Source: Thermoanaerobaculia bacterium
GTDB lineage: Bacteria > Acidobacteriota > Thermoanaerobaculia > Multivoradales > JAGPDF01
Direction of reading: 5' to 3'
Assembly (NCBI GenBank): GCA_018057705.1
Contig: JAGPDF010000005.1
Span: 1-50,194 of the forward strand
DNA length: 50,194 nucleotides
This document shows, piece after piece, positions 1-50,194 of this stretch. Under the pieces are notes generated by a model, which was given only the letters and a program-made list of their open reading frames with translations, did no database searches and was not told the DNA's origin. Position numbers and translations under genes: made by a program. Numbering within the stretch: the stretch's first letter is position 1; each line of letters begins with the position of its first letter.

Positions 1-197
1 GTCGCGGCGATCTTCTGCATCACGATGCCGCTCTTGCCCATGCCGGTGCAGACCACCCGGCCGGGTGCCGCGCGCAGCCGCTCGACGGCGCGGTCGAAGG
101 TCTCGTCCAACTGCGCCACCAGCCCGGCGACCGCGGCCGCCTCGATCTCCAGAACCTGACGGGCGACTTCTCTCGGGGGACGCGGGGATATCGGCAT
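1..197 (-). CDS. kdsD: Arabinose-5-phosphate isomerase, N-terminal part (cut by window edge)
   Basis: Only the first 65 codons are present; the gene runs off the left edge. KdsD converts ribulose 5-phosphate to arabinose 5-phosphate, the first step toward Kdo, in the cytoplasm. The visible protein begins MPISPRPPREVARQVLEIEA and reaches the start of the SIS sugar-isomerase domain at VVCTGMGKSGIVMQKIA, which is the strongly conserved phosphate-binding start of KpsF/GutQ/KdsD proteins. kdsA, pyrG and kdsB lie upstream on the same strand, which supports KdsD rather than a catabolic SIS protein. A consensus TATAAT (minus strand, 207-212) sits 9 bases before the ATG, so the gene probably has its own promoter downstream of the toxin-antitoxin pair. 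The C-terminal CBS domains cannot be checked. Confidence 0.88.
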   Translation of the reverse strand, partial: MPISPRPPREVARQVLEIEAAAVAGLVAQLDETFDRAVERLRAAPGRVVCTGMGKSGIVMQKIAA

Positions 198-206
198 CTT
201 CCCGGG

Positions 207-212
207 ATTATA
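207..212 (-). promoter_or_regulatory. -10 element of kdsD promoter
   Basis: A perfect TATAAT on the minus strand ends 9 bases before the kdsD ATG at 197. A transcript starting 6-7 bases downstream would have a leader of only 2-3 bases. No convincing -35 hexamer is seen at 16-18 bases spacing. Confidence 0.5.
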
Positions 213-242
213 TGGCGCGATTCAGGCCGGGACCTGCACCAC

Positions 243-647
243 TCACGGCACGAGCTCGAGGGCGAATCCGGAGGACAGTCGGATCGAAGTGAAGTGCCGC
301 CGGTCGGTGGTCGCGATGCGGGCGACCCGCAAGCGTGCCGCGACGGCGACGACCGAGGCATCGACGAAGCCGATCTCGGGCTTGCGGTCGAGGAGCTCGC
401 GGACGAGGTCGAGGTCGGCGTCGTGCAACGGTTCGACGGCGAGCTCGCGGCCCAGAGCGCCGAGGAAGGCGCGCTCGGCGGCGGAACCCAGCCGGTCGTG
501 GAGCAGGTAGCAGACCTCGGGCAGGACCGTGACCGGCACGATGCGAAGCCCACGCTCCGACGTGAGCAGCCGGGCGGCGCGGGCGTGCCAGGCATCGTCG
601 GCGTCGGCCGCCGCGAAGAGGATGCCGGTGTCGAGGATCAGCGCCAC
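243..647 (-). CDS. PIN-domain ribonuclease toxin, VapC type
   Basis: This 134-residue protein fits a single PIN domain, the Mg-dependent RNase fold of VapC toxins. The acidic active-site residues are all visible: D6 in LILDTG, E44 in LPEVCYLL, D96 in VDASVVA and D115 in TTDRRHF. The GTG start at 647 was chosen because it begins exactly at the conserved first PIN strand and lies 4 bases after the stop of the upstream antitoxin gene; longer readings only extend into the antitoxin gene in another frame. It forms a two-gene operon with the ribbon-helix-helix protein at 652-963. The pair lies between kdsA and kdsD, genes that otherwise belong to one pathway. It looks intact. The cellular RNA target cannot be inferred. 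Confidence 0.85.
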   Translation of the reverse strand: MALILDTGILFAAADADDAWHARAARLLTSERGLRIVPVTVLPEVCYLLHDRLGSAAERAFLGALGRELAVEPLHDADLDLVRELLDRKPEIGFVDASVVAVAARLRVARIATTDRRHFTSIRLSSGFALELVP

Positions 648-651
648 GGAG

Positions 652-963
652 TCAGCGTGGGCCCGCGCGCCGTCGTTTCGACGGCTCGGCGGGAGGAGCC
701 GGCGCCTCGTCGGCATCTCCCGGAGCGCGCTTCGCGGAGGTCTCCGCGAAGAGGAGATCTTCATGGCGCTCGGCGATGTCGGAGCGCCCGCTGCGGCCGA
801 TGCCGACGAAGGCGAGCGCCGTGTCCGGCGCCTCCCGGCGACGCACGAGGTACTCGCCGATCGCTTCGCGCACCAGGAGCGCCTTGGGCTCGCCACGCCG
901 CTGCGCCAGGAACTCGAGCTCGCGCTCGGCCGCCTCGTCGATGAAGATCGTCGTACGCTTCAT
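652..963 (-). CDS. Ribbon-helix-helix antitoxin, VapB/CopG type
   Basis: A 103-residue protein whose first 45 residues (MKRTTIFIDEAAERELEFLA and following) read as a ribbon-helix-helix DNA-binding domain: a short basic strand, then two helices ending near VREAIGEYLVRR. The remainder (ERHEDLLFAE, then a Pro/Ala/Arg-rich tail) is the likely flexible toxin-neutralising part. It is the first gene of the pair with the PIN toxin, as expected for type II systems in which antitoxin and complex autorepress. A 20-bp near-perfect palindrome at 966-985 starts 2 bases upstream of the ATG and overlaps the predicted -10 (TAGCGT, 971-976, 7 bases before the ATG), a good operator position. The ATG is probably leaderless. 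Confidence 0.82.
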   Translation of the reverse strand: MKRTTIFIDEAAERELEFLAQRRGEPKALLVREAIGEYLVRRREAPDTALAFVGIGRSGRSDIAERHEDLLFAETSAKRAPGDADEAPAPPAEPSKRRRAGPR

Positions 964-965
964 GT

Positions 966-985
966 GACGTACGCTAGCATACGTC
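966..985. promoter_or_regulatory. Palindromic operator and -10 region of the vapBC-type operon
   Basis: GACGTACGCTAGCATACGTC is a 20-bp palindrome with one mismatched pair (C at 972 against A at 979). Read on the minus strand it contains TAGCGT (971-976), a -10-like element 7 bases upstream of the antitoxin ATG at 963, so a bound ribbon-helix-helix protein would cover the promoter. The rest of 964-1067 shows nothing else. Confidence 0.6.
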
Positions 986-1067
986 TACGGTGCCTGCCGG
1001 GCTCCAGGATGGGCGGGCGGCTGGCAGAGAGAGAGGTGTCAGGCGGAAGAGGCGCAGACCGCTGGGC

Positions 1068-4365
<3,298 letters not shown>

Positions 4366-4370
4366 GTCTC

Positions 4371-4399
4371 AATTTACTTCGCCGCGCGGGGCGAGTCAA
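4371..4399 (-). promoter_or_regulatory. Promoter of the kdsB-pyrG-kdsA operon
   Basis: On the minus strand TTGACT (4394-4399) is followed after exactly 17 bases by TAAATT (4371-4376), a good housekeeping-sigma match. The kdsB GTG begins 5 bases later, so the transcript would be leaderless or nearly so. This intergenic stretch also holds the promoter of the opposite-strand gene at 4485. Confidence 0.65.
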
Positions 4400-4484
4400 T
4401 CACGCCACCACCGCCGGCCAACGCGGCCACTCTCGCGGCCTCCGCCGCCTTCTCCCCGGCGTCGTTGTGCTACCGTCGCGCGCT

Positions 4485-5627
4485 GTGTCGCGCGGGAATT
4501 CGAAGACTCCAAACCGCTTTGCCTGGAGCCGGTCTGCCTGGGTCGCCGCCGCCGCTGTCGTTTTCGCTCTCGCCGGCGTCGAGCTGCGGCACCGCACCCC
4601 TCTCTTCGGCGCGGCCGCCGACGCTCCGATCTGGATTTGGCGCAATCACGACCTGCGCCATGTCCAGGCGGCAGGCTTCTACGCCGTCAAGGAGTTCGAC
4701 CTCGTCGAGGTCCCCTTGCAGGCCGAAGCCCGGATTCTCGGCGATGGCGAGTACCTGCTGCTGGTGAACGGTGCGCGCATCGGCTCGAACCGCTATACGT
4801 CTGCGGCGCCCATCGACCGCTACCGGGTCGAGCGCTTTCTGGTGCCGGGCCGCAATCGCCTGGTCGTCGAGCTCCGCAGCCCTTCCGGGGCCGGCGGGCT
4901 CTCCTTCGAGCTCTCGGCTGCCGGGCATCAGCTGGTGCGTTCGGACGCCTCGTGGACGATCTACGAGACGCACTGGCGCGGCCTCACCGGCGATCGTCCG
5001 ATGCCGCCGGGCGAGCGTCCGATGCAGCTCGGCCGAAGTCCCCTCGGCCGCTGGGGCCGGCCCGCTCCGGGCCCCGAACGTCCGGCTTTCGAGAGTGCGC
5101 TGGCGGCCGCGGAACCGATCGCAGCCGAGCACTACCGGGTCTGGCCGGGGGACGGCTCCTGGCAGCGCACGGCTCATCGCTCCCGCCGACCACCGAGCAT
5201 GGGGGCGCTCGTGGAGTTCGACTTCGGTATCCAACGCACCGGCTACCTGCAACTCGCCTTTCGGGAGGGGTCGGGCCGTCGCGCGGCGGACCCGTCGGCG
5301 GCGGTCCTGCTGGCGTTCGGGGACGAACCGATCGGCGAGCCGCCCTGGAGCGCAACGACCCTCTTCCACCCGATCCCGGGCGACGGGCTCTACCAGGATT
5401 CGACCGTGCGCAAGTTCCGCTATGTCGCGGTCGCCGGGTTGCCCGGGGTCTTCAGCGGCGAAGTCCTGGCGACGACCGAGGCTTCCTTCCCGGCGCTCGC
5501 GCCGCCGCCTGAGTCCGCGCGGGGCATTCTCGGTGTCCGGCCACCGCCGTCAAGCGCGCCGGTGGAGCACGAAGTCTGGCGCGAACTCAAGCGCGCGTCG
5601 GGCCGCGCTGTCGGGAAAGACCGCTAG
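4485..5627 (+). CDS. Exported protein with alpha-L-rhamnosidase N-terminal-like beta-sandwich
   Basis: A 380-residue protein with an N-terminal hydrophobic segment (WVAAAAVVFALAGV, about 14-27) that acts as signal or anchor. The stretch AEARILGDGEYLLLVNGARIGS followed by RFLVPGRNRLVVELRSP resembles the jelly-roll domain that precedes the catalytic barrel in family 78 rhamnosidases, and the C-terminal part (FGDEPIG, then DSTVRKFRYVAVAGLPG) resembles the second sandwich of those proteins. No catalytic alpha/alpha barrel follows, so enzymatic activity is not supported; carbohydrate binding is a guess. The GTG start lies 8 bases after TACCGT (4471-4476). The 3' end overlaps ispB convergently by 78 bases. 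Confidence 0.6.
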   Translation: MSRGNSKTPNRFAWSRSAWVAAAAVVFALAGVELRHRTPLFGAAADAPIWIWRNHDLRHVQAAGFYAVKEFDLVEVPLQAEARILGDGEYLLLVNGARIGSNRYTSAAPIDRYRVERFLVPGRNRLVVELRSPSGAGGLSFELSAAGHQLVRSDASWTIYETHWRGLTGDRPMPPGERPMQLGRSPLGRWGRPAPGPERPAFESALAAAEPIAAEHYRVWPGDGSWQRTAHRSRRPPSMGALVEFDFGIQRTGYLQLAFREGSGRRAADPSAAVLLAFGDEPIGEPPWSATTLFHPIPGDGLYQDSTVRKFRYVAVAGLPGVFSGEVLATTEASFPALAPPPESARGILGVRPPPSSAPVEHEVWRELKRASGRAVGKDR

Positions 5628-6566
5628 CGCTTCGCGCGCGGTCGCAGCCTGCCGGCGCGCCTCGACCGCGACCTCCTCGAGCGTGCCCTCGCGCGCCACC
5701 ATCTCCAGGATCTCTTCCGCCGCGACCGACGAGAAGGCCCGTTCGGCGAGGACGCGTTCGATCCGTGAGCGCTCCTGGGGAGAGATGCGGGGGATCAACA
5801 GGAGCAGCGGCAGGGTGAGCTTGCCCTCCTTGAGGTCGGAGAGCACGGGCTTGCCGAGCGTCGCCGCCTCGGAGGTGAAGTCGAGCAGGTCGTCGGCGAG
5901 CTGGAAACAGATGCCCAGTGCGCGACCGAAGCGCTCGAGCGGTTCGATCGCCTCGGGCCGCACCGGCTCGATCCGCGCCGGCAGGGAGCAGGCGGCGGCG
6001 AAGAGCTGCGCGGTCTTCCGGTCGATGATCTCGTAATACTCCGCCACCTGGAGATCGATCGCGCCGAGCCGCTTCTGCGTCAGAAGCTCGCCCTCGGTCA
6101 TGCGCAGGGTGGCATCGCAGAGCCGGTCGAGAATCGCCACCGAACCGTGCCGGAGGGCCATCTTCATCGCCGTCGTGTAGAGCCAGTCGCCCAGCAGGAC
6201 CGTGAGGTTGTTGCCCCACAGCTCGTTGATGGTCTGGCGTCCGCGGCGCAGAGAGGAGTGGTCGATGATGTCGTCGTGGATCAGCGTCGCGGTATGGATC
6301 AACTCGACCACCGCGGCGTAGGTCACCTCTTCTTCGCCGTCGCGTTCGAGCATCCGGGCGCAGAGCAGCAGCAGCGCCGGGCGCATGCGCTTGCCGCCAC
6401 CGTCGAAGATGTACTCACCCGACTTCTGGATGAACGGCACGTCGGAGGCCAGGCATTCCCGGAACAGCCGGTCGGTCGCGACCAGCTTGTCCGCCACCAG
6501 GGCGAGAAACTGCTGGGCTTCCCTGGAGTCGGAAGGCGTCGCGGCGTCGAGCAGTTTGTGGGGCAA
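5550..6566 (-). CDS. ispB: Trans-polyprenyl diphosphate synthase (octaprenyl/heptaprenyl type)
   Basis: A 338-residue all-helical isoprenyl diphosphate synthase that builds the side-chain precursor of quinones. Both aspartate-rich motifs are intact: DDIID at 98-102 and DDLLD at 225-229; GGGKRMRPALLLL upstream is the isopentenyl diphosphate-binding region. Length and the N-terminal LVADKLVATDRLFRECLAS favour the long-chain IspB/HepT group over FPP or GGPP synthases, but product chain length cannot be read from sequence alone. It lies 26 bases downstream of the YajQ-family gene on the same strand and its end overlaps the convergent gene at 4485-5627. Confidence 0.92.
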   Translation of the reverse strand: MPHKLLDAATPSDSREAQQFLALVADKLVATDRLFRECLASDVPFIQKSGEYIFDGGGKRMRPALLLLCARMLERDGEEEVTYAAVVELIHTATLIHDDIIDHSSLRRGRQTINELWGNNLTVLLGDWLYTTAMKMALRHGSVAILDRLCDATLRMTEGELLTQKRLGAIDLQVAEYYEIIDRKTAQLFAAACSLPARIEPVRPEAIEPLERFGRALGICFQLADDLLDFTSEAATLGKPVLSDLKEGKLTLPLLLLIPRISPQERSRIERVLAERAFSSVAAEEILEMVAREGTLEEVAVEARRQAATAREALAVFPDSAARRALEFAPDFVLHRRA

Positions 6567-6592
6567 GCGCAGGCGTCCGAGAGTCGTCGCGG

Positions 6593-7084
6593 TCAGCGGT
6601 AGTTGGTGAAGGAGAGCGGAACGTCCACGTCCAGACTCTTCAGGGCCGCGATCGCAGTCTGAAGATCGTCCCTGCTCTTACCCGATACGCGCACGGTGTC
6701 TCCCTGGATGGCGGCCTGCACCTTGAGCTTCAGCCGCTTGATCTCTGCGACCAGCTTCTTCGCGGTCTCCTGCGGAATACCCTGCTGAAAGGTGAGCTTC
6801 TGGCGCACGCGCCCGCCGGACGCCGGCTCGACATCGCCGCGGCGCATCGACTTGAGGTGCACGCCCCGCCGGACGAGTTTGGTCTCGAGCACCTCGCGCG
6901 CCTGCTCCAGGGTGAACTCGTCCGCGGTTTCGAGCACCAGGGACTCGGACTCGATCAAGAGCTTCGCGCCGACCCGTTTCAGGTCGTAACGGGTCGCGAT
7001 CTCCTTCTCGGCCTGGATGGCGGCGTTGCGCATCTCCTGAAAGTCGACTTCCGAGACGATGTCGAAGGATGGGTTATCGGCCAT
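6593..7084 (-). CDS. YajQ family nucleotide-binding protein
   Basis: A 163-residue protein matching the YajQ/DUF520 family end to end: PSFDIVSEVDFQEMRNA at the start, IATRYDLKRVGAKL, an internal FTLEQAREVLETKLVRRGV segment, KLTFQQGIPQETAKKLVAEIK and the closing VPLSFTNYR. Members are small cytoplasmic proteins with two ferredoxin-like folds; some are reported to bind cyclic di-GMP or nucleotides. The ATG at 7084 is where the family begins. No Shine-Dalgarno sequence is evident. A TAGAAT -10 candidate lies at 7110-7115 on this strand. Probably co-transcribed with ispB. Confidence 0.93.
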   Translation of the reverse strand: MADNPSFDIVSEVDFQEMRNAAIQAEKEIATRYDLKRVGAKLLIESESLVLETADEFTLEQAREVLETKLVRRGVHLKSMRRGDVEPASGGRVRQKLTFQQGIPQETAKKLVAEIKRLKLKVQAAIQGDTVRVSGKSRDDLQTAIAALKSLDVDVPLSFTNYR

Positions 7085-7225
7085 GGGCGGGGTCGGGGAC
7101 GAAAGGAGAATTCTACTATGCCTCGGAGGTTCCACGGCGTTTCGACTGCACCTTCACTGAGGCGGGCGGGCTCCGCCGGGCCGCGGTCGCCGCGCCCGGG
7201 CGGACTCGCGCCCGAATCCGCCGCG

Positions 7226-7254
7226 TTGACGCGCCCGGTTCCCGGGCCTATTCT
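7226..7254 (+). promoter_or_regulatory. Promoter of the PKD-domain secreted protein gene
   Basis: TTGACG (7226-7231), a spacer of exactly 17 bases, then TATTCT (7249-7254). A transcript starting near 7261 would carry the GGAGG (7284-7288) that lies 6 bases before the ATG at 7295. The region 7085-7225 otherwise holds only the opposite-strand leader. Confidence 0.6.
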
Positions 7255-7294
7255 TGCCCTCGGCCGCCCATCCCTGCCGGTCTGGAGGTTCGAG

Positions 7295-8740
7295 ATGCCC
7301 TGGATTGCGCCTTTCGCTCGTCGTCTGCTGCGGTTCGCGGCGTGCGCCGCAGCACTCTTCTCAGCCCCCGCAGGCGCGACCGTCCTGCTTCTCGGTCAGG
7401 GCGCGAACGTGAACCTCGACGCGGCCGGTCCCAACGATCTCCAGGGTCTGCTGTGCAATTGTCCCGCAGCGACGAGTGTGCGCCACCTCAATGGCTCGCA
7501 GCGCTGGTCATCGAACAACTCCAACTGGAACACGATCGGCGTCTGCGACGCCGGCGGCTCGGCGCAGACCGGCGACTTCGTTCCCGGAGACGACGAGCTC
7601 TACATCGTGCGGACCGGATCGGGTACCTTCTTCAAGTTCCGGCATCCCAACGGCAGCACCAACAATGGCACAGGCATCTCGATCGAGTACGTTTCGCTCG
7701 GTTCGACGCCCTGCACTCCACCAGCTGCGAGCTTCACCTGGGTCTCGCACGACCTGATCACCCAGTTCACCAACACCTCGACCAACGCGACGACCTACGC
7801 CTGGGCCTTCGGGGATGGTGGCAACAGCAGCCAGCAGAGTCCGACCCACGCCTATGCGACCTCGAACACATGGAACGCCTGTCTCACGGCGACCGGCACC
7901 GGGGGCACGAGCGCCCCCACTTGCCACGGCGTCACCGTGAGCCAGGTTCCTTCGACGCAGGTGCCGGTGAACGGATTCCTGGACTTCGACCCCAATGCCT
8001 CGAACGACATCCAGGTGCAGGCGACCGGCGCCTGCGGTGCGACACCGAACAAGATCCACATGCTCAACGCGGCACGCTGGGGTGTGGTCACCGCGCCCTA
8101 CGACGCGGTGAATCTCGCCATGGCTCAGGCGGCGACGCTCTCGACCAGCGACGTCTGTCACGCGCCGCAGGAGTTCGGCGAGACGTTCATCGTCAAGACA
8201 GCGATCGCGACCTGGGTCAAGGCGTGGACGCCGCAGAACGACGGCGGTGGAATCCGGTTCCAGTACCAGGTGCTCCAGGCGGGCTCGAGCACGATTTTCA
8301 GCGATGGCTTCGCGAGCGGCAATACCGGCAGTTGGAGCGTCACGGCCGGCGTCGGCGAACCCGCACCGACACGGCTCCGCGTCGAGGTCGCGGTCGAATC
8401 GGAGGGTCGGGACCCGAGGCCGGAAGCCGCCCCTGCGACGCTGGCTCGGCTCCGGGACGAGACGGGACACGAGTATGCGCGGCTCGAGCTGCTGCGGGAT
8501 GCGGCAGGGCTCGCGGTGCGCCTCGTCGCGGATACGCTGCGGGCGTCCGGGCAGGCGACACCATGGCTGGCGCTCGCCGAAAGCACGGCGACCGTGCGCC
8601 TCATCTGGCGCGCGAATCCGGACGAGCCCGGTGGCAGCGCGTTTCTGGCGCTCGAAGCGGTCGACGGTGGTGCGGTCGGGCTGGCCGTGCCTGCCGCCGA
8701 GAGACTCTGGATCGAAGGCCCGGTGGTCGAAGTCGACTAG
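7295..8740 (+). CDS. Secreted PKD-domain protein with DGF/W-S C-terminal module
   Basis: A 481-residue exported protein. Residues 1-28 form a signal peptide (RRLLRFAACAAALFSAPAGA). A PKD-like beta-sandwich follows at about 146-195: the core TTYAWAFGDGGNSSQQSPTH is the classic WDFGDG-type motif. A further region around 200-330 contains paired cysteines. At about 331 the motif IFSDGFASGNTGSWS occurs, also seen in modified form in the secreted proteins at 27288-28376 and 43838-44677. The last 130 residues form a beta-rich domain (RLRVEVAVES, YARLELLRDAAGLAVRL). No catalytic site is evident; an adhesive or extracellular binding role is only a guess. Start supported by GGAGG. Confidence 0.8.
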   Translation: MPWIAPFARRLLRFAACAAALFSAPAGATVLLLGQGANVNLDAAGPNDLQGLLCNCPAATSVRHLNGSQRWSSNNSNWNTIGVCDAGGSAQTGDFVPGDDELYIVRTGSGTFFKFRHPNGSTNNGTGISIEYVSLGSTPCTPPAASFTWVSHDLITQFTNTSTNATTYAWAFGDGGNSSQQSPTHAYATSNTWNACLTATGTGGTSAPTCHGVTVSQVPSTQVPVNGFLDFDPNASNDIQVQATGACGATPNKIHMLNAARWGVVTAPYDAVNLAMAQAATLSTSDVCHAPQEFGETFIVKTAIATWVKAWTPQNDGGGIRFQYQVLQAGSSTIFSDGFASGNTGSWSVTAGVGEPAPTRLRVEVAVESEGRDPRPEAAPATLARLRDETGHEYARLELLRDAAGLAVRLVADTLRASGQATPWLALAESTATVRLIWRANPDEPGGSAFLALEAVDGGAVGLAVPAAERLWIEGPVVEVD

Positions 8741-8763
8741 TCCGACCTGCGGCGGTGGGAAGG

Positions 8764-9435
8764 CTACGGCTCTTTCCAGATCAGGTTGGTGGGCGGCGTG
8801 AACTGGGAGTCGTCGTCGAGCAGCTCGAAGGCGCCGAAGCGGAAGGTCGAGAGATTGCCCTCGCGGTCGCGGTAGGAGAGCTCGGTCGGGCGCTGCGCGG
8901 CGAGGTCGAAGACCAGCTCCGCCTGCGCGATCCGCGAGTCGGGTGCGGTCGGCACGAGCTCGACGGCGATGGCACCGCCGGCGGCCGGGCGCGCGACCGC
9001 CGAATAGCGGGACTTCAACTGCTCGACCGGCAGGAGCAGCAGGTCGAGCCCGGCCTCGTTGCGGGCCTCGACATGGAGCCGCTCGCCCTGCGGCTCGCCG
9101 GCCGCCCAGGTGTGGAGCCGCGAGCCACAGAGGAGATACGACTTCGGGTAGGGCTCGGCGTAGTCCCAGCGCAGGCAGTCCGGCAGCGCCAGGGCGACCC
9201 GCCCGCTCTCTTCGTCCCCGGTCGCGAAGCCGGCCGGAACGTAGGTCTGGCGGAAGCCGGCCGCGAGAGCCCCCGAAGCCGCAAGATGCAGCCGGAGCTC
9301 GGTCAGGGCCTGCCAGGGGTCGATCGCCTGCTGTGGAGTTGCGGGGGCCGCGGCCAGAGGCCCCGGCGGGACGGTCACCAGCATGGCGCCCAGAGCCGCG
9401 CGCAGCACCGTGGCCAGGCTCGCAAGTCGGGCCAT
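8764..9435 (-). CDS. LolA-like outer membrane lipoprotein carrier protein
   Basis: About 223 residues with a signal peptide (LATVLRAALGAMLVTVPPGPLAA) and the LolA half-barrel pattern: GFRQTYVPAGFATGDEESGRVALALPDCLRWDYAEPYPKSYLLCGSRLHTW, then RPTELSYRDREGNLSTFRFG near the end, corresponding to the usual LolA order (here cited in pieces: GRVALALPDCLRWDYAEPYP; ELSYRDREGNLSTFRFG). LolA carries lipoproteins across the periplasm. The gene follows purH immediately. The ATG at 9435 is preferred; a TTG at 9450 overlapping the purH stop (TTGA) is an alternative and would couple translation. Two cysteines in the first half of the fold are unusual but could form a disulfide. Confidence 0.8.
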   Translation of the reverse strand: MARLASLATVLRAALGAMLVTVPPGPLAAAPATPQQAIDPWQALTELRLHLAASGALAAGFRQTYVPAGFATGDEESGRVALALPDCLRWDYAEPYPKSYLLCGSRLHTWAAGEPQGERLHVEARNEAGLDLLLLPVEQLKSRYSAVARPAAGGAIAVELVPTAPDSRIAQAELVFDLAAQRPTELSYRDREGNLSTFRFGAFELLDDDSQFTPPTNLIWKEP

Positions 9436-9446
9436 GCGTCGGGCGC

Positions 9447-11030
9447 TCAATGACGGAAGTGCCGCCGGCCGGTAAAGATCATCGCCATCCGGTGCTCGTC
9501 GGCGGCGGCGATGATCTCGTCATCGCGGCGGCTCCCGCCGGGCTGGATGACCGCCGTGACGCCGGCCTCTGCCAGCACGTCGAGGCCGTCCCGGAACGGA
9601 AAGAAGGCGTCGGAGCCGGCGACCGACCCGGCGAGCGCCGACCGGGCCTTCGAGATGGCGATCCGGCAGGAGTCGACCCGGCTCATCTGACCGGCGCCGA
9701 CTCCCAGGGTGCGGTCGCCGTCCGTGAGGACGATCGCGTTCGACTTGGTGTAGCGCGTCACCGCCCAGGCGAACTCGAGCGCCCGCCGCTCTTCGGCCGA
9801 GGGCTGGCGGCGGGTGGGCGAGCTCCAGCTGCCGGGATCCTCGGCGAAGCCGTCGGGCGACTGGGCGAGGAATCCGCCGTCGAGGCCGCGCAGCTCGATC
9901 TCGCGCTGCTGGGGTGCATAGGGCGGGCAGAGGAGGAAGCGCAGGTTCTTCTTCGGTGCGAGACCGGAGAGAGCCGCCGCGTCGGACTCCGGAGCGATGA
10001 GGACCTCGATGAAGAGGTCGCCGAAGGTGGCCACCAGCTCGGCCGTGAGCGGGCGGTTCACTGCCACGATCGAGCCGAAGGCCGAGACCGGGTCGCACTC
10101 GAGGGCGCGCATGTAGGCGGCCACGAGGTCCGGGCCCCGGCCGACCCCGCATGGGTTGTTGTGCTTCACGATCACCACCGCCGGTTCGTCGAAGAGCGCC
10201 ACGAGCTTGCGGGCGGCGTCGGCGTCGAGGAGGTTGTTCCAGGAGAGCTCCTTGCCCTGTACCTGGCGCAGGCCGCCGAGCAGGCCGGGTCCGCCCGCCA
10301 GGCGATAGACCGCGGCGGGCTGATGCGGGTTCTCGCCGTAGCGGGTCTCGAACTCGCGCGCCAGGCAGAGCGTCAGGCGCTCCGGCAGGAGCTCGGCCGC
10401 CGCGGCCGGGTCCGCCGTCGCGGGGGTCGCCGGCGTCGCCGCCGTGGCCGCCAGCCAGCTGGCGATCACCGCGTCGTAGCCGGCGGTGTGGGCGAAGGCT
10501 TTCTGCGCGAGCCGGCGCCGCAGGCCGAGGGAGGCGGCTCCGGCGCCGCTCGCGAGCTCGGCGAGGAAGCCGTCGTAGTCGCGTGGATCGACCAGTACGG
10601 CCAGGCTGCCGAAGTTCTTGGCCGCCGCCCGGATCATCGCCGGGCCGCCGATGTCGATCATCTCGATCGCCTCCGGCTCGGCGATTCCAGGGCGCGCGAT
10701 GGTGCTTTCGAACGGGTAGAGATTGACCGCCACGAGATCGAAGCGTGCGATGCCGTGTTCCGCCAGCGCCGCGGTGTGCGCCGGCTGCGACCGGTCGGCG
10801 AGGATGCCGCCGTGAATCCGCGGGTGGAGCGTCTTGACGCGGCCGTCGAGGATCTCGGGGAAGCCGGTGACTTCGGAGACGCCGGTGACGGCGAGCCCGG
10901 CCGCGGCGAGGTGCCGCCGGGTGCCACCGGTCGAGACGAGCTCGAAGCCGAGGGCGGCGAGTCCGCGGGCGAATTCGACCAGACCGGACTTGTCGGAAAC
11001 GGAGAGCAGGGCGCGGGCGGTGGTCGGCAT
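9447..11030 (-). CDS. purH: Bifunctional AICAR transformylase / IMP cyclohydrolase
   Basis: A 527-residue protein, the standard length, catalysing the last two steps of IMP synthesis. The N-terminal IMP cyclohydrolase part shows [45 protein letters not shown] and NLYPFE; the C-terminal transformylase part shows [24 protein letters not shown], the active-site KHNNPCG and [22 protein letters not shown]. The ATG at 11030 is chosen because GAGGAG (11037-11042) lies 6 bases upstream; the TTG at 11036 is too close to it. lolA follows with overlapping reading frames, which suggests an operon. Confidence 0.97.
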
Positions 11031-11084
11031 CTTCAACTCCTCGGCTCGAAAGGCACGGGATCGGAACGGCGATTCAACGGCGAT

Positions 11085-11861
11085 TCAGCGGCCGGCGCCG
11101 GCGTCGAGCAGGATCAGGTCGCTCCGCAGCAGGGCGAGCTGCTCGCGCGGGTCGGCCCCGCCAGCCGACAGCCAGACGTATCGCAGGGCGCGCGCGACGT
11201 CCGAAACGGCATGGCTGTAGGAGACCGCAGCGACGGCGAAAGCGGTCGAGCGGTCATCGAAGGCGCTCGTGCCTGCGGCGCCGCCGATCCGACGGTACTC
11301 CTCGGAGATCGCGGGATAGAGCCCACGGCCCCGGGCGAGGGTCGTCGCGGTCCAGGCCTGGACGTCCCGCGGACTCCGCCACGCCGGACCGAGGCCGTAG
11401 AAGACGACGGCGAAACGGGGACGGGCCGAGTCGGCGTAGTCGAGGAAGTCGCGGAAGTACCGCCCCTCCCCGGGGTCGGTGTTGGCGGTGTTCAGAGGCA
11501 GGTTGGCATCGGCGACGTAGTGGGAGAGCCGTCCCAGGCGCGCCACGACCTCGGCGAACGGCCGATGTCGGCGAATGAGGTCGATCGCGGCTGCGAGCTC
11601 GGCCGCGATGACCCGATCGAGCTCGCCGCTGCCGTCGGAGTTCTTCATGTGCCGAAAGGCGTTGCCGTCGCTGAGCGGCTCGACGGCGCCGCGCAGGTAC
11701 TCCTTGCGGTGCTTCGCGATCAGCCGCGCGAGGTCGGGTGGCGCGAGTTGCGCGGCGTCGAGCGCGATCGCCTGCTGTGTCGCGGGCTTCCAGGCGTGCA
11801 GCGCCGCCGGAGCGAGCAGCAGGGCGAGGAGCACCGGCGCAAAGCGGCTTGAGAGCTGCAT
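11085..11861 (-). CDS. Secreted zinc-dependent phospholipase C / S1-P1 nuclease-like protein
   Basis: A 258-residue protein with a clear signal peptide ending before Trp (LLLAPAALHA|WKPATQQ). Enzymes of this all-helical trinuclear zinc family start their mature form with a Trp ligand. Further likely ligands are His in FRHMKNS, His and Asp in LGRLSHYVADANLPLN, and His/Asp in VSYSHAVSDV. The early His ligand usually found a few residues after the Trp appears to be Gln here (QQAIALDAA), so zinc site 3 may be altered. Substrate (phospholipid or nucleic acid) cannot be decided. The ATG lies 7 bases after TAGAAT on this strand (11869-11874), a leaderless arrangement. Confidence 0.68.
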   Translation of the reverse strand: MQLSSRFAPVLLALLLAPAALHAWKPATQQAIALDAAQLAPPDLARLIAKHRKEYLRGAVEPLSDGNAFRHMKNSDGSGELDRVIAAELAAAIDLIRRHRPFAEVVARLGRLSHYVADANLPLNTANTDPGEGRYFRDFLDYADSARPRFAVVFYGLGPAWRSPRDVQAWTATTLARGRGLYPAISEEYRRIGGAAGTSAFDDRSTAFAVAAVSYSHAVSDVARALRYVWLSAGGADPREQLALLRSDLILLDAGAGR

Positions 11862-11875
11862 TGTTCCTATTCTAG

Positions 11876-11905
11876 TTGACGAGACGGTCTCGAAGCTGCT
11901 AAAAA
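11876..11905 (+). promoter_or_regulatory. Probable tRNA-Phe promoter
   Basis: TTGACG (11876-11881) is followed after 18 bases by TAAAAA (11900-11905), 36 bases before the mature tRNA 5' end. The spacer begins within a perfect interrupted palindrome, CGAGAC-G-GTCTCG (11880-11892), that could form a hairpin or bind a regulator. The element also overlaps the start region of the divergent gene ending its leader at 11862. Confidence 0.45.
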
Positions 11906-11941
11906 ACGCCTCGCACCGCGGAAGTTCGCGCGCCTCTTGCC

Positions 11942-12017
11942 GCCCAGGTAGCTCAGTTGGTAGAGCACGGCACTGAAAATGCCGGTGTCACTGGTTCGAA
12001 TCCGGTCCTGGGCACCA
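11942..12017 (+). tRNA. tRNA-Phe (anticodon GAA)
   Basis: The 76-base cloverleaf folds completely: acceptor stem GCCCAGG/CCTGGGC, D arm GCTC...GAGC with AGTTGGTA loop, anticodon stem CGGCA/TGCCG with loop CTGAAAA (anticodon GAA), five-base variable loop, T arm ACTGG-TTCGAAT-CCGGT, and encoded discriminator A plus CCA (12014-12017). A T-rich run (ATTTTTCTTTTCCC) follows directly. It stands alone between two minus-strand genes; no integrase or duplicated 3' end was seen nearby, so there is no sign of use as an attachment site. Confidence 0.98.
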
Positions 12018-12071
12018 TTTTTCTTTTCCCACCTTGCTTCGGTCGCTGTTCGCACCGGTGACTCCAACCGG

Positions 12072-13919
12072 TCAGGCGGGCAGCGCGACCTTTGCCATCA
12101 GCCGCGAGGCTGCGGGCGAGAGCGGTGCGTGGGTGAGGATGCGCTGGATGCGGTCCATCGCCTTCATCTGGTCGCCGACCGACTGGTAGAGCAGAAGCTC
12201 GCCGAAGAGACCCTCGGCGAGCGCGTTCAGGCGCAGGGTGACCGCCTCCGCGTAGGGCCCGGTCGGATACTGGGCGAGATAGGCGGCGCCGTCGGCGATG
12301 TCCGAGTAGGTCCCCGCCTTCGTCGCGAGGCGCTCTTCCGCCAGGCGCCGCAGGTCGCCGTCCTGTTGCTGCTCGGCCAGCTCGGCGAGCGCGCTCAGCT
12401 GATCGAGGGCGGGAGCGAGATTGCGCAGGCCGCGCCGCGCGGCCTCTCCCGAGGGTCCCTCGGGATCGTCCTTCCACGCCGCGAGGAACTGATCCACTGC
12501 GTCGGCCTGGCGCGAGGTCCGCGCATAGGCCTCGCCCAACGTCAGGTGGACCGCCGGCGCCTCCGCGGCGTCGGGATAGTTGCTCAGGAAGACCTCGAGG
12601 AACGGGGTGCCGTAGACGCCGCTCTTCCAGACCTCGATCGCCGCCGGCCGGAGACTGTCGCGCTCCTTCGCCACCGCCTCGCGCTCGGTGCGAAACGTCG
12701 CGAGCACCGGGCTCTCCGGGGCGAGCGCCTGCAGCGTCCCGATCTCCTCGTCGTAGGCGGCGAGGGCGCGTCCGTAGTCCCGCGATCCCGATGCCGGCCC
12801 GGCGATCGCGCGATCGCGGACGGAATGCAGCCGCTCGCTTCGCAGGCGATCGGCTGCCGGTCCGACCGGCCAGGCGGTGAGCGCCGCCAGATGGAGGAGC
12901 TCGCGCGCCGTGACCGGGGGCTCCTTCGGCTTGCCCTCGTCCGACCCCGGACCCCGCTCCGGTCGGCGCTCCCCGGGGCCGGGCTTCTCCGGGCGTTTCT
13001 CGGGTTGGATCGAGCTCTCGAAGGCGAGGATCGCGGCCTGCGTGCGGACCCTGAATTCGTCCGCCGGACGCGGCGCGCCCGCGGTGAGCTCCGGCTGCCG
13101 GGCTTTCGCCGCGAGGACCCGTTGATCAAAGAAGGGGTGGGTCCGCCAATAGCCGTACTCGCGCGAGCTGTCGGGCAGGCGGGAGCCGAGGAGCGCCATG
13201 AGTTGGACCGTGCCGTCGGTCGCGAAGCCCGCAGCCGAGGCCCAGCGCTGACCCTCCATGTCGGACTCGTCCTCGTAGTCCCGGCTGTAGCTGCGCAGCA
13301 GCAGCTCCGAGAGGATGACGCTCGCCGCGTAGCTGCCGTAGACGAGGTTGCCCTCCGGCCGGTCGCGGGTGTTGTAGTAACCGTAGGGGTCGGGGATGTT
13401 CAGAACGGGGTCGCGGTTCTTGTCCGCCGCCACGGCGACCCCCACCAGCACCGCCTGCGACAGAATGTTGAGCAGCATCGCCTTGCGCTCGAGGCGCATG
13501 CCGTGCTTGCGCACCACGTGGCCGATCTCGTGGCCGAGGAGCGCCGCCAGGGCGTCGTCGGAGAGCCCCAGCTCGAGCATGCCGCGGGTGACGAAGATGT
13601 GCCCGCCGGGCAGGGCGAAGGCGTTCGGCTCCGCCATGTCCGCCAGGAAGAACGAGATCGGATAGTCGTCGTAGTTCGCCTCTTTGGCGACCCTGTAGCC
13701 GATTTCGGACACCCGGGCGAGGGCCTCCGGATTGTCCCAGGCGCCGTAGACGCGGGTGGCCTGCGTGGCGGCCTCCAGGCTCTTGCCGAAGAGCTCCGCG
13801 TCGGGGGTCTGGGTTCGGGAAGGCTCAGGGAGAGGCTCCGCGCCCCAGGCTGCCGGGATCGAGGAGAACGCCAGGACGAGGAGGAGCAGGCGTGCCGTGG
13901 AGTGCCGAAGCGACCGCAT
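12072..13919 (-). CDS. Periplasmic M48 family zinc metalloprotease with TPR-like C-terminal region
   Basis: A 615-residue exported protein. Signal peptide at 1-26 (LLLLVLAFSSIPAAWGA). The M48 domain (about 40-290) has HEIGH at 130-134 and the third ligand region SRDYEDESDMEGQRWA near 218. This arrangement, followed by a Pro/Glu/Arg-rich linker (300-335) and a helical repeat region (about 340-615) with TPR-like pieces such as APAVHLTLGEAYARTSRQADAVDQFL, resembles BepA/YfgC proteins, which help assemble or degrade outer-membrane proteins. The role here is inferred from that likeness. Minus-strand TACAGT (13928-13933) lies 8 bases before the ATG, and the divergent gene at 13972 shares this short 52-base gap. 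Confidence 0.88.
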   Translation of the reverse strand: MRSLRHSTARLLLLVLAFSSIPAAWGAEPLPEPSRTQTPDAELFGKSLEAATQATRVYGAWDNPEALARVSEIGYRVAKEANYDDYPISFFLADMAEPNAFALPGGHIFVTRGMLELGLSDDALAALLGHEIGHVVRKHGMRLERKAMLLNILSQAVLVGVAVAADKNRDPVLNIPDPYGYYNTRDRPEGNLVYGSYAASVILSELLLRSYSRDYEDESDMEGQRWASAAGFATDGTVQLMALLGSRLPDSSREYGYWRTHPFFDQRVLAAKARQPELTAGAPRPADEFRVRTQAAILAFESSIQPEKRPEKPGPGERRPERGPGSDEGKPKEPPVTARELLHLAALTAWPVGPAADRLRSERLHSVRDRAIAGPASGSRDYGRALAAYDEEIGTLQALAPESPVLATFRTEREAVAKERDSLRPAAIEVWKSGVYGTPFLEVFLSNYPDAAEAPAVHLTLGEAYARTSRQADAVDQFLAAWKDDPEGPSGEAARRGLRNLAPALDQLSALAELAEQQQDGDLRRLAEERLATKAGTYSDIADGAAYLAQYPTGPYAEAVTLRLNALAEGLFGELLLYQSVGDQMKAMDRIQRILTHAPLSPAASRLMAKVALPA

Positions 13920-13971
13920 GCCGTTCGACTGTAGCAGGATGCGTGCCGTCGTTGTGGTAGCTTCCCGCCGC

Positions 13972-14250
13972 ATGAGCGACCTCACACTCGAAATTCCGAC
14001 CACGAAGACCGGCATGGAAGAGATCCGAGCGGTGCTCGACGCCGCCCTGGCCAAGGAGTTCCCGGGGGGCATGCTGCGCCGGAACTGGGCCGGCGAGACG
14101 CTCGAACTGTCCGGCCCGGGGGCCAAGGGCACGATCACTTTCGAGGACGGCAAGCTCGTCGGACGGGCCAGCCTCGGACCGCCGGCGAGCATGATGCGCG
14201 GCATGATCGAGCAGAAGATCGGCACCGCCATGCGCACCGCAGCCGCCTGA
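13972..14250 (+). CDS. Small protein resembling polyhydroxyalkanoic acid system (PHA_gran_rgn) family
   Basis: A 92-residue protein: DLTLEIPTTKTGMEEIRAVL, then a basic segment, then GAKGTITFEDGKLVGRASLG and a helical end MMRGMIEQKIGTAMRTA. The order (short N-terminal strand, helix, a beta unit ending in a Gly-rich turn, C-terminal amphipathic helix) is like the PHA_gran_rgn family, but I cannot confirm this without a profile search, and no PHA gene is nearby. It is probably cytoplasmic. TAGCTT (13958-13963) lies 8 bases before the ATG, in the pattern repeated at many starts in this window. It may be co-transcribed with the gene at 14274. Confidence 0.6.
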   Translation: MSDLTLEIPTTKTGMEEIRAVLDAALAKEFPGGMLRRNWAGETLELSGPGAKGTITFEDGKLVGRASLGPPASMMRGMIEQKIGTAMRTAAA

Positions 14251-14273
14251 CCGGCCGGAACGGCTTCTCCTCT

Positions 14274-14954
14274 TTGAATTCCTCCGCGATCTCGCCCGGA
14301 GGCGTCGGCGGGGCGCTCGCCGGTCTGGCAAAGGCGCAACCCGAAGCCCCTTTTCTCTTCTACCGCAATTCGCGGGGGCATTTCCGCTGGTGGTCGTACG
14401 CGACCGCCTCCGCCTTTCTCGATCGTGCCGGCCTCGGGGAAGAGAGGCTCTCGGCAAAGGGGGTCGTGGTCGAGCGGGAGGCGGTGGAGTTGCTGGGCGA
14501 GTTCCTTCGTCTGGCGATGGGGGAGGACTCCCATCCTCCGGGCGTCGCGGAGCTTGCGGGTACCGAGCCGGGGGCTCCGCGGGACATCTGGATCTCCTGG
14601 CGGGCGCTGACCGCTCCCGACGAACGGGCCCTTGCCCGCTGGGCGATCCTGACGGGGGCGGCGATCCTGGTCGAACCCGGCCCGGCGCTGCATCCTGAGC
14701 TCTTCGTCTGGGCGCGGCCGACCCTCGTCTCCGGTACCGTCGAGGAGCTCGGCCTCCTCGCCGGCGAGGTGGAGTCTCTCGCCCCGAGGTTCCTGCGCCG
14801 GCGTTGGCTTCGCCAACGCGGCGAGCGGCTGCGGCTGGTGCTCGTCGAAGGGTCGCCCGCGCCGGAGGCGTTGGGGCAGGTGGGCGAGCGCTGGAGGTCT
14901 CTGCTTCCGGACTGCACAGCGGGCATCGAGCCTCTCGTCCGCGTGGCCAGGTGA
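14274..14954 (+). CDS. Protein resembling a truncated N-terminal part of an acyl-CoA synthetase
   Basis: A 226-residue protein of uncertain role. It opens with AQPEAPFLFYRNSRGHFRWWSYATAS, which resembles the N-terminal start of AMP-forming acyl-CoA ligases (a YR...W-SYA element; cited here as PFLFYRNSRGHFRWWSYA), and later has ILTGAAILVEPGPALHPELF and RPTLVSGTVEELGLL, placed as in the first lobe of such enzymes. The AMP-binding P-loop (STG-TG-PK type) and the C-terminal lobe are absent, so it is unlikely to be an active ligase; it may be a decayed gene or a repurposed domain. The only plausible start is TTG at 14274, without a good ribosome site, 23 bases after the preceding gene. Confidence 0.5.
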   Translation: MNSSAISPGGVGGALAGLAKAQPEAPFLFYRNSRGHFRWWSYATASAFLDRAGLGEERLSAKGVVVEREAVELLGEFLRLAMGEDSHPPGVAELAGTEPGAPRDIWISWRALTAPDERALARWAILTGAAILVEPGPALHPELFVWARPTLVSGTVEELGLLAGEVESLAPRFLRRRWLRQRGERLRLVLVEGSPAPEALGQVGERWRSLLPDCTAGIEPLVRVAR

Positions 14955-14963
14955 GGGCTCTAT

Positions 14964-15079
14964 CGCGACCGATGCGGTTCGCTGCGCTCACCACATCCTA
15001 CCTGCCTGCTTCCAGAGTCACGCCTCCCCGAGCCTAGGAACGTAGGATGCGGTGAGCATCGCGAACCGCATCGGTCGCG
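14964..15079. repeat. Imperfect inverted-repeat element (38-bp arms, 40-bp loop)
   Basis: The left arm 14964-15001 and right arm 15042-15079 are reverse complements apart from a few positions around the middle. Each arm reads, from the outside, CGCGACCGATGCGGTTCGC, then a GCTCACC block and a final CATCCTAC. The loop (15002-15041) has no coding sense. It lies between a doubtful small gene and the thiolase gene. It has the look of a REP- or MITE-like intergenic repeat; only one copy is visible in this window. Confidence 0.75.
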
Positions 15080-15190
15080 TTCCGGCTCGAGAATCTGATG
15101 ACCTTTCCCTGATCCCATCCCGACAAACCGGGGGCTGCTCCCGGGGAAATCGGTAGACTGTCGCCGGTTTCTCGGACGAAGGAGAGAGCG

Positions 15191-16648
15191 ATGGCGGAGA
15201 CAACTCCGGACCTGGGCCTGCCGCCGGCGCCGCTGCCGGCGCCTTCCGACGCCTCGGCGGCGGCGGAGGTGGCGCTGCGCGCCGACACGGTCTGGACGCG
15301 GCGGGTGGCTTCGCCGGGCGCGGCTCCGGGGGTGTTGCGCATCTCGCGCCAGCAGCTGCGCGGACCCGCTGGACGGGTGGCGATCGTCGAAGCCTGCCGC
15401 ACGCCGTTCGCGCGCGCCGGCAGCGACCTGCGTGAGCTGGACGTCATCGACCTCGCGGGCATACCGGCCGCCGAGGTCGTGGCGCGGGCCGGGATCGACC
15501 CGGCCGAGATCGATTTCGCCATCTTCGGCGTCGTCGTGGCGGCGCTGCACGCGCCCAACCTCGGTCGCGAGATTCTCTTCCGCGCAGCGCTGCCGGCGTC
15601 GATACCCGGGACGACCGTGAATCTCGCCTGCGCCTCCGCCAACCGGGCGCTCACCAGCGGTGCCGAGGCGATCCTGCGCGGCGAGGCCGAGATCGTGCTC
15701 GCCGGCGGCGCGGAGTCGCTGTCGAACGTGCCGCTCGCCTTTGCGAAGCGGGCCGCGGAGAAGTTCATGGCGCTCGCCAAGGCGCGCAGCCTCGGCGAGC
15801 GGCTGAAGTGGATCAGCCGGTTCCGGCCGCGCGACTTCGTGCCCGTCCCACCGGCGATCGCGGAGCATTCGACCGGCATGACGATGGGCGAGGCGTGCGA
15901 GAAGATGGCGAAGGAGAACGACATCTCCCGCCGCGCCCAGGACGAGATCGCCCTGCTCTCGCACCAGCGCGCGGCCGCGGCGCAGGCGGCCGGGCACTTC
16001 GCTGAGCAGGTGGTGACGATCTTCCCGCCGCCGCGCTACGAGCCCGCCATTGCGACCGACAACGGCGTGCGCGCCGAGAGCTCGATGGCGGCGCTGGCAG
16101 CGCTCCGGCCGGCGTTCGACCGCCGCCACGGCACCCTCACCGCCGGCAACTCTTCGCCGATCACCGACGGCGGCGGCGCGCTCTTGCTGATGAGCGAGCG
16201 CCGGGCGCGGGCCCTCGGCCGCGCGCCGCTCGGCTATCTGCGCTCGTGGGCCTACGCCGCGACCGACCCCGGCCAGCAGCTCCTGCAGGGGCCCGCCTAT
16301 GCGGCGCCGATGGCGCTCGAGCGCGCGGGCCTGCGCCTCGCCGAGATCGACCTCGTCGAGATGCACGAGGCGTTCGCAGCCCAGGTGCTGTCGAACCTCA
16401 AGGCGTTCGCGAGCCCGCGCTTCGCGCGCGACGAGCTCGGACGCAGCGAACCGATCGGCGTCGTGGACCTCGACCGACTCAACGTCAACGGCGGCTCGCT
16501 CGCTCTCGGACACCCGTTCGGCGCGACGGGGGTCCGGGTGACGATGCAACTCCTCCACGAGTTGCGCCGTCGGAGCCAGCAGTTCGGCCTCATCACCGTC
16601 TGCGCCGCCGGCGGCCACGGCTTCGCCATGGTGGTCGAACGCGAATGA
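15191..16648 (+). CDS. fadI: Acetyl-CoA C-acyltransferase (thiolase, FadI type) with N-terminal extension
   Basis: A 485-residue thiolase that cleaves 3-ketoacyl-CoA in beta-oxidation. The core starts only at about residue 61 (GRVAIVEACRTPFARAGSDL). Catalytic residues are visible: nucleophile C147 in NLACASANRAL, H392 in MHEAFAAQVLSNL, and C471 in the final VCAAGGHGFAM. The FadI-type signatures VVAALHAPNLGREI, PRDFVPVPPAIAEHSTGMTMGEACEKMAKEN and FDRRHGTLTAGNSSP favour FadI over FadA. The first 60 residues (Ala/Pro-rich, then VWTRRVASPGAAPGVLRISR) are extra. The ATG is supported by GGAGAGAGCG directly upstream; TAGACT (15154-15159) is a -10 candidate. No fadJ partner is in the window. The stop overlaps the next start (ATGA). 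Confidence 0.93.
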   Translation: MAETTPDLGLPPAPLPAPSDASAAAEVALRADTVWTRRVASPGAAPGVLRISRQQLRGPAGRVAIVEACRTPFARAGSDLRELDVIDLAGIPAAEVVARAGIDPAEIDFAIFGVVVAALHAPNLGREILFRAALPASIPGTTVNLACASANRALTSGAEAILRGEAEIVLAGGAESLSNVPLAFAKRAAEKFMALAKARSLGERLKWISRFRPRDFVPVPPAIAEHSTGMTMGEACEKMAKENDISRRAQDEIALLSHQRAAAAQAAGHFAEQVVTIFPPPRYEPAIATDNGVRAESSMAALAALRPAFDRRHGTLTAGNSSPITDGGGALLLMSERRARALGRAPLGYLRSWAYAATDPGQQLLQGPAYAAPMALERAGLRLAEIDLVEMHEAFAAQVLSNLKAFASPRFARDELGRSEPIGVVDLDRLNVNGGSLALGHPFGATGVRVTMQLLHELRRRSQQFGLITVCAAGGHGFAMVVERE

Positions 16649-18582
16649 GGCGCGGCCCTTCTGGCGCCGCCGGATCCGGGTCCGCGCCCGCGTTCGCGAC
16701 CGCCGTTGGCCCCAGTTTCGCCCGGGAACGGCCACGACGGTTCCGGAGCGCACTCCCTCTACTGGTCCTTTTCTTTCTTTGCATTTCGGTGAAGATCTTT
16801 GCGCAGTCCGCTGGCGCGGACGCGCCGGATCCGGTTCCCGAGAGCTGGCTGACGCCGGCGGAGAAATCCGACTTCCAGGCGACGCCCTCGTACGACGAGA
16901 CTCTTGCCTTCCTGCGCAAGCTCGAGAGGGCTCTCCCCGAGATGAAGCTCGAGTTCTATGGCGACTCGGCCTCGGGAAGGCCGATGCCGGTGGTGATCCT
17001 CTCCGCCGAGCGGGCGTTCACGCCGGCGGCGGCGCAGGAGCTCGCGAAGCCGGTGGTGATGATCCAGAACGGGATTCATGCCGGCGAAATCGATGGCAAG
17101 GACGCTTCGCTGATGCTGCTGCGCGACCTCGCACTCGGCCGGCGGGGCGAGCTGCTCGCCGCGGCGACGCTCCTCATCGTGCCGATCTACAACGTCGATG
17201 GCCACGAGCGCGTCTCGCCGTGGAACCGCCCGAACCAGGACGGTCCGGTTCTCGGAATGGGTTTCCGCACCACCGCCGACGGGCACGACCTGAACCGCGA
17301 CTTCCTCAAGCTCGCGACGCCCGAGGCGCGCAATCTCGTGCGCTTGGTGAACGCCTGGCAGCCGCATCTGTTCGTCGACACCCACGTCACCGATGGCGTC
17401 GATCTCGACTGGGTGATCACCTGGGCCGTGCCGGAGCCGCCGCTCCTCGCCCTCCCGCTCGACCGCTGGCTGCGACAGAACTTTCCGCCGGTTCTGGCCG
17501 CCGTCGAAGCCGCGGGCCACCGCCAGGGCCCTTATGTCAGCCTCGTCGACGGGCTCGATCCGCTCCAGGGCTTCGAGACGCTGGTCTACGAGCCGCGCTA
17601 CTCGAGCGGCTACTTCCCGTTGCGCAACCGGCCGTCGATTCTCCTCGAGTCGCATTCGCACAAGCCCTATCGCGAACGGGTGCTCGCCACCCGCGACTTC
17701 CTCGCGGCGCTGGTCGTCCAGACCGGTCGCGCCGGTCTCGCGCTCAAGTCGGCGATCGCCGAGGCGGCGGTCACGGTCGTCCAGCAGGGGCTCCCGACCG
17801 CGCCGCCGAGCTCGATCATCGTGACCTATGCGCGGGGCGAGGCCGAGCCCTACCGGGTGCCGTTCTACGACTGGTCGAGTGCGCCCTCGGTGGTCACTGG
17901 CGGCTCCCAGATCCACTACCGGCGCGGCGTCGTCCGGGAGGTCGAGGTGCCCTGGTTTCATCGCCTCGTGGCGGCGACGAGCCTGCCACGGCCGCGCGGC
18001 TATCTCGTCCTGCCGGGATGGCCGGAGATCGAGCGCCGCCTCGCCGACCACGCCCTGCGCTTCGCGCGTCTGCCGCAGGAGCTCGAGCTCACGGTGGAGA
18101 CTGCCCGGCTTTCGCAACCCAGGCCGGCGGCCACGAGCTACCAGGGATTGACGCCTCTCTCGGCGACGGTGGTGCGGGCGAGCGAGCGCCGCCTGGTTCC
18201 CGCCGGCGCGCTCTGGGTGCCGGCAGACCAACCCGACTTCGCCGTGGCCGTCCAGCTGCTCGAGCCGGAGGCGCCGGACTCGGTTCTCTCCTGGGGTCTG
18301 GTCTCGGGGCTCTTCGAGGGCAAGGAGTACATCGACGGTGGCGCTCTCGACCGGTTCGCCCGCTCCGCACTCGCCGACCGGAAAGTGGCCGCGGACTGGG
18401 CGCAGGCGCTCTCCGATCCTGCCTTCGCCGCGGATCGCTCAGCGCGCTATCGCTGGTGGTTCGCGCGCACACCGTGGTGGGACGAGCAGATCGGCCTCTT
18501 CCCGGTCCTGCGCCTCATGGAACCCCTTCCTCCTCCGCAGGCGCGGCAGCTCGACCTGACGCCGGAGGCCCCGCCGCACTGA
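16645..18582 (+). CDS. Secreted M14 family zinc carboxypeptidase
   Basis: A 645-residue protein. After about 30 residues a hydrophobic export segment occurs (ALPLLVLFFLCISVKIFAQS). The M14 peptidase domain covers roughly 75-370: zinc ligands H145 and E148 in NGIHAGEIDGKDAS and H247 in VDTHVTDG, with catalytic-type E335 in SILLESHSHKP; NVDGHERVSPWNRPNQ and DGHDLNRDF are further hallmarks. About 280 residues follow that look like a beta-rich accessory domain. The start codon overlaps the thiolase stop (ATGA, 16645-16648), an odd pairing of a cytoplasmic beta-oxidation enzyme with an exported peptidase. The 3' end overlaps the convergent deacetylase gene by 68 bases. Confidence 0.87.
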   Translation: MRRGPSGAAGSGSAPAFATAVGPSFARERPRRFRSALPLLVLFFLCISVKIFAQSAGADAPDPVPESWLTPAEKSDFQATPSYDETLAFLRKLERALPEMKLEFYGDSASGRPMPVVILSAERAFTPAAAQELAKPVVMIQNGIHAGEIDGKDASLMLLRDLALGRRGELLAAATLLIVPIYNVDGHERVSPWNRPNQDGPVLGMGFRTTADGHDLNRDFLKLATPEARNLVRLVNAWQPHLFVDTHVTDGVDLDWVITWAVPEPPLLALPLDRWLRQNFPPVLAAVEAAGHRQGPYVSLVDGLDPLQGFETLVYEPRYSSGYFPLRNRPSILLESHSHKPYRERVLATRDFLAALVVQTGRAGLALKSAIAEAAVTVVQQGLPTAPPSSIIVTYARGEAEPYRVPFYDWSSAPSVVTGGSQIHYRRGVVREVEVPWFHRLVAATSLPRPRGYLVLPGWPEIERRLADHALRFARLPQELELTVETARLSQPRPAATSYQGLTPLSATVVRASERRLVPAGALWVPADQPDFAVAVQLLEPEAPDSVLSWGLVSGLFEGKEYIDGGALDRFARSALADRKVAADWAQALSDPAFAADRSARYRWWFARTPWWDEQIGLFPVLRLMEPLPPPQARQLDLTPEAPPH

Positions 18583-20326
18583 GCTCTTCGAGGCGCAGCT
18601 CGAGCTCCGAGTCCGCGGCGGCGCGCTCGTATTCAGAGGAGTCGAGGCGCTGCCGCAGCGCCGCGGTCACGGGCAGGATCATCGGGGTGGGGATCCAGCG
18701 CACAGGTACTCCGGTTTCGGCGTTGCGCAGGCGGCCATCGCTCGCAGCGCGCGTCGCCTCGCCGAGCGCCAGCGGCTGGAGCGCCTTGCGGAAGCTGCGA
18801 AACAGACCTTCGGCTCGCGGATCGAGAAAGGACATCTGGGAGCGCGCCTGCGCCACGGCGTGGAAGTGGGACGGGGTGACGATGAGTCCGGAGAGCTGCA
18901 GGCGGTCGCAGATCAGCAGGAGTGCTGCCATCGTTTCGCGGAGCATCCCCAGCCCCGGATAGGTCTGCCCGGGCAGGGCCGGCCGGGTGGGCGTGAAGCG
19001 GCCGCGAGGGTTCTGCAGGAGCAGCCAGTCGACCGCCAGCAGCTCCTCGCCGGGAATCGACCTGCGGTCGCGCCGCAGCCGCAGCTCGAGCAGCAGCTCG
19101 CGCCGGCCGCGCGAGCCGAAGATGCGCAGGGTCTGACCCGAGGCCCCGAGATCGAACTCGACCTGCGGACTCGCGAAGCCGAGCTCGCGCAGCCGGGCCA
19201 TGTGCCCGAGCCGTTCGAGCGCCAGCTCGAGACCCGACAGCGAATAGAAGCCGAGCAGTCGCGTCTCCGGGCTGGCGAGCCCCTGGCCGCCGCCGAGGTC
19301 GGCCTCGGTGAGGAGCGGCTCCTCCTCGACCGTGCCCCGGAGCTCGCCGACCGGGAAGCTGTGCATGAGGTCGCGGAAGCGATCCACGATCAGGTCTGCG
19401 GTCGTCGGCGGCTCGAGCACGCGGCCGTAGAGGAGCCAGGAGAGGAAGCGCGCGAAATAGCGCCAGCTGTTGTCGCCGTAACCGCCAGCGAGGGTCACGA
19501 CCAGCGGCAGGTGGCGGCGCCGCGCGAGACCGGTAACCATGCGATCGCGCTCGAGAAGGCCGGCGGCGCTCACCTGCCAGTCTCCGAGGGCGTCATCGGC
19601 GGCGGGATCGGCGCCGCAGAGGTAGACGACGAGCTCCGGGCGGAAGCGCTCGAAGAGGGGCGGCAGAGTCGCTGCCAGCGTCTCGAGGTAGCGCGCGTCG
19701 TCGACGCCCGGACCGAGTGGGAGCACCGTCGCCTCGATCGCGGGCCGGTCGTTCCAGTTCTGGTTGTGGACCGAGTAGGTGTGGACCGTCGGGTCATCGG
19801 CGAAGATCGAGCGCGTCCCATCGCCGTCGTGGAGGTCGAGATCGACCACCAGGATCCGGCCGCCGAATCCGGCCGCGCGCTGGGCGCGGATAGCGACGGC
19901 GACGTCGTTGAAGATACAGAAGCCGCCACCGCGGTCGCGATGGGCATGGTGAAAGCCGCCACCGACGTTGACCGCGATCCCTCGCGAGGCGAGCGCCAGG
20001 CGTGCAGCGAGCAGCGTGCCGCCGGTCATCTCACGCTCGACCGCCAGGAGTTCCTGCTCGGCGCGATCCGGGATGTTGAAGCCGACGACATGGGTCAGCG
20101 CCCCGGGCCGTTGCAGACGCTCCAGATAGTCGTCGTCATGGGCGGCGCGCAGCTCGGCGAAGCTCGCCGGGTGCGGTCGGTGCAGCCGGCCGCGCAGGAC
20201 GAGCCCCGCGCGGCGCAGGAAAGAGAAGACCCGCGTCGGCCGTTCCGCGTCGAGCAGCCCCCCAGGCAGCGCATAACGGTAGCCGGGGGCGATGACGAGA
20301 TCGACACGCGGCTGGTGACGCAGCAC
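18515..20326 (-). CDS. Histone deacetylase superfamily protein with additional C-terminal domain
   Basis: About 603 residues. The first ~310 form an arginase/deacetylase-fold HDAC domain: PGYRYALPGGLLDAERP at the start, the His-His pair in NVGGGFHHAH (about 122-130), zinc ligands in VVDLDLHDGDGT (about 161-171), and VVYLCGADPAADDALGD with the third Asp, then LAGGYGDNSW. Bacterial members deacetylate small molecules, polyamines or proteins. The remaining ~290 residues are an extra domain (GFYSLSGLELALERLG, VDWLLLQNPRGRF, PALPGQTYPGLGMLRETMAALLLI, GLIVTPSHFHAVAQAR) that I do not recognise, perhaps acetyltransferase-like. GTG at 20326 is used; TTG at 20329 is equally possible. Confidence 0.85.
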   Translation of the reverse strand: MLRHQPRVDLVIAPGYRYALPGGLLDAERPTRVFSFLRRAGLVLRGRLHRPHPASFAELRAAHDDDYLERLQRPGALTHVVGFNIPDRAEQELLAVEREMTGGTLLAARLALASRGIAVNVGGGFHHAHRDRGGGFCIFNDVAVAIRAQRAAGFGGRILVVDLDLHDGDGTRSIFADDPTVHTYSVHNQNWNDRPAIEATVLPLGPGVDDARYLETLAATLPPLFERFRPELVVYLCGADPAADDALGDWQVSAAGLLERDRMVTGLARRRHLPLVVTLAGGYGDNSWRYFARFLSWLLYGRVLEPPTTADLIVDRFRDLMHSFPVGELRGTVEEEPLLTEADLGGGQGLASPETRLLGFYSLSGLELALERLGHMARLRELGFASPQVEFDLGASGQTLRIFGSRGRRELLLELRLRRDRRSIPGEELLAVDWLLLQNPRGRFTPTRPALPGQTYPGLGMLRETMAALLLICDRLQLSGLIVTPSHFHAVAQARSQMSFLDPRAEGLFRSFRKALQPLALGEATRAASDGRLRNAETGVPVRWIPTPMILPVTAALRQRLDSSEYERAAADSELELRLEELSAAGPPASGRAAAPAEEEGVP

Positions 20327-20417
20327 CAACAGACGCCGGAAGGTGCGGCGGGCGAGGGAAGTCGGTCGGCGGCTCGTCTTCAGGCCTCGGCTCTCTCGGC
20401 GCCCTGCTGCGGCGACG

Positions 20418-23405
20418 CTAGTTGAACAGCTTCAGGAAGACGATATAGGCCACGATCCCGTCGTCCGGACCGGCAATCGGAGTGCCGATGTCCATGTTGA
20501 TGATCGTCTCCCAGGGTCCCATGAAGGTGCCGGCGACACCCACTCCGGCGAGCAGCTCGCGATCGAGGCCGCTCGTCGGATCGGTGACCCAGGCGGCGTC
20601 GACGATCGCGTCCAGGCGCAGCAGCGAGCCGAGCTCGAAGCCGTAGGTGGCGTGCCCGGCGTAGACCTCCTCGGCGCGGACCTTGCCGATCTGGTAGCCG
20701 TGCACCCGGGTGTCACCGAAGAAACCGAACTGGTACTTGCTGAAGCGGTCGAGGTCGCTGCCGCCCAGGTACTCGACCTCGAGACCGATCTTGCGGAAGT
20801 TCGCGAGATACCAGCTCTTGCTCGCCGCGACCTCCCAGGTCATGTAGTCCTTGGCCTCCGGGTCGAACTCGCGCGCCGCCTGCCCGGGAAGACCCCAGAG
20901 CTCCCATTCCGAGCGCTGGTGGAGGGCGCCACCCAGCTTCAGGCGGTAGCCGGAGCGGGCGAAGGCGAAGCTGGTCTGCAGGCGGTGGGTGAAGTGGTCG
21001 ACCGGCAGCACGAACTCGGGCGCCGTGTCGTCGGACTCCGAGAAGCTCGTGTGGGCGAGCTGGTAGCTCGCGCTCCACTTGACGAAGTTGCCCAGCGGGT
21101 GCCCGACGTTGACGCTGACCCGCGCCGGGCGCTGTTCGACCTCCTCGCCCGGCGATTCGACGCCGTCGCGGTAGAGCTGGTCGGAGCCGGCGATGGCGAG
21201 GACGAAGAGATCGGCGCCGAAATCGAACTTGCTGTCGAAAAGGCGCGGATCGGCGTAGTTGACGATCCCGAGAACGCCGCCGAAGAAGGCGTTCAGCTGG
21301 CGCTTCTTCTTGCCGATGTCGAGGTTGAAGTAGTTGACTCCGGCGAGCGGCAGCGGGTAGTCGAGCGAATCGTCGTAGAGCACGCCGCCGATGACGAAGA
21401 GGCGATCGCTGTCGAAGCCCTCCTTGACCTGGCGCTCGCCGGTCGCCTCGTCCTTCACGAGATAGCGAAAGCCCTTGTCGGTGTCGCGCACCATCGTCGA
21501 CTCCGAGGCCAGCACCTCTTCGCGGCGCTGGTCGAAGTCGGGCCCGTTGATGCGGATCCCGGTGAGGCGCACCTCCTTTTCGACCACCGTCGCGGTGTTG
21601 AGCACCGAGAGGACCTGCTGCGCGGTGACTTTGAGCGGCAGGAAGTAGCTCGCGGCGGCCCATGCGGCGGGCGCGCCGTTCTCGTCGATCGGCTCGTAGT
21701 CCATGGTCTCTTCGTTCGAGAGCACCTCGCCCTCGAGACCGAGCTGCACGGCGCGCGAGCGCACCCGGGCCGAGAGAGCGCGGTCGATCCAGACCGTGCC
21801 GCGATACAGGTTCCGGCCGGCGACGGCGACCGCGGGCTCGAACTCGACGACCCAGCAGTCGCGGCCGTTCACCGTCTCCCGGCCGCGCAGCGCGTAGCGG
21901 TACTCCTTGGTGAAGAGGATCTCGAGCGGCATCGCGGCGGCCTTCTCCGGCTGAATGAGGGGGAGCTCCGGAATCTCCTTGCCGCGCCACCGCACCCCGT
22001 TGACGTAGAAGCTCTGCCAGGCCCAGTCGAACGGCTGGCCCTGACGGACGAAGAACTCGCCTTCGAAGGTCGCCTCGACCGCCTGTACGCCCGATGCCGC
22101 CTGGAAACGCAGCGTCGTCGCGTTGACCGCCTGATAGCGCAGGAGGCGGCGGTTCTGGCCGTCTTCGAAAGCCTGCAGCCGGCGCAGGATCTCCTCGACC
22201 GGAATGTCGCGCTCGGAGGCGATCGTGACCACTTCGGCGACCCCGTCGAGCTCGGCCGCGGAGGGTCGCGCGAGGCGCAGGAGCTCGACCGCCGCTGGCC
22301 TCGTCAGGCGCACCTCGGACGTCGCAGTAGTGTGACGCGGCTCGGCCAGTGCAGTCGCACTGCCGGTCTCGAGGTCGATACGCATCGGTGTCTTCAGCTG
22401 AGGGTCGGGAAAGGCGAGGACCAGTGTCTTCGCCCCCGTGGCGGGCGTCGACTCCGTTGCCGGCGGCTGCATCGCGGACGCGACGATCACCCGAAGCCCC
22501 AGATCCTCTCCGCGCACGAAGCTCCAGGCTGCGGTCGCCCCTTGGGGCACGGTGCTGCTGTCGGATTGGAGCTCGCCGCGAAATTCATTTGCCAGCACTT
22601 TGAGCGGTGCCAGATCGGCGGCAGTCGGCGCGTTGGGAGAGCCCGGCGCGGTTGCCTGGAAGAAGGTGATCGCGAAGCCGGCCGCCGCCTGCTCGGCGAG
22701 CCGGGCGACGGCGGCGCGCGGATCTCCGGGCAGGACGAACAGCTGGAGAACGACCGGCTTTCCGGGGTCGAGCCCGGCGATTTGCGCCAGGGCGGTCGCC
22801 GTCTCGTTGCCGAACGGCAGGAGCGCGACACCGTCGATGTAAGCCGCGACGCCCTCGCCGTACCAGAGGTCGATCCAATCGGAGGCGGTCGGCAGGGGCT
22901 GAGCGAAGGTCCGACTCTCCGGCTGGACGCCGGTGAGGGCGACCGCCGCGCGCTTGACGAGGAAAGCATACTGCTTGGCGTCGACCGGAGATTCGCCGCC
23001 CCCGGCCCAGACGATCTCGTAGGAGGTCGTCGGGGGCGCCAGTCGGGCGAGCTCCACTGCGGCATCGAGCTCACGCTGCATCGCTTCGATGTGCTCGAGG
23101 AGCGGCGCGGGGGTGGAGAACTGCAGTCGGATCCACGGTTGCGCTCCTGCCGCTGCGACCAGGTGCGCGCCTGCCGGCGAGGCCGAGCCGTCGAGCGCGG
23201 CGTTCCAGGCGACGAAGAGCCGGGCCCCCTTCTCGAGCCGGGGAGAGGCCTCGAGGGCGGCGGCGACCGCGAACGGGTCGTCGACGGTGACACCCGGGCA
23301 GACGAGACAGGGCGCCTCGGCAGCGAAGATTGCAGAACTTCCGCCGGCCACGAGGGTCCAGGCGAGTGCAGCAGGAGCCAGTTTCCAGGTCAATCTGCGT
23401 CGCAT
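20418..23405 (-). CDS. Large putative outer-membrane protein with internal LolA/RseB-like domain
   Basis: A 995-residue exported protein with signal peptide (LAPAALAWTLVAGGSSAIFAA) followed by a short CLVC pair in the mature start. Residues 1-450 include a region of alternating Ala-rich helices and strands without clear family. The middle (about 455-620; LEILFTKEYRYALRGRETVN, RDCWVVEFEPA, TVWIDRALSARVRSRAVQ) resembles the outer-membrane lipoprotein-sorting / RseB-like fold. From about 690 the sequence alternates aromatic and polar residues (VNVGHPLGNFVKWSASYQLA, HRLQTSFAFARSGYRLKLGG), ending IVAYIVFLKLFN, consistent with a beta-barrel. Function unknown. GGAGAGGAAAG lies shortly upstream of the ATG. 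Confidence 0.75.
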   Translation of the reverse strand: MRRRLTWKLAPAALAWTLVAGGSSAIFAAEAPCLVCPGVTVDDPFAVAAALEASPRLEKGARLFVAWNAALDGSASPAGAHLVAAAGAQPWIRLQFSTPAPLLEHIEAMQRELDAAVELARLAPPTTSYEIVWAGGGESPVDAKQYAFLVKRAAVALTGVQPESRTFAQPLPTASDWIDLWYGEGVAAYIDGVALLPFGNETATALAQIAGLDPGKPVVLQLFVLPGDPRAAVARLAEQAAAGFAITFFQATAPGSPNAPTAADLAPLKVLANEFRGELQSDSSTVPQGATAAWSFVRGEDLGLRVIVASAMQPPATESTPATGAKTLVLAFPDPQLKTPMRIDLETGSATALAEPRHTTATSEVRLTRPAAVELLRLARPSAAELDGVAEVVTIASERDIPVEEILRRLQAFEDGQNRRLLRYQAVNATTLRFQAASGVQAVEATFEGEFFVRQGQPFDWAWQSFYVNGVRWRGKEIPELPLIQPEKAAAMPLEILFTKEYRYALRGRETVNGRDCWVVEFEPAVAVAGRNLYRGTVWIDRALSARVRSRAVQLGLEGEVLSNEETMDYEPIDENGAPAAWAAASYFLPLKVTAQQVLSVLNTATVVEKEVRLTGIRINGPDFDQRREEVLASESTMVRDTDKGFRYLVKDEATGERQVKEGFDSDRLFVIGGVLYDDSLDYPLPLAGVNYFNLDIGKKKRQLNAFFGGVLGIVNYADPRLFDSKFDFGADLFVLAIAGSDQLYRDGVESPGEEVEQRPARVSVNVGHPLGNFVKWSASYQLAHTSFSESDDTAPEFVLPVDHFTHRLQTSFAFARSGYRLKLGGALHQRSEWELWGLPGQAAREFDPEAKDYMTWEVAASKSWYLANFRKIGLEVEYLGGSDLDRFSKYQFGFFGDTRVHGYQIGKVRAEEVYAGHATYGFELGSLLRLDAIVDAAWVTDPTSGLDRELLAGVGVAGTFMGPWETIINMDIGTPIAGPDDGIVAYIVFLKLFN

Positions 23406-23471
23406 GTGGATCTTTCCTCTCCAGTCAGGTTGCGCGGTGGGAGAGTGCAGGTAACATACCAGCCCTTCGCC

Positions 23472-24587
23472 ATGGAATTCTCCGGACGCCTAGCTTCCTT
23501 TCCCATCGGGGACATTCTGCAGTGGGCGCAGAACGACCACCGCTCCGGGGCGCTGGTGATCCGCCGCAGCGGTTCGGAGAAGCGGATCTTCCTGCGCGAC
23601 GGGGAGGTCGTCGCCTGCTTCTCGGACGATCCCGCGGAGTTCTTCGGCCAGCACCTGCTGGTCAACGGCTACCTCGACGAGAGCGTGCTCCTGCAGGCGC
23701 TCACCCACTGCCAGAAGTCCGGCCAGAAGCTCGGCGATGCCCTGCAGACCCTGGGGCTCCTGCCTGCCGCCCGCGTGCAGGAGGCGTTGCGAGAGCATGT
23801 CGAGAACCAGGTCTGCGACATCTTTCTCTGGCGGTCGGGGATCTTCTACTTCGCCGCCGAATCGCTCGCCCGCGAGCTTGAGCTGCGGACGCCGCTCTCC
23901 TCGGTGGCGCTCGCCCTGGAGGGCAGCCGATGGGCCGACGAGGCCCAGCAGGTCCGCCGAATCTTCGTGCACGACAATGTCGTGCTGCGGCGTGGGCGCA
24001 AGGCGCCGCAGGGGCTGCTGACGCCGCTCGAGCGGCGCATCTACCGTTCCACCGACGAGAAGCTGACGCTGGCCGAGCTCTACAACGAGGTTCGCGGATC
24101 GCACTACCGGTTTCTCGTGGCGGCCTACCGGCTCGTCGTGGTCGAGGCCCTCGACATCGAGTCGGTCGGTGATCACTCCGACTCCGGATCGGCCGAGCTG
24201 CGTCTCGCCGATCTCCTGATCGAGCAGGTGACGGAGGAGCAGGCGGTCTTTCTCCGGCACCATCTGGCCATTCCGTTCGATGCCCTCGAGCACTACGTAC
24301 CGGTCTGGCTGCAGGCGCCCTCGATCGAGGAAGAATCCCGCCTGGCCGAGCCGATGCTGGAGCTGTATCGCGCCATCGACGGCCGGACGGCGCTCGGTGC
24401 GCTGCTTGGCGAGATCCGCCCCGAGGAGCGCGCCCGGCGCATGGACTGGTTGATCCTGCAGTTCCGCAAGGGCGCGCTGGCGCTGCTGCCGTTGCCGGTG
24501 GTGGAGTTGGGCGGCGCGAGCGCCGCGACGGCTGCGGTGGCCGGGGAAGACCCCTGGTGGCGCCGCCTGCTTCCGCATAGCGCCTGA
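23472..24587 (+). CDS. DUF4388 domain protein
   Basis: A 371-residue cytoplasmic protein. Residues 2-165 match the DUF4388 (PATAN-like) pattern: FSGRLASFPIGDILQWAQND, ALVIRRSGSEKRIFLRDGEV, FGQHLLVNGYLDESVLLQAL and GQKLGDALQTLGLLP, then CDIFLWRSGIFYFAAE. Such domains occur in regulatory proteins of deltaproteobacteria and Acidobacteriota, often with response regulators; no receiver or kinase domain is attached here. The rest (about 170-371) is helical with a few Leu-rich segments and no family I recognise. It is divergent from the large outer-membrane protein gene, with 66 bases between the starts. Confidence 0.8.
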   Translation: MEFSGRLASFPIGDILQWAQNDHRSGALVIRRSGSEKRIFLRDGEVVACFSDDPAEFFGQHLLVNGYLDESVLLQALTHCQKSGQKLGDALQTLGLLPAARVQEALREHVENQVCDIFLWRSGIFYFAAESLARELELRTPLSSVALALEGSRWADEAQQVRRIFVHDNVVLRRGRKAPQGLLTPLERRIYRSTDEKLTLAELYNEVRGSHYRFLVAAYRLVVVEALDIESVGDHSDSGSAELRLADLLIEQVTEEQAVFLRHHLAIPFDALEHYVPVWLQAPSIEEESRLAEPMLELYRAIDGRTALGALLGEIRPEERARRMDWLILQFRKGALALLPLPVVELGGASAATAAVAGEDPWWRRLLPHSA

Positions 24588-24608
24588 GCCCGAGAGCCGA
24601 CCCGTCCC

Positions 24609-24638
24609 GGCCCCTGCTGCAGTGCAGGCCGCAGGGCC
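24609..24638. terminator. Hairpin between convergent genes
   Basis: GGCCCcTGC (24609-24617) pairs with GCAGGGCC (24631-24638) across a short loop that itself contains CTGCA/TGCAG. A second small inverted repeat, ACCTG-T-CAGGT, follows at 24645-24655. The pair lies between two converging genes, so a bidirectional terminator is plausible, but there is no T tract. Confidence 0.4.
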
Positions 24639-24675
24639 AGTGCCACCTGTCAGGTCCGGGAGGCGGGCACCTGGG

Positions 24676-25149
24676 TCAATTGGAAACGGCCAGCGCCCGC
24701 CGGCGCCGCGCGCCGCGGGCCCTGGCGAACGCCAGTCCACCGCCAGCGAGGACGAGCAGCAGGCCGGCGCCGGCGCCCGCCAGCCAGGACCAGGGGATCA
24801 CCCGAAACTCGCATTGCGCGACTTCGCGCCCGGACCTCGCCGACAGAACGTGCCGCCCCGGCGCCAGATCCGCTGCCGGCATGCGGGTGCGTGTCCGGTC
24901 TGCCGTCGTCGCCACGCGCTCCAGTTGGTTGCCATCGATGAAGAGGAAGACCATGATTCGCCGGCCCGAGAGGACGCCGCGCTGCTCCAGGGTGACCTCC
25001 AGAGGTCGCGATGGCAGAACCCAGCCGGGGGTCCGGACGGCGAGCGCGCCGGCATCGGGCGACACGGCCGATGCCGGCACGGCGCGAGCCGCCGCCGGCA
25101 GGAGCAGCCCGGCGAGAGTCAGGGTGCGGAGCGCGCGGCGGCCGGTCAC
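24676..25149 (-). CDS. Small exported membrane-anchored protein downstream of recA
   Basis: A 157-residue protein with a signal peptide ([20 protein letters not shown]), a beta-rich extracytoplasmic middle ([37 protein letters not shown]) and a single C-terminal membrane helix [20 protein letters not shown] followed by an Arg-rich cytoplasmic end ([10 protein letters not shown]). The middle looks like an immunoglobulin-like fold, with [10 protein letters not shown] typical of a strand pair. I do not recognise the family. The GTG start overlaps the recA stop (GTGA, 25146-25149), so translation is likely coupled to recA, although a link to DNA repair is not implied. Confidence 0.65.
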
Positions 25150-26183
25150 TTGGCGACGGCTGCCTCCTCGGCCACCTTCATCGGCGGCAGCGAGAGCGCT
25201 GCTCGGAGCTTGGCCTCGAGCTCGTTGGCGAGGTCCGGATTGTCGCGCAGGAACTGCTTCGAGTTCTCCCGCCCCTGGCCGAGCCGGACATCGCCGTAGT
25301 TGAACCAGGCGCCGCTCTTCTGCACGAGCTTCTGTTCGACGCCCATGTCGACGAGCTCGCCGGGCCGGGAGATGCCCTCACCGTAGTCGATGTCGAACTC
25401 GGCCTGCCGAAACGGCGCCGCGACCTTGTTCTTGACGATCTTCACCTTGGCGCGGCTGCCGGTGACGACCTCTCCCTCCTTGATCGCGGAGATGCGCCGG
25501 ATGTCGACCCGGATCGAAGAGTAGAACTTGAGCGCCCGGCCACCCGTCGTGGTCTCCGGACTGCCGAACATGACCCCGATCTTCTCGCGGATCTGGTTGA
25601 TGAAGACCATGCAGGTATTCGACTTCGCGACGATCGCAGTGAGCTTGCGCAGCGCCTGGGACATCAGCCGGGCCTGCAGACCGACGTGGCTGTCGCCCAT
25701 CTCCCCTTCGAGCTCGGCGCGCGGCACCAGCGCCGCCACCGAGTCGACGACGACGATGTCGACGGCGTTCGAGCGCACCAGCATCTCGGCGATCTCGAGC
25801 GCCTGCTCGCCGTTGTCCGGCTGCGAAACCAGGAGGTTGTCGATATCGACGCCGAGCTTCTTGGCGTATTCGGCATCGAGAGCGTGCTCGGCGTCGATGA
25901 AGGCGGCGACGCCACCACGCTTCTGGGCCTGCCCGATCACCGACAGGGCGAGCGTCGTCTTGCCGGAGGACTCCGGCCCGAACACTTCGACCACACGGCC
26001 CCGCGGGAAGCCGCCAATGCCGATCGCCGCGTCGATGGCGAGCGAGCCGGTAGGAATGAAGTCGATCGGCTGAATCTCGCGCGCCCCGAGACGCATGATC
26101 GAGCCCTTGCCGAACTGCCGTTCAATCTGCATCAGGGCGCCTTCGACGGCCTTGCCCTTTTCCACCTTCGGGTCTACTGCCAT
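25146..26183 (-). CDS. recA: Recombinase RecA
   Basis: A 345-residue RecA, normal length, which forms ATP-dependent filaments on single-stranded DNA for recombination and SOS induction. Walker [10 protein letters not shown] is at about 69-77, Walker B within [14 protein letters not shown], and the loop regions [16 protein letters not shown] and [28 protein letters not shown] are as usual. The ATG is preceded by GAGGGAG 9 bases upstream. I looked for a LexA-type palindrome in 26184-26363 (e.g. GAAC-n4-GTTC or CTG-n10-CAG with AT core) and saw none. A GTG-started membrane protein follows with a 4-base overlap; murB is divergent. Confidence 0.98.
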
Positions 26184-26363
26184 GGGTTACACTCCCTCGC
26201 TCGTCGCTGTGGTTGTCGTGACGCCGTTTCGCCGCCGCGTTTGCGCCCCCGCTTTACGCTCCTATACTACCCGGTGGCTGGCGGCCGAGAAAGCGACGGA
26301 TCGACCGCCTTTCTGTCAGAGAAAGGACGGAATCGGGTGGCTCTGACTGGCAGAACGGAAGAA

Positions 26364-27278
26364 ATGGACCACTTTCTGGCGGGAATCCCGGGCCTCGTGG
26401 TCAAACCGGGGCAGGCGCTGGCGCGCCTCGCCACCCTGCGGATCGGCGGCCCGGCCGAGCGCTTCGTCGAAGTGACCTCGGAGCGCGCCCTGGTGGGCCT
26501 CCTGACCGGTGCGGCCCGCCTGCGGCTGCCTTTTCAGCTCCTCGGCCTCGGGTCGAACGTCCTCGCCCCCGACGCCGGCCTGCCGGGGATCGTCGCCCGA
26601 CTGGGCGGCGACCTGAAGCGGGTCCGGATCCGCGGCTTTCGGGTGAGTGCCGGCGCCGGTGCTCCGCTGGCCCTGGTGGCGCGCAAGGCGGCTGCCGCCG
26701 GGCTCGCCGGGCTCGAGGCGCTCTCCGGCTTCCCGTCGACAGTGGGTGGCGCGGTCTTCATGAACGCCGGCTGCTACGGCACCGAGATCAAGGACGTTCT
26801 GCGGTCGGCCCGGCTGGTGGAGCTCTCGGGCCGGCGCCGGCGGATCGGCGTCGACGAGCTCGAGGCCGGGTATCGCTCCACCTGCCTCGAGGCGACCGGC
26901 GCCATCGTGACGCGGGCCCTCTTCGAGCTCCAGCCGGGCGAGCCCGCGGCGCTCCAGGCCCGGATCGACGAGCTCAACACCCGGCGCTGGGCGGCGCTGC
27001 CCTCGGGGCAGCCCAACGCCGGCTCGATCTTCAAGAACCCTCCCGGCGAATCTGCCGGCCGCCTCCTCGACGCCGCCGGGCTCAAGGGGACGAACGTCGG
27101 CGGGGCCCTGGTGAGCCCCAAGCACGCCAACGTGATCGTCAACACCGGCGGCGCGACCGCCGAGGACGTGATCCGACTGATGCGCACGATGCGCGACCGC
27201 GCCTGCGAGAGTTCCGGAGTCAGGCTGGAACCGGAGATCGTGCTCCTGGGCGACCTCGGCGAGCGTTTCCGCGCCTGA
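26364..27278 (+). CDS. murB: UDP-N-acetylenolpyruvoylglucosamine reductase
   Basis: A 304-residue FAD enzyme that reduces UDP-GlcNAc-enolpyruvate to UDP-MurNAc, a cytoplasmic step of peptidoglycan synthesis. Visible: LATLRIGGPAERFVEV at the start, the FAD-binding GLGSNVLAPDAGLPG, GFPSTVGGAVFMNAGCYG, the active-site Ser in PNAGSIFKNPPG and the conserved Glu in LEPEIVLLGD at the end. The ATG at 26364 (weak GGAAG before it) fits the family start; a GTG at 26337 would add nine residues. It stands alone, away from the usual mur-fts cluster, divergent from recA. Confidence 0.96.
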   Translation: MDHFLAGIPGLVVKPGQALARLATLRIGGPAERFVEVTSERALVGLLTGAARLRLPFQLLGLGSNVLAPDAGLPGIVARLGGDLKRVRIRGFRVSAGAGAPLALVARKAAAAGLAGLEALSGFPSTVGGAVFMNAGCYGTEIKDVLRSARLVELSGRRRRIGVDELEAGYRSTCLEATGAIVTRALFELQPGEPAALQARIDELNTRRWAALPSGQPNAGSIFKNPPGESAGRLLDAAGLKGTNVGGALVSPKHANVIVNTGGATAEDVIRLMRTMRDRACESSGVRLEPEIVLLGDLGERFRA

Positions 27279-27287
27279 GGAGCGCCT

Positions 27288-28376
27288 CTAAGGATCGACG
27301 ACCGACCAGTGCGCGGTCGAGCCGCCGTCGAAGCCGTCGCTCCACAGGTGCGGCGTGGCTCCCGAGTCGGCCGAGAGCTCGAGGCCCGAGACGTCCACGA
27401 CTTCGAAGGCGCTGCCCGGGATGTCGTTGATCACGCTGAGCTCGTCGTCGTCCCAGCGCGGATCGGGGACGCCGTTCAAATACCAGTCAGTGCCGTTGTC
27501 GGCGACCATCATGCCGTACTTCTTGAGCGCCTGGAGGATGGTCCGCACCCGCGGAGTGAAGCCCGCGAGGTCGTAGCCCGCCTTCAGGCGCAGGCGCAAG
27601 CCCATCGGCGGGGCGTTGACGTCGGCGGTCGCTCCGGCCTGGTGACGGGCCGGCCAGACGTAGGTCGTTCGCGAAATGTCGACCGTGAAGCGCAGGGCAT
27701 GGCGGATCTCGCCGGTTTCGACCTCGTCGTAGCGCACCAGGCCTGGGAAGACCGGCAGTCCGGCAGCGTCGCCCGAGGTCCAGCCGTCCGGCCGCAGGGC
27801 GTTCGAAGCGAGGTCGAAGACTGCGCCCGACAGGCCGCACCAGCCGGGCGTCGCACCCGGGACCGAACAGGTGAATTCGCCATTCCAGTCCCCCTCCTTC
27901 CACGAGTGGTAGAGCTCGTAGAGGAGACAGGCCCCCTGGCGGACGACGAGGATGTGGCGGTCGCCCTGGTTCAGCGGATCGTCGCCGCCTTCGATCGGCG
28001 GGTTCGGGGGGATCGGGTACGGCCCGGCGTCGCTTTCCTCCGGCCAGCCGTCGAGCGAGGCGAAGTCGATCGGCAGCAGCGCCTGCCCGTTCGGAACCAC
28101 GACGTAGGGGATGCCGATCGGCGCCCCTTCCCAGACCGTGCCGAAGTCGGGGTGCATCGTGTCGGCCGCCCCGATGTGATTCACGATCGCGCTCGAGTTC
28201 GCCGCCACCGGCAGGCTCGCGACCGGCGTATTCCAGATGTTCGAGACCGGCAGGACCTGGCAGCCGCCGACGGTCTGCTGCGCCGCGAGCGGGGCGGCTA
28301 AGAGGAGGCCGAACGAGACAAGACCGGTAAAGGGAAAACGGTCTCGATTGCGCCGCGCGTGATGGATCCTGACCAT
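27288..28376 (-). CDS. Secreted protein with C-terminal DGF/W-S motif
   Basis: A 362-residue exported protein: signal peptide (FTGLVSFGLLLAAPLAAQ), then a single long domain beginning CQVLPVSNIWNTPVASLPV. Distinct segments are HPDFGTVWEGAPIGIPYVVV, RHILVVRQGACLLYELYHSW, WPARHQAGATADVNAPPMGL and LKKYGMMVADNGTDWYLNGV. I recall this WNTPV...HPDFG layout from hypothetical secreted proteins of actinobacteria and acidobacteria but know no function. It ends LWSDGFDGGSTAHWSVVDP, the same short module as in the proteins at 7295-8740 and 43838-44677. The ATG lies 8 bases after minus-strand TACGTT (28385-28390), a leaderless arrangement. The stop nearly meets murB, convergently. Confidence 0.75.
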   Translation of the reverse strand: MVRIHHARRNRDRFPFTGLVSFGLLLAAPLAAQQTVGGCQVLPVSNIWNTPVASLPVAANSSAIVNHIGAADTMHPDFGTVWEGAPIGIPYVVVPNGQALLPIDFASLDGWPEESDAGPYPIPPNPPIEGGDDPLNQGDRHILVVRQGACLLYELYHSWKEGDWNGEFTCSVPGATPGWCGLSGAVFDLASNALRPDGWTSGDAAGLPVFPGLVRYDEVETGEIRHALRFTVDISRTTYVWPARHQAGATADVNAPPMGLRLRLKAGYDLAGFTPRVRTILQALKKYGMMVADNGTDWYLNGVPDPRWDDDELSVINDIPGSAFEVVDVSGLELSADSGATPHLWSDGFDGGSTAHWSVVDP

Positions 28377-28432
28377 GGAGCAGGAACGTAGCAGCGGACG
28401 TGAGAGCGAGCTGTGAACTGATCTGCACCCGT

Positions 28433-30379
28433 TCAAAACAGGTAGTCGTACTCGCCGGCGGCGCGCAGGCTCTCGCCGACGCGCCGGGCGCCGGCTTCTG
28501 TCCAGTGATTGGAGTCCCAGTAGAGGAGCTCGCCGCCTTCGAGGAAGAGCGGGCAGTACCAGCCCTTCCGCAGGGGCTCGCAGGTGAGCGGACGCAGGTC
28601 GATGAAGTCCACCCTCTGGTGCTCGGCGATCTCGGAGAGCCGGGCGATCTCCTGCTTCATCCCGAACTTGTCCTTGGCGGCGTCGAAGCGTTCGTTGGCC
28701 TCCTCCAAGGTCGCGGCCTGGGTGAGCAGGGCGGAGAGCTCGGTGAAGGCGAAGCGCCCGCCGACGATCACGATCCGGGCGCGGTAGCGCGACTTCAGGT
28801 AGTCGATGGTCGCCGGCAGCCCGGCCATTCCATAGTCGATCCAGGAGCTTGCGATGACGATGAGATCGGCAGCTTCCAGCAAGGGATTGTCCCGCAGCAC
28901 TTCGGACTGACGCGCGCACTCCTCGGCGTATTCGCGGGAGCGGATCGGCGTGCCCTCGCCGTAAGGGCGCGGGCCGAGGATCGGCTGGCAGTCCCAGAAA
29001 ATGTGGAGGAAGCGGAAGTTCACCTGCGACCTGGCACCCAGCAACGCTGTCAGCAGGTCGGCGCCGTGGCTGTCGCCGACGATGACCGCGTTGCGCTGTC
29101 CCAGAGCCGGGAAGGGTACGCGGTCCTGGGCGTTGGCGGCGTCGAAGTGGTGGTCCTTCATTCCCGCGAGGCCGGCGGCTGCGGCGCGCAGGTCAGACGG
29201 TACTCGGCCCGGCCAGCCGCGGTCCGCGATGGCCGAGACCGAAGGCAGGATGAGGGCGCAGGCGAGGCCGGCGCAAGCCAGGCCAAAGGCCGGATCGGAG
29301 AGCCGCCGTCGTCCCGATCGGCGGCGGCGGAAGGGCTGCTCGACCAGGAAGTACATCGCCGTCGCGAGCCCGATGGCGGCGGCGATGAGGGTCGCCTTCT
29401 CGAGCGACGTCGAGTCGCTGGCGCGGCCGTATCGCACCAGCACGAAGAGCGGCCAGTGCACGAGATAGAGCGAATAGGAAATCAGGCCGATACCGACCGC
29501 CAGGCGATTGGCCAACAGCGCTCCGGCGACCCGCCCGCGGCCGCCGACGATGACCAGGGCGGCTCCGCCGCACGGCACCATGGCCGCGAGGCCGGGGAAA
29601 CGGTGCCCTGCGCCGTAGGCGTGCGTCGCGTAGGCGATCAGGGCGAGGCCGAGCAGCGTGAGCAGCTCGCGGCGCCAGGACCGGATCGTGGTCGTGCTCT
29701 CGAGCCACAGGCAGAGCCCGCCGAGCGCCAGCTCGCACATGCGAAAGGGCGTCAAGAAGAAGGCGGCGTCGGGAGCCCTGCCGGCGGCGATCTCCGCGGC
29801 GACCAGGCTGGCGAGACCGACGGCAACGACGAGGGCGAGGACCCCGCGGCGGCGGCGAAAGCGAAAGGCGAGAAAGACCGAGACCGGCCACACGAGGTAG
29901 AACTGCTCCTCGACGCCGAGCGACCAGGTGTGGAGCAGCGGCTTCATCTCCGAACCGATATCGAAGTAGCCGGAGAGCTGCCAGAACAGCACGTTCGAGA
30001 TCGAGAAAAGCGTATGCACCAGCGACAGACTGAGCTCTTCGAGGTGCAGCGGCGAGAGCACGAAAACGCCGGCGACGAAGGTCGCGGCCAGCGTCGCGAA
30101 CATCGCCGGAAAGAGCCGGCGCGCGCGCCGGCCGTAGAAGCGAGCGAAGGTGAAGCGGCCGGCGTCGAGCTCGCCGAGAATCAGCCGGGTGATGAGGTAG
30201 CCGCTGATGACGAAGAAAATGTCGACGCCGACGAAGCCGCCGCGGAAGCCGGGGACGCCGGCGTGAAAGAGGAGGACGACCAGGACGGCGACAGCGCGCA
30301 GGCCGTCCACCTCGGGCCGGTAGGCTTCGCCCGCACCCTCTGCCGGGCTCCTGTCAGGCGAAGCGGGGAAGAGTCCCAT
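28433..30379 (-). CDS. Membrane O-acyltransferase (AT3 domain) with C-terminal SGNH domain
   Basis: A 648-residue protein of the OafA/YrhL type that O-acetylates surface glycans. The N-terminal membrane domain opens YRPEVDGLRAVAVLVVLLFH and carries GGFVGVDIFFVISGYLITRLI, FYGRRARRLFPAM and HTWSLGVEEQFYLVWP, the standard AT3 signature order, over about ten membrane helices to residue ~375. The C-terminal periplasmic SGNH hydrolase-like domain has the serine block VIVGDSHGADLL and the Asp-x-x-His block DSNHWTEAG. The ATG at 30379 follows TATCAT (30390-30395) by 10 bases. It is divergent from the GT-C-like gene and is a paralogue of the protein at 32112-34136. Confidence 0.92.
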   Translation of the reverse strand: MGLFPASPDRSPAEGAGEAYRPEVDGLRAVAVLVVLLFHAGVPGFRGGFVGVDIFFVISGYLITRLILGELDAGRFTFARFYGRRARRLFPAMFATLAATFVAGVFVLSPLHLEELSLSLVHTLFSISNVLFWQLSGYFDIGSEMKPLLHTWSLGVEEQFYLVWPVSVFLAFRFRRRRGVLALVVAVGLASLVAAEIAAGRAPDAAFFLTPFRMCELALGGLCLWLESTTTIRSWRRELLTLLGLALIAYATHAYGAGHRFPGLAAMVPCGGAALVIVGGRGRVAGALLANRLAVGIGLISYSLYLVHWPLFVLVRYGRASDSTSLEKATLIAAAIGLATAMYFLVEQPFRRRRSGRRRLSDPAFGLACAGLACALILPSVSAIADRGWPGRVPSDLRAAAAGLAGMKDHHFDAANAQDRVPFPALGQRNAVIVGDSHGADLLTALLGARSQVNFRFLHIFWDCQPILGPRPYGEGTPIRSREYAEECARQSEVLRDNPLLEAADLIVIASSWIDYGMAGLPATIDYLKSRYRARIVIVGGRFAFTELSALLTQAATLEEANERFDAAKDKFGMKQEIARLSEIAEHQRVDFIDLRPLTCEPLRKGWYCPLFLEGGELLYWDSNHWTEAGARRVGESLRAAGEYDYLF

Positions 30380-30470
30380 GGCCGGCGGGATGATATCCGG
30401 CCGGCCCGCCTGTGAAAGGATTTGGCTCTTCCTCCGGCGGCACGAAAGCGACGACCTCCTGCGCGCATCC

Positions 30471-32072
30471 ATGAACTCTCCCCGTTCCGGTCCCGTCGCC
30501 AGGATTGCGCTGCTGCTCGGGCTTTCGTTTGCGGCGTTCTATGCGGGAACGAGCCGCGGCGTCTTCGTCTTCGGCGACGACATCCTGATGTACCAGGTGA
30601 CGGCGGCGATCTGGGAGAGGGGAGAGGTCGCGGTCGCTTCCGTGGCACCGAGGAAGGATGTCGCCCACGCCTCCCGGGGTGTCGGGAGCCGGCGTTTCGC
30701 GAAGTACGGGCTCGCTCCCTCGCTCGTCGCGCTGCCGTTCTATGGCGCGAGCCACCGCCTCTTCGATCGCCTGGAGCTTCCCGAAACGGCGGACACCTTC
30801 GGCAATCTGCGCACGGGTCCGACGATCTTCGGCACCGGCCTCGCGAACGCCGTCACCGGCGGCGCCACCGTCGCCGTCACCTTCCTGCTCGCGGTCGAGC
30901 TCGGCTTTCCGCTCCTCGTCGCTCTGGCCACAGCCATCTGCCTGGGCGCGACGACGTTGCTGGCGCACTACGCCAGCACGTTCCTGTCCGAACCGCTGTC
31001 GGCCCTGTGCCTGGCGGTCGTGCTGCTCGGACTCCTCAAGGCGAAAGGCAAAGGCAAAGGATCGGTGAAGGAGGTAGCTGCCGGGCGCTGGTGGCTGGCG
31101 GCCTCCGGCTTTGCAGCCGGCCTGATGGTGGCGACGAAGGTGGCGCACATCGTCGTCGTGCTGCCCTTCTTTTGTTGGGTGGCCGTCCTCGGCTGGCGCC
31201 GCTCCCGCCACCGCGGACTCGTCGTCCATACCCTTTACTGGAGCCTTTTCTTTTGCACCTGGCTGGGCGCGATCGCCGCGTACAACTGGAGCCGCTTCGG
31301 CAGCGTCTTCGAAACCGGCTACGGCAGGGAGGCGGGCAACTTCACGACGCCCCTCGCCCTGGGGCTCGCCGGGCTGCTGGCGTCACCGGCGAAGGGGGTC
31401 ATCTGGTACTGCCCGGTGCTCTTTCTTTCGCTTCTCGGCGCGCGGGCGTTCTGGCGGCGGGACCGCGCCTGCGCGCTGGCGATTCTCGCGGCGAGCGCGC
31501 TCTGGCTGGTGCTGATCTCGCGCTACTACCAGTGGTTCGGCGGCGGCAGCTGGGGGCCGCGCTTCCTGGTGCCTCTCCTGCCGCTCTGGATCCTGCCCGC
31601 AGCTGAGACTCTCAACCGTTGGCGGCGCGGCAGAGGCTGGAGTGCCACCATCGTCCTGCTGGTTGCCGCCAGCCTCGTCGTCTCGATGGCTCCCTTGCTG
31701 GTGCCGTTCAGTGACCTCGAGGCGCCGCTCACGTGGTCGAGGACCCACTTCGCGCGGGCCGGCTGGCGGCTCCAGGACTCACCCCTGCTGCAGGCCCTCG
31801 AGTTGGTGCCGCGGGCCGCCGCGACGACGACTGCAAAACTCCTGGGGAGCGGTGTGCTCGGGGAGGCCGGGCGGCCCCGGGAGGGGCCGCGATTCCCCGA
31901 CTTCGCTTTCGAGCACTACGGCTCGCACGCCCTGCTCGAGTGGACGCGCGGCTCCTTCCTGCTCGCAACGCTGGCGCTGGCGCTCGCGATCGGGCTGGCG
32001 ATACGCGCGTCATCGTCGAAGGCAGCGGCAGGAACGGCGGAGGCGCGGCGTACGCGATCCGGCGCCGGTTGA
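30471..32072 (+). CDS. Polytopic membrane protein, probable GT-C fold glycosyltransferase
   Basis: A 533-residue protein with about 11 predicted membrane helices. The first periplasmic loop contains FVFGDDILMYQVTAAIWERG; an acidic pair at this position after the first helix is typical of GT-C glycosyltransferases using polyprenyl-phosphate sugars. Later landmarks are TFLSEPLSALCLAVVLLGLL, AGLMVATKVAHIVVVLPFF, YNWSRFGSVFETGY and YYQWFGGGSWGPRFLVPLLP, like the ArnT/PMT-related DUF2029-type proteins. No sugar donor or acceptor can be named. Located between two O-acyltransferase genes, so likely acts on the same surface glycan. A hexamer AAAGGC repeats near 31043-31060 in a Lys/Gly linker. Start codon without clear ribosome site. 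Confidence 0.75.
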   Translation: MNSPRSGPVARIALLLGLSFAAFYAGTSRGVFVFGDDILMYQVTAAIWERGEVAVASVAPRKDVAHASRGVGSRRFAKYGLAPSLVALPFYGASHRLFDRLELPETADTFGNLRTGPTIFGTGLANAVTGGATVAVTFLLAVELGFPLLVALATAICLGATTLLAHYASTFLSEPLSALCLAVVLLGLLKAKGKGKGSVKEVAAGRWWLAASGFAAGLMVATKVAHIVVVLPFFCWVAVLGWRRSRHRGLVVHTLYWSLFFCTWLGAIAAYNWSRFGSVFETGYGREAGNFTTPLALGLAGLLASPAKGVIWYCPVLFLSLLGARAFWRRDRACALAILAASALWLVLISRYYQWFGGGSWGPRFLVPLLPLWILPAAETLNRWRRGRGWSATIVLLVAASLVVSMAPLLVPFSDLEAPLTWSRTHFARAGWRLQDSPLLQALELVPRAAATTTAKLLGSGVLGEAGRPREGPRFPDFAFEHYGSHALLEWTRGSFLLATLALALAIGLAIRASSSKAAAGTAEARRTRSGAG

Positions 32073-32111
32073 AGCGTATGAGGCGAACCTGAGCTCGCGG
32101 GGAGAAATGAC

Positions 32112-34136
32112 TTGAGCGACAAGAGGGCCGCCGGCCCAAGAGTGTCCGATCGAGAGGCGTCGGTAGCGCCTGCGCGCCTTGGGAGCGAGCTCTCCGGAGC
32201 ACGGTCGGAGCCCCGCTACCTGCCCGACATCGACGGCCTGCGCGCCATCGCGGTTCTGGCGGTCCTCTTCTTCCATCTCGGATTTGCGGGTTTCACCGGT
32301 GGATACGTCGGGGTCGACATCTTCTTCGTCGTCAGCGGCTTTCTCATCACGCGGTTGATCCGCGACCAGGTTGCCGACGGGACGTTCAGCTTTTCCGGGT
32401 TCTATGCCCGCCGCGCCCGCCGGCTGTTTCCGGCGCTCTTTCTGACGCTGGTCGTCTCGTTCGCCGCCGCTGGCATGCTGTTGTCGCCGGCGCATCTCGA
32501 GCAGTTCGGAGGATCGCTGCTCCACGTCATCCTGTCGGTCTCGAACGTCTACTTCTGGACCGAGAGCGGCTACTTCGACACGGCGGCGCGATTGAAACCC
32601 CTTCTGCACACCTGGTCGCTCTCCGTCGAGGAGCAGTTCTATCTCGTCTGGCCGCTGACGCTCGTGCTGCTGCTCAAGAGGAGCCCGCGCTGGCTCCCGC
32701 CGGCGCTCATCGCGGCGGCGGGGGCTCTCAGCCTGTTCTTCGGTTCGCGCTGGCTCCTGGCGGATCCGTCCGGTGCCTTCTATTTCGCGCCCTTCCGTGT
32801 CGTCGAGTTCGCCTTCGGGGCGATCCTCGTCTGGCTGGTCGCCCACAAGCCGAAGCACCCCGTAGTGCAGGAGGCCCTGGTCGTCGGCGGTCTGGGGCTC
32901 ATTGCCTACGGGGTCGTGACGTTCACTCCCGAGACGTCGTACCCGACGCTCGCCGCGCTTGCGCCCTGCCTCGGCGCGGCGCTCGTCATCCAGGCCGGTT
33001 CCGCCCGCTACAGCGGCCGCCTCCTGCGCAATCCGGTAGCTGTCGGCATCGGGCTGATCAGTTACTCCCTCTATCTGATTCACTGGCCCATCATCGTCTT
33101 CTACGGCTACTACAAGTCCGAGCTGACCGACTTCGAGCGTTTCGCCATCGTCGGCGCCTCGCTCGTCGCGGCGGCAGGAATGTACCGGTTCGTCGAGCAG
33201 CCGTTCCGGCGCGGACTCCGCAGCGTCACGCCAGCCGCGTTTGGATTCGTTTGCGCCATGCTTGCCTTGATCCTCTCCCTGCCTGCCGCCAACGCCTGGG
33301 CGAAGGGCGGCTGGCCGTGGCGATTCGGCGCCGCCCTCGCGGCGGATTACGACCTCGATCTGCTGCGCATGAGCTCGCTTCGCTTCACGACCGAGAACGT
33401 CGGCGGCCTGAGCTTCGACTCCCAGCGCAGGAAGGTGCTGGTCGTCGGCGACAGCCATGCGGGCGATATCTCGAACGCTCTCGTCATGACGCTCGATCCC
33501 GCGGCCTACGAGGTGAAGCTACAGACCTTCGACGATGTCTGCTTTCTGTTCATCGCGACCGGTGAAGCTCCACCGGACATGGAAGTGAACGCCTTCTACA
33601 CCGCCCGCTGCAAGGATGAAGTGGCGTCCTACCGCGCTTCCCTCAAGGTGGCGAGCGCCGATGTCGTCGTCTTCTCCGTCAGCTGGACCCAGAAGACGGC
33701 GGAGGGAGCGCGCGATGTGATCGAGCTGACGCGGCAACTCTCGCGTGAGTCCCGTCTGGCCATGAAGGGACTGGATGGGCCGCGGGAAAACGATCTGCGT
33801 GTCGTGCTGATGGGGCCGGCGCCGCTGTTCCTCAACCTCCCTGCGAAGGTGCTCAGGCTGATAGGCAAAGGATCTGCCGTCGAGAAGATCAATCTCCGCG
33901 CCAACGCCTGGCGCGCCAAGGAGGGGCGCGAAGTCGACGCGGCGCTGGCTACCACCGCCGCCGCTGCCGGCGCCCGTTTCGTGAGCAAAGGGGATGTCGT
34001 TTGTTCGGAGTCGACCTGCACCGTGCTTTCCGAAAGTGGGAAGCTGATGCTGTTCGACCCTTCGCACTGGACGCTCGACGGCGCCCGCCTCTTCGGCGAG
34101 CGCATTCGCGAGGCCTACCCGGACCTCCTCGACTGA
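32112..34136 (+). CDS. Membrane O-acyltransferase (AT3 domain) with C-terminal SGNH domain, second copy
   Basis: A 674-residue paralogue of the gene at 28433-30379 with the same architecture: YLPDIDGLRAIAVLAVLFFH, GGYVGVDIFFVVSGFLITRL, FYARRARRLFPALF and HTWSLSVEEQFYLVWP in the membrane domain; VVGDSHAGDISNAL and FDPSHWTLDGARLF in the SGNH domain. The first 35 residues are a hydrophilic extension. The TTG start at 32112 is supported by GGAG (32101-32104) 7 bases upstream; an out-of-frame ATG at 32107 makes only a two-codon reading. It lies 39 bases after the GT-C-like gene and is probably co-transcribed with it. It ends 7 bases from the convergent metalloprotease gene. Confidence 0.92.
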   Translation: MSDKRAAGPRVSDREASVAPARLGSELSGARSEPRYLPDIDGLRAIAVLAVLFFHLGFAGFTGGYVGVDIFFVVSGFLITRLIRDQVADGTFSFSGFYARRARRLFPALFLTLVVSFAAAGMLLSPAHLEQFGGSLLHVILSVSNVYFWTESGYFDTAARLKPLLHTWSLSVEEQFYLVWPLTLVLLLKRSPRWLPPALIAAAGALSLFFGSRWLLADPSGAFYFAPFRVVEFAFGAILVWLVAHKPKHPVVQEALVVGGLGLIAYGVVTFTPETSYPTLAALAPCLGAALVIQAGSARYSGRLLRNPVAVGIGLISYSLYLIHWPIIVFYGYYKSELTDFERFAIVGASLVAAAGMYRFVEQPFRRGLRSVTPAAFGFVCAMLALILSLPAANAWAKGGWPWRFGAALAADYDLDLLRMSSLRFTTENVGGLSFDSQRRKVLVVGDSHAGDISNALVMTLDPAAYEVKLQTFDDVCFLFIATGEAPPDMEVNAFYTARCKDEVASYRASLKVASADVVVFSVSWTQKTAEGARDVIELTRQLSRESRLAMKGLDGPRENDLRVVLMGPAPLFLNLPAKVLRLIGKGSAVEKINLRANAWRAKEGREVDAALATTAAAAGARFVSKGDVVCSESTCTVLSESGKLMLFDPSHWTLDGARLFGERIREAYPDLLD

Positions 34137-34143
34137 AGGGGTT

Positions 34144-36141
34144 TCAGAAGGCGTTGTTGTCGAGCCCGCCGCAGTAGTTCCCCGCCGCGTTGGTGTAGGT
34201 CTTCACCCGTCCGGTCGTGGTCTCGGTGATGCGCAAGGTGTAGGCGAGGTTCGAGAGCGTGCCGTAGAGCACCAGGACGCGGTCCCCGAAGTCCAGCGTT
34301 TTCACCAGCACCTCGAGGTTCGCCGGGTCGGTGAACGAGAAGGCAGCGGTCAGGTCGGAGAGCTTCTTGCCGGTGCCGCGGCCGCTCGTGGCGTCGAACT
34401 GGTTCCGCCAGTCGAGCTCGAGCCGGAATCTGTTGTTCACCAGACAGACGGCGTTGGCGCTGCTCTGGCACGAGGCCAGTTGCAGGAGATCGGGCTCGCC
34501 GCCCGCGGTGTCCGTCTCGAAGACGAGGCTGGACGTCGCGAGGTTGTTGTCGAGGCCGCCGCAGTCGCCAGCGGTGTTCTGGTAGGTCTTGGTCACGCCG
34601 GTGCGGGTGTCGCGCACGCTGATCGTGAAACGGAGGTTCGTCAGCTGGCCGTAGAAGAAGAGCACCCGGTCGCCGAAGTCGAGCACCTTGACGATGAGCT
34701 CGATGTTAGTGGGATCGGTGAAGTAGAGGAAGCCCGCGACGTCGGTGTTCGGGATCGCACCGGCCGCGCCGCTCGCGCCGTCGAACTGGTTGCTCCAGGT
34801 GGCCGAGACCTGGAATCTGCCGCCTACGAGGCAGAGGGTTCCTGCCGGGCAGCCGCCGGTGCCGCCACCGCCGCCGCCACCTCCGCCGGTGAAGGTCCGG
34901 TCGTACAGGGTGCGCAGCGCGGCGACGTCGTCGCTCGCCAGGCGGGCGCCGCGGCCGTCGTTGTGGATGCGGAAATACATCAGGGCGTCGCGCAGCGTCT
35001 GGTTGGTCTCGCCGGCGTTCTCGCTCGAATGGCCGATCCCGAGGGTGTGTCCGAGCTCGTGTCCGATGAGCTCCTCGGCGGTCTTCTGCGGGTTGCTGGA
35101 GCGCTCGAAGACGCAGGCGATGCCGTCATTGAGCACGATGTCGGCGCCCTGGATGCGGATGAAGGTCTCGCCATTGAAGCGGCCGGTGGTATCGGGGTCG
35201 AACCAGGGCCCGCCGATCGCCAGAGTGCCGCCGGTCGAGCAGTTGAAGTCGCCCTCGACGTCGCCGTTGGGGTCGTCGAACAGCAGTACGTTCTGGCTGT
35301 CGAAGTTGGAGAACCCGGCGGTCAGGCCGGAGGTGCCGGCGAGCGTGAGACGGATCGGTGTGTTGGGCTGGGAATTCCAGCCCGCCATGGCGTTGCGGAA
35401 GATGTCCGAGGGGTTGCCGCTGAATCCGGGGAACGGATCGGGATCGATCCGCCAGCTGACCTGGCCGCCGTTGTCGAACTCGAACCAGCGTGAATTGCGC
35501 CCGTTCTCCCCCAGCAGGGTGAACATCGGCAGCAGGGAGTTCTGACTGGCTGCAGGAAGGACCAGATAGTAGTCCGGGAACTGCGGGCGCGAGGTCGCCT
35601 GGTCGGCGATCCAGTCGGCGAAGCGATCGAAGTCGCGCAGCCTTCGGTTCTCGTTCTCTCTCGTCGCCGCGTCGTCGAGGACATCCACTTCGGAGAGGTC
35701 GCGGTAGGCGACCGCGTGGCCGGCGAGAAGCGCTTCGCGGAAGGCGCCGAGCATCAGGTGGAGGATGCGGTAGGTGCCGTCTGCGTGACGACCGAGAAAG
35801 AGCAGGGCGCGCTCACCTTCGGCGAACGTCGGCGCCCCCCAGATCTTGAGCTCCATGCCGTTCGCGGCGCGTCCGCCGGGAACCCGAACGAGGAGGCTGC
35901 TCTCGCGTACCGAGCCCTTGAGCACGCGCTCGACGTTCATCAGGTAGTCGGTCACCGGCCGGTCGATCTCGGCGGCGGGGAGCGTGCCGACGACCCGGGC
36001 GACGACGATCAGCCGGGCCTGTTCGATCAGCCGGATGTCGTTGACCAGCTTGACGCTGGTGGCACTCGCAGGGGCGAGTGTGCCCAGGGCGAGAGCCAGG
36101 AATACGAGACCCGGCAGGAACATTCGATTTCGGAAGGGCAT
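34144..36141 (-). CDS. Secreted metzincin-like metalloprotease with duplicated C-terminal domain
   Basis: A 665-residue exported protein; signal peptide PGLVFLALALGTLAPASA. The protease domain (about 190-420) has the zinc signature HELGHTLGIGHSSE (HExxHxxGxxH). A run of nine glycines (FTGGGGGGGGGTGG) links it to two tandem domains of ~110 residues. Each starts CLV..RF.V...W.NQFD, passes FTDP.N.E..VK.LDFGDRVL, and ends TG..KTY.N.AG..CGGLDNN. A related domain ends the protein at 46414-48063. Substrate unknown; the tandem domains may mediate surface retention or binding. ATG at 36141 is used because GTGGAG lies 9 bases before it; an ATG at 36183 would add 14 residues ahead of the signal peptide. 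Confidence 0.85.
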   Translation of the reverse strand: MPFRNRMFLPGLVFLALALGTLAPASATSVKLVNDIRLIEQARLIVVARVVGTLPAAEIDRPVTDYLMNVERVLKGSVRESSLLVRVPGGRAANGMELKIWGAPTFAEGERALLFLGRHADGTYRILHLMLGAFREALLAGHAVAYRDLSEVDVLDDAATRENENRRLRDFDRFADWIADQATSRPQFPDYYLVLPAASQNSLLPMFTLLGENGRNSRWFEFDNGGQVSWRIDPDPFPGFSGNPSDIFRNAMAGWNSQPNTPIRLTLAGTSGLTAGFSNFDSQNVLLFDDPNGDVEGDFNCSTGGTLAIGGPWFDPDTTGRFNGETFIRIQGADIVLNDGIACVFERSSNPQKTAEELIGHELGHTLGIGHSSENAGETNQTLRDALMYFRIHNDGRGARLASDDVAALRTLYDRTFTGGGGGGGGGTGGCPAGTLCLVGGRFQVSATWSNQFDGASGAAGAIPNTDVAGFLYFTDPTNIELIVKVLDFGDRVLFFYGQLTNLRFTISVRDTRTGVTKTYQNTAGDCGGLDNNLATSSLVFETDTAGGEPDLLQLASCQSSANAVCLVNNRFRLELDWRNQFDATSGRGTGKKLSDLTAAFSFTDPANLEVLVKTLDFGDRVLVLYGTLSNLAYTLRITETTTGRVKTYTNAAGNYCGGLDNNAF

Positions 36142-36260
36142 GTGCGGTGGCTCCACCTGCAAGGTCAGGACCTGCAAGATCAAGACCGGGCCGACAAAGT
36201 AAGCCCTGCGCGGATTCTTGTCAATGAGATTCGACGGCCAGCCGCGATAGTCTTCGCCCC

Positions 36261-36977
36261 ATGACGCGCGTTCTTTCGGTGGTGATCCCGGCCTTCAACG
36301 AGCGCCGGACGATCGCGGAGCTCCTGCGGCGGGTGGCGGCGGCGCCGCTTCCGGCGGGGGTCGGTCTCGAGATCGTGGTGGTCGACGACGGTTCGACCGA
36401 CGGCACCCGCGACCTGCTGTGCGAGCTCGTGGCACAACGGGAATCTGAGGAACCGCCACTGCGATTCTTCGAGCAGCCGAGGAATCAGGGGAAAGGGGCG
36501 GCTCTGCGGCGCGGGTTTGCCGAGGCGCGTGGTGAGTGGATCGTGGTGCAGGACGCCGATCTCGAATACGACCCGCGGGACTACGCGAAGCTCCTGCAGC
36601 CGGTGCTCGACGACGGGGCCGACGTGGTTTTCGGGTCCCGTTTTTCGGGCGGTCCCCACCGCGTCCTCTTCTACTGGCACTCGCTCGGCAATCGTCTGCT
36701 CACCACGGTCTCGAACATGTTCTCGGACCTCAATCTCTCCGACATGGAGACCTGCTACAAACTCTTTCGGCGGAACCTCCTGGACGGTGTCGAACTGAAG
36801 TCGAACCGCTTCGGCATCGAGCCCGAGCTGACGGCGCGCTTCGCGCGCATGCCGGTGCGGATCTATGAGGTGCCGATCTCCTACCACGGACGCACCTACG
36901 CCGAGGGCAAGAAGATCGGCTGGAAGGACGGCTTCGCGGCGCTGTGGGCGATCGTCCGATACAATCTTCTGCCGTGA
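36261..36977 (+). CDS. Family 2 glycosyltransferase (dolichyl/polyprenyl-phosphate sugar synthase-like)
   Basis: A 238-residue GT-A fold enzyme without membrane helices. It shows LSVVIPAFNERRTIAELLRR, the nucleotide-sugar site VVVDDGSTDGTRDLL, NQGKGAALRRGF, the metal-binding IVVQDADLEYDPRDY and GSRFSGG, then YKLFRR and GIEPELTARFAR. It most resembles synthases that make polyprenyl-phosphate mannose or glucose, the donor for GT-C enzymes such as the one at 30471. TAGTCT (36248-36253) lies 7 bases before the ATG, so the transcript may be leaderless. It overlaps the MoxR gene by GTGA and begins the operon that ends with the transglutaminase. Confidence 0.9.
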   Translation: MTRVLSVVIPAFNERRTIAELLRRVAAAPLPAGVGLEIVVVDDGSTDGTRDLLCELVAQRESEEPPLRFFEQPRNQGKGAALRRGFAEARGEWIVVQDADLEYDPRDYAKLLQPVLDDGADVVFGSRFSGGPHRVLFYWHSLGNRLLTTVSNMFSDLNLSDMETCYKLFRRNLLDGVELKSNRFGIEPELTARFARMPVRIYEVPISYHGRTYAEGKKIGWKDGFAALWAIVRYNLLP

Positions 36978-37963
36978 CGCTCCTGGGCTCCGACTCGCGC
37001 ATTCACGCCGGCCAGGACGCGGCCGGCGGACCCGGCGCCGGTCTGGGTCCGTTGGCGCGTCTCGAAGCGAATATCGGCCGGGTCTACAAGGGCAACACCG
37101 AAGCGGTGCGGCTGGCGATCGTCTGCCTCCTGGCGCGCGGCCACATGCTGATCGAGGACGTGCCCGGGGTCGGCAAGACCACTCTTGCCCAGGCCCTCGC
37201 GCGCTCTCTCGGACTCGAGTTCCAGCGCATTCAGTTCACCAGCGACCTGCTGCCCTCGGACATCCTCGGTGTGTCCGTGTTCCAGCAGCGCCAGGAGCGC
37301 TTCGAGTTCGTGCCCGGGCCGCTCTTTGCCAACATCGTTCTCGCCGACGAGATCAATCGGGCGACGCCCAAGACCCAATCGGCACTTCTCGAGGCGATGA
37401 GCGAGCGCAAGGTCTCGATCGAGCGCCAGCGTTTGCCGTTGCCCGATCCGTTCCTGGTCCTCGCGACCCAGAATCCGCACGAGTACCTGGGGACCTTTCC
37501 TCTCCCGGAGTCTCAGCTCGACCGGTTCGAGATGTCGCTGCGCCTGGGCTATCCGGCGCGCGCCGCGGAGCGCGAGCTGCTCCTCTCCGGCGGCGTCGAG
37601 CGTGAGCTCGAAGAGCTCGAAGCCGTGGTTTCCGCCGACGAGGTGCGCGACCTCCAGCAGCGGGTGCAGCGGGTCAAGGTCGCCGACAAGCTCGCCGACT
37701 ACATCCTCGGCCTCGCGGAGGCGACGCGCCGGAACGAGGAGTTCCAGCTCGGCGTCTCGACGCGCGGCGCGCTCGGCCTGTACCGCGCAGCGCAGGCGCT
37801 GGCGCTCTTCGAGGGCCGCGACTTCGCGGTGCCGGACGACGTCCAGCGGCTGGCGCCGGCGATCCTGGCGCATCGGGTCGTTCTACGGCGGGGCTCCACC
37901 GGACTCGAAGCCGCCCGCCGCGCCGTCGAAGTCCTGGTTCACGGCACGCCGCTGCCGATCTGA
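36974..37963 (+). CDS. MoxR family AAA+ ATPase
   Basis: A 329-residue MoxR chaperone-like ATPase. Walker A lies in IEDVPGVGKTTLAQALA, Walker B in VLADEINRATPKTQSALLEAM, and the sensor region in LVLATQNPHEYLGTFPLPESQLDRF; the C-terminal helical lid includes GVSTRGALGLYRAAQALAL. MoxR proteins usually work with the DUF58 and transglutaminase or von Willebrand proteins encoded next to them, as here. The GTG start at 36974 overlaps the stop of the GT2 gene (GTGA); a GTG at 36944 would add ten residues. TACAAT (36960-36965) lies 8 bases before the start, so an internal leaderless promoter is possible. Confidence 0.94.
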   Translation: MTLLGSDSRIHAGQDAAGGPGAGLGPLARLEANIGRVYKGNTEAVRLAIVCLLARGHMLIEDVPGVGKTTLAQALARSLGLEFQRIQFTSDLLPSDILGVSVFQQRQERFEFVPGPLFANIVLADEINRATPKTQSALLEAMSERKVSIERQRLPLPDPFLVLATQNPHEYLGTFPLPESQLDRFEMSLRLGYPARAAERELLLSGGVERELEELEAVVSADEVRDLQQRVQRVKVADKLADYILGLAEATRRNEEFQLGVSTRGALGLYRAAQALALFEGRDFAVPDDVQRLAPAILAHRVVLRRGSTGLEAARRAVEVLVHGTPLPI

Positions 37964-37971
37964 GCACCTGC

Positions 37972-39105
37972 GTGACCCTGGCCGCCAAAGCCGCCGCTGC
38001 TGCCGCCGGCGCCCGCGCGGCTTCGGGATCGGGGGGGAGCACGGCTTCCGGGCGTTCCGCGAGCGGAGCGCTGCGGAGCGGGTGGAAGCGGCTGCGGGCG
38101 GCCCGCGCCCGGCGCGGCATTCCCGAAGGAATTCGCATCACCAAGGTCGGTCTCTGGTTCGTGCTGCTGACCGTCGTCGTCGCGGCGGCAGCCACCAACA
38201 CCGGCAACAACGCCCTCTACCTCGTGCTGGCCTGCATGCTGGCCATGCTCGTGGTCTCCGGAGTCGTGTCGCGGATGAACCTGCAACGGCTCGCGGTGAC
38301 GGTCGAGCCGCCCGGCGATCTGTTCGCCCGCCGGCCCTTTCAGCTGCCCTTCACGATCAGCAATCAGGGGCGGCGCTGGCCGCGCTGGCTGCTGGTCTTC
38401 TCGGTGGCGGTGAAGGGGCCTTCGCGGCTGGTCCCGCACTTGCCCGCCGGCAAGAGCGCCCGCGGCACCCTCGAGCTGCTTCAGCCGCGGCGTGGCCGGC
38501 ACCGTCTCGAGTTCGCGCACTTCTCGTCACTGTTTCCCCTCGGCCTCTTCCGCAAGGGGATGCGGGTTCCTCTCGGACTCGACCTGCTCGTCTTTCCCGA
38601 GCTCTTCGCCGCCGGTGGGCTCGAGGTGCAACCGTCCGGAGCCGCCGGCGACGAGTCGGCTCCGCGCCAGGGCTGGGGGCACGAATTGCACGCGCTGCGC
38701 GGATACCGCGCCGGGGACGACCCGCGCGGCATCCACTGGAAGAAGTCGGCGCAGACCGGCGCGCTGGTCTTCATGGAGCGCGAGAGCGAGGAGACCCGGC
38801 GGCTCTCGATCGTCTTCGACAACGCCACCGGGCGGCTCGCGGACGCAGCGGCCGCAAGTCGCTTCGAGCACCTGGTGAGCGAAGCCGCGACCGCGGCGGT
38901 CGATCATCTGGCGCGTGGCTACGAGGTCGAGCTCGTGTCGCGAGAAGGCATGCTGCCGTTCGGCACCGGGACGCGTCAGCGCCAGGCGATTCTCGAGAGC
39001 CTGGCGCTCGTCGAGCCGCGGCCGCGCCAACGCGCCGAGCTGCAGTCCTCCGATCCCGCCGCGCGCTCGCTGCGCCTCACCTTCGGCGCCGCGGAGCGCG
39101 TGTGA
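37972..39105 (+). CDS. DUF58 domain protein
   Basis: A 377-residue protein. A low-complexity Ala/Gly/Ser N-terminus (1-35) is followed by two membrane helices (GLWFVLLTVVVAAAATNTGN and NALYLVLACMLAMLVVSGVV) and a cytoplasmic DUF58 domain with the signature HALRGYRAGDDPRGIHWKKS around 240-260 and a vWA-like end (RLSIVFDNATGRL). It is the middle member of the MoxR-DUF58-transglutaminase trio, 9 bases after the MoxR gene, GTG start. A run of seven G (38031-38037) lies in the low-complexity N-terminal codons and could be prone to slippage. Confidence 0.92.
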   Translation: MTLAAKAAAAAAGARAASGSGGSTASGRSASGALRSGWKRLRAARARRGIPEGIRITKVGLWFVLLTVVVAAAATNTGNNALYLVLACMLAMLVVSGVVSRMNLQRLAVTVEPPGDLFARRPFQLPFTISNQGRRWPRWLLVFSVAVKGPSRLVPHLPAGKSARGTLELLQPRRGRHRLEFAHFSSLFPLGLFRKGMRVPLGLDLLVFPELFAAGGLEVQPSGAAGDESAPRQGWGHELHALRGYRAGDDPRGIHWKKSAQTGALVFMERESEETRRLSIVFDNATGRLADAAAASRFEHLVSEAATAAVDHLARGYEVELVSREGMLPFGTGTRQRQAILESLALVEPRPRQRAELQSSDPAARSLRLTFGAAERV

Positions 39106-39162
39106 CGAGTGCGCGCGATGCCGGACACCGCGCGTGATGCGCGGCGCGGGAGCACCGCAGGC

Positions 39163-41394
39163 ATGACCTACGCGCGCGAGAAGCGACTGCTGCTGGGCAT
39201 CGCCGCGCTCCTCGCGCCGCTGCCGCTGCCGTTCAGCCAGATGCTCGAGTGGTCGGCGCTCGTGCTGTTCGAAGTTCTCGTCGTCGCCTTCCTGGTGCGC
39301 GCGGCGCGCGGGATCGAAGGCCCTGACCTGCCGGGGAGATGGCTCTCGAACCGGGCGCTGAACCTCCTGGGACTCGCCTACCTGCCGGTCCTGGTGCTCG
39401 ACATCGGCACCACCGGCCGCATCCAGATCCTCCGCCCGGTGCTGCACCTCGCGATGTTCGCGGTGCTCGCCAAGCTCTGGTCGCTGCGCGAGGAGAAGCA
39501 GAAATGGCAGACCTGGATGGGGATCTTCTTCCTCTTCCTCGCCTCCATGGCGACCAGCGTCCATCCGACGGTCGTCCTCTACCTCATGGTCTTCCTGGGC
39601 CTCACGGTCGTGCTGATGGTGCGTTTCGTCTATCTGCACGTGCTCACGAGCTTCGGTCATCGCGATCTCGCGCCGCCGCAGTTTCCGGTGCGGTCCTTCC
39701 TGGTGGGCGCCGTAGCCGCGACGCTGCTGCTTGCCGTGCCGCTCTTCGCTCTCCTGCCGCGGGTGCGGTCGCCGTACATCATGGCTCCGGGCGGGGGGGG
39801 CGGACAGCTGGAGTCGCGGGCGGGGTTCTCCGATGCCATGAGCCTCGACCTCATCGGCAGGATCCGCGACAACCGGCAGATTGCCATGCGGCTGACGTTT
39901 TCCGGTCAGCCGGCGCCGCCGGGAGCGATGCGCTTCAAGGCGGCCACCTACGACGTCTGGGAGGGCCGCACCTGGCGCCGCAGCGCCCGCGACCGCACGC
40001 TCCGGCGCAACCCCCGCGAGGGGATCTTCCGGCTCGCCGAAGGCAACCGCACCGCGTCGGTGCAGATCGCTCTCGAGCCACTGCGCTCGACCAGCCTGAT
40101 CCTTCCGCTGGGGGCGCTGGCGGTCGACCTCGATCTGGCGGTGCTCGACGTCGACCGCGGCGGCGCGATCTTCCTCAAAGGGATGCCGGGAGAGGTGTTC
40201 GATTACAAGGTCGATCTGGGGGTGTCGGAGCGCTCGCTGGCGGCGCTGGTGAAGGACCGAGTGGCCGCGCTCGCCCCTGCCGCCGAACCCGCCGATGCCG
40301 CTGTTGTCGGCTCTGCCGCCGAGACCGGTGCCTCGGGTCCCCCGGGACCAGCTGATCCGGCGCTCGACCTGTCCGGAGTGACGCCGCCGATCGCCGCACT
40401 CGCCGCCGAGTGGGCGGGGTCCGGCACGCCGATGGAGCGCGCCCGTCGGATCGAGCGTCACCTGCTTTTCGACTACGCCTACACGCTGGAGTTCATCGGC
40501 AGGGGCGGCGAGCGGCCGATCGAGTACTTCCTGCTCGAGGCGCGGCGTGGGCACTGCGAGTACTTCGCCTCCGCGATGGTGCTGCTGCTGCGCTCGCAGG
40601 GGATTCCGGCACGCCTGGTCACCGGATTCCTCGGTGCGGAGTTCGCGCCCTGGGAGCGCGCCTGGGTGGTCCGCCAGTCCAACGCCCACGCCTGGGTCGA
40701 AGGCTACATCCCGGAGACCGGCTGGCAGATGTTCGATCCGACGCCACCGGCCGGGCGACCGATGAACGAGGACGCGAGCCTGCTCGGATCGATGCGCGAG
40801 GCCTGGGAGTTCGTGGTCTTTCGATGGGACCGCTACGTCATCTCCTTCGACTTCTACGACCAGGTCGGGATCTTCTTCCGGCTGCGCTCACTCTGGGATC
40901 AGTTCACGAGGGAGCTCTTCCGGTCGACGCGCGGGCCGCGCGCGACCGCAGCCGCTCCCGCTCCGCCCGAAAGCCCGGCTGCCGGGCCCTCGGCCGGCGC
41001 GCGCGTGGCGCCGCCGTTCTGGCGCGATCCGCGCGTCGGATGGGTCGCCGGAGCCCTGTTGGTTGCGATCGCCGGGGCCATCTTCCTCCTTCGGCGGCGG
41101 GAGGAGTGGAACGCCACGCGGGCCTACCTCGCCCTGCGTGCCACGCTCGCCGGCTCCGGCCTGGGGCTTGCGCCCTGGCTGGGCCCGCTCGCCCTCGCCG
41201 ACTTCGCGCGGCGCCGCCTGCCGGAGGCGGCGCCGGCGACCGGCCGCCTGGTCGCGAGCTACCTCCGCGAGAGCTTCGCCGGCGAGAGGCTAGCGGACGA
41301 AGCTCTCGCGCATCTGCGCACCGACCTCGCCGCGGTCGATAAGGCCGCTCGCGCCGCGATCGCCGCGCGGCGGCGCGAGAAGCGGCGCCGCTAG
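39163..41394 (+). CDS. TgpA-like membrane transglutaminase (DUF3488/transglutaminase/DUF4129-like)
   Basis: About 743 residues. The N-terminal domain has about six membrane helices (LLLGIAALLAPLPLP to LLLAVPLFALLPRV). The extracytoplasmic transglutaminase core holds the catalytic triad C465 (RRGHCEYFASAMVLLLRSQG), H509 (SNAHAWVEGYIP) and D525 (WQMFDPTPPAG). A membrane helix (VGWVAGALLVAIAGAIFLL) and a cytoplasmic helical domain resembling DUF4129 end the protein. Such proteins process or cross-link periplasmic proteins or peptidoglycan-associated targets; substrate unknown. ATG at 39163 is preferred (hydrophobic start, GGGAG upstream); GTG at 39109 and ATG at 39118 are in frame. An eight-G run lies at 39793-39800. 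Confidence 0.9.
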   Translation: MTYAREKRLLLGIAALLAPLPLPFSQMLEWSALVLFEVLVVAFLVRAARGIEGPDLPGRWLSNRALNLLGLAYLPVLVLDIGTTGRIQILRPVLHLAMFAVLAKLWSLREEKQKWQTWMGIFFLFLASMATSVHPTVVLYLMVFLGLTVVLMVRFVYLHVLTSFGHRDLAPPQFPVRSFLVGAVAATLLLAVPLFALLPRVRSPYIMAPGGGGGQLESRAGFSDAMSLDLIGRIRDNRQIAMRLTFSGQPAPPGAMRFKAATYDVWEGRTWRRSARDRTLRRNPREGIFRLAEGNRTASVQIALEPLRSTSLILPLGALAVDLDLAVLDVDRGGAIFLKGMPGEVFDYKVDLGVSERSLAALVKDRVAALAPAAEPADAAVVGSAAETGASGPPGPADPALDLSGVTPPIAALAAEWAGSGTPMERARRIERHLLFDYAYTLEFIGRGGERPIEYFLLEARRGHCEYFASAMVLLLRSQGIPARLVTGFLGAEFAPWERAWVVRQSNAHAWVEGYIPETGWQMFDPTPPAGRPMNEDASLLGSMREAWEFVVFRWDRYVISFDFYDQVGIFFRLRSLWDQFTRELFRSTRGPRATAAAPAPPESPAAGPSAGARVAPPFWRDPRVGWVAGALLVAIAGAIFLLRRREEWNATRAYLALRATLAGSGLGLAPWLGPLALADFARRRLPEAAPATGRLVASYLRESFAGERLADEALAHLRTDLAAVDKAARAAIAARRREKRRR

Positions 41395-41398
41395 TATT

Positions 41399-41425
41399 GG
41401 ACCGAGGACCGACGCGGACCGACGC
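41399..41425. repeat. Short tandem repeat upstream of fbaB
   Basis: GGACCGA (41399-41405) is followed by two perfect copies of GGACCGACGC (41406-41415 and 41416-41425), 54 bases before the fbaB start. This could be a regulator site or a replication-slippage product. Confidence 0.55.
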
Positions 41426-41478
41426 GCGCCGCAGATGTGGAATACTTCGCAGGCTCCAGATACGAAGAGGGAAACGAG

Positions 41479-42543
41479 ATGAGCACGATCGATCGCATCC
41501 AGTCGCAGCTCGGCGCCGACGCCGGGAGTCTTCTGTCTTTCGTCTGCAAGGGCGTTCCGAAGGAGCGCATCCGGATTCCCGCTTCCGACCATGTGGCGGC
41601 GAGCTTCGGCGATTCGGATCGCAACGCCCAGGTGATGGTGAACCTCGAGCGCATTCACGCGACCGGCCGGCTGGCGAAGACGGGCTACCTCTCGATCTTG
41701 CCGGTGGATCAGGGGATCGAGCACTCCGGCGCGGCCTCGTTCGCGCCGAATCCGGACTACTTCGACCCGCAGAAGATCGTCGAGCTGGCGATCGAAGGGG
41801 GCTGCAACGCGGTCGCCTGCACGCTCGGCGGGCTCGGCCTGGTGGCGCGGAAGTACGCGCACAAGATCCCTTTCATTCTGAAAATCAACCACAACCAGCT
41901 GCTGACCTACCCGAACGGCGCTCGGCAGACGATGTTCGCCCGCGTGGAGCAGGCCTGGGACATGGGCTGTGCGGCGGTGGGGGCGACGATCTACTTCGGC
42001 TCCGACGACGCCGACCGAGAGATCGAGGAGGTCGGCGAGGCGTTCGCCGCGGCGCATGAAATGGGCATGGCGACGATCCTCTGGTGCTACCTGCGAAACT
42101 CCGCCTTCGCCAAGGACGGCATCGACCACCACACCTCCGCCGACCTCACGGCGCAGGCGAATCACCTGGGAGTGACCCTCGGGGCCGACATCATCAAACA
42201 GAAACTGCCGACCCTGAACGGCGGCTACAACTTCCTGCCCAAGTTCGGCAAGACGCACAAGAAGGTCTACGGCGAGCTGGTGAGCGATCATCCGGTCGAC
42301 TACGTGCGCTGGCAGGTGGCGAACTGCTACATGGGAAAGATCGGCCTGATCAACTCGGGCGGCGCCTCGGCGGGGGAGAGCGATCTCGCCGAAGCGGTGC
42401 GCACGGCGGTCGTCAACAAGCGCGGCGGTGGCATGGGTCTGATCTCCGGCCGCAAGGCCTTCCAGCGCCCGCGCGCCGAGGGCGTCGCCCTCCTGCACGC
42501 CATCCAGGACGTCTACCTCTGCCCGGAAGTCACCGTCGCCTGA
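41479..42543 (+). CDS. fbaB: Class I fructose-bisphosphate aldolase (FbaB type)
   Basis: A 354-residue enzyme closely following E. coli FbaB in layout: [100 protein letters not shown] and [14 protein letters not shown]. It cleaves fructose 1,6-bisphosphate through a Schiff-base lysine (likely the Lys in ADIIKQK). The ATG at 41479 has GAGGG 7 bases upstream; an ATG at 41437 would add 14 residues unlike the family. The leader contains the tandem repeat at 41399-41425. Followed on the other strand by a toxin-antitoxin pair. Confidence 0.95.
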
Positions 42544-42558
42544 GTGCGGCGGCGCCCG

Positions 42559-42954
42559 CTACCAGATCGTCTCGACGACGTTGGCGGCGCGGATGCGCTC
42601 GTCGGCGGTCACCAGTGGACAGCGCAGCACGATCGCCGTTGCGGCGATCAGGCGGTCGGCGGGATCGGAAGGAAAAGTCAACGGCAGCTCGGCGGCGGTG
42701 AGACAGATCTCGGGCGAGAGCGGCTCGACCTGGAGCGCCGGCGGCTCCACCAAGTCCGCCAACCAGGCGCGAATCGGTCCGGCTGATCGGACTTTTCCTT
42801 TGCGATAGAGCCAGACGGCTTCCCAGACGGAGATGGCTGCGATTCTCAGGCCGCCGCTTTTCTCGTGGCGGCGGATTGCCGAAGTCGCGCGTCGCGAAAG
42901 TAGCTCGGGCGCTCGGCCGAGGTACAGCCAAGCCTGGGTGTCCAGCAGGATCAC
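42559..42954 (-). CDS. PIN-domain toxin, second toxin-antitoxin locus
   Basis: A 131-residue PIN-domain RNase. Active-site acids are present: D5 in VILLDTQAWL, E45 in ISVWEAVWLY, D100 in PSDPADRLIAATA and D118 in LVTADERI. The PADRLIAATA block marks the subgroup usually partnered with Phd/YefM-type antitoxins, matching the neighbour. The GTG start at 42954 overlaps the antitoxin stop (GTGA, 42951-42954), so the two are translationally coupled. It is quite different in sequence from the PIN toxin at 243-647. It lies 15 bases from the convergent fbaB gene. Confidence 0.9.
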   Translation of the reverse strand: MILLDTQAWLYLGRAPELLSRRATSAIRRHEKSGGLRIAAISVWEAVWLYRKGKVRSAGPIRAWLADLVEPPALQVEPLSPEICLTAAELPLTFPSDPADRLIAATAIVLRCPLVTADERIRAANVVETIW

Positions 42955-43211
42955 TTCTTCACTCGATCCCACTTCTCGAGTACAGAGTCTGCTCCTCCGA
43001 CCCCATCCCACGGCGACTCGGAAAGGTCTCCGACGATCTCCATCTTGCCCTGCATGTAGCCGACCAAGCTCGTGGCCTGGGAGTCCACGGGCACGAGCTT
43101 GGCCACCGGGCGACCGCGCTTGGTAATCAAGACAGGTTCCTTTCTCGACTGAACCTCATCCATGATCTGCAGGCACTTGGCCTTGAACAGGCCCGCGGCG
43201 ATGGTCTTCAT
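42951..43211 (-). CDS. Phd/YefM family antitoxin
   Basis: An 86-residue protein. The N-terminal half is a Phd/YefM DNA-binding fold (MKTIAAGLFKAKCLQIMDEV, then PVLITKRGRPVAKLVPV, typical of this family) and the C-terminal part (VGYMQGKMEIVGDLSESPWD, ending KWDRVKK) would wrap the toxin. ATG at 43211 is chosen because the family starts there and TACCCT (43219-43224) lies 7 bases upstream; an ATG at 43217 adds two residues. The start codon lies inside one copy of a 10-bp direct repeat, and a second copy and an inverted repeat lie upstream, consistent with autorepression. Confidence 0.88.
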   Translation of the reverse strand: MKTIAAGLFKAKCLQIMDEVQSRKEPVLITKRGRPVAKLVPVDSQATSLVGYMQGKMEIVGDLSESPWDGVGGADSVLEKWDRVKK

Positions 43212-43250
43212 AGTCATCAGGGTATCACTATGGTTACGAGTCATAGTCAT
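43208..43250. promoter_or_regulatory. Operator-like repeats of the second toxin-antitoxin locus
   Basis: TCATAGTCAT occurs twice in direct orientation, at 43208-43217 (covering the antitoxin start codon) and 43241-43250. Between them ACTATG (43227-43232) pairs with CATAGT (43242-43247) as an inverted repeat. The stretch is AT-rich compared with its surroundings. Antitoxins of this family bind such sites to repress their own operon. Confidence 0.6.
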
Positions 43251-43332
43251 GAACAAACTCCTGGCAGGGCTCGTTTGTATACGGGTAAAGACGCGAAAGC
43301 GGCGTCGTAACTGGCAGTTGAGGGGAGGAAGG

Positions 43333-43821
43333 ATGCGACGACGGAATCTGGCTTCGGTATTGGGGCTGCTGGCGACGGTGGCGGGTAGTTCGGCAGGAGT
43401 GGCGGTGGAAGCTGCCGCCGAGCGCGCGGCGCGCATCGAGCAGGTGCGCGCGGTGGAGATCGCCTTCGCCAAGACCGTCATGGACGACAAGCCGGAGGCG
43501 TTCGCCGCGCTCCTCGACGAGGGGACGGTCTTCGTCAGCGGCAAGAACGTCACTCGCGGCAAGGCGGCGGTGGTCGCCGGCTGGAAGGATTTCTTCGGCC
43601 CGGCGCGCCCCTACTTCGAGTGGCACCCGGAAGTCGTCGAGCTCTCGGCCGACGGCAACCTCGGACTCTCCCGAGGGCCGTGGGTGATCCGCACCAGGGA
43701 CAAGGACGGCAAGGAGGTCGAGGTCAAAGGCCTCTACAACTCCGTCTGGCAGCGCCAGGCCGACGGCTCATGGAAGATCCTCTTCGACGCCGGCTGCTCG
43801 CCCTGCCCGACCTGCGGCTGA
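43333..43821 (+). CDS. Exported DUF4440 / SnoaL-like protein
   Basis: A 162-residue protein with signal peptide (LASVLGLLATVAGSSAGVAV) and a cone-shaped NTF2-like domain: RIEQVRAVEIAFAKTVMDDK, FAALLDEGTVFVSGKNVTRG, WHPEVVELSADGNLGLSRGP, and VWQRQADGSWKILFDAGCSP. This is the DUF4440 layout; such proteins are mostly uncharacterised small-ligand-binding or enzyme-like folds. It ends GCSPCPTCG, three cysteines that could bind metal or form a disulfide. The ATG has GGAGG 4 bases upstream (43324-43328). Divergent from the toxin-antitoxin locus, convergent with the next gene. Confidence 0.85.
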   Translation: MRRRNLASVLGLLATVAGSSAGVAVEAAAERAARIEQVRAVEIAFAKTVMDDKPEAFAALLDEGTVFVSGKNVTRGKAAVVAGWKDFFGPARPYFEWHPEVVELSADGNLGLSRGPWVIRTRDKDGKEVEVKGLYNSVWQRQADGSWKILFDAGCSPCPTCG

Positions 43822-43837
43822 GCCGGCCGAAGCGGGT

Positions 43838-44677
43838 TCAGGGGACCGCTGCCGACCATTCGATGGTGGAAGCGACCTCGAAACCGTCCCGGAAGATGTT
43901 GATCGTGCGGACGCCCAGGGCGTCGAGGTCGCCGGCGGCGAAGGCGGCGGAGAGGCTCGCCGAGGCGTCGTAGGCGAGGCTCCAGGTCGAGCCGTCGAAG
44001 GCGACCACATCCTCGTCGTCGAAGTCGACGGTCGCGATCCTGCCGCTGGTGTCGAAGGAGAAGTAGCGCGTGCCGTTCACCGGATCGCGGTCGAAGCCGT
44101 CGACGTCGAGGCCCTCCGGGATGCCGAGCGCCGAACCGTCGAGAAAGAGCGACCAGGCCGAACCGTTCCAGCCGGCGAGGTCCTCGTCGTCCACCGTGAG
44201 CCCGCCCGGCAGCGCGGTCGGCACGTCAAAGGAGAGCAGGGTCTGGGTCACTCCGGCGCTGCGGACGCGACCGAAGGCGTCGATCGCTGTGCCGGCCGGA
44301 ATTCCGGCGGCCGAGCCGTCGAGGAAGAGTGTGTAGGCCGCGCCGTTCCAGGCGAGGAGATCTTCGGGCCCGGCCGTCACTCCGCCGCCGAGATCGACGA
44401 AAGTATCGAGTGCAAAGAGCCTCTTGCCGTCGTCGAGCAACTGGTAGGCGGTGACGTCGGCGTTCGCCGGCAGGACGCCGAGGTCGAGCGTCGAAACCGT
44501 GGACGGAAGTGTGACGCGCCGCGCCGCCTCGTCGTCGATCGTCGCCGCTCCCGCCGTCCAGGTGATGTCGTTCGAGGCATCGACGGAGAGAACCTGGGCG
44601 TGGCTCGACTGGGCCAGGACGAGGAGCAGTATTCCCGAGGCGCGGGGGCTGCGGTTTTCGCGGATCCGAACTCGCAT
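43838..44677 (-). CDS. Secreted repeat protein with C-terminal DGFE/W-S motif
   Basis: A 279-residue exported protein (signal segment ASGILLLVLAQSSHA). After residue 30 it consists of about three related units of ~65 residues with the pattern DDEDL..WNG..WSLFLDGSA.GIP.G, for example LTVDDEDLAGWNGSAWSLFL, suggesting a small beta-propeller or blade array. It ends INIFRDGFEVASTIEWSAAVP, the third instance of the short C-terminal module seen at 7295-8740 and 27288-28376. Function unknown. GAGGAG precedes the ATG. It lies 11 bases downstream of the beta-helix protein gene and is probably co-transcribed with it. Confidence 0.8.
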   Translation of the reverse strand: MRVRIRENRSPRASGILLLVLAQSSHAQVLSVDASNDITWTAGAATIDDEAARRVTLPSTVSTLDLGVLPANADVTAYQLLDDGKRLFALDTFVDLGGGVTAGPEDLLAWNGAAYTLFLDGSAAGIPAGTAIDAFGRVRSAGVTQTLLSFDVPTALPGGLTVDDEDLAGWNGSAWSLFLDGSALGIPEGLDVDGFDRDPVNGTRYFSFDTSGRIATVDFDDEDVVAFDGSTWSLAYDASASLSAAFAAGDLDALGVRTINIFRDGFEVASTIEWSAAVP

Positions 44678-44688
44678 GAGCGCGCTCC

Positions 44689-45504
44689 TCACGGGCAGAC
44701 GACGTTGCCGCACATGTTGGACGCAGGCGGCACCTGGAGAATCGTGCCCGCCCCGAAGCAGCCTGCTCCCGCGCAGCCGTTGAACTTGTTGCCCTCGAGG
44801 GCGCAAACGGAACATGTGAAATCCGCGGCTGCATTCACGGCGATGGTCGAGTGGCCGAGACGCGCTCCGAGCAGGTTGACCTCGACACCGACGTTGTTCT
44901 GCGTCGTGACGTTCTCGGCGGTGCCGCCGTTGAGCTGAATTCCAGGGCCGAGGTTCTGGATGGCCAGCGAGTCCGCTATCGCGCCATTGCTTACCGAGAT
45001 CCCTCCCACGGTGTTGACTGCGGCCACGCAGCGAGTGACGTGCCCGAAGCTGACTTTGATTCCCCATCCTTTGTTGCCGGTGGCACGAACGGAGTCGACC
45101 GAGCCGCTGCCCTGGATGCCGTCGGATCCCATGCCGAGGACGGAGCCGTTGCGCACGTCGGCTTCGCCGGAGACACCGGCTCCGGTGCCCGCACTGTCAG
45201 GTCCGCGAATCGCAAAGCCGTTGAGATCGATGCTCGTGCCCGAGACTCCGAGGGTGATTTCGATGGCCGTCGTGTTCGCGGACTGCGGCAGTCCCAGGAA
45301 CGTGACATCGAGATCGCTGGTCAGGACGAAGCTGCCGGGCGTGTTGATCGACACCGGGAAACCGGCCAGGTCGCCGGCAGTGACGCCTCCCGCCAGAGCC
45401 TTCGCCTGGTTGATCTCGATTCGCCCGTCCACGGCAGTGGCCGCCTGGGATACGAGAAGCAACTGCAATCCTGCAAGGACGGACAGCCACGAGCGGGTGC
45501 GCAT
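44689..45504 (-). CDS. Secreted right-handed beta-helix protein
   Basis: A 271-residue exported protein (signal peptide LSVLAGLQLLLVSQAATA). The body has short repeating strands typical of parallel beta-helices: TSDLDVTFLG, TAIEITLGVSGTSIDLNGFAIRG (cited as SGTSIDLNGFAIRGPD), DVRNGSVLGMGSDGIQGSGS, GISVSNGAIADSLAIQNLG and GTAENVTTQNNVGVEVNLLG. Six cysteines near the end (CSVCALEG...CAGAGC...MCGNVVCP) suggest disulfides capping the helix. This kind occurs in many copies in Acidobacteriota genomes from memory; function is unknown and no polysaccharide-lyase catalytic residues are evident. ATG supported by GGAGG 6 bases upstream. Confidence 0.82.
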   Translation of the reverse strand: MRTRSWLSVLAGLQLLLVSQAATAVDGRIEINQAKALAGGVTAGDLAGFPVSINTPGSFVLTSDLDVTFLGLPQSANTTAIEITLGVSGTSIDLNGFAIRGPDSAGTGAGVSGEADVRNGSVLGMGSDGIQGSGSVDSVRATGNKGWGIKVSFGHVTRCVAAVNTVGGISVSNGAIADSLAIQNLGPGIQLNGGTAENVTTQNNVGVEVNLLGARLGHSTIAVNAAADFTCSVCALEGNKFNGCAGAGCFGAGTILQVPPASNMCGNVVCP

Positions 45505-45583
45505 CTCAACCTCCAAAGGGTGACTCGATGTGGGGCGAAGCGTACTCTCATCGCTCGAAAAATCAATGGGCGGACATATCTCG

Positions 45584-45589
45584 TACAAT
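45584..45589 (+). promoter_or_regulatory. -10 element directly before a leaderless start
   Basis: TACAAT ends 6 bases before the ATG at 45596, so transcription would start at or next to the start codon. No ribosome site precedes the ATG. Representative of the pattern described in the findings. Confidence 0.5.
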
Positions 45590-45595
45590 CCACCT

Positions 45596-46231
45596 ATGGC
45601 TTCTCCCATCGCGCCGCGTCCGCATCCGCAGAAACAGCGGGATCAGGAGGAGCGGGAGGCGACGGCGCACTTCTACCGCGAGTGGCTGCGGAAGCCCATG
45701 TCGGTCGCCGCGGTCAGCCCGAGCAGCAAGCGGCTGGCGGAGGCCGTGGCGACGGCAGTCGGAGACGGGCAGTCGGTCGTGGAGCTCGGCGGCGGGACGG
45801 GCGCGCTCACGCACGCTCTCGTCGCGCGGGGTATTCCCAGGCTGGTGGTGGTCGAAGCGGTACCGGCCTTCTGCGAGCTCTTGCGCCGGCGTTTTTCCGG
45901 CGTCGAGGTGATCGAGGGCGACGCCACGCACGCGGCCGCTCTCCTCGCCGGCTCTCGCGTTCCACCTGGCACCGCCGACGTCGTGGTCTCGGGCCTGGGC
46001 ATGCTCACCCGGCCGCGCGAGGAGCAGCAGCTCTTGCTCGAGGCGATGCTCGCGCTGCTCAGGCCTGGGGGCCACATCGTGCAGTTCACTTACTCATTGT
46101 TCTTTCCGGCGGCGCGCGGCCTGCTGGCGGAGATGGGCCTCGAATCCCGCCGCGAGAGCATGACCTGGATCAACCTGCCGCCGGCCTCTGTCTTCATCGT
46201 GCGCCGGGCCGCGGGCGAAGCCGTCGCCTGA
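45596..46231 (+). CDS. SAM-dependent methyltransferase, phospholipid N-methyltransferase-like
   Basis: A 211-residue Rossmann-fold methyltransferase. After a basic N-terminus it has FYREWLRKPMSVAAVSPSSK, a feature of PmtA-type phospholipid N-methyltransferases and related rRNA-dimethylase-like enzymes, then the SAM site SVVELGGGTGALTHALV, VVVEAVPAFCELLRRRF, VIEGDATHAA, and VVVSGLGMLTRPREEQQLLL in place of the usual NPPY/NLP motif. It ends SRRESMTWINLPPASVFIVRR, as in PmtA relatives (W-N-PPA-V). Substrate is likely phosphatidylethanolamine but that is inference. ATG at 45596 chosen for family fit and the TACAAT 6 bases upstream; an ATG at 45566 is in frame. Confidence 0.85.
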   Translation: MASPIAPRPHPQKQRDQEEREATAHFYREWLRKPMSVAAVSPSSKRLAEAVATAVGDGQSVVELGGGTGALTHALVARGIPRLVVVEAVPAFCELLRRRFSGVEVIEGDATHAAALLAGSRVPPGTADVVVSGLGMLTRPREEQQLLLEAMLALLRPGGHIVQFTYSLFFPAARGLLAEMGLESRRESMTWINLPPASVFIVRRAAGEAVA

Positions 46232-46413
46232 AACGACTCCCAGCCCGACCTCTTCGCCGCCGGGTGCAAAAGCTCTCCTGCCGCCCGCGGCGCACCCGAC
46301 GTCCGCGCCCGAGTCCGCGGATCCGTATGAGATAGTGAATTCGCGTCTCGCGACGCCGGAAGGAACCGGGCCTTTCGGTTCGCGGTCAGGCCCCCGGTAG
46401 AGAAGGGATCTCC

Positions 46414-48063
46414 ATGCCCGACGGCTCATTCTCTCCGACGAACCGGCGCCCAGGTTCAAGGCGTTCCTGCGCGCTTTTCGTTCTGGCGATCGCGGTGGTT
46501 TCGGCGCCGCTCGCGGCCACCGATGTGCATCTGGTCAGCGGCACGGCACTCGAGGGCAGCGTCGACCTCGCACTGTGCCCGGACGGCTCGTTCCTCGTGA
46601 GCTGGGTCAACTACGAACTCGGTTTCCACGAGCCCAGATTCCAGCACTTCGATGCCGAGGGCGTTGCACTCTCGCCCGCCGTGCCGTTCGGCGACATCAC
46701 CACACCGGGCACGGAGACTCGACTCGGATGCGACGCCAACAACGAGGCTCTCGCTCTGTGGACGAGGTTCGGCAACGAGTACGCAGGTGTCACTTCCGCG
46801 ATGTACGTCACGGCCTTCTCCAGCAGTGGGTCTCGTCTCTGGCCGACGATCGACCTGGGGAATGCGGTGCAGCCGGGCGCCGCGTTGTTCCTCGGCGTGG
46901 ACATGACCGCCTCGCCCGCCGGAGGTTGGATCGTTCACTGGAGCGCTCGTCTGCCCGGCTCGGAGGTCCAGAGGGAGTTCTCGCAGCGGATCCTCACCGC
47001 CTCCGGCCCGGTGGGCGAGCCTTTCGAATGGGTTGACCCCCCGCACGCGGCAGCGCTGGCCTCTGCGCCGAACAGCGCGATCCAGGTATTCCAGAGACTC
47101 GATCCGCAACAGAGCCGGTTGTTCGCGCAGCGGCTGCTCCCCGACGGTTCTCCGGCGGCTCCGGCGCGCGAGGTCTACGCGCTGAATCGGCAGGATGGCT
47201 TGGTCTTCTATGACGATGAACCTGCTGGCTTCGCTGGGGATCGGTACTTTCATCTGGTCTCCGTGGGCACCTTGGGAGGGGGAGGAATTTACTTTCCCGG
47301 CTTCGTCACCCAGCTGCAGGGGCTAACCACGGAGGGCGATCAGCTGGCCGTGCCGCCATTTCCAATTCGAGAAGTCGATACCGGAGACATCAGAGGCAGT
47401 GTCGCGGTCGATGCCCAGGGACGGGCGATGGTCGCATGGGGAGAGGCCGCTGTCCTCCTTGGACCGCTCGTAGGTCGCATCCAGGCGTTCGGCGCCAACG
47501 GCACACCGCTCTCCGAAGTCGTCGCCTTGAACGATCTGCCGACGACGCTGATGGTGGTGCCGCTTTCCGCGATCTCTCCCTCTGGCCGATGGATCGTGGT
47601 GTGGGGGGAGAGCGGAGAGTTCGGCGCTTCTCCCGGGCTTCGCGCCCGATTCGGAGCGTTCCCGGCCGGGTGCACGCCGACGATGGAAGTGCTCTGCCTC
47701 GCCGGAAATCGATTTCGCGTCACGACGACCTACCACGATCATCTCGGGCGCGACGGGGTCGGCCAGGCGGTGGCATTGACGCCGGAAAGCGGGACGTTCT
47801 GGTTCTTCACCGCCGCCAACGTCGAACTGATCCTCAAGGTCATCGACGCCTGCTCACATCCGGATTTTCAGGACTTCTGGGTCTATGCTTCCGGGCTGAC
47901 CGACGTCGCGGTGACCCTCACCGTGGTCGATACCTGGACCGGAGAAACCTGGGAACGGGAGACTTCGCTCGGCGAAGCGTTCCCTCCGGTGCTCGACTCG
48001 CAGGCTTTCCACACCTGCGGGACCACCTCTCCGATCGTTTCGCTCGCCGCAGGCGCGCCCTAG
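46414..48063 (+). CDS. Large secreted protein with C-terminal Cys/Phe-rich domain
   Basis: A 549-residue exported protein. The signal peptide is late (CALFVLAIAVVSAPLAATD, about 20-38). The main part (40-425) has repeated beta units with WV/W-S-GR patterns, e.g. PDGSFLVSWVNYELGFHEPR, MTASPAGGWIVHWSARLPGS and SPSGRWIVVWGESGEFG, probably a beta-propeller. The C-terminal ~110 residues (CLAGNRFRVTTTYHDHLGRD, TFWFFTAANVELILKVIDAC, LTVVDTWTGETWERETSLGE, ending DSQAFHTC) form the same domain family as the tandem domains of the protease at 34144-36141. Function unknown. AAGGGA lies 6 bases before the ATG. The 182-base upstream gap holds nothing else recognisable. Confidence 0.8.
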   Translation: MPDGSFSPTNRRPGSRRSCALFVLAIAVVSAPLAATDVHLVSGTALEGSVDLALCPDGSFLVSWVNYELGFHEPRFQHFDAEGVALSPAVPFGDITTPGTETRLGCDANNEALALWTRFGNEYAGVTSAMYVTAFSSSGSRLWPTIDLGNAVQPGAALFLGVDMTASPAGGWIVHWSARLPGSEVQREFSQRILTASGPVGEPFEWVDPPHAAALASAPNSAIQVFQRLDPQQSRLFAQRLLPDGSPAAPAREVYALNRQDGLVFYDDEPAGFAGDRYFHLVSVGTLGGGGIYFPGFVTQLQGLTTEGDQLAVPPFPIREVDTGDIRGSVAVDAQGRAMVAWGEAAVLLGPLVGRIQAFGANGTPLSEVVALNDLPTTLMVVPLSAISPSGRWIVVWGESGEFGASPGLRARFGAFPAGCTPTMEVLCLAGNRFRVTTTYHDHLGRDGVGQAVALTPESGTFWFFTAANVELILKVIDACSHPDFQDFWVYASGLTDVAVTLTVVDTWTGETWERETSLGEAFPPVLDSQAFHTCGTTSPIVSLAAGAP

Positions 48064-48092
48064 CGCTCTGGCGCGCTGCGGACCGGTTGCAG

Positions 48093-48116
48093 TCGTCGAC
48101 GATCAGCCGTCGACGA
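48093..48116. terminator. Hairpin at the end of the patatin gene
   Basis: TCGTCGACG (48093-48101) and CGTCGACGA (48108-48116) form a perfect 9-bp stem with loop ATCAGC, spanning the patatin gene stop codon between converging genes. There is no T tract, so intrinsic termination is uncertain. Confidence 0.4.
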
Positions 48117-49233
48117 AGTCCAGCAACTCGTCGCCGCGCGCGGCGGCGTCCTTTTCCCCCTGCTCGATCAGACGCTCCAGAAACTCCGGCACGAACATCA
48201 CCAGCGACAGGAAATCGCCGCCTTCGCCCTCGCGGGTGCCGAGCCCGCCGACCAGGAAGCGGAAGGCGCGCGGCAGCTCGCGCTGATAGCGCGCGGCGAG
48301 CGCGCCCAGATCGGCCGAGGGGCGCAGGAGCATGCCGCGCACCGGGTGCAGCCCCTCGCGCTCCGCCGGGGCGATCTTGTCGAGCAGGCGTCGGCGCTGC
48401 TCGAGGCGGGCGAAGTCGTCGTCGAGAACATCGAGAAAGATGGCGTTCGACAGCACGCCGAGGATCTGGGCCAGGGGCGGATAGCGCTTGCGGCCGAAGA
48501 TGGGCGCCGCGGCGGCCGAGGGCGCCGGACGCGTCGAGACCGCGAGGATCCTGCCCGCGCCCAGGGCCAGCGCCGGCCAGAGCGGGTCGGACTCGCGGAC
48601 GCCACCGTCGCCGTACCAGGAGCCTTGCAGGCGGACCGCCGGGAAGAGGATCGGCAGGGAGGCCGAGGCCATGACGTGCTCGACGGTGATCGCGCCGCGC
48701 TCGGTACGCCGGAAGGGCGCCTTGAGGGCGGTTGCGTGGCGCCCGGCCACCCAATCGACGGTCTCGCCGGTGCTCCAGTCGATGGCGGTGAGCGCGAACG
48801 AAGTGAGGCGCCCGGAATGCAGGTTGGCTTCCAGACCTTCGAGAGCGCCATCGACCCGGCCGAGATGCTGCTCGAGGAAGCGGCGCAAGGGCTCCGTATC
48901 GACGAGGCCCTCCTCCCTGGGCGCGAAGCGCGCCCCGCCGGAAGAGAGGCGGAGGCCCCAGCGTGCGACCTTTCTGGCCAGCGCAAGTGCGCCGGTGCGC
49001 AACAGCCGGTCGAGCTCCATGTCGAGCCAGACCTCGGAGAGCCGCCGCGCGGCGGAGGCGAAGCTCCCCTGGTGCGAGGCGAGGAAGGCGGCGTTGATCG
49101 AGCCGGCCGAAACGCCGGTGAGAATCGGCACGCGCAGGTCGGGGCGGCGTTCGGCCAGAAACCGCAACACGCCGACCTGATAGGCGGCACGGGCGCCACC
49201 GCCGGTCAGTACGAGTGCCAGGTCCCGGCTCAC
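48103..49233 (-). CDS. Patatin-like phospholipase family protein
   Basis: A 376-residue serine hydrolase of the patatin fold. The oxyanion hole GGGARAAYQVG is at 11-21, the nucleophile elbow GVSAGS at 40-45 (Ser42), and the catalytic Asp in YGDGGVRES (Asp209). It has no signal peptide or membrane helix, so it acts inside the cell or is exported another way; substrate is probably a phospholipid or acyl ester. The C-terminal third (AQILGVLSNAIFLDVLDDDF onward) is helical, as in RssA/NTE-like bacterial patatins. GTG start at 49233 lies 6 bases after minus-strand TAAGGT (49240-49245), divergent from the gene at 49277 with 43 bases between starts. Confidence 0.92.
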   Translation of the reverse strand: MSRDLALVLTGGGARAAYQVGVLRFLAERRPDLRVPILTGVSAGSINAAFLASHQGSFASAARRLSEVWLDMELDRLLRTGALALARKVARWGLRLSSGGARFAPREEGLVDTEPLRRFLEQHLGRVDGALEGLEANLHSGRLTSFALTAIDWSTGETVDWVAGRHATALKAPFRRTERGAITVEHVMASASLPILFPAVRLQGSWYGDGGVRESDPLWPALALGAGRILAVSTRPAPSAAAAPIFGRKRYPPLAQILGVLSNAIFLDVLDDDFARLEQRRRLLDKIAPAEREGLHPVRGMLLRPSADLGALAARYQRELPRAFRFLVGGLGTREGEGGDFLSLVMFVPEFLERLIEQGEKDAAARGDELLDFVDG

Positions 49234-49276
49234 GGCCCGACCTTAGCAAAGGCCCGGTTTGGATAAGCTCCGGCAA

Positions 49277-50125
49277 ATGAGTGCGATCGATCTCGGGCGC
49301 TTCCGGCTGCACGTCGTTTCGGACGGCAGGTTCAAGCTGGACGGTGGGGCGATGTTCGGCGTCATCCCCAGGAAGATGTGGCAGAAGGAAAAGTCGGCAG
49401 ATGCCGAGAACCGGATCGACATGGGGACGAACTGCCTCCTGGTCGAGGCCGGGAGTGACCTCGTGCTGATCGATACCGGACTGGGAGACAAGCAGGACGA
49501 GAAGTATCAGGGTATTTTCGCCTACGAGACGGGAGCGCAGCGGCTGCCGGAGTCGATCCGGGCCGCCGGCTTCACGCTCGAACAGGTCACCCATGTCGTC
49601 CTCACCCACCTGCACTTCGATCACTGCGGCTGGAACACCCGGCTCGACGGCGCCGGCAACCCGGTCGCGACCTTCCCCAACGCGCGCTATTACATGAATC
49701 GCGGCGAGGTCGAGCATGCGCGCCGCCCGAACGAGCGCGACGGGGCGAGCTACTTCCCGTGGAACTGGGAGCCGCTCCTCGAAGCCGGCGTGGTCGAGCT
49801 CTTCGACGACGTCTGTGAGGTCGTGCCGGGGATCCGCGCCGAAAAGGCGCCGGGGCACAACGCCGACATGTGCGTCGTCACGGTCCAGGACGACGACCAG
49901 CGCGCCATCTTCCTCGCCGACCTCGTCCCGACCTCGGCCCATGCGCCGATTCCCTGGACCATGAGCTACGACCTCTATCCGCTGCAGACGCTCGAATCGA
50001 AGCGCCTCTGGCTGCCGCGGCTGGCGGCGGAGAACTGGCTGTGCGTCTTCGAGCACGACGCGGACCGGCCGCTGGGGCGGATCGTCGAGGAGCGGCCGGG
50101 GAGGTTCGCGGCGGTGCCGCTCTAG
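49277..50125 (+). CDS. Metallo-beta-lactamase fold hydrolase
   Basis: A 282-residue MBL-fold protein. The zinc motif HLHFDHCGW (HxHxDH at 111-116) is complete; further ligands are His in KAPGHNADMCVV, Asp in IFLADLVPTSAH and His near the end in CVFEHDADRPLG. Early LLVEAGSDLVLIDTGLGDKQ is the usual metal-facing strand. Relatives include lactonases and other hydrolases; the substrate cannot be named. ATG at 49277 follows TAAGCT (49264-49269) by 7 bases; TTG at 49259 is in frame but would add only six residues. Divergent from the patatin gene. Confidence 0.93.
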   Translation: MSAIDLGRFRLHVVSDGRFKLDGGAMFGVIPRKMWQKEKSADAENRIDMGTNCLLVEAGSDLVLIDTGLGDKQDEKYQGIFAYETGAQRLPESIRAAGFTLEQVTHVVLTHLHFDHCGWNTRLDGAGNPVATFPNARYYMNRGEVEHARRPNERDGASYFPWNWEPLLEAGVVELFDDVCEVVPGIRAEKAPGHNADMCVVTVQDDDQRAIFLADLVPTSAHAPIPWTMSYDLYPLQTLESKRLWLPRLAAENWLCVFEHDADRPLGRIVEERPGRFAAVPL

Positions 50126-50194
50126 GTCCACCTCAAGATCGCCGCCGCGCTGCACCAGCGGCGCAGGCCGCCGCGCGCCGGCTTCGCGGGAGCG
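50122..50194 (-). CDS. Possible C-terminal end of a gene entering from the right edge
   Basis: On the minus strand one frame is open from the window edge to a TAG (50122-50124) that overlaps the preceding gene's own TAG in the palindrome CTAG. The 23 visible codons end LRRWCSAAAILRWT. The amount is too small to identify a family or to be sure it is coding. Confidence 0.25.
   Translation of the reverse strand, partial: APAKPARGGLRRWCSAAAILRWT

Follow-up and report, generated by a model that had tools for sequence, protein, structure and literature searches.

A C-terminal domain family shared by secreted proteins of Thermoanaerobaculia, possibly a sorting or surface-retention module

The locus considered here raises the question of why a secreted metalloprotease and a second, unrelated exported protein should end in the same domain. 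Both are encoded in a stretch of 50,194 nucleotides from a Thermoanaerobaculia bacterium (contig JAGPDF010000005.1), which is called the window below. The protease gene (34147-36183, minus strand) is closed by a stop codon at 34144-34146 and encodes a secreted protein of 679 aa that starts with the signal peptide MPFRNRMFLPGLVFLALALGTLAPASA. Its product matches the Pfam family PF00413 (Peptidase_M10/Matrixin) with 28.9 bits against a cut-off of 24 (E 1.2e-6), and the HExxHxxGxxH motif, read directly in the sequence, is HELGHTLGIGH; by this profile match above the curated cut-off and the motif, the enzyme is classed as a matrixin, a member of the metzincins. The C-terminal domain pair of the protein is no part of the matrixin family. 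Nine glycines (residues 433-441; 34861-34887, minus strand) precede copy 1 of the domain (34540-34851, minus strand), and copy 2 (34147-34476, minus strand) runs to the stop codon with the ending YCGGLDNNAF. Two genes that appear by eye to encode paralogous OafA-type acyltransferases with a C-terminal SGNH-like part are found at 28433-30472 (minus strand) and 32112-34136 (plus strand), and a membrane protein gene (30378-32072) sits between them.

The third copy in the window (47665-48018, plus strand) lies at the C-terminal end of a secreted protein of 549 aa (46414-48063, plus strand), whose N-terminal part is repetitive, looks propeller-like by eye and has no Pfam match above cut-off. Profile and pairwise matches bear out the initial annotation, which had placed two copies on the metzincin behind a nine-glycine linker and one on this protein. 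The two protease copies share 50% identity (E 1e-36) and both are recovered at E 1e-30 by a profile of 32 copies from the same genome, while the third copy is 35% identical to copy 1 (E 6e-13) and 28% identical to copy 2 (E 1e-10). The third copy had been described as the diverged one, but the relation is the reverse. It retains all four conserved cysteines and stands near the family consensus, whereas the protease copies are diverged, lacking the third and fourth cysteines (the first pair is present in copy 1) and carrying FTDP in place of the WFF of most copies. Two paralogues of the 549-aa protein elsewhere in the genome (L031 and L032) have domain copies that are 84% and 69% identical to its own. 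Protease orthologues in seven relatives, from its genus and family, retain the metzincin motif and the tandem pair, and most also have a glycine-rich linker, the linker at this place consisting of 8-10 glycines or being glycine-poor or PPPPP.

The full domain comprises about 118 residues, compared with about 110 as first proposed, and its consensus reads C-x7-LCL..GRF.....W......G..G.G.AV.LT.D(T/S)GYFWFF...NVE.VVKVLDGC....WVFAGGLTNV...LTV.DT.TG....Y.NP.GT.F.PIQDT.AF.TCP-stop. Identity among copies is often only 35-45%; the residues that never vary across 101 domain sequences are F, E and K in the central strands, R in GRF, and the first and the second cysteine. When two alignments are taken together (133 rows), the third and fourth cysteines occur or are missing jointly in 132 rows, and the first and second do so in 131; the 101-row alignment was selected for full-length sequences, a choice that favours retention of the first pair. 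This joint retention and loss of cysteines, two by two, implies two disulfides; in its simplest reading, they would join the first to the second and the third to the last cysteine. An AlphaFold model predicts an all-beta domain of ten strands (pLDDT 93.1, pTM 0.86) without any helix of four or more residues, and in the model of the protease tandem pair (240 residues, pTM 0.81) the same strand layout occurs twice with a disordered linker between.

The initial annotation knew of no function for the domain, and no profile match to a characterised family emerged from Pfam, NCBIfam, PHROGs or the PDB. None of the 25 Pfam families listed for the 101 domain copies at E<=1 is a meaningful match, the window proteins have no NCBIfam or PHROGs match over the domain, and a PDB sequence search returned chance-level matches only. 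In structure comparison, neither Foldseek, against the PDB (no match at E<=0.001) and viral models, nor VIA-align gave a clear match, the best Z scores being 5.5 and 5.7. A relationship to levivirus coat proteins, which weakly resemble the domain model (Z 5.5, 72 residues, rmsd 3.8), was rejected, as this value is below the trustworthy level (Z <8 means no relation) and may reflect chance. On sequence and model, the domain appears to be an uncatalogued family with a candidate fold of its own and no clear solved relative in the PDB, although the lack of a structural match is no proof that the fold is new. Neither the libraries nor the open literature searched contained an account of the domain or of the short tag discussed below.

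A profile built from the three window copies, and the mapping of its partners and taxonomic range, proved the observation to be larger than at first stated. The profile recovers 32 copies on 25 proteins in the genome carrying the window (5.08 Mb, 96% complete), seven of the proteins having two copies, and an improved profile recovers the same 32. Among 40 relatives, this genome included, each genome has between 0 and 65 copies. Family f3, which belongs to the same order, is essentially without the domain, as five of its six genomes (G009, G017, G024, G030 and G038) have no copy and the sixth has one. Across the phylum, 34 of 297 genomes have a match in a scan that scored at most 15 candidates per genome and hence gives presence, not copy number; the matches fall in the listed members of the same order, in a few genomes elsewhere, and, within the class but beyond the order, in 6 of the 17 members listed. 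A pattern-limited scan of 85,000 species genomes, which is the sole basis for the range outside Acidobacteriota, confirmed 278 domain loci. The best 80 of these belong to Acidobacteriota, mostly Thermoanaerobaculia and Holophagales, except for two MAGs, one an unplaced 'bacterium isolate Gpa_8' and the other labelled Deltaproteobacteria. The domain was found in none of the plasmid and phage records searched. It is therefore a lineage-type domain, as had been proposed, with a patchy distribution. In a tree of 130 copies, built from few columns, the copies of the window's genome are scattered and at least six changes are forced. Several copies of one MAG labelled Deltaproteobacteria, P_S1_bin.14 (L115, L124, L125, L148 and L179), nest among Acidobacteriota copies, which would reflect either transfer or a misnamed Acidobacteriota bin.

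The domain occupies a nearly constant position. It closes the protein, with the last copy no more than 17 residues from the end, in 24 of 25 carriers of the window's genome and in 85 of 91 others. The exceptions include L051, which has the domain near its N-terminus, and an orthologous group (L123, L132, L143, L170 and L175) with about 410 residues beyond the domain pair. Of the 85 terminal copies in other genomes, 61 have CP as the very last residues before the stop codon, whereas a proline follows the last cysteine in only 3 of 36 non-terminal copies (0 of 8 in the window's genome); by these raw counts, in which kinship is ignored, the free end itself seems to be constrained beyond the domain alone. 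About one third of carriers have tandem copies (7 of 25 in the window's genome and 30 of 91 elsewhere). Starts resembling signal peptides, as called by a simple rule, are found in 22 of 23 carriers of the window's genome and 75 of 83 others, against 219 of 1115 control ORFs. The partners are unrelated, as the initial annotation had it, and cover 13 Pfam families in the window's genome and 68 in other genomes; they include matrixin, M35 protease, trypsin, glucose/sorbosone dehydrogenase, LamG, Calx-beta, cupredoxin, DUF4397, propellers, fn3, PKD and others. To judge from their sequences, the signal peptide is what they have in common, and little else. Some small proteins consist of nothing but a signal peptide and the domain (L168:4917-5354, L178:4869-5354 and L183:4926-5357); they are encoded in a neighbourhood of conserved synteny where none of the adjoining genes is informative.

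A second C-terminal element, unrelated to the domain, recurs in the same genome. This tag of 16 residues, DGF[ED]x6Wx4P-stop, is found in the window as DGFDGGSTAHWSVVDP before the stop codon (27288-27338, minus strand) on the protein encoded at 27291-28919, and as DGFEVASTIEWSAAVP before the stop codon (43838-43888, minus strand) on the protein encoded at 43841-45067. Its DNA pattern including the stop matches 74 times in this genome and the reversed control not once; in the 40 relatives the count ranges from 0 to 80, with the control at 0 throughout. Outside the order, a single match was obtained among 247 genomes of the phylum searched, and no family corresponding to the tag was found in Pfam or NCBIfam. 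Domain and tag replace each other between paralogues. The tagged 27291-28919 protein has a paralogue, L036, that ends in the domain (47% identity over 301 aa), and the same exchange is seen in glucose/sorbosone dehydrogenases (L197 and L209 with the tag, L047 with the domain), in Calx-beta proteins (L202 against L042) and in propeller-like proteins (L201 and L207 against L033). None of 30 tag loci examined carries the domain. Across 40 genomes the counts of domains and tags are uncorrelated (Spearman -0.04), with domain/tag numbers such as 0/80 (G009), 60/0 (G010), 65/74 (G011) and 0/0 (G030); genus g5 (family f3) has tags but no domain, and genus g6 shows the opposite pattern. Genomes that lack the tag are G010, G013, G018, G020, G025, G027, G030, G031 and G036. 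One protein of the window (6857-8740, plus strand) has a tag-like stretch, DGFASGNTGSWS, internally with about 130 more residues after it, so that the short tag may have arisen out of a longer domain, as its first strand. Another secreted protein (44692-45609, minus strand), with a weak match to right-handed beta-helix proteins (E 0.012), ends in NMCGNVVCP before the stop codon, possibly a third recurrent C-terminal ending.

What, then, could be the role of the domain? The reading placed first here, to which we give about an even chance, is a lineage-specific, extracytoplasmic C-terminal module for sorting or surface retention that is used after Sec export. A carrier would leave through Sec by means of its N-terminal signal peptide, and once it is in the periplasm its C-terminal part would form a compact all-beta fold with the two disulfides proposed above, by which the C-terminus would be pinned onto the domain. 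The folded domain would then be recognised by a lineage-specific receptor or translocon, and the cargo moved across the outer membrane or held at the cell surface; the tag would apparently serve as another label on similar cargo. This reading is favoured by the extreme C-terminal position, the constrained last residue, Sec export, the diversity of cargo, the exchange with the tag and the presence or absence by lineage. It is weakened on several sides. First, no machinery has been identified: a search for the T9SS translocon (SprA/Sov) found it in 0 of 40 relatives, but the control genomes were silent too, so that this zero carries no information, and secretin-like GspD gives matches in all 40 relatives (one above cut-off), which do not discriminate. 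Second, a few copies are non-terminal (L051 and the orthologous group above). Third, about a third of carriers have two copies, which a simple address label would not need, and stand-alone proteins of signal peptide and domain exist. Fourth, with a disulfide fixing its final residues, the domain would be ill suited to removal by a tail protease.

The closest analogues are the C-terminal domains of T9SS, types A and B (PF18962/TIGR04183), which are folded, have about 70-100 residues, occur on diverse Sec-exported proteins in tens per genome and are restricted to Bacteroidota (PMC10202324). The present domain resembles them in its place at the extreme C-terminus of diverse Sec-exported proteins, in its tens of copies and in the existence of more than one alternative tail type, but differs in sequence and in its two putative disulfides. 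The 25 families listed at E<=1 for the 101 domain copies do not include PF18962, and at E<=10 neither Pfam nor NCBIfam yields a PF18962 or TIGR04183 match for the window proteins. Membership in T9SS by way of Por_Secre_tail matches in partner proteins was rejected, these being cross-matches inside CarboxypepD_reg (carboxypeptidase-regulatory) repeats. By this comparison, the domain most likely works like a T9SS C-terminal domain without being one. The MYXO-CTERM, PEP-CTERM and GlyGly-CTERM tags are short and tripartite, with a motif, a transmembrane helix and a basic tail (PMC11980579, PMC1569441, PMC3237569). Like the domain, they are restricted to lineages and mark dozens of exported paralogues that share the C-terminal end only and have tail-less homologues; unlike them, the domain is predicted to be folded and all-beta, lacks the transmembrane helix and the basic tail, and ends in ATCP or similar, and the 16-residue tag likewise has no hydrophobic stretch. 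The PPC domain (PF04151) is likewise a beta domain at the C-terminus of exported proteins, secreted proteases among them, but it is absent among the Pfam families listed for the 101 copies and stands beside the domain as a separate unit in five partners.

The main rival to sorting is a ligand-binding module, which, in the manner of a carbohydrate-binding module or the PPC domain, would hold exported proteins near their substrate by attaching to a mineral surface, to a glycan or to the matrix made by the cell itself, and would need no sorting machinery. C-terminal placement on proteases, lectin-like and Calx-beta proteins is indeed common for binding modules, tandem copies would increase avidity, and the invariant F, E and K together with the aromatic WFF stretch also speak for it. 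However, carbohydrate-active enzymes are few among 111 partner segments, N-terminal or internal copies are nearly absent, the last two residues are constrained in terminal copies only, and a tag of 16 residues takes the place of the domain in paralogues, so that binding is judged somewhat improbable. Second among the rivals, and unlikely, is an oligomerisation or stability cap, by which copies would pair, so that exported proteins are linked as dimers or as arrays on the surface. The two putative disulfides would fit such a cap, and the pTM of the tandem model, maintained over 240 residues despite the disordered linker, suggests that the two copies may pack on each other, which favours this reading a little. 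The weak resemblance to the dimer-forming levivirus coat proteins points the same way, although it may be chance and its Z score denotes no relation; against the cap, one-copy proteins are in the majority, and alternation with the short tag is left unexplained. Lineage paralogy without a common role, in which a stable fold was spread by recombination at gene ends and tolerated there, would agree with the high copy number within genomes, the loss in one family and the low identity between copies, but is very improbable, as the fixed cysteine pairs, the invariant F, E and K and the conserved final CP of terminal copies indicate selection and the tandem pair is kept in protease orthologues of several genera.

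C-terminal sorting and anchoring modules are known as a kind; the domain family is new, with a candidate fold and a lineage of its own. The carriers belong to a large lineage, mostly uncultured, of soil and sediment, in which one domain without Pfam counterpart fills up to 65 positions per genome alongside a second, shorter tag. More tentatively than the sorting reading itself, we suggest that Thermoanaerobaculia may have a so far undescribed system for sorting to, or anchoring in, the outer membrane, whose two interchangeable labels, the disulfide domain and the 16-residue tag, would be borne by about 100 proteins of the window's genome, as an independent counterpart of T9SS with its tails of types A and B. 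Even as a binding module, the domain would be in wide use and have a confidently modelled fold to which no solved structure is clearly related. If the domain and the tag are address labels, they would mark much of the secretome of this lineage, allow anonymous extracellular proteins to be recognised by sequence, and hint at a machinery for secretion or anchoring, which could be traced by matching presence and absence, as between genera g5 and g6.
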